64,000 nucleotides of DNA, taken from NCBI RefSeq assembly GCF_009764685.1, contig NZ_VHLM01000047.1:62001-126000 (forward strand), read 5' to 3'. Below are positions 1 through 64,000 of the stretch, piece after piece; the stretch's first letter is position 1; every line of letters begins with the position of its first letter. Made by a program: the position numbers and the translations under genes. Under the pieces are notes generated by a model. The model was not told the DNA's origin, searched no databases, and saw only the letters and a program-made list of their open reading frames with translations. This DNA comes from Flavobacterium sp. I-STPP5a (GTDB lineage: Bacteria; Bacteroidota; Bacteroidia; Flavobacteriales; Flavobacteriaceae).

Positions 1-434
1 TGCAAATCATGTGCTATCCAAGAAGAAATATTACCCAAAGTAGTGGTTGGTGATGCTAGTGTTTGCGCCTTTCCTGTTTCTAAGTATTCTTGATGGTGTT
101 TTTCAAATAAATCAGTTGCACCACGTGATGAACCAATATTGATTCCGAATACATCATTTTCACCCCAGCCCGCTTGCTGTATTGCGTTACGAGAAGCCTC
201 AATAGCATACAAAACTGAATTATCAAGGAATTTATATTTTATATCAGACTGTTTTAAAAGTTCCACTTTAGCAGCCGAAACACTATCCAAAGGCGCTACA
301 AACGCTGGTGTTTTATCAATTACTTTGTTTACAAAACAATGTTGCTCCTTTAGATAATTCTCCCATACTATTTCAAGATTATTCCCTAACGGGGAAACGG
401 ACGAAAGCGCTGTAATGGATATAATTTGTGACAA
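1..434 (-). CDS. Beta-ketoacyl synthase (KAS/FabF-like), partial, C-terminus outside window
   Basis: This is the N-terminal ~144 codons of a condensing enzyme; the rest lies left of the window. The reverse-strand translation runs ISITALSSVSPLGNN, then NAIQQAGWGENDVFG, then GSSRGATDLFEKHHQEY and ASPTTTLGNISSWIA, the usual N-terminal thiolase-fold order of FabF-type synthases. The active-site Cys and His residues are out of view. There is no in-frame ATG after the upstream stop, so the start is taken as the TTG at 434-432. It follows bioA by 127 bases on the same strand, behind a CAAAG-word repeat. Its position at the end of the bio cluster suggests a role in making or extending the pimeloyl precursor, but a general fatty-acid or polyketide role is equally possible from sequence alone. 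Confidence 0.8.
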   Translation of the reverse strand, partial: MSQIISITALSSVSPLGNNLEIVWENYLKEQHCFVNKVIDKTPAFVAPLDSVSAAKVELLKQSDIKYKFLDNSVLYAIEASRNAIQQAGWGENDVFGINIGSSRGATDLFEKHHQEYLETGKAQTLASPTTTLGNISSWIAHDL

Positions 435-450
435 GATACTTTTGATTTGA

Positions 451-496
451 TTGCAAAGGTCGCAAAGTTTTACACAAAGTTTGCTAAGGTTAAGGC
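451..496. repeat. CAAAG-word intergenic repeat between bioA and KAS gene
   Basis: The stretch repeats a short word at 8-12 base spacing: GCAAAGGT, CGCAAAGTTTT, ACACAAAGTTT, GCTAAGGTTAAGG. It lies just upstream of the KAS start and has no reading frame. Strings of this kind also occur at 27029-27118 and in weaker form at 45085-45165. From memory such strings are common between genes in Flavobacterium; function unknown. Confidence 0.55.
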
Positions 497-561
497 CTAA
501 ATAACAATTTCGAAACTTTTTGTGACTTCATTTATAATTAAGAAAAAAATTCTTCAAGAAC

Positions 562-1833
562 TTATACTATTTCTAAGACCTCTTCTACTACTTGATAAAT
601 TTTTTGCAACTGATCATCAGTGATGATGTATGGAGGCAATATGTAAACAATATTCCCAACAGGTCTTAAAATCACACCATTTTCAATAAAAAAATCATAC
701 AGTTTGTTTCGCAATGATCCATAGTAACTAGCTTCACCCTCTGTTTTGATTTCTAAAGCAAATATAGTTCCCAAGACTCGCGTTGTTGTAACCTTAGAGT
801 GCCCCTTAATTTTACTTTGAAAATCCAAATGATTTTGATTCACCCGAACCAAATTAGCTTGCATCTCGGGAGTATTTAACAACTCTAAACTGGCTAAAGC
901 AGCAGCACAACCGGTAGGATTTGCTGTAAAGGTGTGTCCGTGAAACAATGCCTTATTAATATCATCATCATAAAAAACTTCGAAGATGTCTTGCGTAAAA
1001 GTTGTTATTGCCATTGGAATAGTACCTCCAGTCAGCGCCTTAGACAAGCACATGATATCTGGTTTTGTTACCACATAATCCATCGCGAAGTTTTTACCTG
1101 TTTTTCCAAAACCAGTCATCACTTCATCAGCGATGGTCAAAACGCGATTATCATTACAAATTTGCAACAAAACATCTAGTGTTTCCGGCTCATACATTAC
1201 CATTCCAGCTGCGCCTTGCACTAAAGGTTCAAAGATAAAAGCGGCACACTTGTTGTTTTTTATTTGCTCGCGTAAAGCTTGGTAACTTTCTTCCTTTTTT
1301 CCGGGAACGGGCACGGGAATTCTCACTACATCAATAAACATTCCTTCAAATGCTTGGGTGTAAAATGAAATTCCGCTAGCAGCCATCGCCGCAAAAGTAT
1401 CACCATGAAAAGCATTTTCAAATGCAATGATCGTAGTACGTTGCTCTCCTTTGTTAAAAAAATATTGCAACGCCACTTTGATACCAACTTCAACAGCAGT
1501 AGAGCCGTTATCAGAAAAGAATACTTTTTGTTGGTTTTTAGGTAAAATCTCAAGTAATTTCTCCCCTAAAACAATGGCTGGTTCATGCGTAAAACCTCCA
1601 AAAAGAACATGTTCTAGAGTTGTTAATTGCTTGTAAATAGCATCGGCAATAAATGTATTACTATGCCCATAAGGATTCACCCACCATGAGGCAATGGCAT
1701 CGATGTATTCTTTATCATTTTCGTCCCAAAGTAAAGCTCCTTTACCTCTTTTGATTGCAATAGGAACTGCAGCTGTTTTATGTTGTGTGTAAGGGTGCCA
1801 AAGATGTTTTTGGTCTCTTTCAGTTAATGTCAT
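562..1833 (-). CDS. bioA: Adenosylmethionine-8-amino-7-oxononanoate aminotransferase
   Basis: BioA transfers the amino group of S-adenosylmethionine to 8-amino-7-oxononanoate to give 7,8-diaminononanoate in cytosolic biotin synthesis, using PLP. The ~423-residue protein begins MTLTERDQKHLWHPYTQ, the typical BioA start with its WHPYTQ substrate motif. It then has SWWVNPYGH, the PLP-phosphate region DNGSTAVEVG, the Asp-containing ADEVMTGFGKTG, and the Schiff-base lysine in LSKALTGG. The frame is open to 1854, but a promoter-like TATCTTTG box at 1852-1859 would start transcription near 1845, so the ATG at 1833 fits better. bioD ends 57 bases upstream. Length is normal for the family and no key residue is missing. 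Confidence 0.96.
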   Translation of the reverse strand: MTLTERDQKHLWHPYTQHKTAAVPIAIKRGKGALLWDENDKEYIDAIASWWVNPYGHSNTFIADAIYKQLTTLEHVLFGGFTHEPAIVLGEKLLEILPKNQQKVFFSDNGSTAVEVGIKVALQYFFNKGEQRTTIIAFENAFHGDTFAAMAASGISFYTQAFEGMFIDVVRIPVPVPGKKEESYQALREQIKNNKCAAFIFEPLVQGAAGMVMYEPETLDVLLQICNDNRVLTIADEVMTGFGKTGKNFAMDYVVTKPDIMCLSKALTGGTIPMAITTFTQDIFEVFYDDDINKALFHGHTFTANPTGCAAALASLELLNTPEMQANLVRVNQNHLDFQSKIKGHSKVTTTRVLGTIFALEIKTEGEASYYGSLRNKLYDFFIENGVILRPVGNIVYILPPYIITDDQLQKIYQVVEEVLEIV

Positions 1834-1851
1834 GTCAAATAATATATTTCG

Positions 1852-1885
1852 CAAAGATACATAGAGATGGCAACGTATTTTACAA
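1852..1885 (-). promoter_or_regulatory. Candidate flavobacterial promoter for bioA
   Basis: Read on the minus strand, TTG (1885-1883) is followed after 23 bases by TATCTTTG (1859-1852), matching the TTG / TAnnTTTG consensus at the long end of the accepted spacing. It supports the 1833 start for bioA and suggests bioA can be expressed separately from bioD. Confidence 0.45.
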
Positions 1886-1890
1886 AAATG

Positions 1891-2508
1891 TTACAAACTC
1901 AATAGCTTTTCCCTGAACATATCAGCGTATTCTTTAATTACATTTTGATCAAAATAAGGTTCTTGTTCAATTCTGCCAATACAGTTTAAACCTGTTTTAG
2001 AAAGGATAATGGTTTCGGTAGCATTATTTTCATCACCCGAAAAAAGAATTCCCGCCACTTCAATTTTCCTGTTCTGAAGCGCCTCAATCGTTAATAATGT
2101 GTGATTGATACTCCCCAGATAGTGTCTAGAAACTACAATGACTTTATAGTCAGATTGAATCAAATCTATCACACAATCTGTATCATTTATTGGTACAAAT
2201 ACACCACCTGCACCTTCTACCACAAGGTGATTATCCGTTTTTGGTTCCACTATTTTTTGTAAATCAATGACAACACCATCACAAGCTGCGGCATAATGCG
2301 GACTTGCTGGAGTTTTTAAGGCATAAGCATTGGGGTGAAATACTGTTTTAGAATTTGACAAAAAGGATTTCACTTTATGACTGTCTGAGTGGTCTAAATC
2401 TCCGGCTTGAATAGGCTTCCAATAATCTGCCTCAAGCGCCTCTGTAATAATTGCTGCTGCAATAGTTTTACCTACATCGGTTCCTATTCCTGTTATAAAT
2501 AATTTCAT
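1891..2508 (-). CDS. bioD: ATP-dependent dethiobiotin synthetase
   Basis: BioD carboxylates 7,8-diaminononanoate with CO2 and ATP to close the ureido ring of dethiobiotin, the step after BioA. The 205-residue protein starts MKLFITGIGTDVGKT, the BioD version of the P-loop, keeps the substrate lysine in YWKPIQAG, and has EGAGGVFVPI (Mg/ATP region) and VSRHYLGSINHTLL, all family signatures. It lies just upstream of bioA on the same strand, so the two consecutive steps are co-located. A hairpin at 2534-2556 separates it from the upstream TraB-like gene, so it probably has its own promoter; a TATTTTTG box at 2532-2525 is a possible -7 element without a well-spaced -33. Confidence 0.95.
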   Translation of the reverse strand: MKLFITGIGTDVGKTIAAAIITEALEADYWKPIQAGDLDHSDSHKVKSFLSNSKTVFHPNAYALKTPASPHYAAACDGVVIDLQKIVEPKTDNHLVVEGAGGVFVPINDTDCVIDLIQSDYKVIVVSRHYLGSINHTLLTIEALQNRKIEVAGILFSGDENNATETIILSKTGLNCIGRIEQEPYFDQNVIKEYADMFREKLLSL

Positions 2509-2533
2509 AGATTATGAATTTTTACAAAAATAG

Positions 2534-2556
2534 AAAACCCATCACAAAGATGGGCT
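2534..2556 (-). terminator. Putative terminator of the TraB/GumN gene
   Basis: On the minus strand GCCCATC and GATGGG pair across TTTGT (CCCATC 2538-2543 with GATGGG 2549-2554), followed by a T-rich run. It is downstream of the 2698-3576 gene and upstream of bioD. Confidence 0.55.
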
Positions 2557-2697
2557 TATTTCTAATATTCTTTTAAATCTTATAACATCTATCATAAATT
2601 GATGCCAAGCATTCAACTCTTACATCAACACAAAAAATTGATAATCATAATTTTTGTTTTACCAATCTAAAAATTACTATTCGATTTAAATTCAACT

Positions 2698-3576
2698 TTA
2701 GTTCAATATCGGCTTTACGGTATAACCGGCTTTTTTTAGCAAGTTGATCACTCCTTTTTCACCTAATAAATGTCCTGCACCTACTGCAAAAAAAGAACTT
2801 TTCTCTTTCATAAGACTCGGCATTTTCTCAACCCAATTGGTATTGCGTTCTTCAAGCAACCATTTTTTTGAATTTTCGTTTAGAAATTTAGGGTTTGTGA
2901 TTTGGCTGTACAACTCTACTAAATTTTCATTTTTATAAGACTGAACCATTTTCTGGGTATCTTCAAGTTTTGATTCCTTTAACATAGCAATCATTTGGTC
3001 ATCATTATAGGCTTTACCCATGAATTGCATTTGCGCCTCACCCGTTTCTAATCCTCCTAATTTTTTATTCCCCGCTTTAGCAATACTTGATAGTTCCATC
3101 TCATAGAATTTCAAATTGGTACACCCAAAAGATTTCATGGTAATCAAACTCATTACAGTAAACAAACTAAAATTATCTACCTGTTGAACAGTCATACCTG
3201 TTTTTTCTTTCAAGATAGAATCCAAGTCTGCAAGTTGTTGAGCTGTAAGTTTTTTGCTTAAAGGCTCTGCACCCATTGCCGATTTTTGCAAATAAGCCAT
3301 TTCATTAGGATCATTCAAATCAATTTCAAGAAACAAGTTATCGGCATTATTTAACGCTTTTTTTGTTTTATCCGTAAGAAAATAATCATCATTGCAAATC
3401 ATGTGTACTGTACCATAAAGATAAGACGGTTTTGCATTTCCGTTACCTGAAATCTCCCATAATAATGAGTTTTCATTTTCTGGAATTGCTGCTTTTTTAT
3501 TGCTTTGCGCTATGCTTACTTGCGATATTAAAAGCATTGCAAGAGCTGATAATGATCTTCTAATTACGTTTTTCAT
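2698..3576 (-). CDS. TraB/GumN family protein with signal peptide
   Basis: This 292-residue exported protein belongs to the TraB/GumN (PF01963) family, a metal-dependent hydrolase-like fold related to eukaryotic Tiki; bacterial members are poorly characterised. The N-terminus (MKNVIRRSLSALAMLLISQVSIAQ) is a signal peptide. The family motifs are YLYGTVHMI near residue 53, an FLEIDLNDP block, GLETGEAQMQFM in the middle, and GAGHLLGEKGV near the C-terminus. It sits 75 bases after bioF and ahead of bioD, but nothing in the sequence ties it to biotin; it is probably a passenger in the transcription unit. Confidence 0.85.
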   Translation of the reverse strand: MKNVIRRSLSALAMLLISQVSIAQSNKKAAIPENENSLLWEISGNGNAKPSYLYGTVHMICNDDYFLTDKTKKALNNADNLFLEIDLNDPNEMAYLQKSAMGAEPLSKKLTAQQLADLDSILKEKTGMTVQQVDNFSLFTVMSLITMKSFGCTNLKFYEMELSSIAKAGNKKLGGLETGEAQMQFMGKAYNDDQMIAMLKESKLEDTQKMVQSYKNENLVELYSQITNPKFLNENSKKWLLEERNTNWVEKMPSLMKEKSSFFAVGAGHLLGEKGVINLLKKAGYTVKPILN

Positions 3577-3651
3577 TTTATTTTTTGTTTATCTATTTAC
3601 ATGAAATAAGTAATTATATTCAGAAAACGTTACAAAAAAAACGAAACTAAA

Positions 3652-4788
3652 TTATAAAAGTGAGTAGATACAATGCATCACGGCCGAAATTTCTTGAGTA
3701 GAATTATAACTGTGTAAACAAAAACGAAGACGCTCTTGTCCCTCTGGCACCGTAGGGGAAAGAATCGCTTTTACATCAAAACCTTTTTCTTGCAATTGAC
3801 CTGCAATAGCTTTTACTTTTTCATTACCAGGAATAATAGCAGATTGTATTGCTGATTTACTGCGAACAAAAAGAGGTTTTAATCCTAACAAGTTCTTTTG
3901 TTGATTGAATGAAACGATATTTTTTCTCAATTTTAAAATTGAATTTGAATCCTGTTTTAAATGCCCATAAGCAATTAAGATAGAAGCAACAGCATGCGGC
4001 GAAAGTCCTGTAGTGTAAATAAAACTTCGGGCAAAATTTACTAAATAATCCCGTAAACTTTGCGATCCTAAAATAGCAGCACCGTGACAACCCAAACCTT
4101 TACCATAAGTCATTATCCTTGCAAAAACATAATCTTGCAAACCAAGCATTTGCACATAACCTTCTCCTTTATCCCCAAAAACACCTAATGCATGTGCTTC
4201 ATCAATTACTAAATAACAGTTGTGTTTGGTTGCAACCAAAATTAATTCTTCAAGATTAGGACAATCCCCATCCATAGAAAAAACCGATTCTGTGACAATG
4301 TAAATAACTGTATTAGGATTTCGTAGAATTAATTTTTCTAAATCTTCAAAATCATTATGATTGAATTTATAGGCCTTGGCTCTTGATAATTGAATCCCGT
4401 CTCGTATGGAAGCATGGCTCAACTCATCGTATAGAATTAAATCTCCTTTTTGCGGCACTGATCCAAAAAAACCAAGATTAGCATCATAACCTGAATTGAA
4501 AAGTAATGCCGTTTCTGATTTATGAAATGCAGCAATGCAGTCCTCGGTCGTTTGATAAAGTTTGTGATTTCCAGAAATCAATCTAGATCCCGTTGCGCCG
4601 TTTTGAATGATTTCGTTGGTAATTAAATACTGATGCGTCTCGTTAAAAATTATTTCTGATTGTGAAAACCCTAAGTAATCATTTGATGAAAAATCAACTT
4701 CTCTTCGCAGCGTGGGTAATGTGCGCAAGGCATTTTGCTCCTTTCTAATTTCAAGTTTTTGAGATAAATGCTCTGGAATTTTTTTCAT
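3652..4788 (-). CDS. bioF: 8-amino-7-oxononanoate synthase
   Basis: BioF is a PLP-dependent decarboxylative condensing enzyme that joins a pimeloyl thioester with L-alanine to form 8-amino-7-oxononanoate. The ~378-residue protein shows SSNDYLGFSQS, the glycine-rich GATGSRLISGNH, LFNSGYDANLGFFG, DELSHASIRDG, VIDEAHALGVFGDKGEG, and TYGKGLGCHGAAILG carrying the Schiff-base lysine. The frame opens three codons earlier (4797); MKKIPEHLSQKLE fits the family start better. It is the first gene of the biotin cluster. No bioB or bioC is in the window. Confidence 0.94.
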   Translation of the reverse strand: MKKIPEHLSQKLEIRKEQNALRTLPTLRREVDFSSNDYLGFSQSEIIFNETHQYLITNEIIQNGATGSRLISGNHKLYQTTEDCIAAFHKSETALLFNSGYDANLGFFGSVPQKGDLILYDELSHASIRDGIQLSRAKAYKFNHNDFEDLEKLILRNPNTVIYIVTESVFSMDGDCPNLEELILVATKHNCYLVIDEAHALGVFGDKGEGYVQMLGLQDYVFARIMTYGKGLGCHGAAILGSQSLRDYLVNFARSFIYTTGLSPHAVASILIAYGHLKQDSNSILKLRKNIVSFNQQKNLLGLKPLFVRSKSAIQSAIIPGNEKVKAIAGQLQEKGFDVKAILSPTVPEGQERLRFCLHSYNSTQEISAVMHCIYSLL

Positions 4789-4942
4789 AGAACACAAAAT
4801 TAAGCATTTTCTGTTGAATAAAGATATTAGAAATAGGTACTAAAATCACTATCCTACGATATCAAAAAAAGTCATGATAAAACAAAAGAAAGCTTCAATA
4901 TTTTTAACTTGCAATACCACTAAAGCACTAAACCACAAGACC

Positions 4943-5485
4943 ATGAAGAACATTCAATTCCAAAGGGCATCAAATTCAAAAGAATTACAAGAGATTATCA
5001 CACTACAACAGCAAAATCTATCCAATAACATAACTGCAGAAGAGAAAACGAAAGAGGGCTTTGTAACACTTGAGCATACTTTTGAATTATTACAACAAAT
5101 GAATAACGCATGTCCACATTGCATTGCTAAAACAAATGACACCGTAATAGGTTACGCACTTGTGATGAAACCAAGTTTTAAAGACACAATGAAATCCTTA
5201 GAACCCATGTTTGATGAAATTCAAAATCTAGTGCCTCACCATAAAAACTATATTATAATGGGACAAATATGTATTGCCAAAGCTTACCGAGGATTAGGTA
5301 TCTTTAAAAAAATATACCTATTTTACAAAGACGAATTAAGCAATCAGTTTGACTGTCTTATTACCGAAGTAGCATCCGTCAATACGAGATCATTACACGC
5401 CCATCAAGCAGTGGGATTTACAACCTTAAAAACATACCAGGAACAGGACATTACTTGGCATATTATGATTTGGGAATGGGCATAA
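4943..5485 (+). CDS. GNAT family N-acetyltransferase
   Basis: Predicted acetyl-CoA-dependent N-acetyltransferase of ~180 residues. It shows a central VIGYALVMKPSF strand, the acetyl-CoA pyrophosphate-binding segment QICIAKAYRGLGIFKKIY (motif A, Q/RxxGxG/A type) and a C-terminal TEVASVNTRSLHAHQAVGF segment (motif B). The frame is open from 4874, but those 23 extra residues look non-conserved and MKNIQFQRA at 4943 is the natural start. The substrate cannot be read from the sequence. It stands alone on the plus strand, convergent with atpC, and ends at a shared hairpin. Confidence 0.82.
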   Translation: MKNIQFQRASNSKELQEIITLQQQNLSNNITAEEKTKEGFVTLEHTFELLQQMNNACPHCIAKTNDTVIGYALVMKPSFKDTMKSLEPMFDEIQNLVPHHKNYIIMGQICIAKAYRGLGIFKKIYLFYKDELSNQFDCLITEVASVNTRSLHAHQAVGFTTLKTYQEQDITWHIMIWEWA

Positions 5486-5488
5486 AAA

Positions 5489-5509
5489 AACCCCGCAATT
5501 AGCGAGGTT
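5489..5509. terminator. Bidirectional terminator between GNAT gene and atpC
   Basis: AACCCCGC (5489-5496) pairs with GCGAGGTT (5502-5509) across AATTA with one mismatch. It is flanked by A7 on the left and TTTTCT on the right, so it can serve both converging genes. Confidence 0.7.
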
Positions 5510-5530
5510 TTCTATTTATTTGAAATCATC

Positions 5531-5812
5531 TTAGTCAACTAAAACAATTACTTTATTGTCTTTCATTTCAATGGTACCCGAGTTAATCTCCAAAGTATAA
5601 TTTTGAGCATCAATCATAGTGAATTTAGCCGCAACTTCTTTAGCAAATTTGAAATTTGAAGCTGAAATTTTTACAAGTCCTTTTTCTAAAATAGAAACTA
5701 TTGGAGCGTGATTATTCAATATTTGAAAACTACCATCAACTCCTGGCAACGTTACTGAGGTAACCTCTGCCGAGAACAATTTTGCTTCTGGTGAAACTAT
5801 TTCTAATAACAT
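5531..5812 (-). CDS. atpC: F0F1 ATP synthase subunit epsilon
   Basis: Epsilon is the small rotor subunit of F1 that couples the central stalk to the c-ring and can inhibit ATP hydrolysis. The 93-residue protein has the N-terminal beta-sandwich only: MLLEIVSPEAKLFSAEV, then VTLPGVDGSFQILNNHAPI, the hallmark of the family. The C-terminal helical hairpin of the ~135-residue enterobacterial protein is absent, which is the short form usual in Bacteroidota. It follows atpD after a 69-base gap that contains a palindromic word repeat. Confidence 0.94.
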   Translation of the reverse strand: MLLEIVSPEAKLFSAEVTSVTLPGVDGSFQILNNHAPIVSILEKGLVKISASNFKFAKEVAAKFTMIDAQNYTLEINSGTIEMKDNKVIVLVD

Positions 5813-5824
5813 ATTTTTTAGTTT

Positions 5825-5870
5825 ACAGTCTCAGTTCACAGTCTCAGTACAAAATACTGAGACTGAACAC
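5825..5870. repeat. CAGTCTCAG-word repeat/palindrome between atpD and atpC
   Basis: ACAGTCTCAGT occurs at 5825-5835 and again at 5838-5848 (13-base period). An inverted copy at 5855-5865 makes a perfect 11-base stem with 5839-5849 across a 5-base loop. It is followed by AACACCGAATACTAA running into the atpD stop. The serS/TPR junction has the same arrangement. Confidence 0.85.
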
Positions 5871-5881
5871 CGAATACTAAT

Positions 5882-7396
<1,515 letters not shown>

Positions 7397-7477
7397 TTAT
7401 GTATTTATTAAATAGCTATTTAGGTTTATGAAATAGTTCCAATCGAAACGTATCGATTAAATGCTTTTTTCAGTGTG

Positions 7478-7507
7478 CAAAGATAATTTTTTAAAATATA
7501 AAATCAA
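7478..7507 (-). promoter_or_regulatory. Promoter of atpD-atpC
   Basis: On the minus strand TTG (7507-7505), exactly 19 bases, then TATCTTTG (7485-7478): a full match to the flavobacterial TTG-N19-TAnnTTTG pattern. Predicted transcription start near 7471, giving a leader of about 78 bases before atpD. Confidence 0.7.
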
Positions 7508-7597
7508 TTATTTTTTAGAAAAAATGGATATTTTTAGTAGATCACTCTTAAACAACTAAAAAAAAGAAAAATGACAACATTATTGTCAAAAAAAAAG

Positions 7598-7628
7598 AAA
7601 GACCACTTACAAAGCGTAAGTGGTCTTT
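7598..7628 (-). terminator. Rho-independent terminator of the SGNH-hydrolase gene
   Basis: AAAGACCACTTAC (7598-7610) pairs perfectly with GTAAGTGGTCTTT (7616-7628) across AAAGC. On the minus strand the stem is followed by a long T run (the A-rich stretch at 7588-7600), 25 bases after the stop at 7653. Confidence 0.85.
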
Positions 7629-7652
7629 TATGTTTCATAATCAATATAACAA

Positions 7653-9248
7653 TTACAACGAGGCTGGATATAGAATGCGGTACAACCCCACATCCTTATT
7701 TTTGAAATTTGAACCAAACTTAGCATTGATTGCGCTCGTAAACAAATTTGCAATAATTGCATACCCTCTAGGACTAGGATGTACCCCATCTAAAGAGAAC
7801 ATTCCTCCTGTAACAAATGTAGAAGTTGTAGTAAATCCATTATAAACAATTCCAGCAGGAGATGCTAATTGATCTGTTACCCCTTTTAATTCAACAAACG
7901 CTAAACCTTTTGCGTCGGCAACAGATTTAATAGTGGCATTATAAGCATCAGTCGCAACTTTAACCTCTGCAACTTCTGATTTTGTTAACACATGAACATC
8001 TTGCATTGGAAACGTTACACCAAAAGCATTTAAAGGCGCAGATGGTGCTACACCAAGTCCAGAATTCTCAGCTGTTGGAGCAGCAGCTATTGCAGACTGA
8101 GCTGTCAGCACAACCAAATCTTCGCTAGTTGCGTGTCTCGCACGACCAAAAACTTGCCCATAAATAGCAGCTCTTTCAGCGCCCAGACTAGGAGTAAAAG
8201 CTGCAGTCAATTGTGCAGAAAGATTAGGCAAACTTTCATCAACAATTAAAAGTGGATTTGCCACTGTGGTAGACAACAACTCTATACGCGATCCCGCACC
8301 AAAAGCAGTTAAAGCCTGCTTCAAAGGTCCGTACAATTGCGCATTTAAACCTTGAATTGTAGCAGTACCGACCGCCACATTTCCACCCCCCAATACAGAT
8401 GCGGTAAGAGGATTAAATGGTACAGTAGTAAAAAAAGGCAAAGCCGTTACATATGGCAAATTTGCCACTACTCCTTTAGCACCTTTGGCAGTCAATGCAG
8501 TGACAATATTGTTGTATACGCTAGCAAAAACAGTTGGGTCTGTAATATCATTACTAGCATAGGTCGCAGGATTCATGTTACCCGTTTGATTTCTTCCTGA
8601 ACCTCCAGAAGTCGCATACCCGAGCACATCATTACCACCAATCCACAACGAGAAAAAAGTAGGATCTTGAGCAACTGCATCAGCAACAACCGTTGTCGAA
8701 GCTGATGTAGCAAATCGAGCGAAGTATGGATTTGCAGCACCTGTTGCAACACCAGCTACATTTCCATATCCAGGAGCCACTAAATGGTAACTTTTCGCGC
8801 CAGGAACCCCTAAATTACTAAAAGGCCCTGTAAGCTTCGTAGTAACTTCTGTTGAAGGCCTGCCTGTAACATTTGTTGGAACAGGACTTTGCGGGGCTGG
8901 TCGTAAAAGTAAATATAATCTTGAATTCAAAATCACATTACCTCCAAACAACAATCCTCCCACATTATCAGCCATTAAAGGAGTTTTAAATTCACCTCCA
9001 CCCGCTAATGTAAATTGTTGTCCCATGATATTAGGGTAAGCTCCTTTTTGCGCTTCAATAAACAAAGCATTATCACTAAAACCTGCAGCATACGAGTCAC
9101 CCAAGGCAACATATTTCGTGAAAGTTGCAGAACCGGCTGTTAAAGGTTTACCATCAGATGTATTAGATCCTACAATAACTTCATCCTCATTATTACATGC
9201 TACAAATGCAAGCGAAGCAAATAATAGCCATTTGAAATTTTTTATCAT
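7653..9248 (-). CDS. SGNH/GDSL-type hydrolase lipoprotein
   Basis: A 531-residue predicted lipoprotein (lipobox LAFVAC, Cys18) with an SGNH-hydrolase fold. Block I is YVALGDSYAAGF with the nucleophile Ser, block III is WIGGNDVLGYA, and block V is DGVHPSPRGYAII with the catalytic Asp and His. The middle is long and Ala/Thr/Gly-rich, larger than a minimal GDSL esterase. It begins 31 bases after the TonB receptor and ends at a strong terminator, so the two form a two-gene unit resembling outer-membrane uptake pairs, with the receptor importing and the lipoprotein hydrolysing or presenting an acylated substrate. The substrate is unknown. Confidence 0.88.
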   Translation of the reverse strand: MIKNFKWLLFASLAFVACNNEDEVIVGSNTSDGKPLTAGSATFTKYVALGDSYAAGFSDNALFIEAQKGAYPNIMGQQFTLAGGGEFKTPLMADNVGGLLFGGNVILNSRLYLLLRPAPQSPVPTNVTGRPSTEVTTKLTGPFSNLGVPGAKSYHLVAPGYGNVAGVATGAANPYFARFATSASTTVVADAVAQDPTFFSLWIGGNDVLGYATSGGSGRNQTGNMNPATYASNDITDPTVFASVYNNIVTALTAKGAKGVVANLPYVTALPFFTTVPFNPLTASVLGGGNVAVGTATIQGLNAQLYGPLKQALTAFGAGSRIELLSTTVANPLLIVDESLPNLSAQLTAAFTPSLGAERAAIYGQVFGRARHATSEDLVVLTAQSAIAAAPTAENSGLGVAPSAPLNAFGVTFPMQDVHVLTKSEVAEVKVATDAYNATIKSVADAKGLAFVELKGVTDQLASPAGIVYNGFTTTSTFVTGGMFSLDGVHPSPRGYAIIANLFTSAINAKFGSNFKNKDVGLYRILYPASL

Positions 9249-9279
9249 TTTTCTTTGATTTTTACTGTTAATTTAAACC

Positions 9280-12039
9280 TTACGGGTTAATTGTCCATGA
9301 AGCAAAATATTGCTGCCCTATAAGTCCAGCCCCTAACACTTGACCGTATTCCTTACCTCCTATGTTTGAAGCTCCAACTTTTAACGTAGATTTCAAAGCA
9401 GGAAAGTTATAGTTCAACTGCGCATCAATAACTGTCGCTGCGTCAATGGTACCATCAGCAAATGAAGATTGCCATAAGTATTCACTGTTCCAACGTCCGC
9501 TTACATTAAATCCGAAATTTTTAAATAATTTCTCATTTCCAACAGAAGCCTTAACTCTGTGTTTTGGCGTATTGAAACCTGCCTCAAAACTAGCATCTTT
9601 AGACTGATCAAAATCAAACTCAGCATAGTTGTAGTTTGCACCTACTTCAAAATCTTTATATACTTTTCTAGACAATCCTATACCGAAACCTAGTGATTTT
9701 ATTTCTAAAGCCGTATTTGTATACAGCTGAAAAATTCTAGTATTTCCATTCGAAAGCGCATGGATAGCTTGTTGACCTGCTACGCTTGTAAGTCCTCCGC
9801 CATCGATAGCTGTACCATACAACGGAGTAACTACATTTAAGTTTCCAATAAAATTATTGTAAACGTTATAATATCCATTTAAATCTATAGAAGTTTTATT
9901 GATAAATGAACGATACCCTAACTCAATTGCTTTAACCTCCTCTGGTTTAACCAAGCCAAAATTAGTTTTTTGCAATAACGCTGGATTTCTTGCAGCCGCA
10001 AAAGCAGCCGCAGAAGTAGCAGTAAAGGAATTATTATAAGCGTTAGTACCATTAATTGTAACTGTACTTCCACCAGCAAACCCCTGCCCTATAGCTCCTG
10101 ATATAGGCAATGTCTCTACAAAACGAGTCAAGTTATCAGGTGCTGAACCCAACAAGATTGCACTACCAACATTAAACCCGATATATTGATCTTGCGTAGA
10201 AGGGTTTCTAAAACCCGTTTGAAAAGATCCTCTAAAATTATGATTTTTGTTTTGCCCTGCAGAATACACAACAGAAACTCTAGGAGAATAATTCCCATCA
10301 AAATTTTGGGCTTTATCATAACGAAGAGAAGCCGTTAGCTTCAAACGATCGTCCATCATCTTTTTCATCACTTGCGTGTACGCTCCATATTCATTATAAT
10401 TTATAGGTCCCGAAGCATCTGTATAAATACGACCAAATGAATTCAACTGATATTCTCTATAAGAACCACCAACCTGAATTTCAGCAAATTTGATTAAATC
10501 TTTGAAATTATAGTTGGCATCTGAGTGATAAATTCTTGAATTGTCAACTAACTTAGAACCAGACAAAACACTTGCTTCATTTGTTACTTGGTTAAACGCG
10601 TTTTTAAACTCAGGAGTTCCAGGCAAGAATCTTCCTTGATCCGCTTTTGCTCTAGCCGCTCTGTGAGCATCTGCTGGCAACATGCCCCCAAGTGTAGAAT
10701 TAGCAAATGTAGAACCATATTCCGTAAACCATTGTTGATCTGACTTCCACTTTCTATTTATATTAATACCAGTAAACAACATATCATAGGACTGACCACC
10801 ATCTTCAGTAGTAGTATACCCTCTCAAAAAGAAATTCTTCCCTTTGAATTCTAATTTATGCTGTTGCATGAAAAAGTTATTCAAATAATAACGGTTTGCA
10901 CCTTGGTAAACTGTATTACCATAACCAAATTTACTTTGAAAAATCACTTCTAATCTTTCGTCACCAAAAGGGCGAACATGCAAAGACGCGTCTATTTTCG
11001 TATTTGATACCTTATTATCTGTCAAATCAACCTCGTTATAACCTGTTCTTGAAACTTTATCACTCGGCAAAGTAGGAGCAGGAATCACTATTGCAGCTTC
11101 ATCACCATAAACATTGATACCATCATAACCATAATGAGATCTATCTCTACCAGCTACCGTTTTATCATCATAGTTTACAGCATGCCATTCAGTTCCTCGC
11201 ATGTATGCAAAATTTGCTTTGGCTGCAAAATACTTATTAAAAGCTTTAGACATGCGAATTCCATAATCAACATAATCATTTGTTCCAGCTGCTTTTTGGC
11301 TAGTTTGACCAAATTTAGCATACGCTCTAATACCTTCACTAGTAAATGGGCTTTTACTTGTCATGAATAGAACTCCATTAAATGCATTGGCACCATATAA
11401 AGCACTAGACGCTCCCGGTAACAACTCCACAGACTGCACATCAATTTCAGAAACACCAATCAAATTACCTAACACAAAGTTTAATAATGGTGAAGAATTA
11501 TCCATACCATCTACTAATTGCATAAAACGGGTATTGGCCACTGTAGCAAAACCTCTCGTATTGATAGACTTAAAAGACATACTAGATGTATTCATTTGAA
11601 CCTCCTTCATATTCTCTAAACCATCATAAAAAGAAGGTGAAGCTGTTTTCTTGATTTCAGCAATCCCCATTCTTTCAATAGTAACTGGAGACTCAAGAAC
11701 ACGCTCTGGAGTTCTTGAAGCAGAAATTACAATTTCATCAAGCTTGTTTTCATCCGCTAATAATTTTACAGCAACTTTTTGGCTACTTGAAGTAATAGAC
11801 ACTCTTTGCGAAGTAAAACCAACAGTAGTGACCTCTATCACAAAGGGCGGTCTTTTCGATGACTTTAATGCAAACGCACCTGTTACATCACTTGTAGTAC
11901 CTGCAGACTCTCCAACAACCTTAATGTTGGCTCCAGGAATTGGCTGGTTGTTACTATCTGTAACAACACCTGAAATTGTACTTTGTGCAAACGATAGGCT
12001 GCAAAAAAACAATGTCAAAAAAAGTAAATACATTCTCAT
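9280..12039 (-). CDS. TonB-dependent outer-membrane receptor with carboxypeptidase-like N-domain
   Basis: A 919-residue receptor. It has a signal peptide (MRMYLLFLTLFFCSLSFAQ), then a CarboxypepD_reg-like domain (STISGVVTDSNNQPIPGANIKV, residues ~20-105), the plug (ELDEIVISASRTPERVL onward, with LPGASSALYGANAFNGVLF) and a long beta-barrel to a terminal aromatic-rich strand (QQYFASWTINP). This is the architecture of Bacteroidota TonB receptors, but there is no SusD partner; the neighbour is an SGNH lipoprotein instead. The ligand cannot be inferred. The second in-frame Met (12033) is an equal start candidate. Confidence 0.93.
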   Translation of the reverse strand: MRMYLLFLTLFFCSLSFAQSTISGVVTDSNNQPIPGANIKVVGESAGTTSDVTGAFALKSSKRPPFVIEVTTVGFTSQRVSITSSSQKVAVKLLADENKLDEIVISASRTPERVLESPVTIERMGIAEIKKTASPSFYDGLENMKEVQMNTSSMSFKSINTRGFATVANTRFMQLVDGMDNSSPLLNFVLGNLIGVSEIDVQSVELLPGASSALYGANAFNGVLFMTSKSPFTSEGIRAYAKFGQTSQKAAGTNDYVDYGIRMSKAFNKYFAAKANFAYMRGTEWHAVNYDDKTVAGRDRSHYGYDGINVYGDEAAIVIPAPTLPSDKVSRTGYNEVDLTDNKVSNTKIDASLHVRPFGDERLEVIFQSKFGYGNTVYQGANRYYLNNFFMQQHKLEFKGKNFFLRGYTTTEDGGQSYDMLFTGININRKWKSDQQWFTEYGSTFANSTLGGMLPADAHRAARAKADQGRFLPGTPEFKNAFNQVTNEASVLSGSKLVDNSRIYHSDANYNFKDLIKFAEIQVGGSYREYQLNSFGRIYTDASGPINYNEYGAYTQVMKKMMDDRLKLTASLRYDKAQNFDGNYSPRVSVVYSAGQNKNHNFRGSFQTGFRNPSTQDQYIGFNVGSAILLGSAPDNLTRFVETLPISGAIGQGFAGGSTVTINGTNAYNNSFTATSAAAFAAARNPALLQKTNFGLVKPEEVKAIELGYRSFINKTSIDLNGYYNVYNNFIGNLNVVTPLYGTAIDGGGLTSVAGQQAIHALSNGNTRIFQLYTNTALEIKSLGFGIGLSRKVYKDFEVGANYNYAEFDFDQSKDASFEAGFNTPKHRVKASVGNEKLFKNFGFNVSGRWNSEYLWQSSFADGTIDAATVIDAQLNYNFPALKSTLKVGASNIGGKEYGQVLGAGLIGQQYFASWTINP

Positions 12040-12357
12040 TGGTCTATAATTAGTTGGTTTATAAAGCCAAAGTACAAATATTTTTGATATTATTAAAAAA
12101 GCAACGAAAAAATTTCATATTCAGCAGTTAATTTGACTGAATTGCGGTTATTTCATATTTACAATAATTGTTTTTTATGTTAAATTTTATGCCTAAAAAA
12201 AAGATATTCATTATGCACGCATACAATAAATACATATTTGATAATTATTCTATTAATTTTTAGATATTACATAAAAGTGAAAAAATCCACAAAAAATCAG
12301 ATTTTAAAGGACAATTCCCATCTTTATTATAAATAGTTGACAATCCAAACAAAAAAA
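12040..12357. other. AT-rich intergenic region upstream of the TonB receptor
   Basis: About 320 bases between the receptor start and the glmS terminator. It is very AT-rich with no reading frame of note. I see no full TTG/TAnnTTTG promoter for the receptor; CAAAG and CAAATATT words at 12069-12080 are only partial matches. It must hold the receptor promoter and any regulator sites, none of which I can identify. Confidence 0.4.
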
Positions 12358-12383
12358 AACCCCGAAAAATTAATTTCAGGGTT
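12358..12383 (-). terminator. Rho-independent terminator of glmS
   Basis: On the minus strand AACCCTGAAA pairs with TTTCGGGGTT (one U-G pair) across TTAATT, followed directly by ten T residues (the A run at 12350-12359). It lies 25 bases after the glmS stop. Confidence 0.8.
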
Positions 12384-12407
12384 AGTATAGATATAGTTAA
12401 AAACTAC

Positions 12408-14255
12408 TTATTCAACAGTAACAGATTTAGCTAGGTTTCTAGGTTGATCCACATTACAACCACGCATTACAGCAATATGATACGACAATAATTGCAGCGG
12501 TATAGTAGTAATTAAAGGCGATAGCGCATCAGAAGTTTCCGGTATTTCAATTACATAATCAGCGAGATCTCTAACTTGTGTATCTCCTTTTGTAACAACT
12601 GCTATAATTCTTCCACTACGAGATTTAATTTCTTGTATGTTACTTACAATTTTGTCATAATGACCCTGTTTAGGCGCAATAACAATCACCGGCATTGATT
12701 CATCTATCAATGCTATAGGTCCGTGTTTCATTTCAGCAGCAGGATATCCCTCAGCATGGATGTATGAAATCTCTTTTAGCTTTAAAGCCCCCTCAAGTGC
12801 TACTGGGAAATTATACCCTCGACCAAGATACAAACAGTTAGCGGAATCTTTAAATATAGAAGCAATTTCTTGAGCTTTTGCATTAGTTTCAAGAGCTTCT
12901 TTTACTTTTTCAGGTATGATTTCAAGCTCTTCTAAATATGCGTGAAAAGCTGAATGAGATAAAGTACCCTTAGCCTTTGCTAATCTCAAAGCTATCATTG
13001 TCAACACTGTAATTTGCGTAGTAAAAGCCTTTGTAGAAGCCACTCCAATTTCTGGCCCTGCATGTGTGTAAGCACCAGCATGACTTTCTCTTGATATGGA
13101 CGAACCAACAACATTACAAACTCCAAAAACAAAAGCACCATTTTCTTTGGCTAATTTTATTGCAGCCATAGTATCGGCTGTTTCACCAGATTGTGAAATT
13201 GCAATAACAATATCTTTTTTGTTTATGATTGGGTTTCTATATCTAAATTCAGAAGCGTATTCCACTTCTACAGGTATTCTTGCAAATTCCTCAAAAACAT
13301 ATTCGGCAACCAATCCAGCATGCCATGAAGTTCCGCAAGCTACGATGATAATACGATCTGCGTTTAAAAATTTTTCTAAATTATCCTCTATACCAGCCAT
13401 TTGAATCAACCCTTCATTAGCATGCAAGCGACCACGGTAAGTATCTTTTATTACACTTGGCTGTTCATAGATCTCTTTCATCATGAAATGATCATAACCA
13501 CCTTTTTCAATTTGCTCTAAATTCATTTGGAGCTCCTGAATAGTAGGATTTACAAGTGAATCATCTTTTATTTTACGCACTTTCATTGGTTTATGCAACC
13601 TAATGTTAGCCATTTCACCATCTTCTAAATAAACAGCATTTGAGGTAAACTCTATAAACGGAGATGCATCAGAGGCAACAAAAAATTCACCTTCTCCTAC
13701 ACCAATAGCTAGTGGACTACCCAAACGGGCTGCAACAATCTCATTAGGATTTTTTTTGTCAAATACTGCAATAGCATAAGCTCCTACCACTTGATTTAAG
13801 GCTACTTGAACTGCTTTACCTAGTTTTAAACTATCTTTTTTTTGCACTTCTTCAATCAAATTAACCAAAACTTCGGTATCCGTATCCGAATGAAAAATGT
13901 ACCCTCTTTTTGTAAGCTCCGCTTTTAAGGGAGCATAATTTTCAATGATTCCATTATGAACAATGGCTAAATCCCCTGAATTTGAAAGATGAGGGTGTGA
14001 GTTCACATCATTAGGAACACCATGTGTAGCCCAACGGGTGTGCCCAATACCAATACTTCCGTTGGTGGTTATTTCTTGAGAAGCTCTTTGCTCTAAATCA
14101 ACTACCTTACCTTTCGTTTTTGAAACTTTTAAATTTTCTCCATCAAAAAGCATAACACCAGCACTATCATACCCTCTGTACTCAAGTCTCTTTAGCCCTT
14201 TAATAACTATAGGGTAAGCTTCTCTATATCCAATATATCCAACGATTCCACACAT
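12408..14255 (-). CDS. glmS: Glutamine--fructose-6-phosphate transaminase (isomerizing)
   Basis: GlmS makes glucosamine-6-phosphate from fructose-6-phosphate and glutamine, the first committed step to UDP-GlcNAc for peptidoglycan and LPS. At 615 residues it is full length. It has the N-terminal nucleophile Cys in MCGIVGYIG, a class II glutamine amidotransferase domain (GHTRWATHG, VHNGIIENY, residues 1-~230), two SIS sugar-isomerase domains (ACGTSWHAG, AISQSGETADT, then YLGRGYNFPVALEGALKLKEI) and the C-terminal DQPRNLAKSVTVE. It is the last gene of a three-gene unit, 9 bases after the DUF4270 gene. No glmS ribozyme-like leader is apparent, as expected outside Firmicutes. Confidence 0.97.
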   Translation of the reverse strand: MCGIVGYIGYREAYPIVIKGLKRLEYRGYDSAGVMLFDGENLKVSKTKGKVVDLEQRASQEITTNGSIGIGHTRWATHGVPNDVNSHPHLSNSGDLAIVHNGIIENYAPLKAELTKRGYIFHSDTDTEVLVNLIEEVQKKDSLKLGKAVQVALNQVVGAYAIAVFDKKNPNEIVAARLGSPLAIGVGEGEFFVASDASPFIEFTSNAVYLEDGEMANIRLHKPMKVRKIKDDSLVNPTIQELQMNLEQIEKGGYDHFMMKEIYEQPSVIKDTYRGRLHANEGLIQMAGIEDNLEKFLNADRIIIVACGTSWHAGLVAEYVFEEFARIPVEVEYASEFRYRNPIINKKDIVIAISQSGETADTMAAIKLAKENGAFVFGVCNVVGSSISRESHAGAYTHAGPEIGVASTKAFTTQITVLTMIALRLAKAKGTLSHSAFHAYLEELEIIPEKVKEALETNAKAQEIASIFKDSANCLYLGRGYNFPVALEGALKLKEISYIHAEGYPAAEMKHGPIALIDESMPVIVIAPKQGHYDKIVSNIQEIKSRSGRIIAVVTKGDTQVRDLADYVIEIPETSDALSPLITTIPLQLLSYHIAVMRGCNVDQPRNLAKSVTVE

Positions 14256-14264
14256 GTTCTTTTC

Positions 14265-15932
14265 TTAATTAGGTTTTGTAAAATAAATTTCAAGTTTTAA
14301 TCTCTTATCTGCAGGAACAGAACTATTCCCACCATATAAAACGGTTCCCAATGGATTCATAACCGATCCCGTAGGGACTTCTCGTATAAACGAATTAGCC
14401 AACTTCACTTTACTTGAGGTTGATTTATTAATGTCCTCAGTAACAACAAGCCCAAGCTTTACATTAGTAGAGTCTTTGTTATTGATTAAATTCCGAATTT
14501 GATTGGTAATTCTAAACTTGTAAGTAACACCTCTTTTTGTGGTTGCATTTTTAACTAATTGACCGCCATAAATAACTTTTCCTTTCTTGGCATCCAAAGT
14601 TTTATCAGTATCATCTGCAGCATAATCAACCATTACTCGGTTGTTTGTAAAGTCGTACAAATATATTCTTTGAGGCTCTACACCACTAGCCATTGCGGCA
14701 GCATCAATATGAAATACTAAATTAGCCTCATTGACCAATCGCTTTTTTCCATCCGCAGGAAATCTTAGATCATCTAATTGATCCGAAATATTGTTTGGCC
14801 CCGTAAGAACTCCTTTAGAAGTATACCCTTTTAAATCTGTTTTATCAAAAAGTTCTATCACAGCTAAAGATCCTTCTCCTCCTTTTAAATAAAGTCTATC
14901 GTCACCTGCAGCAGAATTACCAGTAAATGGCAAATTTTCATAAGCAGCACCACTACCAGAAAAATTATTACTCAATAAACTAACAGTGTTACCCGTCATA
15001 TTAAGTTGTATTACTTTTTTAACACGAGTGGTTTTAGTAACTCCTCCAACTGTTGTTACTAGATCTTCATTGTATTTAATTGTGATTTTACCTTCTTTAA
15101 ATTTAGGCATGATTAAATTCCCCGGACTAGTACCCGCTTTCTCTACCTTAAAATACAATCCTCTAAAATAATTTTTAAAAACATCATTATTAGCTAATTT
15201 TCCTGAGTTTATAGCATCAATAATTCGGGTTTTAAAATAACTTTTATTCAAATTCAACTGCATTTCAGGCGGACCATAAGTAGTTGTTTCAACCTTTGTA
15301 ACCGTGTCTTTAGTAGTAGTCTCTTTTGCAGTAGCATTAAAGAAAAACTCATCATTTTGCGCTTTATCTGAACTATCGTTTAAACGATTTGGTTTTTTAA
15401 AATTATCAAAATCTGAATTTTGATCTGAGTAATAACGTTGAAGTTGTTGAAACCCACCAACAGGATCGATATCGCGCATAAAAAACCCAGACTCATAAAC
15501 ACTCAATTTCATAATAGCTTTTTCAGGACCATAAATTGAATCTAAAACAAATGTACTAGGACTACCACTCTTAATTTTTGTTTGGCTATTATCAACAAAG
15601 TAAGGAACCGTTAACACCACACTCTCAATAAAAGGGTTTGCACCAACTGAAGTTACCGCTTCAGCTAGTGTAAGTTGTGTATTATAATTAGCCGTGGTTT
15701 CACCAAAAATACTACTGTTATAAATTCCAAGCGGGTTCAAATCTAAATTATTAGACTGTACAACTCCCGTTTTTTGATTGTAACCAGTTACGCTGAACGA
15801 TTGTTTATTGAGTTCAAAATTATTATCTCCTAATAAATCGCCACCAATTTCATTGAAATCTTTATCGCATGAAGCCATAAAAATAACAGTTAAACCAAGA
15901 AACACTTTCTTGAATAAAGAATTATTAATCAT
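14265..15932 (-). CDS. DUF4270 domain-containing lipoprotein
   Basis: A 555-residue predicted lipoprotein (lipobox IFMASC, Cys23) followed by DKDFNEIGGDLLGDNNFEL, the characteristic opening of DUF4270, a Bacteroidota family of surface or outer-membrane proteins of unknown function. The rest is beta-rich, with the family's conserved LGIYNSSIFGETTANYNTQLTLAE segment early and a C-terminal stretch of the DKRLKLEIYFTKP type. It lies between a GT5-N-domain gene (20 bases upstream) and glmS (9 bases downstream), so the three are surely co-transcribed; a role in envelope polysaccharide metabolism is only inferred from this. Confidence 0.88.
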   Translation of the reverse strand: MINNSLFKKVFLGLTVIFMASCDKDFNEIGGDLLGDNNFELNKQSFSVTGYNQKTGVVQSNNLDLNPLGIYNSSIFGETTANYNTQLTLAEAVTSVGANPFIESVVLTVPYFVDNSQTKIKSGSPSTFVLDSIYGPEKAIMKLSVYESGFFMRDIDPVGGFQQLQRYYSDQNSDFDNFKKPNRLNDSSDKAQNDEFFFNATAKETTTKDTVTKVETTTYGPPEMQLNLNKSYFKTRIIDAINSGKLANNDVFKNYFRGLYFKVEKAGTSPGNLIMPKFKEGKITIKYNEDLVTTVGGVTKTTRVKKVIQLNMTGNTVSLLSNNFSGSGAAYENLPFTGNSAAGDDRLYLKGGEGSLAVIELFDKTDLKGYTSKGVLTGPNNISDQLDDLRFPADGKKRLVNEANLVFHIDAAAMASGVEPQRIYLYDFTNNRVMVDYAADDTDKTLDAKKGKVIYGGQLVKNATTKRGVTYKFRITNQIRNLINNKDSTNVKLGLVVTEDINKSTSSKVKLANSFIREVPTGSVMNPLGTVLYGGNSSVPADKRLKLEIYFTKPN

Positions 15933-15952
15933 ATGTATAAAAAAGGGTTAAT

Positions 15953-16759
15953 TTAAAGCATTTCGTTTATATAGAAATTTGTATACGCCTCGGCGAATGC
16001 ATCTTTCGGTGCGAAAGGTAAAAAAGGTTTTCCTGAAGATTCTATAAATTTTGTTAAACTTGGCGAGAGTGAATTAGAAGCGATAATCACTGCATCAGAA
16101 TGTTTAATCGTAGTTTTAATAATATTCTCGTAGTTAGGAATTTCAAGATCAGCAATTGCCTCTTCTGGAACACCATCAAACTTTACTTTGTTAATCATTT
16201 CCACATCAAGAGTACCATCAAAAGACTGACTGTAAACAGAGGTTACAATCTTAGTATCTGAAAACAACGCTTCGTTTTTGTAAAAATGCTTCATATAAAC
16301 AGGCAACATAGCGGCTAACCATCCATGTACATGTATAATATCTGGAACCCAATTGAGTTTTTTAACTGTTTCTACAACACCTTTTGCAAAGAAAATAGCG
16401 CGCTCATCGTTATCAGGATACATCACACCATCTTCATCAGCAAAAGTTGCTTTTCTTTTAAAGTAGTCATCGTTATCAATAAAATAAACTTGTATACGTT
16501 CTTTTGGGATAGATGCAACCTTTATAATCAAGGGCATATCCAAATCATTTACTACCAAATTCATCCCCGAAAGTCTAATTACCTCGTGTAATTGATGTCT
16601 TCTCTCGTTAATATTTCCATACCTTGGCATAAAAATTCTTATCTGTCCACCTTGATCATTAATCATTTTCGGAACGTCATAAGACATTAAAGAGACCTCG
16701 TTTTCAGCGAGATACGGCACCACTTCAGATGATACATATAATATCCTCTTATCTTTCAT
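15953..16759 (-). CDS. Glycogen/starch synthase N-terminal-domain protein (GT5-like, short)
   Basis: About 268 residues resembling only the N-terminal Rossmann half of GT5 glycogen synthases: ILYVSSEVVPYLAENEVSL, then IRIFMPRYGNINERRHQLHEV, VYFIDNDDYFKR, and DIIHVHGWLAAMLPVYMKHFY. The usual KTGGLADV ADP-glucose motif after the first strand is replaced by residues such as AENEVSLMSYDVPK, and the C-terminal GT-B domain is absent (glycogen synthases are ~480 residues). Automatic labels of glycogen synthase should therefore be doubted. The start MKDKRILYVSSE at 16759 is preferred to the in-frame 16786. It heads the DUF4270-glmS unit and is divergent from panC. A -7-like TAATTTTG lies at 16805-16798. 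Confidence 0.82.
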   Translation of the reverse strand: MKDKRILYVSSEVVPYLAENEVSLMSYDVPKMINDQGGQIRIFMPRYGNINERRHQLHEVIRLSGMNLVVNDLDMPLIIKVASIPKERIQVYFIDNDDYFKRKATFADEDGVMYPDNDERAIFFAKGVVETVKKLNWVPDIIHVHGWLAAMLPVYMKHFYKNEALFSDTKIVTSVYSQSFDGTLDVEMINKVKFDGVPEEAIADLEIPNYENIIKTTIKHSDAVIIASNSLSPSLTKFIESSGKPFLPFAPKDAFAEAYTNFYINEML

Positions 16760-16836
16760 ATTGTAATTTACTTTATTTATTGGCAATAAAAACCACGCAA
16801 AATTACAAAATTTTATGCAGTTATTAACTAAAATAG

Positions 16837-16844
16837 TAAGTTTG
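16837..16844 (+). promoter_or_regulatory. Candidate -7 element for panC
   Basis: TAAGTTTG matches TAnnTTTG 24 bases before the panC ATG; no TTG is found at the proper distance upstream, so this is a partial match. Confidence 0.35.
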
Positions 16845-16867
16845 CATTTAATTTTAATAATACTGCC

Positions 16868-17716
16868 ATGCCAATTTTCAATGGAAAAGCACCTTTGATG
16901 GACTATTTAAAATCTATTAAAGATAGTCAAAAGACTATTGGATTTGTTCCTACAATGGGCGCTTTGCATGAAGGACACTTAGCTTTGATGAAAAAATCAT
17001 TGCAAGAAAATGACACTACAGTGGTTAGTATTTTTGTAAATCCTACACAGTTTAACAATCCAGAAGACCTGGAAAAATATCCTAGAACACTGGAAGAAGA
17101 TGTTAAAAAACTTACAAATCTAGACGATAGCATTATTTTGTACGCGCCAACTGTTGAAGATATTTATGATGGAAAACCAACTTCCCAATCATTTGATTTT
17201 GATGGGCTAGAAAACCAAATGGAAGGCAAGTTTAGACCTGGTCATTTTAATGGTGTAGGAACAATTGTAAAACGTTTGTTTGAGATTGTTACTCCTACTA
17301 ACGCTTACTTTGGCGAAAAAGATTTCCAACAATTACAAATTGTAAAAAAAATGGTTTCTAAAAACAATCTTGACGTAAATGTAATAGGTTGTCCCATACA
17401 CAGAGAAGCCAACAATCTTGCAATGAGTTCCAGAAACGAACGATTAACACCTCTAGAACGAGAACAAGCCGCTCTGATTTACAAAGTTTTAAGCTCTGCA
17501 AAAGAGCAGTTTTCAAAAAATAGCACCCTAACAATATCAAAGTGGGTTGAAAAAGCTTTTAAAAACAACCAACAATTCAATCTTGAATATTTTACCATTG
17601 CAGACGAAGCTACGCTGTTAACCTGCACACGAAAAAATAAAAATAAAAAATACAGAGCTTTTATAGCGGTAATAGTCAATAATATTAGATTGATTGATAC
17701 CATTTCATTAAATTAA
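16868..17716 (+). CDS. panC: Pantoate--beta-alanine ligase
   Basis: PanC condenses pantoate and beta-alanine with ATP to pantothenate, the last step of vitamin B5 synthesis. The 282-residue protein has the nucleotidyltransferase HIGH-type motif in [69 protein letters not shown] and MSSRNERLT, all active-site segments. Length is standard. It is 14 bases before panD, the enzyme that supplies its beta-alanine, so the pair makes one pathway step and its substrate. Confidence 0.97.
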
Positions 17717-17730
17717 TTTACCTTTGTAGC

Positions 17731-18081
17731 ATGCAAATCCAAGTCTTAAAATCAAAAATTCACCGCGTCAAAGTAACCGGAGCAGATTTAAATTATATCG
17801 GCTCGATCACCATTGATGAATCACTGTTAGAAGCATCTAACATTATTGAAGGTGAGAAAGTTTCAATTGTAAACATCAATAACGGCGAACGTTTTGAAAC
17901 CTACGCCATCAAAGGAGAAAAAAACTCCGGAACAATAACGCTTAACGGTCCAGCAGCTAGAAAAGTACAAAAAGATGATATCATTATTATCATTTCGTAT
18001 GCAGGCATGGACTTTGAAGAAGCCAAAACATTCAAACCTTGGGTTATTTTTCCTAACGAAAATGACAATTCACTTACATAA
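17731..18081 (+). CDS. panD: Aspartate 1-decarboxylase
   Basis: PanD decarboxylates L-aspartate to beta-alanine for PanC. It is a pyruvoyl enzyme, made by self-cleavage before a serine. The 116-residue proenzyme has the motif [17 protein letters not shown] with the Gly24-Ser25 cleavage site, the active-site region [11 protein letters not shown], and [25 protein letters not shown]. Start [16 protein letters not shown] is normal. It closes the panCD unit and is followed by a hairpin with a T run. Confidence 0.97.
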
Positions 18082-18110
18082 AAATATCAGCTAGCTATTT
18101 TAAAGTTTCT

Positions 18111-18161
18111 AAAACCATAAACAACAGCCAACAAGAATAAGGTGAAGTTTATGGTTTTTTT
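18111..18161 (+). terminator. Terminator after panD
   Basis: AAAACCATAAAC (18111-18122) pairs perfectly with GTTTATGGTTTT (18147-18158), followed by more T residues; the loop is 24 bases, longer than usual. Confidence 0.65.
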
Positions 18162-18341
18162 ACGTCTATTTTTTTGAAATATAATATAGTATAAACTCAA
18201 AAAAAATACAAAATCCCACAATTTACATCGAAATAACGGCCTCAATATAAAAAAAGAGAAGACCTATCATAAAAGCAAATATTATAGTATCTTGCTTTGC
18301 AAATGATCCCATTATTACGTACTCCCAAATCAAACCTACAA

Positions 18342-19490
18342 ATGAAAAAAACATTACTATTACTGTTATTTAGTGTGGCCGTTTTTTCTCAAAAAACATC
18401 CTTTACATTCGATTCTCAAATACTCGGCGAGGCAAGAGAACTTACTTTAAGCATACCTCTTTCCTTAGAGAAAAATCCAACTAAAAAATATCCTGTTCTC
18501 ATTATACTCGATGGTGAATATTTATTTGATCCTTTTTACGGGGCATTGCAATATGGTGCCTACTGGGATGACCTACCCGAAACTATCATTGTAGGCATAC
18601 ATCAAAATCAAAAAAATGAACGCATTGCAGATTGTTCACACGATGAAGTAGAAGATGAACTTACCGGCAAAGGAAGTCAGTTTTTTAATTTTATTGGAGG
18701 AGAATTAATTCCTTATTTAGACAAAAAATATCCCACAGCATCGTTTCGAATTATTGCTGGACATGATACTACCGCTGGTTTTTTAAACTATTTTCTGTAT
18801 AAAGAAAATCCGCTGTTTCAAGCCTATATTTCACTAGCACCTGAACTTACAAAAGGTATGCAGGAAAGATTACCTGATGAACTTTCAAAAACTAAAAAAT
18901 CTATTTTTTATTATCAAGCAAATGGTGAAGGTGATATTCGAAAGATTCAAAACGGAATCAAAAATCTGGATACAAATTTGCAAGAAGTTAAGAATCCTCT
19001 GGTCCATTATAAATTTGACAACTTCAAAAACACATCCCATTACGCTGTAGTATTACAAGCAATTCCTAATGCTTTATACCATTTTTTTGATGCGTACAAA
19101 CCAATTTCTTCCCTTGAATTTAGTGAAAAAATAGCCAGTTTACCTTCAGGATATGTGGATTACTTAGTAGCTCGATACGATACCCTTTATGAACATTTAG
19201 GATTAAGAACAGTAGTAAGACTCAATGATTTTAAAGCTATTGAAGCCGCAATAATAAAAAATAAAGCCTACTCAGAACTGGGACAACTTGCCGAAATTGC
19301 CACAGTTAATTACCCAAAATCAATGCTTTCGGATTATGAGCTAGGTTTAATGTATGAAAGATTAGGTGAGCCAAAACGCGCTGCAAAATATTATCAAACA
19401 GCATCTCAACAAGAAGAAATAGGTGATTTGACTAAAACAATGATGCTTGAGAAATACGAGGATATGACTACTAAAATACCAAAAAAATAA
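18342..19490 (+). CDS. Exported alpha/beta-hydrolase (esterase D-like) with Asp at the nucleophile position
   Basis: A ~382-residue exported protein. The start MKKTLLLLLFSVAVFSQ (18342) gives a signal peptide; the frame is open from 18297. Residues ~20-260 resemble putative esterases of the IroE/esterase-D type (YPVLIILDGEYLFDPFYGA, IIVGIHQNQKNERIAD). At the nucleophile elbow, where GHSxGG is expected, it has AGHDTTAG, so the serine is replaced by Asp. The C-terminal ~100 residues look helical and TPR-like (YELGLMYERLGEPKRAAKYYQTA). It may be a non-catalytic or Asp-nucleophile hydrolase. The stop overlaps the radA start (TAATG), implying translational coupling. Confidence 0.8.
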   Translation: MKKTLLLLLFSVAVFSQKTSFTFDSQILGEARELTLSIPLSLEKNPTKKYPVLIILDGEYLFDPFYGALQYGAYWDDLPETIIVGIHQNQKNERIADCSHDEVEDELTGKGSQFFNFIGGELIPYLDKKYPTASFRIIAGHDTTAGFLNYFLYKENPLFQAYISLAPELTKGMQERLPDELSKTKKSIFYYQANGEGDIRKIQNGIKNLDTNLQEVKNPLVHYKFDNFKNTSHYAVVLQAIPNALYHFFDAYKPISSLEFSEKIASLPSGYVDYLVARYDTLYEHLGLRTVVRLNDFKAIEAAIIKNKAYSELGQLAEIATVNYPKSMLSDYELGLMYERLGEPKRAAKYYQTASQQEEIGDLTKTMMLEKYEDMTTKIPKK

Positions 19491-20851
19491 TGTCAAAAGT
19501 AAAAACTACTTTTTTTTGCCAAAACTGTGGCGCACAATATGCTAAATGGCAAGGACAATGCAATTCTTGCAAAGAATGGAACACTATTGCCGAAGAAATT
19601 ATCCAGAAACAAGAAAAAGTGGCTTGGAAAAGCGAGCCCACTCCCACTAGTAAAGCACCAAGACCACTGCGCATAGATGAAATTGATTCGGCGCAAGAGA
19701 TTCGCATGGATACTACTGATGGCGAATTGAATCGTGTTTTAGGTGGCGGTATTGTTCCAGGTTCGTTGATTTTATTAGGCGGTGAACCAGGCATTGGAAA
19801 AAGTACACTTTTGCTACAAATTTCATTAAAACTACCTTACAAAACCCTGTACGTATCTGGCGAGGAAAGTCAGAAACAAATAAAAATGCGTGCGGAAAGG
19901 ATTACCCCAAGCGGTGATAATTGCTACATTCTTACTGAAACAAAAACACAAAATATCTTTAAACAAATTGAAGCCATTCAGCCAGAGATTGTAATTATAG
20001 ATTCCATTCAAACTTTGCATACGGATTATATTGAATCGACACCCGGAAGTATTTCTCAAATCAGGGAAACCACCGCCGAGCTGATAAAATTTGCCAAAGA
20101 AACCAATATTCCTGTCATTTTAATTGGGCACATTACAAAAGACGGAAACATAGCTGGTCCTAAAATTCTAGAACACATGGTAGACACGGTGTTGCAGTTT
20201 GAAGGAGACCGAAATCACGTATACCGTATTTTACGCTCTCTGAAAAACCGTTTTGGCTCTACGGCCGAAATAGGAATTTATGAAATGCTAGGTAGCGGCC
20301 TGCGCGAAGTAGCCAACCCATCTGAAATATTAATTTCGCATAAAAACGAAGAACTATCAGGAACCGCAATTGCATCCACTCTTGAAGGCATGAGACCTTT
20401 AATGATAGAAATTCAAGCGCTCGTAAGCACCGCAGTGTACGGGACGCCGCAGCGAAGCACTACAGGATACAATGCTAAGAGACTCAACATGATTTTGGCA
20501 GTACTCGAAAAAAGAGCTGGTTTTAGGCTAGGCGCCAAAGATGTATTTTTGAATATTACAGGCGGAATTTCGGTCGACGACCCCGCGATTGACTTGGCCG
20601 TGGTTGCTGCCATTCTATCTTCAAATGAAGACATTCCTGTCAACAAAGATTTTTGTTTTGCAGGCGAAGTAGGACTTTCTGGTGAAATACGTCCAGTAAA
20701 CCGAGTAGATCAGCGCATTCAAGAAGCGGAAAAATTAGGATTTTCGACCATTTTTGTATCCAAATACAATAAAATCACTTTAAAAAATACAGGAATACAA
20801 ATTAGGATGGTCGCTAAAATAGAAGATGTGGCAAGTGAGCTATTTGGATAA
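19490..20851 (+). CDS. radA: DNA repair protein RadA
   Basis: RadA is a RecA-like branch-migration ATPase acting on recombination intermediates. The 453-residue protein has the N-terminal C4 zinc finger (CQNCGAQYAKWQGQCNSCKEW), Walker A GEPGIGKST near residue 105, Walker B IVIIDSIQTL, the RadA-specific KNRFGST motif near residue 255, and the C-terminal Lon-like domain (TGGISVDDPAIDLAVVAAIL, FAGEVGLSGEIRPV). All parts are intact. The start ATG overlaps the stop of the upstream hydrolase by one base. Confidence 0.97.
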   Translation: MSKVKTTFFCQNCGAQYAKWQGQCNSCKEWNTIAEEIIQKQEKVAWKSEPTPTSKAPRPLRIDEIDSAQEIRMDTTDGELNRVLGGGIVPGSLILLGGEPGIGKSTLLLQISLKLPYKTLYVSGEESQKQIKMRAERITPSGDNCYILTETKTQNIFKQIEAIQPEIVIIDSIQTLHTDYIESTPGSISQIRETTAELIKFAKETNIPVILIGHITKDGNIAGPKILEHMVDTVLQFEGDRNHVYRILRSLKNRFGSTAEIGIYEMLGSGLREVANPSEILISHKNEELSGTAIASTLEGMRPLMIEIQALVSTAVYGTPQRSTTGYNAKRLNMILAVLEKRAGFRLGAKDVFLNITGGISVDDPAIDLAVVAAILSSNEDIPVNKDFCFAGEVGLSGEIRPVNRVDQRIQEAEKLGFSTIFVSKYNKITLKNTGIQIRMVAKIEDVASELFG

Positions 20852-20884
20852 CTATATGTATTGTAGAAAAAATATAATTAGAAC

Positions 20885-21724
20885 ATGGAAATTCAATTTT
20901 TACCTGACCAAATAGAAACCGACAATGATAGTGAACTACAACTGCATGAATATTTTATTTCGAAAAGTATCATCAAAAACAAGGTGCAGCTTTCTAAAAA
21001 TGTTTTTAGTTTTCTGCTCAACGGAACAAAAGAACTTGTTACTCAAAACCATACAACACGCATAGAAAACGATAAATTTGTCATTATCAAAGCAGGTAAT
21101 TGCTTGATGAGCGAAAGCATTTCTATGAGTCAAAATTACCGAAGTATGCTGCTTTTTTTTTCGGACAAAGCCGTTGAAGACTTTCTAAAAAAATACGATT
21201 ACAAGAACAATCACAAGCAAAATAACGATCCTTTTATTATCACAGAATACGATCGTGTGATTCAAAATATTGTTAAGAGTTTAATTCACCTTCAGTCGCA
21301 ACCTATTGACTTTATTAACAAAATGCTGCCGTTGAAATTTGAGGAAATCCTTCTTTATCTCGTTCAAATGAAGGGAATCGATTTTTTATTGAATTTTACA
21401 AATCACCAAAATCCATCGGCAAAATCATTTGTAGACACGATGCACAAAAATGCTTTGAACAATTTAAGCATCCAAGAGCTATCGTTTTTATGCAACATGA
21501 GTGTTTCCACTTTTAAACGCAACTTTGACAAGGAATTTCAAACAAGTCCAATCCGATGGTTTCAAGAAAAAAGATTAGAGCATGCGGCTTACTTGTTGCA
21601 AAACAAGAAAATGCGCGCCTCTGATGTCTACGAAGTAATAGGTTTTGAAAATTTATCGAGTTTTGTTCAAGCGTATAAAAATAAATTCGGAACTACTCCC
21701 AAACAATCACAAATCAACATTTGA
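20885..21724 (+). CDS. AraC family transcriptional regulator
   Basis: A 279-residue regulator with a C-terminal double helix-turn-helix DNA-binding domain: LSIQELSFLCNMSVSTFKRNFDKEF (first HTH, residues ~198-223), SPIRWFQEKRLEHAAYLLQ, then ASDVYEVIGFENLSSFVQAYKNKFGTTPKQ, the AraC signature. The N-terminal ~170 residues form a cupin-like sensing domain of unknown ligand. It is 33 bases after radA and 87 bases before the YbhB-like gene; control of that gene and the HbpS-like gene is a reasonable guess from position only. Confidence 0.9.
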   Translation: MEIQFLPDQIETDNDSELQLHEYFISKSIIKNKVQLSKNVFSFLLNGTKELVTQNHTTRIENDKFVIIKAGNCLMSESISMSQNYRSMLLFFSDKAVEDFLKKYDYKNNHKQNNDPFIITEYDRVIQNIVKSLIHLQSQPIDFINKMLPLKFEEILLYLVQMKGIDFLLNFTNHQNPSAKSFVDTMHKNALNNLSIQELSFLCNMSVSTFKRNFDKEFQTSPIRWFQEKRLEHAAYLLQNKKMRASDVYEVIGFENLSSFVQAYKNKFGTTPKQSQINI

Positions 21725-21811
21725 ACTTTTAACAACATTTTTTGAACTTTTTAGATTTAGAGTTTGCCTCCATATTAATGACTTTTGCATTGTAATTTAA
21801 AACCATTCACC

Positions 21812-22360
21812 ATGCAAAAATCAATTTTATTTTTATCAGCAGTACTTCTATTTACAAGTACGCTTTTTGCTCAAAAAACATTTACACTAAGCAGTAAAGA
21901 TATGGGCGGATCCTTTACCATTCAAAATGAATTTAATGGATTTGGCTGTAACGGAAACAACGCCTCGCCACAATTAAGTTGGGAAAATACTCCTGAAGGA
22001 ACTAAGAGTTTTGCCATTACTTGTTACGATCCAGATGCACCTACAGGAGCAGGATGGTGGCATTGGGTAGCCTTTAACATCCCTACCAATGTGAATGAAA
22101 TTGTTTCAAAAGCAGGAAATCCAGCCTTAAATTTAATGCCAGCAGGAACTATACAAAGTACTACAAGCTTTGGGGCAACTGGTTTTGGAGGTCCATGTCC
22201 ACCAGTAGGTCATGGTATTCATACCTATATTTTCACCGTTTACGCACTAAAAACAGACAAACTAGGACTAGAGGCTACTGCTAACCCAGAGTTAGTTGGT
22301 TACAATTTATGGGCCAACACCCTTGCAAAAGCAACTATTGTAGCACACTATAAAAGATAA
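21812..22360 (+). CDS. Exported YbhB/YbcL family Raf-kinase-inhibitor-like protein
   Basis: A 182-residue PEBP-fold protein (family of E. coli YbhB/YbcL). The start at 21812 gives the signal peptide MQKSILFLSAVLLFTSTLFA. The ligand-pocket motifs are CYDPDAPTGAGWWHWVAFNIP and GFGGPCPPVGHGIHTYIFTVYAL. Bacterial members bind small anionic or phospholipid-like ligands, but their physiological role is unsettled. The export signal places it in the periplasm. It is followed by a coding-like stretch in another frame (22365-22563) and then a HbpS/GlcG-like gene. Confidence 0.93.
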   Translation: MQKSILFLSAVLLFTSTLFAQKTFTLSSKDMGGSFTIQNEFNGFGCNGNNASPQLSWENTPEGTKSFAITCYDPDAPTGAGWWHWVAFNIPTNVNEIVSKAGNPALNLMPAGTIQSTTSFGATGFGGPCPPVGHGIHTYIFTVYALKTDKLGLEATANPELVGYNLWANTLAKATIVAHYKR

Positions 22361-22364
22361 TAAA

Positions 22365-22563
22365 TGTGAAGTCAAAGTAGCACTTGACTCCGTTGGTGAT
22401 GGATTTAGAATCTTCAAAATCAACCATCCTTTAACGGGTGAAGTTAGCAGCATGACCAAAGCACCATTAGACGAATTAGCCGAAGCACTAAAACTAAAAT
22501 GCACAAGTAGCGAAGCTTTAAGCGCTGCCCCAATTGAATTACGTACCCAATTTAAAAATAAAT
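22365..22563 (+). pseudogene. Coding-like stretch without a recognisable start (possible gene remnant)
   Basis: The frame starting 5 bases after the YbhB stop translates as KCEVKVALDSVGDGFRIF, KINHPLTGEVSSMTKAPLDE, LAEALKLKCTSSEALSAAPI, ELRTQFKNKYEY. This has the composition of a real soluble protein and no stop until it runs into the next gene. There is no ATG, GTG or TTG before the internal Met at 22452, because the frame is closed by TAG at 22341. Possibilities are a gene that lost its start, a product made by +1 frameshifting from the YbhB gene, or an unusual start codon. I do not recognise the family. Confidence 0.45.
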
Positions 22564-22977
22564 ATGAATACAAAAATGAACATTACGTTACAACAAGCAG
22601 AAGCAGTAATTGCTGCAGCAAAAAACAAATCAGAAGAAATTGGAACTAAAATGGACATTTGCGTAGTAGACGCAGGTGCAAATTTAGTTGCTTTTGCTAG
22701 AATGGATGGCGCATGGATAGGATCTATTGACATTTCATTCAAAAAAGCAAAAACATCTGCATGGTTCACCATGGATACTGCAACTTTAACGCCGTTAGTA
22801 AAACCTGATGCTCCGTTATACAACATCGAGCACAGTAATGGCGGATTGATTACTTTTCCCGGAGGTGTTGTTATCAAAAACAATGATGGTGAAGCAATAG
22901 GAGCTATTGGAGTAAGCGGCAGCACCGTAGAAGACGATCATCTTGTAGCTGACTTTGGAGCCAAAGCGATCCTGTAA
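22564..22977 (+). CDS. Heme-binding / GlcG-HbpS family protein
   Basis: A 137-residue protein of the GlcG/HbpS-like family (PF03928): MNITLQQAEAVIAAAKNKSEE, ICVVDAGANLVAFARMDGAW, SIDISFKKAKTSAWFTMDT, GGLITFPGGVVIKNNDGEAIGAIGVSGSTVEDD. Some members bind heme or tetrapyrroles, others are accessory to oxidation pathways; the ligand cannot be told here. No signal peptide, so probably cytosolic. The ATG at 22576 (MNITLQQAE) is an equally good start. It is the last gene before a strong terminator. Confidence 0.9.
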   Translation: MNTKMNITLQQAEAVIAAAKNKSEEIGTKMDICVVDAGANLVAFARMDGAWIGSIDISFKKAKTSAWFTMDTATLTPLVKPDAPLYNIEHSNGGLITFPGGVVIKNNDGEAIGAIGVSGSTVEDDHLVADFGAKAIL

Positions 22978-23000
22978 CCTACAAAACTACATACTAAGAC

Positions 23001-23034
23001 AGCCTAACAAACTTTTGCTTTGTTAGGCTTTTTT
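23001..23034 (+). terminator. Rho-independent terminator after the HbpS/GlcG-like gene
   Basis: AGCCTAACAAA (23001-23011) pairs perfectly with TTTGTTAGGCT (23019-23029) across CTTTTGC, followed by five T residues. Confidence 0.9.
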
Positions 23035-23186
23035 ATTTGTAGTCAGAGAAGATCAAATAATAACTTGACTAGAAATAAAAATCAACTACATTTTGACTGC
23101 AGTCTATTTAATAAAAACAAATAAAGTATATTTACCATGCATTTGGCATCCATAAAAACCGAAATAAACCGCACTAATACCCTACA

Positions 23187-23717
23187 ATGAAAACCTATCA
23201 AGACCAACTACAAATTGTAAACTCCTTTCATGAAATGGGAGAAACTATTGCTGCAGCACAGTTCTTGATGGAAGAATACGGCCTTACACACCCCAACTTT
23301 AAAGGTTTTGAACTCAGAGAAAAAGCAAAGCCTGAATTCATCCTAATGACAACCGAAGGTGCTTTGGGTGAACCACAAATTATTCGGATACCAGAGAATA
23401 CTTTTGAATATCCACTTCCCTTAATGCTCAACTTACTCCTGCATGAGATGATTCACGTGGCACAAAAAACGCCTGAAAACACTATACATGATAAAAACGA
23501 AAGGGAATGGCAGGCCTATTATGAAATGCTTTTTCATGAACAATACCCGCAAGTTCCCGAACTATCTCATTTTCACAAACGTTTTTTTGCCAATAAAGCA
23601 GTGGAATATTATACCCGAATGGGCGAAGGCTCTCCACTGCAAATAAAATACGGTACACAAAAACAAAAAGCAGACCTACTATTGCTAGACTTAGTAGAAG
23701 AATTTCAAAAAAAATAA
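23187..23717 (+). CDS. Small HExxH (zincin-like) protein
   Basis: A 176-residue cytosolic protein of no family I can name. It contains LLHEMIHVAQKTPEN (residues ~88-102) with an HExxH zinc-protease motif, followed ~20 residues later by DKNEREWQAYYEML, which could give the third (Glu) ligand. This is the layout of SprT-like/DUF45-type zincins. The N-terminal part (QFLMEEYGLTHPNFKGFELR) resembles the substrate-fold start of SprT-like proteins, but the usual C-terminal zinc ribbon is missing. It stands alone between a terminator and the GT51 gene. Confidence 0.75.
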   Translation: MKTYQDQLQIVNSFHEMGETIAAAQFLMEEYGLTHPNFKGFELREKAKPEFILMTTEGALGEPQIIRIPENTFEYPLPLMLNLLLHEMIHVAQKTPENTIHDKNEREWQAYYEMLFHEQYPQVPELSHFHKRFFANKAVEYYTRMGEGSPLQIKYGTQKQKADLLLLDLVEEFQKK

Positions 23718-23854
23718 CTTTTACCCACAACCCTTTCGAAAAGCAACACAGCCCTAAACAATCTATACGCTAATAGTTTATTAATCTTTACAATTAAACC
23801 TACTATTGATCAAAAAAGTTGTTATTTTAGCCACCCCAAATCAATACAGTAAAC

Positions 23855-25822
23855 ATGAAAACCACCAAACAAAAAATTGGTCTTTTTTTTAAGATACTTC
23901 TCGTGGTGATATGCCTTATTGTAGGCGCATTTTTTGTATTCAGAGATGCCGTTTTACAACAAACATTGGATAAAATTTCAAATGAAATGACGGTAGAATA
24001 CAACAGTAGTTTTACGGTTGAAAATGCCTCATTTGATGGTTTGTCTGACCTTAGTATGAATGGAATTACGCTAGTCCCTCAAGATGCTGATACACTTGTT
24101 AAAATTGAAAAAATAAAAACAACGGTTAACCTCTTAAAACTAATTTCTGGCGAGGTGCAACTGGGAACATTAGATATACAAAATGGCTACATTCAACTGG
24201 TAAAAAAAGGAAAAAAAAGAAACTTTGATGCGTTCTTAAAAAAGGATCCCTCAGCTGAAAAAACCAATGAAAAGAGGGATTACGCCAAATTTGCTTATGC
24301 CCTTATCACCAAAATATTGAATTTAGTTCCTACAGATATGGTACTAGACAATCTCGCTTTTAAAATAGATGATAATGGCAATAAAACAAACATCAATTTC
24401 CAAAAACTACGTTTAGCGAATAAACAATTGGAGACATCCATAAAAGTACAAACCAACACCATCTCACAACAGTGGAAACTAAAAGGTTTTGCGGATCCAA
24501 GAAATAAAAAAGCAGACATTCAGTTTGCAAACAAAGATACAGGCGCGATTAAACTCCCTTATTTTGATGAACGTTTCAACTTGAAAACAAGTTTCAACAC
24601 CATCCGCTTAAATCTTGAAAACATTGAAAAAGATGGCGATGAGCTGCACATTGATGGCTTTATGGCAATTGCCAATTTAAAAATCAATCATCCAAAAATA
24701 GCCAATAAAGATGTAGTGCTGCAAAATGCTAAGTTTGACTACCGTTTCTTATTAGGATCTGATTTCGTTTCTATTGACAGTACCTCAACGGTACAACTCA
24801 ATAAGATAAAATTCCATCCCTACCTAGCCTATGACACTGCTCTTGACACGCTCTACAAACTCAAGGTAAACATCCCAAAAATGAAGGCTCAGGATTTCAT
24901 AACCTCCTTACCCGAAGGCTTGTTTACGCATTTCAAAGGCATGGAAGCGAGCGGAACTTTCTCTTATAAATTGGATTTTGCTTTCAATCAAAACAAACCC
25001 AACCGTCTAGTTTTTGACAGTACTTTAAAGAAAGAAAATTTAAAAATTACAAAATATGGCGACGCCAACTTGACTAAGCTCAATGGAGAGTTTGTATACC
25101 GCGCCTTGATTAATAACGTATTGCAAAGACCTGTTCTTGTGGGTACCGCAAACCCTAACTACACCCCATTAGATCAAATTTCGCCTTACTTACAAAAATC
25201 AGTTTTAACTACTGAGGACCCTTCGTTTTTCTCTCATCGCGGCTTTATCAGTGAGGCCTTCAAACAATCGATTGTAAAAAATATTAGAACCAAAAAGTTT
25301 GCTCGTGGCGCTAGCACCATCAGTATGCAACTGGTGAAAAATGCTTTTTTGAGCAGAGAAAAAACACTTTCGCGCAAGCTTGAAGAAATTTTATTAGTTT
25401 ACATCCTTGAAAACAATAGGATTGTAAGTAAAGAACGCATGCTGGAAGTGTACTTTAACATTATCGAATGGGGTCCAAATGTATACGGAATTGGCGAAGC
25501 AAGTCAGTTTTATTTCCAGAAAATACCAGCAGAGTTGTCACTAAACGAATGCTTATACTTGGCTCGAATTATTCCTAGCCCAAAGAAATTCATGTATCAG
25601 TTTAACGATCAAGGATTGTTAAAAGATTTTGCGACAAAACAAGAACTTTTTTTGACAAAAATAATGCTTCGAAGAGGACTCTTTACTCCAGAAGACACCT
25701 TGTATACTTCAACACCTATTTATATCTCAGGACCTGCACGTTCTTTTATAAAGTTCAAAGTACTAGACTCAACCTTGATAAAAGTAGATTCACTTGCCGA
25801 AGAGTCTGAGTTTGATTTCTAA
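23855..25822 (+). CDS. Monofunctional GT51 transglycosylase with AsmA-like N-region
   Basis: A 655-residue membrane-anchored protein with one N-terminal TM segment (IGLFFKILLVVICLIVGAFF). A ~380-residue beta-rich region resembles AsmA/DUF748-type domains (VENASFDGLSDLSMNGITL onward). A GT51 peptidoglycan glycosyltransferase domain covers residues ~420-620: TTEDPSFFSHRGF with the catalytic Glu, RGASTISMQLVKNAFLSREKT, VYFNIIEWGPNVYGIGEAS, LARIIPSPKKF. No transpeptidase domain follows. It should polymerise lipid II on the periplasmic face of the inner membrane, beside the bifunctional PBP1A at 61370-63679. The large N-region is unlike the ~240-residue MtgA. Confidence 0.88.
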   Translation: MKTTKQKIGLFFKILLVVICLIVGAFFVFRDAVLQQTLDKISNEMTVEYNSSFTVENASFDGLSDLSMNGITLVPQDADTLVKIEKIKTTVNLLKLISGEVQLGTLDIQNGYIQLVKKGKKRNFDAFLKKDPSAEKTNEKRDYAKFAYALITKILNLVPTDMVLDNLAFKIDDNGNKTNINFQKLRLANKQLETSIKVQTNTISQQWKLKGFADPRNKKADIQFANKDTGAIKLPYFDERFNLKTSFNTIRLNLENIEKDGDELHIDGFMAIANLKINHPKIANKDVVLQNAKFDYRFLLGSDFVSIDSTSTVQLNKIKFHPYLAYDTALDTLYKLKVNIPKMKAQDFITSLPEGLFTHFKGMEASGTFSYKLDFAFNQNKPNRLVFDSTLKKENLKITKYGDANLTKLNGEFVYRALINNVLQRPVLVGTANPNYTPLDQISPYLQKSVLTTEDPSFFSHRGFISEAFKQSIVKNIRTKKFARGASTISMQLVKNAFLSREKTLSRKLEEILLVYILENNRIVSKERMLEVYFNIIEWGPNVYGIGEASQFYFQKIPAELSLNECLYLARIIPSPKKFMYQFNDQGLLKDFATKQELFLTKIMLRRGLFTPEDTLYTSTPIYISGPARSFIKFKVLDSTLIKVDSLAEESEFDF

Positions 25823-25842
25823 ATCTGCTCTAGAAACTAAAA

Positions 25843-25880
25843 ACTCCAGCAGAAAAGACTCATTTTCTACTGGAGTTTTT
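25843..25880. terminator. Bidirectional terminator between GT51 and aldo/keto reductase genes
   Basis: ACTCCAGCAGAAAA (25843-25856) pairs with TTTTCTACTGGAGT (25863-25876) with one mismatch, with T runs on both strands; it serves the two converging genes. Confidence 0.85.
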
Positions 25881-25969
25881 GATAAGAAGGCCCAGAATGA
25901 CAAGCAATAAACCAAAGTTTGCACTACTAAATATAACTAGTTGTACTTAAACTAACACTATTTTTTGAG

Positions 25970-27007
25970 TTACGGTGCCGGATCTGGAATTGCAGCTTGT
26001 ACTGCATCAATTGCTTTTAAAACCTCTTCCGAAAGTGTTACTTGCATCGTGTCTATGTTTTCTTTTAACTGTTCTAATGTTGTCGCCCCAATGATTGTAC
26101 TAGTTACAAAAGGCTGCTGTTCTATAAATGCCAAAGACAGTTCTGTCAAGGTCAATCCGTTTTTAGTTGCGATTTCATGATATAAACGAGTGGCTTGGCT
26201 ACTTTGCTCGCTATTGTATCTAGAGTATTGCGGAAATAAAGTAAGGCGTGCTTTTGGATGTGATTCACCCGTTAGGAATTTTCCAGATAAAATACCAAAT
26301 GCCATCGGCGAATACGCCAATAAACCAACATTTTCTCTCAGACAAACTTCCGCCGAAGCATTTTCAAAAAGACGGTTCAACAATGAATAGGGATTTTGAA
26401 TCGTTTTTACTCTTGGCAAATTGTTGTATTTACTTTCTTCCAAAAAACGCATGATTCCCCATGGGTTTTCATTTGACAACCCAATATGCTTGATTTTTCC
26501 AACTTTTACAAAACTATCTAGAGTTTCCAAGACAGCGTGAATGTTATCTTCCCAAGCATCCTCTTGCACTGTGTAGCCGCGTTGCCCAAAATAATTCGTT
26601 TTGCGCTCTGGCCAGTGTAATTGGTACACATCCAGATAATCGGTTTGCAGTCGTTTTAGACTTTCGTCTAAAGCATACTTGATGCTCGCTGGTGAGAAAT
26701 CTAACTTTTCTCTCATATACCCAAAATTAGGATTAGGACCCGCAATTTTAGATGCTAAGATTATCTCTTCTCTTTTACCTGATTTTTTCAGCCAGGTTCC
26801 TATAATCCTCTCAGTACTTCCGTAAGTCTCTTTGTTCGCTGGAATAGAATACATCTCCGCAGTATCGAAAAAATTAACTCCGTTTTCTAGTGCATAATCC
26901 ATTTGGGCGTGACCCTCAGACTCAGTATTTTGTTGACCAAAAGTCATTGTACCCAAACAAATTTTACTAACTTTTATATCAGTATTGGGTAAAGTAGTGT
27001 ATTTCAT
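25970..27007 (-). CDS. Aldo/keto reductase
   Basis: A 345-residue NADPH-dependent oxidoreductase of the aldo/keto reductase family, long Tas/YghZ-like subgroup. It has the N-terminal MKYTTLPNTDIKVSKICLGTMTFG, the catalytic Asp/Tyr block NFFDTAEMYSIP, lysine in ILASKIAG, histidine in YQLHWPERKTNYFG, the cofactor segment GLSNENPWGIMRF, and the C-terminal TSTIIGATTLEQLKEN that binds the NADP phosphate. Complete, no odd residues. Substrate unknown. Upstream of its start lies an ACAAAGG-word repeat. Confidence 0.93.
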   Translation of the reverse strand: MKYTTLPNTDIKVSKICLGTMTFGQQNTESEGHAQMDYALENGVNFFDTAEMYSIPANKETYGSTERIIGTWLKKSGKREEIILASKIAGPNPNFGYMREKLDFSPASIKYALDESLKRLQTDYLDVYQLHWPERKTNYFGQRGYTVQEDAWEDNIHAVLETLDSFVKVGKIKHIGLSNENPWGIMRFLEESKYNNLPRVKTIQNPYSLLNRLFENASAEVCLRENVGLLAYSPMAFGILSGKFLTGESHPKARLTLFPQYSRYNSEQSSQATRLYHEIATKNGLTLTELSLAFIEQQPFVTSTIIGATTLEQLKENIDTMQVTLSEEVLKAIDAVQAAIPDPAP

Positions 27008-27028
27008 TTTTTAAAGATTCAGTGATAA

Positions 27029-27118
27029 AAAGGTACAAAGGTACAAAGGCACAAAGTGACAAAAGCAAAAATGTCGAGTAAAAACTCTGAACCTTTGCCT
27101 CTTTGAATCTTTGCCTCT
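27029..27118. repeat. ACAAAGG-word imperfect inverted repeat
   Basis: The left side repeats GGTACAAA, GGTACAAA, GGCACAAAG. The right side carries the opposite-strand words ACCTTTGCCT, CTTTGAAT, CTTTGCCTCT, so the two halves can pair imperfectly. It fills the gap between the OmpA-lipoprotein stop and the aldo/keto reductase start. Confidence 0.6.
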
Positions 27119-27121
27119 ATC

Positions 27122-28063
27122 TTAATTTATTTCATTCAACATCTCTGCAATTGCATCTAATTTTGGAGTTAAAATAATTTCAATCCTACGGTTTTTTGCT
27201 TTACCCTCAGCAGTGGCATTACTTCCTAGAGGTGAAAACTCTCCTCTTCCAGCAGCAGTTAGATTTTGTTTGTTAATTTTTTTATTTTCGCTTAAAATAC
27301 CAACGATTGCGGTAGCTCTTTTTGTAGACAAATCCCAGTTATCTCCAATAGGACCCGATGCTGTAAAGGCATCATCATCTGTGTGACCTTCAATAAGTAC
27401 AGAAATATCTGGATTGTCGCCTAATACTTTTCCTAATTCAACAACTGCTTTTTTACCTTCAGGACCTACTGCCCAACTTCCAGAATTAAAGAGGAGTTTA
27501 TTCTCCATTGACACGTATACTTTCCCGTTTTTTTGCTCAACGGTCAAGCCTTTTCCCTCAAAACTATTTAAGGCTTTAGACAAGGTTTCTTTCAGTTTTT
27601 TCATACTTGCTTCCTTGGCAGCAATCAAATCTTCAAGTTCTTTTAAGCGCTGTGCATTCTTACTCAAGCGTTCTTGTTCCTGCGCTAGGGCTTTCCCTTT
27701 CTCATCCAGCTGATCCAGCAAATCCCTATTTTTCTTCATGTTGCTTAATAGTGCATCTCCACTATTTTTCTCTAGCGCAGTATAAGAATCTTGGAGCATT
27801 CTATACTGGTTTTTACTCGCTTCTAACTCTGCTGCTGCTCTGGCCAGAGCAATTGTAGATTTGTCAAGATCTGCTTTTAAGGCGTCACGATCTATTTCGA
27901 GTTGGTTTTTAGCTTGCGATAGCGCAGCATTTTCATCAGCTAAAGTTCTATTTTCTTTTTTTAGATCTGTAAATTTACTTTCTAAATCATTGTATATTTT
28001 CTTAGAAACACAAGAAGTTGATAGTGCAAGCACCAGCAATCCTATTGAAATTTTTTTTATCAT
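27122..28063 (-). CDS. OmpA-family lipoprotein with coiled coil
   Basis: A 313-residue lipoprotein (lipobox LSTSC, Cys18). Residues ~25-165 are a long heptad coiled coil rich in Lys/Glu/Leu/Ala (FTDLKKENRTLADENAAL onward). Residues ~190-300 are an OmpA C-terminal peptidoglycan-binding domain: LLFNSGSWAVGPEGKKAV, DISVLIEGHTDDDAF, NWDLSTKRATAIVGIL, KNRRIEIILTPKL. It probably tethers the outer membrane to peptidoglycan with a spacer, like Pal with an added coiled coil. It stands alone on the minus strand downstream of exonuclease III. Confidence 0.93.
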   Translation of the reverse strand: MIKKISIGLLVLALSTSCVSKKIYNDLESKFTDLKKENRTLADENAALSQAKNQLEIDRDALKADLDKSTIALARAAAELEASKNQYRMLQDSYTALEKNSGDALLSNMKKNRDLLDQLDEKGKALAQEQERLSKNAQRLKELEDLIAAKEASMKKLKETLSKALNSFEGKGLTVEQKNGKVYVSMENKLLFNSGSWAVGPEGKKAVVELGKVLGDNPDISVLIEGHTDDDAFTASGPIGDNWDLSTKRATAIVGILSENKKINKQNLTAAGRGEFSPLGSNATAEGKAKNRRIEIILTPKLDAIAEMLNEIN

Positions 28064-28089
28064 TTGTTTACGTTTTTATGTTGATTCAA

Positions 28090-28146
28090 TTATTGTTTAC
28101 ACCAAATTAATGAGGCTACGATCAAGCCTACAACCCCAATTATCAT
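28090..28146 (-). CDS. Candidate 18-residue membrane microprotein
   Basis: ATG at 28146-28144 opens MIIGVVGLIVASLIWCKQ followed by TAA. It is one short hydrophobic helix with a basic C-terminal end. AGGAGA lies 9 bases upstream, an unusually good Shine-Dalgarno for this AT-rich genome, where leaders normally lack one. Length alone gives no statistical support; coding status is uncertain. Lies in the 188-base gap between the OmpA lipoprotein and xth. Confidence 0.25.
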   Translation of the reverse strand: MIIGVVGLIVASLIWCKQ

Positions 28147-28251
28147 TGTTGTTTTCTCCTAAAAACAACTAAATTACTTCACTAAACTTTTATTTACATA
28201 GAAATTCAGTGAATTACATTTATAGCGAAGAGCGGAAAAAAGCTCCTAATA

Positions 28252-29013
28252 CTACTCTATTTCGACCAAAATAGGGCAATGGTCTGAGTGAACAGCATCG
28301 GCTAAAATTACAGCTCTTTTTAATTTATGTTTTAAATTTTCACTTACAAGATTATAATCAATCCTCCAGCCTTTATTATTTCCTCTTGCTCCAGCACGGT
28401 AACTCCACCACGAATATTGATGCGGCTCATTATTAAAATGTCTAAAACTATCTACAAATCCAGATTTCATAAACTGATCAAGCCAAGCTCTTTCTTGAGG
28501 CAGAAATCCAGAAACATTTTTATTTCGCACAGGATCATGAATATCTATTGCTTCATGGCAGATGTTGTAATCGCCGCAAATAATAAGGTTTGGAATCTCT
28601 TTTTTGAGTTCGTTGATATAGTTTTGAAAATCATCCATAAACATAAATTTATGATCCAATCTATCCATATTTGTTCCAGAAGGCAAGTATAAACTCATAA
28701 CAGACACCGAATCAAAATCAGCTCGAAGATTACGTCCCTCAAAATCCATGTGCTCAATTCCGGTTCCGTGCACGACATTATTGGGCTTACTCTTAGATAA
28801 AATTGCTACGCCACTATATCCTTTTTTTGTAGCTGGATAATAATATTGATAAGGATAACCTGCTTGCGTAATAGCATCAACTGGAATTTGATCTTCAGTT
28901 GCCTTAATTTCTTGTAGGCAAATAACATCCGGATTTGCATGCTGCAACCATTCTAGAAAACCTTTTGTAATGGCTGCTCTAATACCATTTACATTGTATG
29001 AAATAATTCTCAT
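28252..29013 (-). CDS. xth: Exodeoxyribonuclease III
   Basis: A 253-residue AP endonuclease/3'-exonuclease of the ExoIII family, for base excision repair. Motifs: ISYNVNGIRAAITKGF, CLQEIKATEDQIP with the metal-binding Glu, YSGVAILSKSKP, LYLPSGTNMDR, ICGDYNICHEAIDIHDP with catalytic Asp/Asn, SWWSYRAGARGNNKGWRIDY, and HSDHCPILVEI with the catalytic His. All catalytic residues are present and length is normal. Confidence 0.96.
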   Translation of the reverse strand: MRIISYNVNGIRAAITKGFLEWLQHANPDVICLQEIKATEDQIPVDAITQAGYPYQYYYPATKKGYSGVAILSKSKPNNVVHGTGIEHMDFEGRNLRADFDSVSVMSLYLPSGTNMDRLDHKFMFMDDFQNYINELKKEIPNLIICGDYNICHEAIDIHDPVRNKNVSGFLPQERAWLDQFMKSGFVDSFRHFNNEPHQYSWWSYRAGARGNNKGWRIDYNLVSENLKHKLKRAVILADAVHSDHCPILVEIE

Positions 29014-29180
29014 TAGGGGAAAAAATTGAAATTAACTATAAAGATCATCCGGCTTACTGTAGCGCCTTAATACCCAATTTAATGTATTAGTTTTAAAATA
29101 TTTTTTAAAAATATACGTTTCAAATGTAACAAAAAAGTAGAAGTTTGATGTAGAAAAATAGAGAAAATGGAGATTTTTGC

Positions 29181-29188
29181 TATCTTTG
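29181..29188 (+). promoter_or_regulatory. Candidate -7 element for olsF
   Basis: TATCTTTG, a full TAnnTTTG match, lies 31 bases before the ATG at 29220. No TTG at 17-23 bases upstream; the nearest is 33 bases away. Confidence 0.4.
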
Positions 29189-29219
29189 TTTCTTGCACTA
29201 AAATAAAGAAAAAAAATAC

Positions 29220-31022
29220 ATGGGTCTAGTTACCGCGAAAGAAGTTGCAAAAGCAATCAATGCAGACAAGTACGGAGTTTTAGGTACCTTTTCTGGCTGG
29301 CTATTAATGAAAGTGCTAAAAATCTCTACTTTGAATAAAGTGTATAACAGAAACAAACACTTAAAAGAGGTCGCTTTTTTGAATGGAATTCTTGATGATT
29401 TAAAAATAAAATTCGAAATCCCCGAAGAAGACTTAAAAAGATTACCAAAAGAAGGCGCCTATATTACCATCTCAAACCACCCTCTTGGCGGAATTGATGG
29501 GGTTTTATTATTAAAATTAATGTTAGAACGCGAGCCCAATTTTAAAATTATCGCCAATTTTTTATTGCACCGCATAGCTCCGCTAAAAAAATACATCATG
29601 CCTGTAAATCCTTTTGAAAATCACAAGGATGTAAAATCAAGTGTGGTAGGAATTAAAGAAACACTTCGTCATTTAAGTGATGGCAAACCTTTAGGTATGT
29701 TTCCTGCAGGTGAAGTCTCTACTTATAAAGATGGTAAGTTAATGGTAGACAAACCGTGGGAAGAAGGCGCTATTAAGGTCATCAGAAAAGCACAAGTTCC
29801 CGTTGTACCTATCTATTTTCATGCAAAAAACAGCAGGTTATTTTATTTGCTTTCTAAAATTAGTGGGACTTTTAGAACCGCAAAATTACCCTCGGAAGTT
29901 TTTAGCCAAAAACGTAGAATAATCAAAGTACGTATAGGCAAACCAATATCTGTAAATGAGCAAAACGAGCACACTACTATTGAGGAATACTCTGAGTTTT
30001 TAAGGAAAAAGACCTATATGCTGGCTAATCCATTTGAAAAAGAAAGCCCATTTTTACCTACTCCTACGTTAAAAATTCCTAAAAGTCCAAAAACGATTGT
30101 TACGGCTGCAAGCCAAGACAAAATGATCAAGGAAGTAGAAGGATTACGTACCACAGATTGCCGCTTACTGCAAAGTAAAAACTACGAAGTATTTTTTGCA
30201 AGAGCTTCTAAAATCCCGAATATTCTTCATGAAATAGGCCGTCTACGCGAAATTACTTTTAGAGAAGTAGGTGAGGGCACTAATGAATCTATAGATCTTG
30301 ACAAGCACGATCAATATTACCACCACTTATTTTTGTGGGATAACGAAGCTAACAAAATTGCAGGTGCATACCGAATGGGATTAGGAGCCGAAATTTACCC
30401 TAAATACGGTATAAATGGTTTTTACCTCAACGATTTATTTAGATTTGAACCTGAATTATATGACATGATGCACAAATCCATAGAAATGGGTCGCGCGTTT
30501 ATCATTAAAGAATACCAACAAAAACCAATGCCGCTTTTCCTGCTTTGGAAAGGAATTATGCATACTACATTGCGTTATCCAGAGCATAAATTTTTATTAG
30601 GCGGTGTGAGTATTAGCAATCAATTTTCTGATTTCTCAAAATCGTTGATGATTGAGTTTATGAAATCTAATTATTATGATCCTTATATTGCGCAATATAT
30701 TCATCCAAAAAAAGCATATAAAGTCAAACTTAAAGATGCCGACAAAGATTTCATTTTCAACGAGACTGAAGCTGATTTGAACAAATTTGACAAAATAATT
30801 GACGAATTGGAACCTGGCAGTTTGCGCTTACCTGTTTTGATTAAAAAATACATCAAACAAAACGCCAAAGTTGTAGCCTTTAATGTAGATCCACTATTTA
30901 ATAACGCGGTAGATGGCCTTATGTACATAAGAATAGCTGACATCCCGGAAAGCACTATGAAGCCAGTAATGGAAGAATTTCAGGCCGAACTAGAACGAAA
31001 ATTAGTAGAAAAAGAAGATTAA
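29220..31022 (+). CDS. olsF: Bifunctional acyltransferase, ornithine-lipid synthase (OlsF type)
   Basis: A 600-residue fusion. Residues ~40-270 are a PlsC-type 1-acyl acyltransferase (ISNHPLGGIDGVLLL as the HxxxxD-type motif, LGMFPAGEVSTYKDGKL, VPVVPIYFHA). Residues ~310-590 are a GNAT-like OlsB/hemolysin-type N-acyltransferase (IGRLREITFREVGEGTN, YYHHLFLWDNEANKIAGAYRMG, EMGRAFIIKEYQ). This is the architecture of OlsF, known from Serratia and Flavobacterium johnsoniae: the C-terminal part N-acylates ornithine, the N-terminal part adds the second acyl chain. It therefore probably makes phosphorus-free ornithine lipids, or related aminolipids, at the inner membrane. Monocistronic, with a terminator after it. 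Confidence 0.85.
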   Translation: MGLVTAKEVAKAINADKYGVLGTFSGWLLMKVLKISTLNKVYNRNKHLKEVAFLNGILDDLKIKFEIPEEDLKRLPKEGAYITISNHPLGGIDGVLLLKLMLEREPNFKIIANFLLHRIAPLKKYIMPVNPFENHKDVKSSVVGIKETLRHLSDGKPLGMFPAGEVSTYKDGKLMVDKPWEEGAIKVIRKAQVPVVPIYFHAKNSRLFYLLSKISGTFRTAKLPSEVFSQKRRIIKVRIGKPISVNEQNEHTTIEEYSEFLRKKTYMLANPFEKESPFLPTPTLKIPKSPKTIVTAASQDKMIKEVEGLRTTDCRLLQSKNYEVFFARASKIPNILHEIGRLREITFREVGEGTNESIDLDKHDQYYHHLFLWDNEANKIAGAYRMGLGAEIYPKYGINGFYLNDLFRFEPELYDMMHKSIEMGRAFIIKEYQQKPMPLFLLWKGIMHTTLRYPEHKFLLGGVSISNQFSDFSKSLMIEFMKSNYYDPYIAQYIHPKKAYKVKLKDADKDFIFNETEADLNKFDKIIDELEPGSLRLPVLIKKYIKQNAKVVAFNVDPLFNNAVDGLMYIRIADIPESTMKPVMEEFQAELERKLVEKED

Positions 31023-31040
31023 TATCAGTACCATTATATA

Positions 31041-31079
31041 AATCCCGTCTCGTCCTAAAAAGATAAGACGGGATTTTTT
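31041..31079 (+). terminator. Rho-independent terminator after olsF
   Basis: AATCCCGTCT (31041-31050) pairs perfectly with AGACGGGATT (31066-31075), followed by a T run. Confidence 0.8.
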
Positions 31080-31084
31080 ATGTT

Positions 31085-31366
31085 TTAAAACCATGCCTTT
31101 TTACCTACTTGATACGTTTGATAAAACTCTTCATCTGATTTTGTTAAATAAATAATCCCTTCTATAAATCCTAACAAAGTAGTTACGGTTCCACAGGTAA
31201 ACAAACTAATCAATAACCAAATAATTCCTTCGGTGGTGTAACCCAAAAAAAACTTATGAATTGCTAACGGTCCTAAAAGAATAGCGAGCAACCCAGCTGG
31301 AAGTTTCTTATTATCTTGTCGGTTATGTTGGGGTTGATTCCAAGCTTCGTATTTTTGATTTTCCAT
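31085..31366 (-). CDS. TM2 domain-containing membrane protein
   Basis: A 93-residue protein with a hydrophilic N-terminus (MENQKYEAWNQPQHNRQDNK) and a TM2 domain (PF05154): LLAILLGPLAIHKFFLGYT, WLLISLFTCGTVTTLLGFIEGIIYL, ending with a short cytosolic tail. The Gly-x-x-Gly and acidic/aromatic turn between the two helices fit the family. Function of bacterial TM2 proteins is unknown. It converges with olsF. Confidence 0.88.
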   Translation of the reverse strand: MENQKYEAWNQPQHNRQDNKKLPAGLLAILLGPLAIHKFFLGYTTEGIIWLLISLFTCGTVTTLLGFIEGIIYLTKSDEEFYQTYQVGKKAWF

Positions 31367-31424
31367 TGTTAGTCAATATTGGTTAATTAAGTAGTTTATG
31401 TATTCTAGTTTATAAAAATACCGA

Positions 31425-32759
31425 TTAAATAGGCTCCCAAAGTTCTATTTTATTTCCTTCACAATCCAGTATGCAAGCAAATTTTCCGTACTCATAAGTC
31501 TGCATATCACCCACAATTGTTACACCTTCTTGTGTTAATTTTTTCAATAATACCGCTAAATCATGCACTCTAAAGTTTTGCATGAACTCTTTTTTGCTTG
31601 GTTCAAAATAAGTAGTATCTGCAGCAAAAGGCGACCATTGCGTAGAACAATCCGCACCGTTCTTATCTTTCCACAAAAAAGTAGCTCCGTATTGATCTGT
31701 TTTTAAACCCAAATGCTTTTCGTACCAAGCCGTTAAACCTTTAGGGTCATTGGACTTAAAAAAGAAACCTCCAATTCCAGTTACGCGCTCTTCTGGCTCG
31801 ATATCTTTGGCTTGACCAAAATACTTTAATTTGATTTTATCTACAATAACTTGTGCTAATCGTTCCTTACTTTCTAAGGTCCAACCGGCAATATGAGGTG
31901 TTAAAATTACATTTTTAGCTTGCAGTAAACATTGAAACGCTTCGGGAGTATTTTTGTCACTGAAAAGAGTTTCAAAAGAAAGTTTTTCATATTCTAAAAC
32001 ATCAAGACCCGCACCAAGAATTTTTCCTGATTGTAAAGCCGCTACCAAATCTTGGGTGACTAGATTGTTCCCGCGTGAGGTGTTGATAATCCAAAATGGC
32101 TTTGCAAAGTTGTTGATAAAAGTACTATTAATCATTTTATCAGTTTCTGCAGTCCAAGGCACGTGCAAGCTTAGCACATCAACTTCTTGCTGAAAAGTAT
32201 CGAGTGTTACTTGCTTCGCATTGGCATCGCCTACGTTTTCTAGAATGTCGTAGCAAAGTACTTTTACATCAAAACCTCGAAGTTTTTTGGCAAAAGATTT
32301 CCCCATATTTCCGTAGCCAATAATTCCTACCGTTTTACCATCAAGCTCATGACCTCTATTACTTTCACGGTTCCACTGCCCTGCTCTAACTTCTTGATCG
32401 GCTTGATTTAAATTATTAAACAATGACAAAATCATTCCTAACGAATGCTCTGCTACAGCATTCCTATTACCTTCGGGCGCGGCTATAAGCGTAATGCCCT
32501 TTTGGGCAGCATAATCACAATCAATACTTTCTAATCCAGCACCCACACGGGCTATAAACTGTAAATTTGTTGCCTTGTCTAAAAATATTTTGTCAATTTT
32601 AAAACGACTCCGAATCACGATTCCATGATAATCCTCAATTTTTGATTCAATTTCCTCCTTTGAAGAAATATAATCACTGTGATTATGAAAACCAGCCGCT
32701 TGAAGTTGATCCCAGAGTACAGGATGATTGCTGTCTATGTGAAGGATGTTGATAGCCAT
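31425..32759 (-). CDS. D-2-hydroxyacid dehydrogenase fused to a C-terminal VOC/glyoxalase domain
   Basis: A 444-residue fusion. Residues 1-~310 are an NAD-dependent D-2-hydroxyacid dehydrogenase of the SerA/PGDH group: IARVGAGLESIDCDYA, Rossmann motif VGIIGYGNMGKSFAKKL, catalytic Arg in INTSRGNNLV, Glu in GLDVLEYEKL, and His in VILTPHIAGWT. Residues ~320-444 are a VOC-fold domain: IGGFFFKSNDPKGLTAWYEK, HLGLKTDQYG, and the terminal CILDCEGNKIELWEP with a metal-ligand Glu. There is no start codon between the halves and the linker (YFGQAKDIEPEERV) is short. The start MAINILHIDSNHPV at 32759 is preferred to the in-frame 32825. Substrate unknown; the ACT domain of classical SerA is absent. Confidence 0.88.
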   Translation of the reverse strand: MAINILHIDSNHPVLWDQLQAAGFHNHSDYISSKEEIESKIEDYHGIVIRSRFKIDKIFLDKATNLQFIARVGAGLESIDCDYAAQKGITLIAAPEGNRNAVAEHSLGMILSLFNNLNQADQEVRAGQWNRESNRGHELDGKTVGIIGYGNMGKSFAKKLRGFDVKVLCYDILENVGDANAKQVTLDTFQQEVDVLSLHVPWTAETDKMINSTFINNFAKPFWIINTSRGNNLVTQDLVAALQSGKILGAGLDVLEYEKLSFETLFSDKNTPEAFQCLLQAKNVILTPHIAGWTLESKERLAQVIVDKIKLKYFGQAKDIEPEERVTGIGGFFFKSNDPKGLTAWYEKHLGLKTDQYGATFLWKDKNGADCSTQWSPFAADTTYFEPSKKEFMQNFRVHDLAVLLKKLTQEGVTIVGDMQTYEYGKFACILDCEGNKIELWEPI

Positions 32760-32894
32760 ATGTTCTAAAATTTGATTACTCAAATAAACAAAAAAAATAC
32801 GGTTTATGGAGTAAACGAATGCCATAAGCCTTTAAAATTGTAAATTTGTACTTTGTATTTATGGTATCAGTACAAAGCAAACTCAAAACAGGAA

Positions 32895-34055
32895 ATGAAA
32901 GTAACAAAAACATTTAAAGCCTTTTTTGAAAGTGAAAAAGCAGGAGGTATCTTATTACTTTTTGTGACTTTACTTTCAATTGCATTAGCAAACTCAGCAG
33001 TACAAAACAATTATATTGCATTTTGGGAAACCGAAATTGCAAGTCATTCCATTACCCACTGGATTAATGATGGTTTAATGACCATTTTCTTTTTATTGAT
33101 AGGTTTAGAGTTAGAACGAGAAATATATCAAGGAGAATTATCTAGTATTAAAGATGCTACTTTGCCTATTTTTGGCGCTTTGGGGGGAATGCTGGTACCG
33201 GCAGGGATTTTTTTACTACTAAACTTTGGTACGATTACACAAATCGGAGCCGGAATTCCGATGGCAACAGACATTGCTTTTGCAATAGGAATTTTATCGC
33301 TTTTAGGCAAAAGAGTTCCTACCTCTTTAAAAATATTCTTAACCGCATTGGCAGTCATTGATGATTTAGGAGCCATAATAGTCATTGCTGTATTTTACAC
33401 GGATAGTATTGACTACATCAATCTTGGAATTGCATTTGCTATCATGGGCGTTTTATTTATTTGTAACAGACGCAACGTGCACCAACTCTTCCCTTATTTA
33501 ATAGGAGGAGCAGCAATGTGGTATTTTATGTTAAATTCAGGAGTTCATGCTACGATAACAGGAGTTTTATTGGCCTTTGTGATACCATTTGGAGATGGAA
33601 GCAAAAAAACTTCTTCTTACCGTTTGCAACACTTTTTGCATTATCCAGTGGCCTTTTTTATCCTACCATTGTTTGCCATTGCCAATACAGGAATTGCAAT
33701 TAGTGCTAACTGGCAAGAAGGTTTAAATCATGCCAACACGATAGGAATCATTTTAGGACTTGTTATAGGAAAGCCTTTGGGAATATGGTTATTCTCCTTT
33801 CTAGCGGTAAGTTTAGGTATTTGTACACTGCCCAAGGATTTAAAATGGAGTAGTATTCTGGGCGCAGGAATGCTGGGAGGCATAGGATTTACCATGTCTA
33901 TCTTCATCACATTATTGGCTTTTAAAAACGATGGTGAAGAAGTAATTACTTACTCTAAAATTGCCATTTTAATAGCCTCTTTTATTGCAGGAACAATTGG
34001 GTTTTTATGGCTCAAGTTCAATCTAAAACCGCTTAAAATTAAAAAAGCTATATAA
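32895..34055 (+). CDS. nhaA: Na+/H+ antiporter NhaA
   Basis: NhaA exchanges two H+ for one Na+ across the inner membrane. The ~386-residue protein starts MKVTKTFKAFFESEKAGGI (ATG 32895; the frame is open further upstream only with TTG). It has the usual helices, NDGLMTIFFLLIGLELERE, PMATDIAFAIGILSLLGKR and LTALAVIDDLGAIIVIAVFY, which hold the paired Asp residues (E. coli D133, D163, D164 equivalents). It ends with LGGIGFTMSIFITLLAF. Monocistronic, convergent with a small membrane-protein gene. TAAATTTG at 32841-32848 is a possible -7 element. Confidence 0.96.
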   Translation: MKVTKTFKAFFESEKAGGILLLFVTLLSIALANSAVQNNYIAFWETEIASHSITHWINDGLMTIFFLLIGLELEREIYQGELSSIKDATLPIFGALGGMLVPAGIFLLLNFGTITQIGAGIPMATDIAFAIGILSLLGKRVPTSLKIFLTALAVIDDLGAIIVIAVFYTDSIDYINLGIAFAIMGVLFICNRRNVHQLFPYLIGGAAMWYFMLNSGVHATITGVLLAFVIPFGDGSKKTSSYRLQHFLHYPVAFFILPLFAIANTGIAISANWQEGLNHANTIGIILGLVIGKPLGIWLFSFLAVSLGICTLPKDLKWSSILGAGMLGGIGFTMSIFITLLAFKNDGEEVITYSKIAILIASFIAGTIGFLWLKFNLKPLKIKKAI

Positions 34056-34080
34056 GATTATCTATATGCTTCAAAACCAA

Positions 34081-34118
34081 AAAAACCTCATTTTTTGAAC
34101 TAAAAATGAGGTTTTTTT
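34081..34118. terminator. Bidirectional terminator between nhaA and the 34126 gene
   Basis: AAACCTCATTTTT pairs with AAAAATGAGGTTT across about six bases, with an A run on the left and eight T on the right, so it works for both converging genes. Confidence 0.85.
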
Positions 34119-34125
34119 TGGATTA

Positions 34126-34569
34126 TTAAAAACGTTTTTTAGAAAAAAACAAGGCAAAACTATTGCCAAAATTATCTCGTATAAACAAAAATAGTATTGC
34201 TACAAAAATGATAATTTGAGGTAAAAAAAATCTGTTCAATACAACAAATTGATAACATAAAACAGCCCCAAAAACCACTTGAATTCCTATCATAAGACCC
34301 AAACCTAATTGATAAGTAATACTTGCATTGATAGTATAGGTTTGTATTTCGCCTGCTTTTAAGGTGATTTCTTGCGTTTGCTGTGTTTTGCCGTCAGCTA
34401 TTAGCAAACTATAAGTTCCAGGAGCAAGCGTTATTTCTTTACGGTTATTTTTATAGTTCATTTCACAGTCTAACTCATTTGCGATTTGTACATTGTAATG
34501 ATAAGACTTGTTGTAAATATCAGCACTTTTTGACATTCTGATTATTAGAGTCCCTGCATTCATAATCAA
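34126..34569 (-). CDS. Hypothetical membrane protein with beta-rich N-domain
   Basis: A 147-residue protein I do not recognise. Residues ~1-85 look like a small beta-sandwich of PEGA/carboxypeptidase-like character (ITLAPGTYSLLIADGKTQQ, EITLKAGEIQTYTI). Residues ~88-130 form two transmembrane helices (GLGLMIGIQVVFGAVLCYQFVVL, FLPQIIIFVAILFLFI), followed by a short basic tail ending KKRF. No signal peptide, so the N-domain is probably cytosolic. The start Met is ambiguous (MIM). It is 28 bases downstream of proC. Confidence 0.7.
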   Translation of the reverse strand: MIMNAGTLIIRMSKSADIYNKSYHYNVQIANELDCEMNYKNNRKEITLAPGTYSLLIADGKTQQTQEITLKAGEIQTYTINASITYQLGLGLMIGIQVVFGAVLCYQFVVLNRFFLPQIIIFVAILFLFIRDNFGNSFALFFSKKRF

Positions 34570-34597
34570 GTATTTTTTTAGTTATAGTTGATACTTT

Positions 34598-35374
34598 TTA
34601 TCCTTTAATTTGTTTCAAAGAAGTTTTAATTCCGCGGATTAAGGACGAACTAAAACCATGCATCTCCATTTCATTTAACCCGGCAATGGTACAACCCTGA
34701 GGCGTAGTAACTCTATCAATTAATTGTTCAGGATGTATTTTTTCTTCTAAAAGCATTTGTGCTGCACCTTTAACGGTTTGAGCAGAAATGGCCAATGCCG
34801 TTTGCCAATCAAATCCTATTTCGATACCTGCTTGCATAGAAGCACGAATGTAACGCAAGGCAAATGCAGTTCCGCTGGCAGCAAGAACCGTTGCCGCATC
34901 CATCAATTTTTCATCAATAATAGGTGCTGTACCTAATGTTTGGAATAGCGATACAACTTGCTGCGCTTGATCCGTATCTTTTTCATGAAAAGCAATACAG
35001 GTTGCCGATGCTCCAAATTGCGCCGCTATATTAGGCATTATCCGAATAGCACTATTTGTATTCCCTATTTTTTCTTGTAATTTCTCTATAGATAATCCGC
35101 TAACGGCTGATGCTACAATTTTTTGAGACACAAAAGGTAGAATTTCACTCAAAACCGTATCTACTTGGTATGGTTTTATGGTCAAAATAATGACATCAGC
35201 CTCTTCTATTTGATGTACATTATTACTGGTTACAGTGGCACCTAATTTTTCCAGATACGTAATGGAGGTCACGTTTCTTCTGGTTATGGTAATCTTGTTT
35301 TCTGGTGAAAACTGAGACAATCCCAAAGCGATTGCTACACCTAGGTTTCCTCCTCCAATAATATGTACTTTCAT
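34598..35374 (-). CDS. proC: Pyrroline-5-carboxylate reductase
   Basis: ProC reduces pyrroline-5-carboxylate to L-proline with NAD(P)H. The 258-residue protein has the Rossmann motif IIGGGNLGVAIALGL, VILTIKPYQVDTVL, VSGLSIEKLQEKIG, IRIMPNIAAQFGASATCI, and the dimer/substrate segment LAASGTAFALRYIRASMQAG with DRVTTPQGCTIAGLNEME, the P5CR signature. Slightly shorter than the ~270 average but complete. Confidence 0.95.
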   Translation of the reverse strand: MKVHIIGGGNLGVAIALGLSQFSPENKITITRRNVTSITYLEKLGATVTSNNVHQIEEADVIILTIKPYQVDTVLSEILPFVSQKIVASAVSGLSIEKLQEKIGNTNSAIRIMPNIAAQFGASATCIAFHEKDTDQAQQVVSLFQTLGTAPIIDEKLMDAATVLAASGTAFALRYIRASMQAGIEIGFDWQTALAISAQTVKGAAQMLLEEKIHPEQLIDRVTTPQGCTIAGLNEMEMHGFSSSLIRGIKTSLKQIKG

Positions 35375-35462
35375 AGTGGTTGTGGTTTTACTCTTCTAAC
35401 CCCATTCAAAAGAAAGGGAATTATTACGGAAAAGTGTTGGTTAGTTAAATAATTAAGCTTTT

Positions 35463-36815
35463 TTAGAATCCTAAAATCATTTTTGCTATTGAAAAATAAA
35501 TTAAAATTCCGCAAATATCGTTGCTAGTGGTAATAAAAGGTCCTGTTGCTAAAGCTGGATCAATCCCAAATTTATCAAGCAATAACGGAATAGAAGTTCC
35601 AATTAATGACGCAATAATAATTACTGAAATTAGCGCAGTAGTTACAATAACCCCAATAATAATCTCAACATTTAATAAAAAATGACTTCCTATAAACAAT
35701 ATACACGCCAATATTACGCCGTTTAATAAGCTCAATGAAACTTCTTTTATCAACCTATTAAACAAGGAACCACTCAAGGTATTGTTAGCCAAACCTTGTA
35801 CAATAATTGCCGAAGATTGCACCCCTACATTTCCTGCCATAGCCGCAATAAGTGGTGTGAAAAAGAATAAGTTTCCGTGTTGTAGCATGGCACCTTCAAA
35901 AAGCCCCAATACTTTTACAGAAATAAAACCACCTAATAAAGCTAAAACCAGCCAAGGCAAGCGTGCTTTTGTGTGCTCAAATATGCTATCATCAGCTTCT
36001 ACGTCTTGTGAGATACCCGCTGCTAACTGGTAATCCTCGTCTGCTTCGTCCTTAATTACATCTACAATGTCATCAATGGTAATTCTACCGACTAACCTTC
36101 CTAATTCGTCCACAACAGGAATGGCTTCTAAATCGTACTTCTGCATAATACGAGCCACCTCAACATCCTCAGTATCTACTTTAACCGAGTTTAATTTTCG
36201 GATATAAACATCATTAATAGGCGTTCTTGACGAGGTAGTCAACAAATCCTTAAGTGACAAACGCCCTTTTAAACGGTCTTCATCATCTACCACGTAAATG
36301 GAGTGTACTCTGGAAATATTTTCGGCCTGAATGCGCATTTCTTTCACGCATGTAAGCACATTCCAGTTTTCATTGACCTTAACCAACTCCTTATGCATAA
36401 TTCCACCTGCGGTGTCCTCGTCATAGCGCAATAAATCAACAATATCTTTGGCATGCTCCACATCCTGAAGCTCTGATATTACTTCGGCTTTTAAGTCTTG
36501 CGAAAGCTCTGCAATAATATCCGCAGCATCATTGGTTTCTAGTTCATCTAATTCCTCCGCAATTTCCTTTGGCGAAAGCCTGCTTAATATATTTTCACGC
36601 AAATCATCTTCTAATTCCAGAAGAATTTCGGCGGTTTTTTCACTGTCTAAAACTTTAAAGATGTACGTAGCTTCATTAAAGTCTAGCTCGTCTAGAATTT
36701 CGGCAATATCAGCATGGTGCATGTCATTCAATAACACTTCCAGTTGCTGGTCGTTCTTGTTTTGAATGAGTTGCTCTAATTCTTGTATTAGTACTTTGCT
36801 GATTTTAAACTCCAT
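35463..36815 (-). CDS. mgtE: Magnesium transporter MgtE
   Basis: A Mg2+ channel gated by its cytosolic domain. The 450-residue protein has an N-domain of helical repeats (residues ~1-130: [36 protein letters not shown]), two CBS domains (~130-255: [36 protein letters not shown]) and five TM helices ([39 protein letters not shown] containing the pore GNVG/Q motif, [19 protein letters not shown]). The start overlaps the last 11 bases of rsmA, so translation is coupled. Confidence 0.96.
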
Positions 36816-37584
36816 CGGCTTCTATTTTTTGAGTAAGGGAAATAAATTGTGCTACATCTAATTGTTCTGGACGAAGGTTAAAAATTTCATCCTCACGTAA
36901 AGCATCTGACAAATTTAAGGTCTTTAAGCTGTTACGTAACGTTTTTCGCCTTTGCTGAAAAGCGGTTTTAACTACTGTGAAAAATAATTTTTCGCCGCAA
37001 GGCAAACTATAATCTTTTTTACGGCGTAACCTTAAAACTCCAGATTTTACTTTGGGTGGCGGATTAAAAACATTTTCGTCTACGGTAAACAAATACTCCG
37101 CATCATAAAAAGCTTGTACCAGTACCGAGAGAATTCCATACGCCTTTGTTCCTTTCTTTTCACAAATACGTTCTGCTACTTCTTTTTGAAACATACCAGC
37201 AAACTCTGGTATTTGTTCTTTGTATTCTAATGTTCTAAATACAATTTGCGTTGAAATATTATAAGGGAAATTCCCAATTATAGCAAACTGTTTCCCTTCA
37301 AAAATTTCATTGATGTTGTATTTCAAGAAATCTTTAGAGATAATTTTATCTTTCAATTTTGGATAATTAGCATCCAGATAGGTTACTGATTCGGTATCAA
37401 TTTCAATAACGTAGGTATTTACAGGTTTATCCAATAAATATTTTGTCAAAACTCCCATTCCCGGACCTATTTCTAAGACATCATCATACCCTTCTAGGTT
37501 TAGCGTATCAGCAATATCCTTAGCTATACTTTCATCTTTAAGAAAGTGTTGTCCTAAGTGTTTTTTGGCGGTTACTTTTTCCAT
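36805..37584 (-). CDS. rsmA: 16S rRNA dimethyladenosine transferase
   Basis: RsmA (KsgA) dimethylates two adjacent adenosines in helix 45 of 16S rRNA. The 259-residue protein has [19 protein letters not shown], the SAM motif [30 protein letters not shown], catalytic motif [12 protein letters not shown], and the C-terminal helical domain ([20 protein letters not shown]). It overlaps mgtE by 11 bases. Complete. Confidence 0.97.
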
Positions 37585-37700
37585 TTTTTTGCTGAACTTA
37601 TTTCAGTATGTATTTGTTTTGCCACTTAGGCATAAAGTTTATATTGTATCTGCAATCCATTTTTAGTCTGTATACTAGGCGTTTACAAGATTATCCCAAC

Positions 37701-38015
37701 TTATTTATAATCCCCAATCAACTCAAGTTCAGTTCTAAAAGCTAGCATTTTATCTCCAAATAATCGAGCTCCTTCTTCACGAAAACCAGGTGCATACTCT
37801 TGATAATACCGCTGCAAGGTCTCCTTACTTTCTGTTTCATATTGTACAGAGTAGGTTACTCCTCCCATTTCTTCTTCAACCAATACGCGAACCAATCGGG
37901 CTGATGAAAACAATCTAGTTGACAAGATTTCAGGAATGTGTTTGTGTTGCATCCAGATCATCCATTGATCGTGTACGCTTTCATGTATGTTTGTAGTAAC
38001 GTTGTATATAATCAT
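37701..38015 (-). CDS. DUF4286 family protein
   Basis: A 104-residue cytosolic protein beginning MIIYNVTTNIHESVHDQWMIW and containing MQHKHIPEILSTRLFSSARLVRVL and YSVQYETESKETLQRYYQ. This is the typical sequence of DUF4286, a ferredoxin-fold family common in Bacteroidota and of unknown function, related in fold to EthD/antibiotic-monooxygenase-like dimers. It lies between the TPR gene and rsmA on the same strand. Confidence 0.85.
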   Translation of the reverse strand: MIIYNVTTNIHESVHDQWMIWMQHKHIPEILSTRLFSSARLVRVLVEEEMGGVTYSVQYETESKETLQRYYQEYAPGFREEGARLFGDKMLAFRTELELIGDYK

Positions 38016-38032
38016 AAACTGACCCTGACCCT

Positions 38033-38115
38033 AAAAAAAGGGAAAACCTACCAGGGATAGTAGGGTTAAAAAAAATTAATATTCTAGAACAAGGCTTGCC
38101 ATCATGTAAAGCCTA
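38033..38115 (-). terminator. Candidate terminator hairpins after the TPR gene
   Basis: On the minus strand AGGCTT and AAGCCT pair around 38112-38090, followed by TTAATTTTTTTT. A second weaker hairpin ACCCTAC/GTAGGTT with CCCTTTTTTT follows at 38066-38033. Together they plausibly end the serS-TPR transcript. Confidence 0.45.
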
Positions 38116-38131
38116 GTTTTGTAACCATCAT

Positions 38132-39922
38132 TTACTGTATTACAGTGTCTCCTCTTAGCATGCGATATTCTTTGCGGGCCGGCACAAAATGGATACTGTC
38201 TTGATGGTTAAAAATTATTTTTTCATATAGTGGCTTAGCAATTTCAGGTTGTTGTAGTTTTTTATTGTTTATTTCGGCCGCATAAAATAAGGCTTCGTCA
38301 ATGTAAATGCTTTCTTTGTGCGTTTCTATTATTTTTTGGTATTGGCTTAAAGCCAAAACAAAATCGGATTTTTTTTCATAAATTTTACCCAATCTCAACA
38401 AAGTTACCGCTTCAATTTCATTAGCTTGCTCACCTGCCTTTTTTTGTAACAGTAATTGAAATTGAACAATGGCTTCCTCATCTCTATTTTGATACAAGAG
38501 GTAATCTCCTTTTGCAAATTGTTTTAAGGCCGTTTGAGTAGAATCAGCAACCTTATTGTCATTTATCAGCAAGTAATACTCTAAGGCATCATTTGCAATC
38601 AATTGTGTATTTGCCGCTTTTAACTCCTTAAATTGTTTCAAGGCCCATTCAAAATCAGTTTTAAAATAACTTGTTTTGGCTGCTTTTAAACTGGCTTCAT
38701 GAGCTACAACATCATTTTTTAAATCCAATTCAATTTGAGAATAGTACAATAATGCTTGGTTGAATTTTTCTTCATAAAGTAAAATGTCAGCCAATTCCAT
38801 TTTTGTTTGTGCTATTTCATATTCATTAAGTTGCATTTCAAGGGCAGACTTAATAATTTTTTTAGCCTCTTCCGGCTTTTTTAAATTGAATGCTGTGAAA
38901 TGAGCTTGAATAAGTTGCAAAGATAGCGTAAAAGGACTTATTCCAAATTGTTTTAGCAAATCCTCTAGTGCCAGATTGATTGCTGGGTAATCAGTAGCTG
39001 TTGCTTTTTCAATTTTCATTCGAATTAAGTACGTATTGGCTTGCACCAATAACTCCTTGTCCTGTGAGTTTTGCAACACAAAATTTAGAATCTCAATAGC
39101 TGCATCGGTTTTATCCTCTTGAATGGCTTGTTGTCCTAGACTTACAATATTAGCAAGCGTTTCGGGATTGCGTTTGTAAATGGCTTTTTCTTGTATAAAT
39201 GCCTTATCAAATTCTTTTTGCTGGACATAAAACCAACTTAAAAAACGATTCCAGAAAATATCTTGCGTTTTTTGAGTTCTTATTATCAATGCTTTACGCA
39301 AAATTTCATTAAAATTAGCATCACCTTCATCAACCATAAAGCGTACTAATTGGTTTTGAATTCGGATGGAGTTTTCTGGATTTGTATACGCTTCGTCTAG
39401 AAAAGTAGCCACCATGAACTCCATATTTGCCATTTGTCCGTAGAGCAAACCTATTTGATAATTAAAATTATAATTTTCATCCTTTCCAGAGACCGTTTTA
39501 TAGGCCTTTAATGCATATTCAAGGAGCACTTTACGTTCAAACGCATTGGCAACACCATAAACATCATTTGGATTTTTCTTTATGGATTCTAAAGCTCTTT
39601 CGTAGTATGGCGTTGCTTTACTTTCGTTTTTTTGCAACTGATAATTATAGCCAAGTTCTACTAAAATGGTTGACTGCTGGTACTTATCATACCTCAGCTG
39701 AAGTGCATTTTGAGCGTTTTCAAACTGCTGCAATTGTTGCAAACAATCTATTGATCTTAAAAAATAAAGTGAATTTTGAGGTGTCTCTTTTAAAAGTTCT
39801 TCATAACTGATTTTGGCTTTTTCAAAATCGCCTTTGTCATAATAATACTGTGCTAATTGCTCGTTTTGGGCAAAAGCAAATAGCGAGAATGACAAAGTGA
39901 TATATAGAAAGAGCTTTTTCAT
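38132..39922 (-). CDS. Exported tetratricopeptide-repeat protein
   Basis: A ~596-residue protein with a signal peptide (MKKLFLYITLSFSLFAFAQ, start 39922; the frame opens at 39952). Multiple degenerate TPR units span its length (QYYYDKGDFEKAKISYEELL, ATPYYERALESIKKNPNDV, DILLYEEKFNQALLYYSQIEL, LRLGKIYEKKSDFVLALSQYQ, LYEKIIFNHQDS). It is periplasmic and probably a scaffold; no enzymatic domain. The C-terminal ADxxFP-type repeats of the BamD/YbgF sort (YIDEALFYAAEINNKK) suggest an envelope-assembly type role, but that is only inference. It follows serS after a palindromic word repeat. Confidence 0.88.
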   Translation of the reverse strand: MKKLFLYITLSFSLFAFAQNEQLAQYYYDKGDFEKAKISYEELLKETPQNSLYFLRSIDCLQQLQQFENAQNALQLRYDKYQQSTILVELGYNYQLQKNESKATPYYERALESIKKNPNDVYGVANAFERKVLLEYALKAYKTVSGKDENYNFNYQIGLLYGQMANMEFMVATFLDEAYTNPENSIRIQNQLVRFMVDEGDANFNEILRKALIIRTQKTQDIFWNRFLSWFYVQQKEFDKAFIQEKAIYKRNPETLANIVSLGQQAIQEDKTDAAIEILNFVLQNSQDKELLVQANTYLIRMKIEKATATDYPAINLALEDLLKQFGISPFTLSLQLIQAHFTAFNLKKPEEAKKIIKSALEMQLNEYEIAQTKMELADILLYEEKFNQALLYYSQIELDLKNDVVAHEASLKAAKTSYFKTDFEWALKQFKELKAANTQLIANDALEYYLLINDNKVADSTQTALKQFAKGDYLLYQNRDEEAIVQFQLLLQKKAGEQANEIEAVTLLRLGKIYEKKSDFVLALSQYQKIIETHKESIYIDEALFYAAEINNKKLQQPEIAKPLYEKIIFNHQDSIHFVPARKEYRMLRGDTVIQ

Positions 39923-39944
39923 TATCAATATTCGTATTTTAGTT

Positions 39945-39985
39945 GCAGTCACAGTTTTCAGTCACAGCATTGTCAACTGTGACTG
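39945..39985. repeat. CAGTCACAG-word repeat/palindrome between serS and the TPR gene
   Basis: CAGTCACAGTT (39946-39956) and a second direct copy CAGTCACAG (39959-39967) are followed by an inverted copy AACTGTGACTG (39975-39985), which pairs perfectly over 11 bases with the first. Then come ATAACCGCAAACTAA and the serS stop. Same layout as 5825-5870 with a changed word. Confidence 0.85.
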
Positions 39986-40000
39986 ATAACCGCAAACTAA

Positions 40001-41272
40001 TTAATTTATAATATCAAATCCGCAGTAAGGACGCAAAACCTCTGGAATTACAATTCCCTCAGGAGTTTGGTAATTTTCTAATATCCCAGCCATAACTCTT
40101 GGTAAGGCCAGCGCGCTTCCGTTTAAGGTGTGTGCCAATTGGTTTTTTCCGTCCTTGTCCTTGAAACGCAATTTCAAACGATTCGATTGAAAAGTTTCAA
40201 AATTAGAAACCGAACTAATCTCTAACCAACGGTCTTGTGCCGTAGAAAAAACTTCAAAATCATACGTCAATGCTGAAGCAAAACCCATATCACCACCACA
40301 AAGACGTAAAATACGATACGGTAATTTCAAATCTCTCAAGATATCTTTAACATGTTCTACCATTCCGTCAAGTGCTTCGTAAGACTTGTCAGGATGCTCT
40401 ACACGTACAATTTCGACTTTGTCAAACTGGTGCAAACGGTTTAAACCGCGTACATGCGCACCGTAAGAACCTGCTTCACGACGGAAACATGGCGTATAAG
40501 CCGTAGTCAATACTGGCAATTCATTTTCGTTAAGGATTACATCACGAAACAAATTAGTAACAGGAACCTCAGCCGTTGGAATCAAGTACAAATCATCGGT
40601 TTTGTCATGGTACATTTGCCCTTCTTTGTCTGGCAATTGACCAGTTCCATAAGCAGATGCTTCATTGACCATGTGCGGAACCTGAACTTCATTGTAACCC
40701 GCTGCCGTATTTTTATCTAAGAAATAATTGATTAAGGCACGTTGCAAACGAGCACCTTTACCTTTATAAACTGGAAAACCTGCTCCAGTGATTTTTACTC
40801 CCAATTCAAAATCAATGATGTCGTATTTTTTTACCAAATCCCAATGTGGTTGTGCTCCTTCATGCAAAACTGGAACAGCACCTTCTTCAAAAACGTTTAA
40901 GTTTTCCTCTGGAGTTTTCCCCTCAGGAACAATATCAGCTGGAAGATTAGGAAGTGTGTATAATTTTTCTAAAAGTTCAGCGGCAAGTGCCTCAGCGGTT
41001 TCAGCTAGCGCTTTGCTTTTCTCTTTATTTAAAACTGTTTTTTCTTTTAGGATTGCGGCTTTTGATTTCTCACCCGCTTTCATCAATTCGCCAATGTCTT
41101 TGGATAATTTATTAGATTCAGATAAAATAGTGTCAAGCTCTACTTGCGCAGTGCGACGTTTTTCATCTAGTTGTACCACTTCTTCAACAACACTCTTGGC
41201 ATCAAAATTTTTTTTGGCCAAAGCATTGATTACTTTTTCTTGATTCTCTCTAATAAATGCAATTTGTAACAT
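40001..41272 (-). CDS. serS: Seryl-tRNA synthetase
   Basis: Class II aminoacyl-tRNA synthetase charging tRNA-Ser. The 423-residue protein begins MLQIAFIRENQEKVINAL and forms the N-terminal antiparallel coiled-coil arm (to ~residue 105). Then come the motif-2 region (YTPCFRREAGSYGAHVRGLNRLHQFDKVEIV), LIPTAEVPVTNLFRDVI, and motif 3 (NGSALALPRVMAGILENYQ). C-terminal VIPEVLRPYCGFDII is typical. Complete. A TAAATTTG -7-like box lies at 41320-41313. Confidence 0.97.
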   Translation of the reverse strand: MLQIAFIRENQEKVINALAKKNFDAKSVVEEVVQLDEKRRTAQVELDTILSESNKLSKDIGELMKAGEKSKAAILKEKTVLNKEKSKALAETAEALAAELLEKLYTLPNLPADIVPEGKTPEENLNVFEEGAVPVLHEGAQPHWDLVKKYDIIDFELGVKITGAGFPVYKGKGARLQRALINYFLDKNTAAGYNEVQVPHMVNEASAYGTGQLPDKEGQMYHDKTDDLYLIPTAEVPVTNLFRDVILNENELPVLTTAYTPCFRREAGSYGAHVRGLNRLHQFDKVEIVRVEHPDKSYEALDGMVEHVKDILRDLKLPYRILRLCGGDMGFASALTYDFEVFSTAQDRWLEISSVSNFETFQSNRLKLRFKDKDGKNQLAHTLNGSALALPRVMAGILENYQTPEGIVIPEVLRPYCGFDIIN

Positions 41273-41523
41273 AGCTTGATTTTTTAAACGCTAACTTTTG
41301 TAATAACGGTAGCAAATTTAAGGAAATGTTTGATAGTAAGAGATAAAAGTTTTATCAAAAAAAGAGAATTATAAGGAGAAATTGCACGGCCATTTTTTGC
41401 ACATCTAAAGATTTGAATAAAATAAATAGTAGAGAAAGTTTTTTGTATAATTTTAATTATTCGTTTATAAACTTTTAAGACAATAAGAACCATAAATTAT
41501 TTAACTACAAGACTCATAGTACG
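41273..41523. other. Intergenic region between divergent serS and DUF1800 genes
   Basis: About 250 AT-rich bases before the DUF1800 promoter. They hold the serS leader with a -7-like TAAATTTG (minus strand, 41320-41313). A 69-codon minus-strand frame at 41284-41493 has an amino-acid mix (Ile/Lys/Phe-rich) expected from AT-rich non-coding DNA. I see no other structure. Confidence 0.45.
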
Positions 41524-41553
41524 TTGAACGTATTGTAAAAAAACATAATTTTG
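41524..41553 (+). promoter_or_regulatory. Promoter of the DUF1800-DUF1501 operon
   Basis: TTG (41524-41526), 19 bases, TAATTTTG (41546-41553): full match to the flavobacterial consensus. Predicted start near 41560, about 68 bases of leader before the ATG at 41628. Confidence 0.65.
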
Positions 41554-41627
41554 AGTAGCTATTTTAACTAAGTAGAAAATAATAAAATAGTAGAGAGTCG
41601 ATTATACAAATCAAATTTGAAATCGTT

Positions 41628-43448
41628 ATGAGTAATACTATTAACCGAAGAAATTTATTTAGTTTACTATTAAATAAATCAAAAATAAATCAGGATGTTA
41701 AAGATCCTTTATTTGAAAAATATTCCCGAAAAATATTTAAAGGCAGAAGATATCAAAGCGTTAAAAGTGCTACAAAATCGGGTTTTACCGATAGAGTAGT
41801 TCCTGTTAGTAGTGGATTAAATCCCTACAGCGGCAGTTGGGGCAAGCAAGAAGTACTGCATTTATTAAAACGTACTGGTTATGGTTTTAAAAAAGCAGAC
41901 GTTGATGCGTTACTCGCCTTAAATATGACAAATGCGGTCAATGCCGTGTTGAACATCAACATTACTGCGCCAGCTCCTCCCGTAAATTCATACAATAATT
42001 ATTCGCCAGATGAGAGCAACTTGCCCTATGGAGCTGACTGGACAAATGACCCATTACCTGTGGGAACCAATACAACTAACTCGAGAAGAATTGAGTCTTT
42101 ATCACAATGGAGTTTTGGCTTAGCTTGCAATCAAAATGCGACTATTAAGGAAAAAATGACATGGTTTTGGTATCATTTTATTCCAGTAGATTTTGAAACC
42201 GTACGCAGTGCTCCATTTTCGCACGCGGGAAGTAATTCATGTCGCATATTATACTCCTACCTGAAAATGTTCCGAGATAATCCGCTTGGAAATTACAAGA
42301 CACTGATCAGAAAAATGGCTACACAGCCCGCCATGATGTACTATTTAAACAATCAAGCCAATACAAAAACGTCTCCCGATGAAAATTTTGCACGAGAGCT
42401 CATGGAGCTTTTTACTTTAGGAAAAGACCCATTAAGCCAGTATACGGAAGTTGACGTGATACAAGCAGCAAAAGTTTTAACAGGATGGAGAGTGATAAAT
42501 TTAAATACAGCAACACCAAGCACTAATTTTGACACTAATTTTCACGATACGAGCAATAAGCAGTTCTCCTCGTTTTTTAACAATACCGTCATTAGCAATG
42601 CTGGAGCTTCAGAGTTAGATGCTTTGATTGATATGATTTTCACAAAATCAAGAGTAGTTTCAGAATATATTTGCCGCCGATTATACCGCTATTTTATCTA
42701 TTATGATATTGATGCTACGATAGAATCAAACATAATTATTCCATTAGCACAAACATTTGTGGCTAACAATTGGGAAATCGAACCTGTATTAAACCAACTA
42801 TTCAAAAGCCAACATTTTTATGACATGGCCAATAGAGGCGTTTACATCAAATCACCTTTTGATCTAGTCATTGGTAGTTTACGGACTTTTAACTTGAATT
42901 ATACGGTAACAGACGCAACTAATTTTGAAGCGCAATATAGAGTTTGGAATTACTTCAACAATACTGTTTTAAGCGGTTTAGAGCAAACTATGGGCAAAAT
43001 CCCAAATGTTTCCGGTTGGGTTGCTTTTTATCAAAATCCGTCGTTTCATGAATATTGGATCAATTCCAGTACCACTCAAAAAAGGTTCGATTTCTTAAAT
43101 AGAATTTTCAACGGTTACAATCTTACTTACAACTCGCACACAACCCGGATAGAAGTAGATCTAATAGGTTTTATTCAACAATTTAGCCCTACTATTTGTG
43201 CTAATCCAGATTTATTAGTTGCTGAATGTATACTGTACTTGTTGCCCATTGATATTAGTAGTACACAAAAAGAGCAAATAAAAATACAATCGTTGCTTTC
43301 CAATCAAACAAGTAATGATTACTGGACCTCAGCGTGGACACTTTACCTCAATGACACATCAAATACAACCAACAAAAATAGTGTGAAATCACGACTTAAA
43401 TCCTTACTTGTGACTCTTACTCAACTTGCTGAATACCAATTAATGTAA
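41628..43448 (+). CDS. DUF1800 domain-containing protein
   Basis: A 606-residue DUF1800 (PF08811) protein. Characteristic stretches are HLLKRTGYGFKKADVDALL near residue 80, KEKMTWFWYHFIPVDFETV, LIRKMATQPAMMYYLNNQANT, the acidic DENFARELMELFTLG motif and AAKVLTGWRVINLN. The extreme N-terminus (NRRNLFSLLLNK) has twin arginines but no clear hydrophobic stretch. DUF1800 and DUF1501 proteins nearly always occur as adjacent pairs, as here (12-base gap). They are thought to be exported; the function is not established. The protein itself lacks a sorting domain. Confidence 0.9.
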   Translation: MSNTINRRNLFSLLLNKSKINQDVKDPLFEKYSRKIFKGRRYQSVKSATKSGFTDRVVPVSSGLNPYSGSWGKQEVLHLLKRTGYGFKKADVDALLALNMTNAVNAVLNINITAPAPPVNSYNNYSPDESNLPYGADWTNDPLPVGTNTTNSRRIESLSQWSFGLACNQNATIKEKMTWFWYHFIPVDFETVRSAPFSHAGSNSCRILYSYLKMFRDNPLGNYKTLIRKMATQPAMMYYLNNQANTKTSPDENFARELMELFTLGKDPLSQYTEVDVIQAAKVLTGWRVINLNTATPSTNFDTNFHDTSNKQFSSFFNNTVISNAGASELDALIDMIFTKSRVVSEYICRRLYRYFIYYDIDATIESNIIIPLAQTFVANNWEIEPVLNQLFKSQHFYDMANRGVYIKSPFDLVIGSLRTFNLNYTVTDATNFEAQYRVWNYFNNTVLSGLEQTMGKIPNVSGWVAFYQNPSFHEYWINSSTTQKRFDFLNRIFNGYNLTYNSHTTRIEVDLIGFIQQFSPTICANPDLLVAECILYLLPIDISSTQKEQIKIQSLLSNQTSNDYWTSAWTLYLNDTSNTTNKNSVKSRLKSLLVTLTQLAEYQLM

Positions 43449-43460
43449 TTTTTTGAAGTT

Positions 43461-45068
43461 ATGAAAAGAAGAAGTTTTATAAAAACAAGTGCATTAGCCT
43501 CCATCCCCTTAGCTTTGAATGGAATTCCTGTAATGGCATCAGCTTCGATTGAAAGTAATGCACTAGATGTTTTGGCAAATGCAGCGGTAAATTGTGGTAA
43601 AATTTTGGTTATCATACAAATGAACGGTGGTAACGATGGATTAAATACCGTTTTCCCTTTAGATAAATGGACAAATTTAAATAACGCACGTTCCAATATA
43701 TTGATGAACCAAAGTTCTGTTCTGCCACTGGCTAATAATACTACTACTGGCCTACATCCCGCAATGTCTGAAATGAAAACTTTGCATGATAATGGGAAAT
43801 TAATGATAATTCAAGGGGTTTCCTATCCCAATCCAAGTTTCAGTCATTTTAGAGCAACTGATATTTGGTTTACAGCTTCTAATAGCAATCAAACCCTTGA
43901 TAGTGGCTGGCTAGGACGATCACTAGATAGCATATATCCAAATTTTCCCCTTGGTTATCCTAATAGTGACATGCCTGATCCATTGGCTATTCAAATAGGT
44001 TCTACTTTGCCCTTTTCATTACAAGGACCTACTATTAACATGGGATATAATGCTCCGGATCCCAATACTCTTTTGAACGTCATCAATCAAATTACTGATC
44101 CCGCACCTAATTCTGACTACGGAACAGAGCTGACTTTTTTACGTTTAATGAAAGACCAAAGCAATGTATACCGCACTGCTATACAAACTGCTTTTAACAC
44201 CGCGCAGTCACAAACCGCAACATATCCTAGTGCTAATAAGCTAGGTGATCAATTAAAAATTGTTGCCAAATTAATAAATGGCGGACTACAAACCCCTATT
44301 TACATTGTCAATCACCCTAACACATCTGATTTACACAGTGGTCAAGTGGATGTTGTTGATAAGACCAAAGGTGCTCATGCTACCAATCTCAGTATTTTAT
44401 CGCAGGCAATACATGCATTTCAACAAGATTTAGAGTTAATGGGAAAATCAAATTTAGTAACAGGAATGACTTTTAGTGAATTTGGTCGAAGAATTAAAAG
44501 CAACGGAAGCCTTGGTACCGATCATGGAGCTGGAGCACCTGTAATTTTCTTTGGAGCCGCCTTGAATACTGGATCTAGTGCCATAACTGCTCAAAATCCA
44601 GTTTCAGGTATGATAGGCAGCTCACCAAACATACCTTTAAACCCAACCGTTTCAGACCAGGTTGCAATGCAATTTGACTTTAGACAAATTTATTCTTCGA
44701 TTATGCAAGATTGGCTTTGTATGAGTGAAGCACAAACTGCGGAAGTTTTGGGTGGCACTTTTACAAAATTAGCCCTATTTAAAACCGCAACTTTAGATAC
44801 CGTTTCTTATGACAATGAGCACTTTTTTGTTGTTTATCCCAATCCAATTACAAACAACACTATCAATATAAATTTTAAAGAGAGCATAAATGATTTCATA
44901 AATGTCCAGTTGTTTACGATTCAAGGAACAAAAATCTTCCAAAAATCGTTTAGAGTAAACAGTAATACCTTAACATTTTCACCAAATAATATCTTGGCGT
45001 CTGGAATCTACATCTTGGAAATAGAATACAACAACTTTAAATTCCACACAAAAGCGATTGTTTCATGA
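43461..45068 (+). CDS. DUF1501 protein with Tat-like signal and T9SS type A sorting domain
   Basis: A 535-residue DUF1501 (PF07394) protein. N-terminus: KRRSFIKTSALASIPLALNG, a twin-arginine-type signal. The core (~residues 45-440) has the alkaline-phosphatase/sulfatase-superfamily look of DUF1501: VIIQMNGGNDGLNTVFP, YPNPSFSHFRATDIW, FSEFGRRIKSNGSLGTDHGAGA. The C-terminal ~75 residues (VVYPNPITNNTININF, then NILASGIYILEIEYNN) are a type A T9SS sorting domain, so it should be secreted across the outer membrane after inner-membrane export. Paired with DUF1800. A hydrolytic role is possible but unproven. Confidence 0.9.
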   Translation: MKRRSFIKTSALASIPLALNGIPVMASASIESNALDVLANAAVNCGKILVIIQMNGGNDGLNTVFPLDKWTNLNNARSNILMNQSSVLPLANNTTTGLHPAMSEMKTLHDNGKLMIIQGVSYPNPSFSHFRATDIWFTASNSNQTLDSGWLGRSLDSIYPNFPLGYPNSDMPDPLAIQIGSTLPFSLQGPTINMGYNAPDPNTLLNVINQITDPAPNSDYGTELTFLRLMKDQSNVYRTAIQTAFNTAQSQTATYPSANKLGDQLKIVAKLINGGLQTPIYIVNHPNTSDLHSGQVDVVDKTKGAHATNLSILSQAIHAFQQDLELMGKSNLVTGMTFSEFGRRIKSNGSLGTDHGAGAPVIFFGAALNTGSSAITAQNPVSGMIGSSPNIPLNPTVSDQVAMQFDFRQIYSSIMQDWLCMSEAQTAEVLGGTFTKLALFKTATLDTVSYDNEHFFVVYPNPITNNTININFKESINDFINVQLFTIQGTKIFQKSFRVNSNTLTFSPNNILASGIYILEIEYNNFKFHTKAIVS

Positions 45069-45084
45069 TAGATTAAGAATAAAA

Positions 45085-45165
45085 CTTTGACTTAATACAA
45101 AGATAAAACAAAGAGATTCGATACGTTCTACTTTAAAAGACCCCGCGTGCCTTTGTGTTTTTTCT
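45085..45165. repeat. Weak CAAAG-word repeat downstream of the DUF1501 gene
   Basis: The words CTTTGACT, ACAAAGAT, ACAAAGAG and CCTTTGTG recur on both strands in the gap between the two converging genes, a degenerate version of the strings at 451-496 and 27029-27118. Confidence 0.35.
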
Positions 45166-45175
45166 ATGAAAATAA

Positions 45176-45715
45176 TTACTCCCTTTTAATCTCGTGACCT
45201 ACAAAAGCTTCAAGAGTTGCAAACATATCATCTATTGAAAGCACTTCAAGATCTGGGTGCGACATTAAAAAAGCAGCATTAAGTTCTACTATATTTTCTT
45301 CTATTTCAAAAAAAGTATCGGTATTGAGCGCATCTCTAGTGAGATTAACTCCTTCTAATTTTCCTTGTAAAAATTTATTGAGTTTCACACTACTCATTAA
45401 ACTCACTTTTTTAGACTGTTGCTGGAATAATTCTAGATGTTTAGGTGCTTCAATCAAGGCCAAACCTTCTTCAATAAGTTCATTTAATTCCTTATTCCAT
45501 CCAGAGCGGTGAACGAATTGTGCAAAATTGCCATCAACATGTTGCGCTACGTAAAAATCTAAATAATAACTCATCAATGCATCTTCGTGAATCAAATCGT
45601 CATCAATTTTCTCTTCACGCATTAAGTTGATCACCGAAATGTTTGAGTTAATAATGTCTTGTGGGTTTTCACTTTGAGCAGCGTTTTCTGAGATGATGAT
45701 TTTTCCGAATTCCAT
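45176..45715 (-). CDS. DMP19/DUF4375-like protein
   Basis: A 179-residue acidic cytosolic protein. The segment YYLDFYVAQHVDGNFAQFVHRSGWNK with the following amphipathic helices (ELIEEGLALIEAPKHLELFQ) resembles the DMP19/DUF4375 family, whose Neisseria member is a DNA-mimic protein. The resemblance is to the YxxxxxNGGFxQF-type motif and overall acidity only, so the assignment is tentative. C-terminal VLSIDDMFATLEAFVGHEIK also fits. No neighbour gives a functional clue. Confidence 0.6.
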   Translation of the reverse strand: MEFGKIIISENAAQSENPQDIINSNISVINLMREEKIDDDLIHEDALMSYYLDFYVAQHVDGNFAQFVHRSGWNKELNELIEEGLALIEAPKHLELFQQQSKKVSLMSSVKLNKFLQGKLEGVNLTRDALNTDTFFEIEENIVELNAAFLMSHPDLEVLSIDDMFATLEAFVGHEIKRE

Positions 45716-45820
45716 TTGAGTTGCGTTTTATATTATAGATTGCAAATTTCGGGTAAAAGATTGAGGAATCGAAATATTTGTTTTATCCAAAGATGAGCAC
45801 AGATTTATTTATGCTTAAAA

Positions 45821-45991
45821 TTAAATGACATCCGATTCATTATTGTTCTTTTTCTGATTCATTTTGGTTACCAATGCCTTCAAGCGTGCTGCTTTTGCTG
45901 CTTTTTCCTCTTGCAATTTTGCCTTTTTCCTGTTGAGTAATTTGGTGTGCAACGCTTTATTTTTGGTATTTTTTTCGGGTCCTTTGGGCAT
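45821..45991 (-). CDS. Small highly basic protein, 56 residues
   Basis: An ATG at 45991-45989 opens MPKGPEKNTKNKALHTKLLN, then RKKAKLQEEKAAKAARLKAL, VTKMNQKKNNNESDVI and a TAA stop. It is strongly Lys/Ala-rich and helical, with no hydrophobic core, like small nucleic-acid-binding proteins. The composition (few Ile/Phe, many Lys/Ala/Gln) is not that of random AT-rich DNA, which supports coding. It starts 175 bases upstream of the Flavo-1-like element and is transcribed away from it. Function unknown; possibly ribosome- or nucleoid-associated. Confidence 0.65.
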   Translation of the reverse strand: MPKGPEKNTKNKALHTKLLNRKKAKLQEEKAAKAARLKALVTKMNQKKNNNESDVI

Positions 45992-46172
45992 GATGTAGCA
46001 ACTTAATTAGTAAAGTTTGTCGTTTGAGACTGTTACCAGAATCACCAACTTAAAAACTTTACAAAGGAAACTATTTTTTGGCATTTTGCTATTTTAATGT
46101 CGGATTAAGTTGGCCCGAACTGGAGATTCCTCGTTCATCGAAATAACAAATAGACTTGAAGCACCTACTTCC

Positions 46173-46253
46173 CTAGCCCCAATAGCAGTGAAAATCCTTT
46201 CCATTTTTTCTTTAAAAATGGAAAGATTGCAACGGATAGTGGGAAATAGCTTC
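46173..46253 (+). ncRNA. Structured intergenic element, Flavo-1-like (copy 1)
   Basis: The 5' block CTAGCCCCAATAGCAGTG leads to a perfect 12-base hairpin, CTTTCCATTTTT (46197-46208) with AAAAATGGAAAG (46214-46225). The 3' block is GATTGCAACGGATAGTGGGA and then AATAGCTTC. GAAGC at 46158-46162 could pair with GCTTC at 46249-46253 as an outer helix. Copy 2 at 59164-59278 shares the two blocks but has a different hairpin. It lies ~135 bases upstream of metG. I recall a similar element as the Flavo-1 RNA motif of Bacteroidota; that name is from memory and unchecked. Confidence 0.7.
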
Positions 46254-46271
46254 AAATAAAATTCTATTGCT

Positions 46272-46279
46272 TATTTTTG
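46272..46279 (+). promoter_or_regulatory. Candidate -7 element for metG
   Basis: TATTTTTG matches TAnnTTTG. It would start metG transcription near 46286, just downstream of the Flavo-1-like element, giving a ~100-base leader without it. No TTG at the right distance. Confidence 0.35.
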
Positions 46280-46388
46280 CATCTCCATAAAATGGAATCA
46301 TGAAATGAGCGTAGTATAAAATGGGTCATTCAGCCCTTCGTGCTATGCGAATTACATGTGACAAATAAAAAAATAATATTAGCAACAC

Positions 46389-48446
46389 ATGATACAGAAT
46401 CCAAAAAGATATACGATTACAGCGGCATTGCCTTATACAAACGGACCCATCCACATAGGCCATTTGGCAGGTGTTTACGTACCGTCAGACATATATTCAA
46501 GATATTTAAGATTGCAAGGAAGAGACGTTTTGTTTGTTTGCGGAAGCGACGAACACGGCGTGGCGATTTCGATGAAAGCCAAAAAAGAAGGTATTACGCC
46601 TCAGCAAGTAATTGATAAATACGATGGTATTATCCGTAAATCGTTTTCGGATTTTGGAATTTCATTTGATAATTATTCAAGAACTTCGGCTAAAATTCAT
46701 CATGATACGGCTTCGGAATTTTTCAAAAAATTGTATGAACAAGGCGATTTTATTGAAGAAGTAACCGAACAATTGTATGATGCTAAAGCAGATCAGTTTT
46801 TAGCAGATCGTTTTGTAATGGGAACTTGCCCAAAATGTGGCAACGAAGAAGCATACGGCGATCAGTGCGAAAAATGTGGTTCTACGCTAAATGCTACCGA
46901 TTTGATTAATCCAAAATCAACCATTACAGGCGAAACTCCTATCATGAAATCAACGAAACACTGGTTTTTGCCTTTGGATCGCTACGAAGATTTCTTGAAA
47001 GAATGGATTCTTGTAGGACATAAAAGCGACTGGAAACCGAATGTGTACGGCCAAGTAAAATCATGGATTGACGGTGGATTAGAACCTCGTGCGGTAACGC
47101 GTGACCTAGACTGGGGAATTGATGTTCCTGTTGAAGGCGCTGAGGGGAAAAAATTATACGTTTGGTTTGATGCACCTATTGGATACATATCGGCTACGAA
47201 AGAATGGGCTTTGCGTGAAGGGAAAGACTGGGAACCGTACTGGAAAGATCAAGACACAAAACTGGTTCACTTTATAGGGAAAGACAATATTGTATTTCAT
47301 TGCGTGATTTTCCCGGCAATGCTAAAAGCTGAAGGTAACTATATTTTACCGGATAATGTTCCTGCTAATGAGTTCTTGAACTTGGAAGGAAACAAATTAT
47401 CGACGTCTAAAAATTGGGCCGTTTGGTTGCACGAATATTTAGAAGAATTCCCAAATCAGCAAGATGTATTGCGTTATGCCTTAACATCAAATGCACCTGA
47501 AACGAAGGATAATGATTTTACTTGGAAAGACTTTCAAGCTAGAAACAACAATGAACTGGTAGCGATTTTTGGAAATTTCATCAATCGTGTGGTGGTTTTA
47601 ACCAATAAATATTACGACGGAATTGTCCCTACTCCTAACAAATTATCTGAGGTAGACGAACAAACTTTGGCTGAATTGAAAGCCTATCCATCAGTAATTT
47701 CAAGTTCTATCGAAAGATACAGATTTAGAGAAGCACTTGGTGAAATGATGAATGTAGCAAGACTCGGAAATAAATATTTGGCCGATGAAGAGCCTTGGAA
47801 GATGATTAAAACTGATGAAGAACGTACAAAAACTCAAATGTATGTTGCTTTGCAAATTGCTGCAGTTTTGAGTTCGCTTTGTGAGCCGTTCTTGCCTTTT
47901 ACTTCTGTAAAATTGTCAAGAATGTTGAATATCAACATCAACAATTGGAATTTGGAATTTGAAGATTGGAATTTATTACCCGCTGGTCACCAAATTGGTC
48001 AAGCCGAATTACTGTTTTCGAAAATTGAAGATGAAGAAATCCAAAAACAAATCGATAAATTAGAAGCAACCAAAACAGCTAACAAAGCCGAGAATAAAGT
48101 GGCTGAACCACAAAAAGAACTTATTCAATTTGAGGATTTTGCCAAAATGGATATCCGCACAGGAACCATTTTAGAGGCAGAAAAAATGCCAAAAGCCAAT
48201 AAACTTTTGATTTTAAAGGTAGATACTGGAATTGATATTCGAACGATAGTTTCGGGAATTGCCGAAAGTTTTAAACCAGAAGATATCATTGGGAAACGCG
48301 TAACTGTTTTAGTGAATTTGGCACCAAGAAACTTACGTGGCGTAGAAAGTCACGGTATGATTTTGATGACTACAAATACCGAAGGAAAACTTGTTTTTGT
48401 AAATCCTGATACGGATGGTGTGGGGAATGGCGAGATGATAAATTAA
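46389..48446 (+). CDS. metG: Methionyl-tRNA synthetase
   Basis: Class I synthetase charging tRNA-Met. At 685 residues it is the long form with a C-terminal dimerisation/tRNA-binding domain. Motifs: HIGH as [14 protein letters not shown], two-knuckle zinc site [18 protein letters not shown] (~residue 145), the KMSKS loop as [13 protein letters not shown] (~residue 335), anticodon-binding helices, then an OB-fold EMAP/Trbp111 domain ([20 protein letters not shown] onward, ~580-685). The KMSKS replacement KLSTS is usual in this subgroup. Confidence 0.97.
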
Positions 48447-48454
48447 AAAAATAA

Positions 48455-48497
48455 CCACAGATTCGCAGATTCATTAATTAAAGCTACGAATCTGTGG
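48455..48497. repeat. Perfect palindrome CCACAGATTCG/CGAATCTGTGG after metG
   Basis: CCACAGATTCG (48455-48465) and CGAATCTGTGG (48487-48497) are perfect 11-base inverted repeats around a 21-base loop that repeats CAGATTC. There is no T run at the end, so it is a poor terminator. Located 8 bases after the metG stop and 16 bases before the HAD gene. Confidence 0.75.
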
Positions 48498-48513
48498 TAA
48501 TACAAAATTAAGA

Positions 48514-49203
48514 ATGAACCTAAAAGTAATTGCCTTCGACGCTGATGACACCTTATTCATCAACGAAACCTATTTTCTAGAAACCGAAGAGAAATTTTGT
48601 GCACTCATGAGTGATTATTTGTCACATCAAGGATTGTCGCAGGAATTATTTAAGGTAGAGATTGCCAATTTAAAATTATACGGCTATGGCATAAAAGGAT
48701 ATATTTTATCCATGATTGAGGCTGCAATGACAATTTCGAACAACACGATTCCGATTGAAATTATTGAAAAAATCATTCAGTACGGAAAAGAACTTTTAGA
48801 GAAACCTATCGTTTTACTGGATGGTGTTCAAGAAACCCTACAAGCCTTACACGGAAAATACAAACTGGTGGTGGCTACCAAAGGTGATTTATTAGACCAG
48901 CGTAGAAAATTACACAATTCAGGTTTAGGTCATTATTTTCATCATATTGAAGTAATGTCAGACAAGCAAGAAATTGATTATACAGACTTGATTAAACGAT
49001 TAGACATTCAACCTTCTGAATTTTTCATGATTGGTAATTCATTGAAATCAGATGTTCTGCCTGTTTTGGCCATAGGCGGATATGCTGTTCATATTCCCTT
49101 TCACACCACTTGGGCACATGAAAAAATTGATCATACAGTAGAGCATGAAAACTTCAATACTTTTACAACTATAACTGATGTTTTACCGCTCTTGAAGAGT
49201 TGA
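48514..49203 (+). CDS. HAD family hydrolase
   Basis: A 229-residue HAD-superfamily phosphatase-like protein: motif I FDADDTLFINETYF with the nucleophile Asp, motif II VVATKGD, a motif-III lysine in the DYTDLIKRL region, and motif IV FMIGNSLKSDVLPVLAIGGYAV. The cap is helical (residues ~17-90). The second residue pair DADDTL (not DxDGTL) is found in YjjG-like nucleotidases and related enzymes. Substrate unknown. Downstream of metG in the same direction. Confidence 0.9.
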   Translation: MNLKVIAFDADDTLFINETYFLETEEKFCALMSDYLSHQGLSQELFKVEIANLKLYGYGIKGYILSMIEAAMTISNNTIPIEIIEKIIQYGKELLEKPIVLLDGVQETLQALHGKYKLVVATKGDLLDQRRKLHNSGLGHYFHHIEVMSDKQEIDYTDLIKRLDIQPSEFFMIGNSLKSDVLPVLAIGGYAVHIPFHTTWAHEKIDHTVEHENFNTFTTITDVLPLLKS

Positions 49204-49242
49204 AAAAATAACGATTTATTGACGTTTTCATGTTATAAAATT

Positions 49243-49282
49243 AAGGACTTAGGGCAATTTATAAGCCCAAAAGTCTTTTTTT
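49243..49282 (+). terminator. Terminator after the HAD gene
   Basis: GGACTT-A-GGGC pairs with GCCC-AA-AAGTCT across AATTTATAA, followed by nine T residues. Confidence 0.7.
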
Positions 49283-49452
49283 TTGGATTTTCGACCCTAG
49301 TTAAACTACTAAATAAAGACACTATCTGAAATTTTTCTCTTAAAAAAGAATCTAAATCGCACTAAAAAACTCAAAGTAATCCGTAATTTATATAATTTTT
49401 TTTATCTTTTATATATTTAACTGATTGAAAATTCTTATTTGTGATTATGTTG

Positions 49453-49460
49453 TAAATTTG
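49453..49460 (+). promoter_or_regulatory. Candidate -7 element for the OmpA porin gene
   Basis: TAAATTTG, a full TAnnTTTG match, lies 25 bases before the ATG at 49486. The nearest TTG at 49425-49427 is 25 bases upstream, slightly outside the usual spacing. Confidence 0.45.
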
Positions 49461-49485
49461 CACCGAATTTAAAAATCATAAAATA

Positions 49486-50742
49486 ATGAAAAATTTAATG
49501 TTTGCATTAGTTTTTGCAGGTACTGTTTCTTCTGTAAATGCTCAAACTGAAACTAAAGAAGTAAAAAATACAGATTACAACAAATGGTCTATTGAATTAG
49601 CTGGCGGTGTTAACAAACCACAAAGACCATTAGGATTAGGTTACGCTACTTCAACTCCAAGCCCTTATGTTGCAGATCTAGGTGTACGTTACATGTTTAA
49701 CAATAAATTTGGTTTGAAAGCTGATTTTGGATACAACAGTTTTGAAGGAAAAAGCAACTCTGCAAATTTTGACACAAAATACTACAGAGCGAACCTTCAA
49801 GCAGTAGCAAACTTAGGTAGAATCATGAGCTTTGAAACTTGGACTAATACAATAGGTTTATTAGGTCATGCTGGTTTTGGTTTAGCGCAATTAGAAGATC
49901 AAAATTCTGCTTTAAAAGACAGAATGGGTAATTTTATAGCAGGTGTTACTGGTCAAATTAAATTATCTAACAGAATTGCTCTTACAGGTGATTTCACAAC
50001 GATCCTTAATGCTTCACAAGATGCTACTTTTGATGCTTCTGCAACTACAAATGCAAGAGGATTCTCTGGAATTTTATTTAATGGTACTGTAGGTTTAACT
50101 GTTTACTTAGGTAAAAACGAAAAACATGCTGACTGGGTACTTGATAACAACAGCGAAATTGACAAATTAAAGCAACAAATTGCTGATATCGAGACTTCAA
50201 TGTTAGATACAGATAAAGATGGTGTTGCTGATTATTTAGATCAAGAGCCTAACACTATTGGTGGTGTAATGGTTAACACTAAAGGTAAATCTATCGACTT
50301 GAATAACAACAACATTCCTGACGAATTAGAAAGCTATTTCTTAAAAACTTACGGAAAAAACACTGATAAACCAGCTATCGTAGACAACAGTACATTAATC
50401 AAAAACTTAATCAACGAAGGTTACGTAGGTACTTATTTTGATTACAACAAATCTACTCCAACAAACGTATCTACTGAAGGAATTGATTTTATCTTAACTT
50501 ACTTAAGAAACAACCCATCTACATCAGTTGACATTATTGGTCATGCTGACGAGTTAGGAAAATCTGAGTACAATGATAAATTATCTACAGCAAGAGCTAA
50601 CAGCGTAAAAGACGTTTTAGTTAAAGCTAATATTGATGCTTCAAGATTGAATGTTGCTGCAGCTGGTGAAGATGCTTCGGTAGCAAAAGATTCAGATACA
50701 GCTAGAAAATTAGTAAGAAGAGTTACTTTCAGAGTAAAATAA
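49486..50742 (+). CDS. OmpA-family outer-membrane protein
   Basis: A 418-residue protein. It has a signal peptide (MKNLMFALVFAGTVSSVNAQ), an N-terminal ~200-residue beta-barrel (NKWSIELAGGVNKPQRPLGLGY, VADLGVRYMFNNKFGLKADFGYN, with TVGLTVYLGKNEKHADW closing it), a thrombospondin-type-3-like calcium repeat (DTDKDGVADYLDQEPNT, residues ~242-260) and a C-terminal OmpA peptidoglycan-binding domain (VDIIGHADELGKSEYNDKL, ARKLVRRVTFRVK). Codons and leader suggest high expression. It is a major structural porin-like protein linking the outer membrane to the cell wall. Confidence 0.95.
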   Translation: MKNLMFALVFAGTVSSVNAQTETKEVKNTDYNKWSIELAGGVNKPQRPLGLGYATSTPSPYVADLGVRYMFNNKFGLKADFGYNSFEGKSNSANFDTKYYRANLQAVANLGRIMSFETWTNTIGLLGHAGFGLAQLEDQNSALKDRMGNFIAGVTGQIKLSNRIALTGDFTTILNASQDATFDASATTNARGFSGILFNGTVGLTVYLGKNEKHADWVLDNNSEIDKLKQQIADIETSMLDTDKDGVADYLDQEPNTIGGVMVNTKGKSIDLNNNNIPDELESYFLKTYGKNTDKPAIVDNSTLIKNLINEGYVGTYFDYNKSTPTNVSTEGIDFILTYLRNNPSTSVDIIGHADELGKSEYNDKLSTARANSVKDVLVKANIDASRLNVAAAGEDASVAKDSDTARKLVRRVTFRVK

Positions 50743-50762
50743 TCCTCCACTTATAATTGCTT

Positions 50763-50796
50763 AAAAGCCCTAAAGGAAATTCTTTTAGGGCTTTTT
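50763..50796 (+). terminator. Terminator after the OmpA gene
   Basis: AAAAGCCCTAAA (50763-50774) pairs perfectly with TTTAGGGCTTTT (50784-50795), followed by T. Confidence 0.9.
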
Positions 50797-50883
50797 CTAT
50801 ATTTAACAATCAAAGAAATTACAAGTGCATGGCTGAATTAAAAATTAGCAATACTTTTGGAAAAAAAATTAATTCCATCCCCT

Positions 50884-51513
50884 TTGAAACAACTATTAGA
50901 CATCGATAACTGGGCGCGTAAAGAACATTTTCAATTCTTCAAACAATTTGAAGAGCCTTTTTTTGGGGCAACCGTGCAAATTGATTGTTCACTGGCTTAC
51001 GCCAAAGCTAAAACGCTAAACACCTCCTTTTTTAGCTACTACCTTCACAAAACACTTTTGGCAGTAAATGCCATAGAACATTTTAGATATCGCATTGACG
51101 GGGAAACCGTTGTAATACACGATCACATCAATGCATCAGCAACAATAGGTAGAGAAGACGGGACTTTTGGCTTTTCCTTGATTGAATTCGACACGGATTA
51201 TGCTGTTTTTAAAACCAATACCGCCACAGAAATTGACCGTATACAAACCACCACAGGCCTTTTTACCCGAACTTTTAATGATGATAATGTCATCCATTTC
51301 TCGGCGATTCCTTGGTTGGATTTTACTTCTTTATCACATGCAAGAAGTTTTAGTTTTCCTGACAGTTGTCCAAAAATCTCCTTTGGAAAAATGACAATTG
51401 ACAGCAATGGAAAAAAAACCATGCCCATGTCCATACACGTTCACCACGGATTAATTGACGGTTTACATCTTGGCCAATTTGTAGATTACTTTCAAGAATT
51501 GATGAACCAATAA
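50884..51513 (+). CDS. Chloramphenicol acetyltransferase-like protein
   Basis: A ~209-residue CAT-fold acyltransferase: DIDNWARKEHFQFFKQFEEPFF (typical N-terminus), NASATIGREDGTFGFSLI, and the catalytic HHGLIDGLHLGQFVDYFQEL with the HHxxxDG motif, so catalytic His and Asp are intact. Type A CATs confer chloramphenicol resistance, but chromosomal Bacteroidota members often have other substrates. The frame has no ATG. Candidate starts are TTG at 50857 and TTG at 50884; a TACTTTTG -7-like box at 50852-50859 overlaps the first, so the second is preferred. Confidence 0.83.
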   Translation: MKQLLDIDNWARKEHFQFFKQFEEPFFGATVQIDCSLAYAKAKTLNTSFFSYYLHKTLLAVNAIEHFRYRIDGETVVIHDHINASATIGREDGTFGFSLIEFDTDYAVFKTNTATEIDRIQTTTGLFTRTFNDDNVIHFSAIPWLDFTSLSHARSFSFPDSCPKISFGKMTIDSNGKKTMPMSIHVHHGLIDGLHLGQFVDYFQELMNQ

Positions 51514-51563
51514 GCTAAGCATCGCTTGAGTTTAATACATGTAACTAAAAGTCATTTTCCGCC

Positions 51564-52463
51564 ATGTTCCCAATAGCATTTCATCCTATTTACCAGCATC
51601 CGTTACCAGAACGGCATCGGTTTCCCATGCTTAAATACGAACTGCTTCCGCAACAATTGTTGCATGAAGGAACAGCTTTGCCAACTGACTTCTATAAACC
51701 CGAAATTTGCGATTTAGCTCCCATTTTGGCAATTCATCAAAAAGAGTACGTCACAGATTTACTAGAACTTACCTTAAACGCAAAAGCAGTGCGTAAAATA
51801 GGTTTTCCCCTCTCCAGAGAACTAGTACAACGCGAACTTATCATTGCACAAGGAACTATTTTTGGCGCACAAAAATCATTTGACACGAAAGTCTCATTCA
51901 ATATTGCAGGAGGTACGCACCATGCTTACACAGATCATGGCGAAGCATTTTGTTTATTAAACGACCAAGCCATTGCTGCACAGTTTTTATTGGACACTAA
52001 ACTCGCAAAAAAAATTTTAATCATCGACTTAGATGTACATCAGGGAAACGGAACTGCTGAAATTTTTCAAAACAATTCAAAAGTATTTACGTTTTCTACA
52101 CATGGCAAGACAAATTATCCGTTCAAGAAAGAAACGTCAGATTTAGACATTGCATTTGACGATGGAACAACCGATGCGGAGTTCTTGCAAACCCTAGCAA
52201 CTGTAATTCCGCAATTGATAGAAACGCAAAAACCTGATTTCATATTTTATTTGGCGGGTGTCGATATTTTGGCCACAGATAAACTTGGAAAATTAGGCTG
52301 TACTCTTAATGGTTGTAAAAAAAGGGATGAGTTGGTTTTTGAATTGTGTTCCAAATTCCAAATTCCAGTACAAGTTTCAATGGGTGGCGGCTACTCTCCC
52401 GATATAAAAACCATTATTGAAGCCCATGCCAATACCTATCGAATGGCAAAAGATATTTTTTAA
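51564..52463 (+). CDS. Histone deacetylase-family (arginase/deacetylase fold) hydrolase
   Basis: A 299-residue zinc hydrolase of the HDAC/AcuC/acetylpolyamine-amidohydrolase family. Motifs: the N-terminal FHPIYQHPLPERHRFPMLKY, active-site HHAYTDHGEAFCLLND (His pair), metal ligands in LIIDLDVHQGNGTAEIF, FSTHGKTNYPF, AGVDILATDKLG and VSMGGGYS. All catalytic and metal residues are present. It acts on acetylated amines or lysines; no neighbour reveals the substrate. Start at the ATG 51564, 50 bases after the CAT-like gene. Confidence 0.92.
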   Translation: MFPIAFHPIYQHPLPERHRFPMLKYELLPQQLLHEGTALPTDFYKPEICDLAPILAIHQKEYVTDLLELTLNAKAVRKIGFPLSRELVQRELIIAQGTIFGAQKSFDTKVSFNIAGGTHHAYTDHGEAFCLLNDQAIAAQFLLDTKLAKKILIIDLDVHQGNGTAEIFQNNSKVFTFSTHGKTNYPFKKETSDLDIAFDDGTTDAEFLQTLATVIPQLIETQKPDFIFYLAGVDILATDKLGKLGCTLNGCKKRDELVFELCSKFQIPVQVSMGGGYSPDIKTIIEAHANTYRMAKDIF

Positions 52464-52520
52464 AACTATTGCAATACATCAAAACAATAAGAACTGATTC
52501 ATGCTATTTAATTACAAAAA

Positions 52521-52550
52521 AACACGGACCTCAATTAAGAAATCCGTGCA
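52521..52550. terminator. Hairpin between HDAC-like gene and ssb
   Basis: CACGGA (52523-52528) pairs with TCCGTG (52543-52548); an A run on the left makes it a terminator for ssb (minus strand). On the plus strand only ATTTTA follows. Confidence 0.6.
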
Positions 52551-52571
52551 TTTTATAAAATAGTAAGAATA

Positions 52572-52895
52572 CTATTTCCCTAAAAGCAATACTTCACTTG
52601 CTACTATTTCAGTAATATAACGCTTTTCTCCGTTTTTATCCTCGTACGTTCTGTGGGATAATTTTGCTTCAATTCCAATCTCTCTGCCTTTGGTCACATA
52701 TTTTTCAATAATCTCAGCTGTTTTTCCCCAAGCAGTGACCCGGTGCCATTCTGTTTGTTCTACTTTGTCTCCGTTTTCTTTGTAATACACATCATTTGTA
52801 GCGATGCTCACGGTGGCTAATTTTTTCCCTCCTTCAAGTGTTTTAACTTCTGGATCTTGACCTACTCTTCCGATTAATTGTACTCTGTTTTTCAT
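52572..52895 (-). CDS. ssb: Single-stranded DNA-binding protein, short form
   Basis: A 107-residue OB-fold SSB: MKNRVQLIGRVGQDPEVKTL, KLATVSIATNDVYYKENGDKVE, QTEWHRVTAWGKTAEIIEKYV, KGREIGIEAKLSHRTYEDKNG. It ends EVLLLGK right after the last beta-strand, so the Gly/Gln-rich linker and acidic DDDIPF tail that recruit partner proteins are missing. It is therefore probably a secondary SSB; a tail-bearing one should exist elsewhere in the genome. A CATCTTTG -7-like box is at 52968-52961. Confidence 0.94.
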   Translation of the reverse strand: MKNRVQLIGRVGQDPEVKTLEGGKKLATVSIATNDVYYKENGDKVEQTEWHRVTAWGKTAEIIEKYVTKGREIGIEAKLSHRTYEDKNGEKRYITEIVASEVLLLGK

Positions 52896-53032
52896 GGCGT
52901 GTAAATTTAATTATTGGTGTGTATGTTAATTTGTCAAATCGTTCATTCGAATCAACAGGGCAAAGATGCGACAGTTTCAAAACAAGAATCGGTTACTAAC
53001 TATTTACTTTCGGTTGTAACTATTTGTAACCG

Positions 53033-53063
53033 TTTGTAAATGTTAAAAAAAAAGTTATATTTG
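53033..53063 (+). promoter_or_regulatory. Promoter of the GNAT-nitrilase operon
   Basis: TTTG (53033-53036), 19 bases, TATATTTG (53056-53063): a full flavobacterial consensus match. Predicted start near 53070, so the leader is only ~11 bases. Upstream, GTAAC words recur at 52992-53030 (GGTTGTAAC, TTTGTAACCG), a possible operator. Confidence 0.7.
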
Positions 53064-53080
53064 TTGTAAATCAATTTATT

Positions 53081-54610
53081 ATGCAGGCCAAAATTAACAA
53101 AGTAGAATTACGAAATCTAAAATTTGACGACTACAAAGAACTTAAAAAATCTATGGTAGAGTCCTATCCAGAAATGACTGGTTCTTACTGGCGAGAACAT
53201 CACATTGAGAAATTATTGAGTATTTTCCCAGAAGGTCAGCTCGTGATTTTGGTTGACGGTAAAGTTGTTGGCTCTGCATTATCACTTATCGTTGATGAAA
53301 ATTTAGTCGATAAAAATCATAACTACTCAGACATTACCGGAAAATATACCTTTTCAACCCACAATCAGAAAAGCGATATTTTATACGGAATAGATGTTTT
53401 TATTCACCCCAATTACAGAGGTCTCAGACTGGGAAGAAGACTTTATGACGCCCGAAAAGAGCTGTGCGAACAATTAAACTTGAAGGCTATTGTCTTTGCA
53501 GGGCGAATACCTAATTACGGAAAACACGCCGACACACTTAGTCCAAAAGATTATATTGATAAAGTAAAAAGAAAAGAAATGCACGACTCAGTACTTTCTT
53601 TTCAATTAAGCAATGATTTTCACGTAATCCGGGTGATGAAAAATTATCTCGAAGGCGATAGTGACAGCAAAGAATTTGCTGTATTACTGGAGTGGAACAA
53701 CATTTATTATGACGAAAGTCCAAAGTTAATCAACCTTGCAAAAAGCGTAATCCGTTTAGGACTTGTACAATGGCAAATGCGCCAATTGAATAATCTTGAA
53801 GCCTTATTTGAACAATGCGAGTTTTTTGTAGATGTTGTATCTGGTTATGGTAGTGATTTTGCGCTATTTCCAGAACTTTTTACGGCTCCTTTAATGGCCG
53901 ATTACAATCATTTATCAGAGGCCGAAGCCATCCGGGAACTTGCCAAACATACAGATCCCATTCACAAACGCTTTCAAGAATTAGCCATTTCATATAACAT
54001 CAATATCATTACAGGTAGTATGCCGTACCTGGACAATGGTACTTTATACAATGTTGGTTTCTTGTGTAAAAGAGATGGAACCTCTGAAATGTATGCCAAA
54101 ATCCACGTTACACCAAATGAAGTACAACATTGGGGAATGACGGGTGGCTCTACCATTAAAACCTTTGATACAGATTGTGGCAAAATAGGAATCATGATTT
54201 GCTATGATGTAGAATTTCCAGAACTCTCCCGCTTGATGGCTGATGAAGGTATGAACATCTTATTTGTTCCTTTCTTAACCGATACACAAAACGCTTACAC
54301 CCGCGTAAAGCATTGCGCGCAGGCACGAGCCATAGAAAATGAATGTTATGTTGCCATTGCTGGTTGTGTGGGGAATTTACCAAAAGTGAATAATATGGAT
54401 ATTCAATACGCACAATCTGCCGTTTTTACGCCCTCAGACTTTGCTTTTCCTAGTAACGGAATCAAAGCCGAAGCGACACCAAATACCGAAATGACACTTA
54501 TTGTAGATGTAGACTTAGATTTACTAAAAGAATTGCATGAGCACGGCAGTGTTCGTATTCTTAAAGACCGTAGAACTGATTTATACGACATCAAAAAAAT
54601 AAATCCATGA
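53081..54610 (+). CDS. GNAT N-acetyltransferase fused to carbon-nitrogen hydrolase
   Basis: A 509-residue fusion. Residues ~1-210 are a GNAT acetyltransferase (VELRNLKFDDYKELKKSMVE, DVFIHPNYRGLRLGRRLYDARKEL with the acetyl-CoA motif). Residues ~220-505 are a nitrilase-superfamily amidohydrolase with the Glu-Lys-Cys triad: FPELFTAPL (Glu), YAKIHVTPNE (Lys), GIMICYDVEFPELSRL (Cys), plus HCAQARAIENECYVAI. This two-domain type is widespread in Bacteroidota and Proteobacteria, but its substrate is not known to me. First gene of a five-gene operon; its stop overlaps the next start (ATGA). Confidence 0.92.
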   Translation: MQAKINKVELRNLKFDDYKELKKSMVESYPEMTGSYWREHHIEKLLSIFPEGQLVILVDGKVVGSALSLIVDENLVDKNHNYSDITGKYTFSTHNQKSDILYGIDVFIHPNYRGLRLGRRLYDARKELCEQLNLKAIVFAGRIPNYGKHADTLSPKDYIDKVKRKEMHDSVLSFQLSNDFHVIRVMKNYLEGDSDSKEFAVLLEWNNIYYDESPKLINLAKSVIRLGLVQWQMRQLNNLEALFEQCEFFVDVVSGYGSDFALFPELFTAPLMADYNHLSEAEAIRELAKHTDPIHKRFQELAISYNINIITGSMPYLDNGTLYNVGFLCKRDGTSEMYAKIHVTPNEVQHWGMTGGSTIKTFDTDCGKIGIMICYDVEFPELSRLMADEGMNILFVPFLTDTQNAYTRVKHCAQARAIENECYVAIAGCVGNLPKVNNMDIQYAQSAVFTPSDFAFPSNGIKAEATPNTEMTLIVDVDLDLLKELHEHGSVRILKDRRTDLYDIKKINP

Positions 54611-54957
54611 ATAAAACCTGTTTAGAATGCGGAGAAAAAATTGTGGGACGCGAGGACAAGAAATTTTGTAGTGATGCTTGTCGAAATGCTTACAATAATA
54701 AAATAAACAAGGATAGTACTAATTATATGCGCAACATCAACAACAGGTTGCGCAAAAACTATCGCATTTTATCAGAACTAAATACCGAAGGAAAATCTAA
54801 AACTACCCGTTCAAAACTAGTAAGTAAAGGTTTTGATTTTGAATACTTTACCAATATTCTCAACACAAAAACGGGCAACACCTACTATTTTCTCTATGAC
54901 CAAGGCTATATGGTTTTAGAAAATGATTATTACATGCTCGTTAAAAAAGATATCTAA
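54607..54957 (+). CDS. Small zinc-ribbon protein (DUF2116-like)
   Basis: A 116-residue cytosolic protein with an N-terminal Cys4 zinc ribbon, CLECGEKIVGREDKKFCSDACRNAYNN (C-x2-C ... C-x3-C). It is followed by a basic helical region (NINNRLRKNYRILSELN) and a C-terminal beta-rich part (GFDFEYFTNILNTKTGNTYYFLYDQGYMVL). The N-terminus fits DUF2116. It overlaps the GNAT-nitrilase gene by 4 bases, suggesting coupled expression; a nucleic-acid or protein-binding accessory role is possible. Confidence 0.8.
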   Translation: MNKTCLECGEKIVGREDKKFCSDACRNAYNNKINKDSTNYMRNINNRLRKNYRILSELNTEGKSKTTRSKLVSKGFDFEYFTNILNTKTGNTYYFLYDQGYMVLENDYYMLVKKDI

Positions 54958-54988
54958 ATACCACAACCACAAAATCTATTAACCAAAA

Positions 54989-57382
54989 ATGAAAAAAGAT
55001 TTTTCTTCAATTTACATGAGTGCTTTTATTATTGTTGTACTGGCAGCACTTTATTTCACCATGATGCCACAATGGACAACAGATAAGGATACTTCATTAG
55101 TAGATTTTTCTGCAACACGGGCTTTTGAACAAGTAAAAGCTATCGCTCAAAAACCGCATTATGTAGGATCCAAAAACCATGAAATAGTTGCCAATTATTT
55201 ACAACAAGAACTTGAAAGTTTAGGTCTAGAAACCTCCATTCAAGAAGGTTATACACTAAGTGATTGGGGAAATCTAGTATATTCTAAAAATGTTTTAGCA
55301 CGAATAAAAGGCTCTTCAAACTCTAAAGCGCTCTTGCTGCTTTCTCATTATGATAGTGCACCACATTCTTACTCCCCAGGCGCTAGTGATGCTGGGTCTG
55401 GTGTAGCAACTATTATTGAAGGAATAAGAGCTTTTTTGTATACCAAAACACCTCATAAAAACGACATCATCATCATGTTTTCTGATGGTGAAGAATTAGG
55501 ACTTAACGGCGCTGCACTTTTTGTAAACCAGCACAAATGGGCCAAAGATGTAGGAGTTGTTTTAAACTTTGAAGCAAGAGGTACATCAGGACCAAGTTAT
55601 ATGCTCATGGAGACTAATGCTGGCAATGCTGCATTAGTAAAAGAATTTGCCGAGGCCAAGACCACATTTCCAGTATCAAACTCTTTGATGTACAGCATTT
55701 ATAAAATGTTACCTAACGATACTGATTTGACTGTGTTTAGAGAACAAGGAAACATACAAGGGTACAATTTTGCTTTTATAGACGATCATTACAATTACCA
55801 CACCGCTCAAGATGACACTGCCCATCTTGATTTAAACACGCTTGCCCATCAAGGTACGTATTTGATGCCTTTGCTAAAACATTTTTCCAATACAAATTTA
55901 AACAAACCAGTGTCTCAAGAGGATTTTGTTTATTTTAGTTTGCCTTACACTTTTGTGTATTACCCATTTAGCTGGACTATTCCAGTGGTTATAGGCTGCT
56001 TTGTGATGCTGGTATTTTTTATATTCATAGGAAGAGCTAAACATCTAATAACATTTCAAGATATTGGCAAAGGATTTATTCCTCTTTTTGGATCGCTACT
56101 TACAGCAGGACTTGTTACCTTTTTAGGTTGGAAACTTCTACTCGTACTCTATCCTCAATACAACGATTTGCTTAACGGATTTACCTATAACGGTCATGAA
56201 TACATTGCAGCATTTGTTTGCCTATCAATGGCTATAACCATGGCGTTTTATGCTCGGTTTTCAAGTACTAAGATCACCATGAGTCATTATGTGGCACCAC
56301 TTACACTATGGATTATTATCAATGGTTTACTAGCGGTGTACTTACCAGGTGCAGGATTTTTGATAGTTCCTGTTTGTTTTGGACTGCTCGTTTTTGGAAT
56401 ATTTGTTCTAACTCAAAAATCTAATAAAACAGTCAACTTACTATTGAGTATTCCAGCTTTGTTGATTATTACTCCTTTTATCCAAATGTTTCCGGTGGGA
56501 TTGGGATTAAAAGTACTTTTTGGCAGTGCAGTGTTAACCGTATTAGCGGTAGGTATTCTTTATTTTGTTTTTGGGACTTACGCCAAAAAAGGAATTTGGG
56601 CTGCAGTATTTCTGATGGTATCAGTTGGTTTTTTTGCCAAAGCACATTATGAGTCTGGTTATGAATTTGGCAAAGCCAAATCAAACAGTTTGCTCTATGT
56701 ATATGATTCTGATAAAAAGACGGCAAAATGGGCCACTTATGACAGCAATCTTGACTCGTGGACCAAAACGTATTTAGGCAATAATCCCGAAACGGCTTCA
56801 ACACTTAATGAGCTTCCATTGTTTAGTAAATACAACTCCGGTTTTACTTTCACGACTACTGCGCCCGTAAAAAAAATTGCTCCACCTACAGTTTCTTTTA
56901 TTTATGATAGAACTATTGGTACAAAAAGGTATTTAAAAATTCAAATAGCTCCAAATAGAAATGTAAACCGCTACGATGTGTTTGCCAATGAAGGTATGAA
57001 AATCAAGAACTTTACAGCTAACGGAGCAACAGCACTTGAACACAAAAAAGGAAATTACGAACGAAAAGGCAAAAAAATTGTTAGCTATTATGTAGTAAAC
57101 AATGCTCCGCTAGTACTGCAATTTGAGATAGAATCTGGAAATAAATTTGATATGGAATTGCTAGAAAGCTCTTTTGATTTAACCACAAACCCAGTATTTG
57201 AACTAGCAAAAAGAGAGAACTGGATGATGCCTACACCTTTTGTATTGAATGATGCAGTTGTCATTAGACAAAAAATAAAACCTAGTCCTGTTGTTGTAGC
57301 TCCACCAGTGAAACTCAAAACACCTATTGGCTACAGCCGATACCAAAAACAATCCGTACAAGACAGCTTAACAACAAAGTAA
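54989..57382 (+). CDS. M28-family membrane metallopeptidase
   Basis: A 797-residue integral membrane peptidase. After an N-terminal TM (SAFIIVVLAALYFTMM) comes a periplasmic M28 zinc-aminopeptidase domain (~residues 40-320): LLLSHYDSAPHSYSPGASDAGSGVATII (His, Asp ligands), MFSDGEELGLNGAALF (catalytic/ligand Glu), and HYNYHTAQDD (His). It is followed by ~8 TM helices (~325-560) and a C-terminal periplasmic beta-rich domain. The layout resembles eukaryotic ER Fxna/ERMP1-type M28 membrane peptidases. It probably removes N-terminal residues from periplasmic peptides. Confidence 0.9.
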   Translation: MKKDFSSIYMSAFIIVVLAALYFTMMPQWTTDKDTSLVDFSATRAFEQVKAIAQKPHYVGSKNHEIVANYLQQELESLGLETSIQEGYTLSDWGNLVYSKNVLARIKGSSNSKALLLLSHYDSAPHSYSPGASDAGSGVATIIEGIRAFLYTKTPHKNDIIIMFSDGEELGLNGAALFVNQHKWAKDVGVVLNFEARGTSGPSYMLMETNAGNAALVKEFAEAKTTFPVSNSLMYSIYKMLPNDTDLTVFREQGNIQGYNFAFIDDHYNYHTAQDDTAHLDLNTLAHQGTYLMPLLKHFSNTNLNKPVSQEDFVYFSLPYTFVYYPFSWTIPVVIGCFVMLVFFIFIGRAKHLITFQDIGKGFIPLFGSLLTAGLVTFLGWKLLLVLYPQYNDLLNGFTYNGHEYIAAFVCLSMAITMAFYARFSSTKITMSHYVAPLTLWIIINGLLAVYLPGAGFLIVPVCFGLLVFGIFVLTQKSNKTVNLLLSIPALLIITPFIQMFPVGLGLKVLFGSAVLTVLAVGILYFVFGTYAKKGIWAAVFLMVSVGFFAKAHYESGYEFGKAKSNSLLYVYDSDKKTAKWATYDSNLDSWTKTYLGNNPETASTLNELPLFSKYNSGFTFTTTAPVKKIAPPTVSFIYDRTIGTKRYLKIQIAPNRNVNRYDVFANEGMKIKNFTANGATALEHKKGNYERKGKKIVSYYVVNNAPLVLQFEIESGNKFDMELLESSFDLTTNPVFELAKRENWMMPTPFVLNDAVVIRQKIKPSPVVVAPPVKLKTPIGYSRYQKQSVQDSLTTK

Positions 57383-57392
57383 GCACAAAATC

Positions 57393-58196
57393 ATGACAAA
57401 AATTAGCATTTTAGGTTGCGGATGGCTCGGTTTACCTTTGGCAAAAGCCTTATTGAAAAAAAACTATGAGATAAATGGATCAACAACATCCGCAGAGAAA
57501 TTACAAATTCTGGCAGATGCTGGAATAAATCCTTTTTTAATATCGCTCCATGAGCATTCTATATCTGGTGACATTGCTGGTTTACTGCAAGATTGTTCTA
57601 TTTTAATACTAGATATTCCTCCTAAGCTTAGAGGAGCTGGAACCGAAAATTTTGTTTCTAAAATTAGAAATCTAATTCCTTATATTGAAAAAGCTGGTGT
57701 AGAAAACGTTCTTTTTATTAGTTCTACCTCGGTTTACGGGGAGCAAAACACACTGGTTACTGAAGAAACTATTCCACATCCAGACACAGAAAGTGGCAAG
57801 CAATTGCTGGCAACCGAACAACTTTTACAAAGTTCTATTGATTTTAAAACTACAATAGTTCGTTTTGGAGGCCTCATTGGTGCCGATCGTCATCCCATAA
57901 ATTTCCTGGCGGGCAGAGAAAATTTAGAAAACCCAGATGCTCCCATAAACTTAATTCATCAAGAGGATTGCATAGGGATTATCAACGCTATTTTGTCACA
58001 ACAAGTTTGGGGCGAAATCTTTAATGCAGTTACACCATATCATCCTAGCAGAAAGGACTATTACACTCAAAAAGCGGTAGACTATGATTTGGCTTTGCCA
58101 AAATTTGATCAACAAGGTCTAATTTCTGGAAAAACTATTTCAAGTTCTAAAACCGAATCGGTTTTAAAGTATACTTTTGCACAACCAAATATATAA
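57393..58196 (+). CDS. NAD(P)-dependent SDR/epimerase-like protein (YeeZ type)
   Basis: A 267-residue atypical extended SDR: MTKISILGCGWLGLPLAKALLKK (a GxGxxG-type NAD(P)-binding start resembling GCGWLG of YeeZ), then ILDIPPKLRG, VLFISSTSVYGEQN (Ser, Tyr but no YxxxK), IVRFGGLIGADRHPINFLAGR and NAVTPYHPSRKDYYTQKA. The catalytic YxxxK is not visible, so it may be a binding or non-canonical member. It lies 10 bases after the M28 gene and 1 base before EamA. Confidence 0.85.
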   Translation: MTKISILGCGWLGLPLAKALLKKNYEINGSTTSAEKLQILADAGINPFLISLHEHSISGDIAGLLQDCSILILDIPPKLRGAGTENFVSKIRNLIPYIEKAGVENVLFISSTSVYGEQNTLVTEETIPHPDTESGKQLLATEQLLQSSIDFKTTIVRFGGLIGADRHPINFLAGRENLENPDAPINLIHQEDCIGIINAILSQQVWGEIFNAVTPYHPSRKDYYTQKAVDYDLALPKFDQQGLISGKTISSSKTESVLKYTFAQPNI

Positions 58197-58197
58197 T

Positions 58198-59127
58198 GTG
58201 AAAACTAAAATTAAGAACGCTTTTTCGTCAAGAGTAAACGCTATTGGATTGCCCATTTTGGCCTTATGTTGGATCAGTTTTTTTTGGGGAACCACCTGGA
58301 TCGCCTCAAAAGAAGGCGTAAAACACATGCCCGCCCTGCAACTAGTAGCCATAAGGCAGTTTTTGGGAGGATTCCTTTATATTTCTTATTTCTTGTTCAA
58401 AAAAACGCCATGGCCCAAGGGAAAACAATGGAAAACCATCATCATCCTGAGCTTTTTAAACTTTGTTTTGAGCAACGCATTAAGTACGTGGGGCGTGAAG
58501 TACATCAGCAGTGGTCTTGGTGCCATTATTGGGGCGTGCGTCCCGTTATGGATTGTTATTATTTCTTTCTTTCAAGGAGAACGCTTGTCTAAGTTTTCTA
58601 TTCTGGGTTTAATAATTAGTTTTAGTGGTGTTTGTATTATTTTTTATGATCATTTAAGCGATTTTTTGATTCCCGATTTTAAATTTGGCATCATAATCTC
58701 CATCATTTCCACATTGACATGGGCTTTTGGAACCTTATACACGAAACAAAAAGCGGCTAGTTTCAATCCGTACTTTAGTTTAGGAATCCAAATGTTTTTG
58801 TCTAGCATTTTAGTGTTTGCTTATACAGGTGCCGCAGGAATATCGGTTCCACTACATGAGATCCCAGCAATTTCATGGTGGTCTATTGCGTATTTGGTTA
58901 TTTTTGGTTCGGTACTTACTTTTATTGCCTTTATTTATGCGCTGCAACATTTACCGGCTTCTATCAGTAGTGTTTACTCTTACATCAACCCAATTATTGC
59001 AGTTTTGCTTGGCGCTATAATCTTTGGAGAAACCCTAAATGCCGCCATTGCCATAGGTGGTAGCGTAACTTTATTTGGTTTGTATTTAGTTAATTACGCC
59101 TTGCGAAAAGGCCGTATTAAAGAATAA
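58198..59127 (+). CDS. EamA-family (DMT) transporter
   Basis: A ~309-residue inner-membrane transporter of the drug/metabolite family with ten predicted TM helices in two EamA halves: LPILALCWISFFWGTTWIA, WGVKYISSGLGAIIGACVPLWIVI, FSLGIQMFLSSILVFAYT, YALQHLPASISSVYSYINPIIAVLLGAIIFGE. The start is the GTG at 58198, one base after the upstream stop (TAATGTG: the ATG there is followed by TGA and cannot be used); the open frame continues back to 58177. Substrate unknown. Last gene of the operon. Confidence 0.9.
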   Translation: MKTKIKNAFSSRVNAIGLPILALCWISFFWGTTWIASKEGVKHMPALQLVAIRQFLGGFLYISYFLFKKTPWPKGKQWKTIIILSFLNFVLSNALSTWGVKYISSGLGAIIGACVPLWIVIISFFQGERLSKFSILGLIISFSGVCIIFYDHLSDFLIPDFKFGIIISIISTLTWAFGTLYTKQKAASFNPYFSLGIQMFLSSILVFAYTGAAGISVPLHEIPAISWWSIAYLVIFGSVLTFIAFIYALQHLPASISSVYSYINPIIAVLLGAIIFGETLNAAIAIGGSVTLFGLYLVNYALRKGRIKE

Positions 59128-59163
59128 AACCACCAATAATTTACAACACTTATTCTTGATTTT

Positions 59164-59278
59164 AGGAGCAGGCGAGCATCTTTTCCAGTCGTTTTGTCCT
59201 GCTGTACGCTACAATCTCCTGTGCCATCCCAATGTTTCCGGTCTGGCACAGGAGGATTTTCGCTGCCATCAGGGCTAG
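59164..59278 (-). ncRNA. Structured intergenic element, Flavo-1-like (copy 2)
   Basis: On the minus strand the 5' block CTAGCCCTGATGGCAGCG leads to a perfect 10-base hairpin, CTCCTGTGCC (59254-59245) with GGCACAGGAG (59225-59216), across a 19-base loop. The 3' block is GATTGTAGCGTACAGCAGGA. Against copy 1 the two blocks match with few changes while the central hairpin sequence is different yet fully paired. A GAGCAGGCGAGC segment at 59166-59177 may form the outer part. Two overlapping open frames here are explained by this element. Confidence 0.7.
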
Positions 59279-59376
59279 AAAGATCGTATCGGTTTTCAGT
59301 AGAAAAGTAATCCCAAGCATCCTGCAAGTACACGATACAAAATCCGATGAAGGCCATCCATAAGCCCAAAAACGAA

Positions 59377-59412
59377 AACACCTAACAAGTTTCAAAAAAC
59401 GAGTTAGGTGTT
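59377..59412 (-). terminator. Hairpin upstream (minus-strand sense) of the second structured element
   Basis: AACACCTAAC (59377-59386) and GTTAGGTGTT (59403-59412) pair perfectly across 16 bases. On the minus strand TTTCGTTTTT follows, so it could terminate a minus-strand transcript such as scoA-scoB read-through. Confidence 0.5.
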
Positions 59413-59778
59413 CACAAATACTAAGTGCAATAGGCTATATATTTACAAAGACGGAATAGAACATTCTCTATCTCTGGATCGATATTTACCATTTAAATGA
59501 CACTACAAAACAATTGAATTCTATATATTGTTTATTGGTTATGCGTTCCTGTTGTAATACATCTTTTTAGCGTTTACCACTAAAAAATGGACCAATTATT
59601 TAATTAGCTTTTGGAAAATTAACCGTTTTTACATTATCAATTACGTAACAACCTACTAACTGCTATTTGACAACAACACTTTTAAACACACAAAAACAAC
59701 TAGCCTGGTAGCATTTTTGTTTCATCAGTAAACAAGTTAATCAATACTAAAAACTGACCTAACAGATTTTATACGAAA
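59413..59778. other. Gene-poor AT-rich region
   Basis: About 365 bases between the hairpin and the CoA-transferase subunit B stop. No frame above 60 codons, no repeat and no promoter-like pair seen. It may be decayed sequence or a long 3' region. Confidence 0.4.
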
Positions 59779-60438
59779 TTAATCTATTGTCATTTCTGGA
59801 ACTTCTCCGTCAATGATTAGTGTTGCTTCTGTTGAGGCAATGATATGTTCTACGGTTACACCTGGCGCACGCTCTAAAAGCTTAAATCCTGCTGAGGTAA
59901 CTTCTAGTACAGCAAGTTCTGTTACCACCTTTTTAACACAGCCTACACCCGTTAATGGCAAAGAGCATTTTTTTAGGATTTTTGATTCGCCTGCTTTGTT
60001 TACGTGCATCATGGCTACAATAATATTTTCGGCAGAAGCCACTAAATCCATTGCGCCACCCATTCCTTTTACCATTTTACCAGGAATTTTCCAGTTGGCG
60101 ATATCACCATTTTCTGCAACTTCCATAGCGCCAAGAATGGTTAAATCAACTTTTTGAGAGCGGATCATCCCGAAACTTAAAGCAGAATCAAAAAACGAGG
60201 CTCCTGGCAATGTAGTAATGGTTTGTTTTCCTGCGTTAATGATGTCGGCATCTTCTTCTCCAGCAAAAGGGAATGGTCCCATGCCTAATACGCCATTTTC
60301 ACTTTGAAATTCAACCGAAATATCCGTGCGAACATAATTAGCTACCAAGGTAGGAATTCCAATTCCTAGGTTAACATAATAGCCGTCTTGTACTTCTTTG
60401 GCAATTCTTTTTGCTATATCTTCTTTAGTTAAAGCCAT
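59779..60438 (-). CDS. scoB: 3-oxoacid CoA-transferase subunit B
   Basis: Beta subunit of succinyl-CoA:3-ketoacid CoA-transferase, which moves CoA between succinate and acetoacetate in ketone-body/acetoacetate use. The 219-residue protein has YYVNLGIGIPTLVANYV, the catalytic-glutamate segment FQSENGVLGMGPFP, the stretch SFFDSALSFGMIRSQKVDLTILGAMEV, and GKMVKGMGGAMDLVASA. Its partner is the subunit A gene 99 bases upstream. Complete. Confidence 0.95.
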   Translation of the reverse strand: MALTKEDIAKRIAKEVQDGYYVNLGIGIPTLVANYVRTDISVEFQSENGVLGMGPFPFAGEEDADIINAGKQTITTLPGASFFDSALSFGMIRSQKVDLTILGAMEVAENGDIANWKIPGKMVKGMGGAMDLVASAENIIVAMMHVNKAGESKILKKCSLPLTGVGCVKKVVTELAVLEVTSAGFKLLERAPGVTVEHIIASTEATLIIDGEVPEMTID

Positions 60439-60537
60439 AATTTTATTTTTGAAACAGGTAAGTCAAATGAGTTTTTATAATTTGAGCATTCTTAAATCAT
60501 AAAAATGAAGTCCATATAATTCTTTGAAAACTGAATA

Positions 60538-61236
60538 CTATTTTTGTCTCACAGTTCGTTGTTCAATTCTTTTTTCAAACGTTTCTCCTTGAAAAATACG
60601 TTGAACCATAATTCCCGAAATGTGAATTTCATTAGGGTCTAATGCGCCTACAGGTAAAAGTTCTTCCACTTCGGCAATAGTAATTTTTCCAGCTCCAGCC
60701 ATGCTAGAGTTAAAGTTTCGAGCAGTTCCTTTAAAAATTAAATTTCCTGCTTCGTCACCTTTCCAAGCTTTTACTATAGCAAAATCAGCTTTGTAAGCGA
60801 GTTCCATGATGTGCATTTTGCCATTAAATTCGCGAACTTCCTTTCCTTCAGCTACTTCAGTTCCGTATCCTGCTGGTGTAAAAAAAGCAGGAATTCCCGC
60901 TTGTGCAGCACGGCACTTTTCTGCCAAAGTTCCCTGAGGTGTCAATTCCACTTCTAATTCGCCGGAGAGCATTTGACGTTCAAACTCGGCATTTTCACCC
61001 ACATACGATGAGATCATTTTTTTAATTTGGCGCTTTTGCAAAAGCAATCCAAGTCCAAAATCATCTACACCGGCATTGTTTGAAATACAGGTTAAATCGG
61101 TTACGTTTTTTTGAACCAATTCGGCAATACTATTTTCTGGAATTCCACATAATCCAAAACCGCCTAGCATGATAGTCATGCCATTTTCTATGCCTTGAAG
61201 TGCATCTTGAACGGTATTTACTTTTTTGTTAATCAT
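60538..61236 (-). CDS. scoA: 3-oxoacid CoA-transferase subunit A
   Basis: Alpha subunit of the same CoA-transferase; 232 residues. It has the N-terminal [19 protein letters not shown] (glycine-rich CoA-transferase signature), [47 protein letters not shown], and [19 protein letters not shown]. Adjacent to subunit B on the same strand, so the two are co-expressed as a heterodimer. Confidence 0.95.
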
Positions 61237-61369
61237 AAAAATAAGGTGCTATTGATGTAATTGTATTTTGTTCTTCTGTTGGTTAAAGACCCGTTCGTAA
61301 CACTTGTTTTTCTAAAAATTAAGTGAACTTAGTTTACCGTAACTACTAGCATTTTTTTAATGCTTAAAT

Positions 61370-63679
61370 TTATAGTTCAAATTCTTCTGTGTCTTGTTCT
61401 ACAACGGTGGTGTCTACTACTTTTTTAGGTACATAACAATCTACTTTGATAGATAAGTTAGACGGTCTTTCAAAAGGTTCTTTGGACACTTTTAGCGCTG
61501 GATCTTCGTAACATCGTTTCATGAAAAATCCCCAAATCGGTAAAGCAGCAGTAGCGCCCTGTCCGTAAGTAATGCTCTTGAAACGGGCAGAACGATCCTC
61601 GCAACCTACCCAAACTCCGGTTACTAAATTTGGTACCATTCCCATAAACCAACCATCAGACTGGTTTTGTGTAGTTCCTGTTTTTCCGGCAATTGGATTT
61701 CTAAAAGCATACGGATAACCCGTCCAACGGTTGTCTCCATTACCACCACCAGTGGTTCGTAAACGGTCACCTGAACCACCTTCGGTTACGCCTTCAAGTA
61801 ATTTTACCACTGCGTATGCAATGTCTTTATTCAATACATCGTGTGATTCTGGAATAGGCTCATAAATAACCACCCCACTTTTGTCTTCAATCTTAGTGAT
61901 AAATTGAGGTTTCATGTACACTCCTTGATTAGCAAAGGTACTGTACGCAGCTACCATGTCTTGAACAGTGATTTCTACGGCACCAAGTGCAATGGAGGGT
62001 TGGGTTACAATCTCTGATTTTACACCTAATTTGTGTGTTAAATCTATTACTGCTTCAGGACCTACTTTATCGATAAGTTTTGCAGATACGGTATTGATCG
62101 AGTTTGCCAAACCTCTTTTTAAAGTTACCATTCCGCGGTACTTGTTATCAGAGTTTTTAGGTTCCCAATCTTCGGTTACGTGGTGACGCCCTTTTCTAAT
62201 CATAAACGGACCATCAACAATTGAGTCACATGGTGACATATTTAATTGTTCTATAGCAGTAGCATAAACAAACGGTTTGAAAGTAGATCCTACTTGTCTA
62301 GCTCCTTGCCCTACGTGATCATACTGGAAATATTTGTAATTGATACCGCCTACCCAAGCTTTGATGTTTCCGGTTTGTGGCTCCATGGCCATTAACCCAG
62401 ATTGCAAAAAGTGTTTGTAGTAACGGATAGAATCAAGAGGAGTCATGATGGTATCGCGTTCTCCCTCCCAGGTAAAGACTTTCATTTTGGTCTTTTCACT
62501 AAATGACTTTATGATTTCTTCATCGGTTTTGTCCAATGATTTCATGATAGACCAGCGGCTAGAAGATTTCATAGCTTGATTAATAATACGCTGCGTTTCT
62601 ACAGTTGAAATGTTTACAAATGGTGCGTTTTTATTGTCTTTTGATTGAATAAAAAATTCTTCTTGCAAGTTTGCCATGTGCTCTTTTACAGCTTCTTCAG
62701 CATGCAACTGCATCCTAGAATCAATAGTGGTATAAATCTTAAGACCGTCTTTGTAAATATCGTAATCAGTACCGTCTGGTTTTTTATTTTCTTCAACCCA
62801 TTTTTTCATGTAATCACGCAAGTACTCTCTAAAATAGGTAGCAGTTCCATCTTTGTGAGTTTCGAGTTTGAAGTTTAATTTTATAGGTAAGCTTTGTAAT
62901 CTTTCTTTTTCTGATGTAGAGATGATGTCAGCCTTTTCCATTTGCAAAAGCACTACATTTCGGCGGTTTTTTACTCCTTGCGGATTTCGTACAGGATTGT
63001 ATAAACCAGAGTTTTTAAACATTCCCACTAATATTGCTGATTCACTAATGGTTAAATCTTTTGGTTCTTTAGAAAAATAAGTCTTGGCAGCAGAACTTAC
63101 TCCAACAGAATTGTTTCCAAAATCATACACATTGCAGTACATGGCAATAATTTCATTTTTAGTGTATTGTCTTTCTAAACGAATAGCGACTATCCATTCT
63201 TGTGCTTTTTGTATAATTCGAAAAGGTAAGAATTTAGAACCTTCACCGTGTAACAATTGCTTAGCAAATTGCTGAGTCAAAGTACTCGCTCCTCCGCTGG
63301 TTCCAAAACTTGAAATAGCTCTCAAGGTTCCTCTACCATCAATTCCAGAATGTTCGTAAAAACGAGCATCCTCAGTAGCAATAAGTGCCTGAACTAGATT
63401 TTTAGGTAAATCCTCGTATTTTAATTGAGACCTATTTTTTTCAAAATACTTGCCAATAACCACTCCGTCAGCCGAAATAACTTCGGTAGCTAAGTTAGAA
63501 TCTGGATTTTCTAAGTCTTCAAAGGATGGCATGGCGCCAAATAATCCCCAAGAAGTGAAAAGGAAAAACAAGCCTATGCTTCCTAAACCTATGAAGAATA
63601 TTTTCCAAAATTTCTTTTGATAATACGCGATGCTTTTATCATCGTTTCTTGTTGGGTTGTTGTTTTTTTTGATAGCCAT
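61370..63679 (-). CDS. Penicillin-binding protein 1A (GT51 plus transpeptidase)
   Basis: A 769-residue bifunctional peptidoglycan synthase. N-terminal TM (FWKIFFIGLGSIGLFFLFTSW); GT51 domain ~60-250 (ATEDARFYEHSGIDGRGTLRA with the catalytic Glu, GGASTLTQQFAKQLLHGEG, YCNVYDFGNNSVGVSSAA). The transpeptidase domain is ~430-740: active-site Ser in GSTFKPFVYATAIE (SxxK = STFK), LANSINTVSAKLI (SxN), and AGKTGTTQNQSDGWFMG (KTG). It polymerises and cross-links peptidoglycan at the inner membrane. It directly follows gldH (9-base gap). Confidence 0.96.
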   Translation of the reverse strand: MAIKKNNNPTRNDDKSIAYYQKKFWKIFFIGLGSIGLFFLFTSWGLFGAMPSFEDLENPDSNLATEVISADGVVIGKYFEKNRSQLKYEDLPKNLVQALIATEDARFYEHSGIDGRGTLRAISSFGTSGGASTLTQQFAKQLLHGEGSKFLPFRIIQKAQEWIVAIRLERQYTKNEIIAMYCNVYDFGNNSVGVSSAAKTYFSKEPKDLTISESAILVGMFKNSGLYNPVRNPQGVKNRRNVVLLQMEKADIISTSEKERLQSLPIKLNFKLETHKDGTATYFREYLRDYMKKWVEENKKPDGTDYDIYKDGLKIYTTIDSRMQLHAEEAVKEHMANLQEEFFIQSKDNKNAPFVNISTVETQRIINQAMKSSSRWSIMKSLDKTDEEIIKSFSEKTKMKVFTWEGERDTIMTPLDSIRYYKHFLQSGLMAMEPQTGNIKAWVGGINYKYFQYDHVGQGARQVGSTFKPFVYATAIEQLNMSPCDSIVDGPFMIRKGRHHVTEDWEPKNSDNKYRGMVTLKRGLANSINTVSAKLIDKVGPEAVIDLTHKLGVKSEIVTQPSIALGAVEITVQDMVAAYSTFANQGVYMKPQFITKIEDKSGVVIYEPIPESHDVLNKDIAYAVVKLLEGVTEGGSGDRLRTTGGGNGDNRWTGYPYAFRNPIAGKTGTTQNQSDGWFMGMVPNLVTGVWVGCEDRSARFKSITYGQGATAALPIWGFFMKRCYEDPALKVSKEPFERPSNLSIKVDCYVPKKVVDTTVVEQDTEEFEL

Positions 63680-63688
63680 AATACTAAT

Positions 63689-64000
63689 TTATTCTTTTTT
63701 TTCAATTCTAAATCCTACTTCGGTAATTCCGTTAAGGGCTGTTACACCCGGAACTTTTCCGTTTTCTCGTACTGCTTGCTTAATGTGTACTTTGTATTTT
63801 GATCGCAATCGAACATTTTCTTTATAAAAAAGTTTACTTTCCTTAATATCCGAAAACCCATCTCCTAAAAGTGTTCCATCAACATCAGCCATTTGGTATT
63901 CTAGTGTATCAACTTTGGTAAATCCATTAGGCAATTCCATAGCTACTATCAAAAACAAATTATTGAATTGATAATTGTTATTCGCCCTCAAGTTTACAAA
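63689..64000 (-). CDS. gldH: Gliding motility lipoprotein GldH, partial (N-terminus outside window)
   Basis: The C-terminal 103 residues of GldH, needed for gliding in Flavobacterium johnsoniae. The frame is open to the window edge: FVNLRANNNYQFNNLFLIV, then TLEYQMADVDGTLLGDGFSD, YKVHIKQAVRENGKV, ending GVTALNGITEVGFRIEKK. The signal peptide and lipobox lie beyond the edge. It is followed 9 bases later by the PBP1A gene, probably co-transcribed. Confidence 0.9.
   Translation of the reverse strand, partial: FVNLRANNNYQFNNLFLIVAMELPNGFTKVDTLEYQMADVDGTLLGDGFSDIKESKLFYKENVRLRSKYKVHIKQAVRENGKVPGVTALNGITEVGFRIEKKE

Follow-up and report, generated by a model that had tools for sequence, protein, structure and literature searches.

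A Flavo-1 element upstream of metG in Flavobacterium sp. I-STPP5a is one of many structured copies at gene borders

The window analysed here, a stretch of 64,000 nucleotides from Flavobacterium sp. I-STPP5a, carries a hairpin-forming element upstream of metG and a second, similar element elsewhere in the stretch, and it raises the question of what such an element is: an RNA in its own right, a leader of the gene that follows, or something else. An earlier note on this DNA had described a structured element with a second copy in the window, and had named the family Flavo-1 (RF01705), without known function, as its likely identity. Both elements are present and both are Flavo-1, each matching the full Rfam model (positions 1-76) in cmscan and scoring above the gathering score of 42 bits. 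The element upstream of metG is a member of a known family whose function is not known. The features, in window coordinates, are as follows.

46171..46250, plus strand: Flavo-1 copy 1, Rfam match (cmscan, 74.9 bits, E 1.1e-14, model 1-76)
46174..46259, plus strand: copy 1 extended element, TAGCCC ... GCT and A-rich tail (conserved columns in 65 class A copies; closing GCT[CT]C)
46174-46197, plus strand: copy 1, 5′ segment TAGCCCCAATAGCAGTGAAAATCC (from the sequence)
46175..46177, plus strand: copy 1, 5′ strand of P0, AGC, which could pair with GCT at 46249-46251 (GCT[CT]C within 50 nt 3′ of the core in 184/195 copies)
46178..46196, plus strand: copy 1, 5′ basal arm of P1 with two GNA internal-loop halves (sequence; pair counts in other copies)
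46197..46225, plus strand: copy 1, variable apical hairpin CTTTCCATTTTT/AAAAATGGAAAG, 12/12 pairs, tip loop TCTTT (sequence; tip-loop types counted)
46225-46244, plus strand: copy 1, 3′ arm GATTGCAACGGATAGTGGGA (from the sequence)
46225..46243, plus strand: copy 1, 3′ basal arm of P1 with two GNA internal-loop halves (sequence; pair counts in other copies)
46249..46251, plus strand: copy 1, putative 3′ strand of P0, GCT, followed here by TC (GCTTC; GCT[CT]C counts)
46272..46279, plus strand: -7-like promoter box of metG, TATTTTTG, 3′ of copy 1 (sequence; comparison of metG loci)
46389..48446, plus strand: metG (methionyl-tRNA synthetase), downstream neighbour of copy 1 (Pfam PF09334, E 9.3e-160)
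59191..59280 (59280-59191), minus strand: Flavo-1 copy 2, Rfam match (cmscan, 74.2 bits, E 1.8e-14)
59165..59190, minus strand: copy 2 (L020), rest of the ~28-nt linker and closing GCTCC (59169-59165), the GCTCC lying 28 nt past AGCAGG

Pairing is conserved between the two copies in place of sequence, as the earlier note had proposed: the apical stem of copy 2 (CTCCTGTGCC/GGCACAGGAG) is perfect, as is that of copy 1, yet the two are unrelated in sequence, and a G-C pair in copy 2 corresponds to an A-T pair in copy 1 (A46181-T46240). The flanking blocks were said to match nearly base for base; counted by eye, this holds for AAAATCC (7/7) and is overstated for the 5′ block (14/18) and the 3′ block (14/20). 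Copy 2 lies on the minus strand, a point absent from that description, and its start, put there at 59164, is sensible, the closing GCTCC lying outside the Rfam match; the -7-like box just past copy 1, with metG downstream, was also read correctly. Given the Rfam E-values and the covariation across other copies, the element stands far above chance. Its high-copy, dispersed occurrence had been missed because just two copies are visible in the window.

In Weinberg 2010 (PMC2864571) Flavo-1 is listed as a probable RNA and not as cis-regulatory, and another report (PMC9029176) places the family among the most abundant bacterial sRNAs. RNA-seq of F. psychrophilum puts Flavo-1 matches in sense, in antisense and outside transcribed regions, with no real clue to function (PMC9723704). 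A literature search of main texts, mostly of open papers, returned no paper that treats Flavo-1 as a dispersed repeat.

Fold, extension and strand asymmetry

Three sets of elements were compared: 90 copies from the same genome as the window (G000), the best 30 of 59 copies from a complete genome, G010, and 103 copies drawn by pattern. For the pattern set a 5′-arm pattern was followed by a second pattern for the 3′ arm (126 tried, 103 kept, 23 without a 3′ arm); 102 of its copies come from named genomes and one from a viral contig, and it was drawn without the covariance model and with the tested 3′ partners left free. In this set the basal pair after CCC (N-N′) occurs as C-G, T-A, A-T and G-C and is Watson-Crick in 102/103 copies, and the basal pair after GAT (X-X′) likewise takes all four Watson-Crick forms (99/103); the corresponding shuffled means are 38.6 and 34.0, with maxima of 54 and 50, in 2000 shuffles uncorrected for relatedness. 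By this test the consensus pairing with covariation that marks a Flavo-1 member is seen at both basal pairs.

The apical part is freer. Its stems have a T-rich 5′ arm and an A-rich 3′ arm (1019 T-A against 122 A-T pairs) and are near perfect and fast-varying, while the GNA/GNA internal loops of P1 stay uncorrected. Among 145 tip hairpins, 39 of the 53 pentaloops are GN[GT]TT or TCTTT, and none of the 30 tetraloops is GNRA or UNCG, two types often met in structured RNA.

The fold extends past the 76 positions of the Rfam model. Conserved columns in the 65 class A copies of G000 run from TAGCCC to about 10 nt beyond the Rfam end, and include GCTCC and a 3′ tail of CC followed by A-rich sequence. 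The motif GCT[CT]C is present within 50 nt 3′ of the core in 57/62, 30/30 and 97/103 copies of the three sets (184/195 in total), compared to 0, 2 and 8 in a control window at 80-130 nt and 7, 2 and 14 in one at 130-180 nt. The distance of the motif from the core falls into two groups, 4-5 nt (143 copies) and 28-33 nt (37 copies), with other values in four. This motif can close a predicted AGC/GCT outer helix, P0, which in class A is supported by position and not by covariation because AGC and GCT hardly vary. In the second class of G000 (class B), a covarying outer helix of 5 bp is found in 22 of the 26 copies examined, counting L061, for which a wrong occurrence of the partner may have been picked; the matched 5-mers are of six kinds (GCGTG, GCATG, GCGTT, GCATT, GCGTA and GAATG), and a foreign partner fits in 2/134. 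The first class split, 65 and 25, misfiled L053, L060 and L071, which were reassigned by hand in the class B counts and left in place for the class A conserved columns and the class A GCT[CT]C count. The element seen here therefore differs from the Rfam model in having a closing GCUCC, an optional linker of ~30 nt, and a class whose 5-bp outer helix covaries, all beyond the modelled part. The linker is mostly no stable hairpin, with folding energies of 0 to about -3 kcal/mol and a few to -9, and a role as a guide was rejected, as the longest match to its own flank averages 8.0 (without L249) over 38 segments and that to foreign flanks is also 8.0. In L249, a Pedobacter record, a 30-nt self-match of the linker is a second element copy 322 nt away, with the flank duplicated too.

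The mismatches in the stems are strongly asymmetric. Of 223 elements 173 could be parsed, and the pair counts cover the 168 of these that are left once repeats are removed: G-T outnumbers A-C by 60 to 7 (p 1e-11), alongside 2264 Watson-Crick, 22 G-A/A-G, 4 T-C/C-T, 8 G-G and 1 A-A pairs. The excess is also seen at the basal pairs of the pattern set alone (12 against 0) and in antisense tandem settings (17 against 1), where the expected mRNA is the other strand; in sense tandem settings (6 against 1, p 0.13) the numbers are too small for a conclusion. Replication is an unlikely cause, because orientations are mixed along the complete genome G010 (59 matches), and no replication-strand bias was seen there by GC skew in 20 samples of 20 kb, which are too noisy to place the origin. 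The asymmetry suggests that Flavo-1 folds on one strand, with the plus strand seemingly recognised as a folded single strand, be it RNA or DNA.

From comparisons at the level of sequence, we give an even chance to the reading that Flavo-1 is a REP-like, high-copy dispersed intergenic repeat that is recognised in trans as a folded single strand, and that spreads and decays. The plus strand would form a branched hairpin, with the outer helix P0 and a long P1 with its two GNA/GNA loops, completed by the free apical stem and the optional ~30-nt linker; a trans factor would recognise one folded strand, the simplest form being single-stranded or extruded DNA; and recognition would allow Flavo-1 to spread, to replace older copies and to stay on at gene borders, while lineages that lose the driving factor would lose their copies by decay. 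The core structure, the strand asymmetry, the copy number and its patchiness, the lack of promoter enrichment, the partial sharing of sites, the differences between copies at one site and their erosion are all observed. We infer that DNA and not RNA is the acting strand, that the factor is an enzyme, that copying is active, and that the factor has been lost in places. REPs and BIMEs are similarly short imperfect hairpins, intergenic, numerous and patchy, with one structured strand, whereas Flavo-1 is longer and branched with a free apical part. Integron attC sites also have a conserved foot, a free apical stem and a single folded strand that matters, and ERIC and BOX elements are structured, modular and intergenic, with unclear host functions.

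Genomic setting and transcript-level readings

The main rival, a realistic possibility if one that we doubt on balance, is that plus-strand transcripts, whether antisense, read-through or weakly promoted, fold and are bound by protein or processed, so that the copies are scattered sRNA or processing signals. Tolerance of G-T over A-C is also predicted by RNA, which counts against a REP-like repeat, and branched folds with internal G-A loops are common in RNA; the conserved internal and tip loops, with the two prevailing kinds of pentaloop, fit this too, as does the Rfam type of sRNA gene. The lack of GNRA and UNCG tetraloops points the other way. The fabG site has a promoter box immediately 5′ of Flavo-1, and the element there is probably transcribed in sense; this again speaks for RNA and against the REP-like reading. 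Across the 223 elements, however, a promoter of their own is not enriched, with plus-strand TAnnTTTG within 50 nt upstream in 12/223 against a shuffled mean of 9.5 (sd 3.0), the -7 box alone being scored. Boxes of this kind are enriched 3′ of the element (12/223, shuffled mean 4.6), as expected of the promoters of neighbouring genes.

The orientations also speak against an sRNA gene. With gene calls that are open reading frames only, overlap with a called frame is seen in 0/90 copies of G000 and 0/30 of G010, and is flagged for 8/103 of the pattern set. The 215 elements clear of reading frames comprise 77 antisense and 37 sense tandem settings (p 0.0002), 44 divergent and 32 convergent; the 3′ neighbour gene is antisense in 116 and sense in 87, with no gene called there in 12. 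Sense tandem copies are thus the rarer, and the transcriptome matches of PMC9723704, which fall in sense, in antisense and outside transcripts, also argue against an RNA gene. The Rfam label 'Gene; sRNA' for RF01705 is supported neither by promoters nor by orientation here, and where sites are kept across species, the mixed relations to promoters are evidence against a single role at the transcript level. The proposal in the earlier note that copy 1 is an independent RNA and not a leader is accordingly weakened in its first half; its second half stands, a leader being improbable with the metG box 3′ of the element.

A role as an intrinsic terminator or a bidirectional transcription insulator is quite unlikely. 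The element is a hairpin at gene borders, and for 32/120 copies of G000 and G010 the gene on the 3′ side is antisense and has its stop codon 1-31 nt away, but the A-rich 3′ arms leave neither strand closing its stem in a U run, so that the T run of a terminator is lacking; convergent settings are not in excess over divergent ones, and the strand asymmetry is unexpected of a two-way insulator.

That Flavo-1 is a cis-regulatory leader of the downstream gene, e.g. metG, is very improbable. Nine copies of G000 and G010 do end 16-19 nt before a start codon in sense, and the fabG site would also suit a leader, but a constant sense position inside a transcript is not what is seen, since orientations are mixed, the 3′ gene is more often antisense than sense, and the metG box lies 3′ of the element. 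Thirty metG loci were fetched, of which 29 are informative, that of G003 starting within metG. The metG box, CTATT[GC]C[CT]TATTTTTGCA, is present in 12/30, own included, and among these twelve genomes an intact Flavo-1 is there in five and not in seven. The conservation of this box 3′ of the element, with or without an intact copy, indicates that Flavo-1 is probably not the metG leader. Among the 29 loci, own included, five hold intact copies in the same orientation; G014 has a weak second-class match in the opposite orientation (L185 3733-3811, 43.4 bits); G002 (a hybrid), G005, G007 and G019 carry a remnant or hybrid by eye; and nothing clear was recognised in the other 19.

Three further observations concern the metG sites. 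The apical tip of the metG copy (window 46207-46216, TTTCTTTAAA) is the reverse complement of the tip in G017 (TTTAAAGAAA, L177), i.e. an inverted hairpin tip. In L184 and L193 the Flavo-1 site is separated from the metG promoter by a small hairpin of CCCGAAGYGTCGGGA type, of which L179 has a relic. Near metG in G006 (L199 580-657) there is a match to c4-2 RNA (RF02944, 46.7 bits).

Neutral quasi-palindrome correction, which would make perfect stems with no recognition at all, suits the near-perfect, fast-varying apical stems and the metG tip loop inverted between G000 and G017, but we give it next to no credence, as a symmetric process would not yield the G-T excess among mixed orientations, and the GNA/GNA loops are kept uncorrected.

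Copy number, candidate drivers and turnover

The earlier note had called for a genome-wide search for further copies, and there are many. The G000 genome (3.67 Mb, 86 contigs) has at least 90 matches at E up to 1e-3, 84 of them over the cut-off, and this count may be low since scoring was limited to 150 of the 988 first-look candidates. Across the genus, 25 genomes show a patchy distribution, from none (G018 and G020), one (G024) and four (G002) to at least 88, the scoring being capped at 89. With stricter filters and 15 candidates scored per genome, 44/296 Bacteroidota genomes have matches (36 over the cut-off), and a pattern scan of named genomes gave at least 120 stretches. The pattern matches listed are mostly from Flavobacterium, with others from Chryseobacterium, Halpernia, Epilithonimonas, Kaistella, Pedobacter, Polaribacter, Dokdonia and MAGs of other Bacteroidota. 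As for carriage by phages, 2.9 million viral contigs gave three pattern matches, of which one, L326, is a full element (included in the 103-copy pattern set) and the other two are without a 3′ arm. The flanks of L226 (F. tiangeerense) resemble those of L035.

The usual driver of REP-like repeats is a Y1 transposase. Intergenic high-copy hairpins with one-strand asymmetry are found here as in REPs; co-occurrence with RAYT is not, and no RAYT/Y1 association was found, which is a further difference from REP/BIME. Y1/RAYT was rejected as the driver, as it does not track copy number in the own genome and 40 genomes searched. Genomes without Y1_Tnp have Flavo-1 nonetheless, namely G004 (88 matches), G011 (44), G012 (12) and G016 (20), and the case of G004 in particular stands against the REP-like reading. 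No Flavo-1 was found at the 20 Y1 loci scanned with Rfam of 35 fetched, nor by a regex scan of the seven Y1 loci of the own genome. Reverse transcriptase was rejected as well: G000, G001, G003, G008 and G013 are without RVT_1, and G020 has four RVT_1 matches and no Flavo-1. No recurrent mobile neighbour gene was recognised in the top flanking-gene clusters, judged by first residues, which instead are shared core-gene sites. Several of the 11 Y1 loci whose flanks were read by eye carry other palindromes. In L093-L095, L142 and L145, RAYT-like Y1 genes are flanked by a short palindrome of GATAGCGCGGATTTGCAATCCGTGCCCA type whose start resembles the Flavo-1 foot; this palindrome and its RAYT-like Y1 are probably a true REP/RAYT pair distinct from Flavo-1.

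Comparison of sites between genomes shows that some are shared and that the copies at them may differ. Eleven of the 30 G010 copies have both flanking genes in common with a G000 copy, and four more have one of them in common, all with the orientation unchanged. In the 11 of these 15 site pairs that could be parsed, all nine changes at the two basal pairs are Watson-Crick on both sides, which suggests a host function at some sites and counts against a REP-like repeat. Copies at some shared sites stay alike (e.g. L017/L113 and L006/L109), and at others the apical stems are unrelated: at one site with alignable flanks, the tip of L021 (G000) recurs in L255 (another species) and is missing from L117 (G010), and copies at the ancestral site of L076 also have unrelated apical stems. 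The tip loop GNGTT occurs in 13/30 copies of G010 and 3/90 of G000 (p 5e-7); as the closing stems vary, common tip loops are possibly selected in parallel and not copied. Eight G000 copies (L067, L069 and L073-L078) have one common apical insert, ACAAGGC...GCCGTAG, and this form is absent from the G017 regions of the seven copies whose flanking gene was found. Among the near-identical pairs listed in G000, the likeness starts at TAGCCC, ends near the CC tail and hardly continues outside the element.

Erosion of copies is seen by eye at metG and at other sites. G017 is the closest relative by MetG (93% identity), and the 17 of 52 rows read for it amount to 15 distinct regions, L349/L361 and L351/L362 being the same DNA. 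By eye, one region has an intact but different copy, one a degraded copy, one a 3′ end only and one a second-class-like element, and the other 11 are without trace; the Rfam threshold confirms just the intact copy. Absence in G017 is not always a true empty site, because young-looking copies were chosen and some regions are rearranged. In G002 (20 rows, with two weak ones, L347 and L348, left out) there is no Rfam match at 18 sites of G000 copies, and three remnants are seen by eye. Clean filled and empty site pairs with a target duplication were not found in the comparisons with G002 and G017; MITE-type ends were compared, and some copies have weak TTTTAG/CTAAAA ends by eye. Some copies come from ordinary duplication, as L114/L116 (G010) are alike far into their flanks and L249 (Pedobacter) has element and flank twice, 322 nt apart, and such flank-including duplications again weigh against the REP-like reading.

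A bolder form of the REP-like reading is that Flavo-1 is a self-spreading, strand-specific hairpin at Bacteroidota gene borders that swaps its apical module, driven by a trans factor that is neither Y1 nor reverse transcriptase, and is no RNA gene; we consider this rather unlikely. If it were true, what is now tallied as one of the most abundant bacterial sRNA families would turn out to be mobile structured DNA of a new kind. Should Flavo-1 be a dispersing repeat, the numbers of sRNAs given for Bacteroidota are too high, and it is unsafe to read regulation into any single copy. With the asymmetry between strands, the longer fold and the copy-free genomes, the question of the driver can be put to the test.

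Two kinds of insert were also observed. A second hairpin, of ACTTCACT ... AGTGAACTTCGTTTG type, lies within Flavo-1 or replaces part of it in L083, L090 and the metG sites of G002 and G019 (L181 and L182); it sits at the GATT before GNA-ACG and looks like a separate invading module. A related apical insert of GAGCGACCAA.GGAAGCTCC type is present in L213, L223 and L241, which are from different genomes, with L241 having a diverged form.
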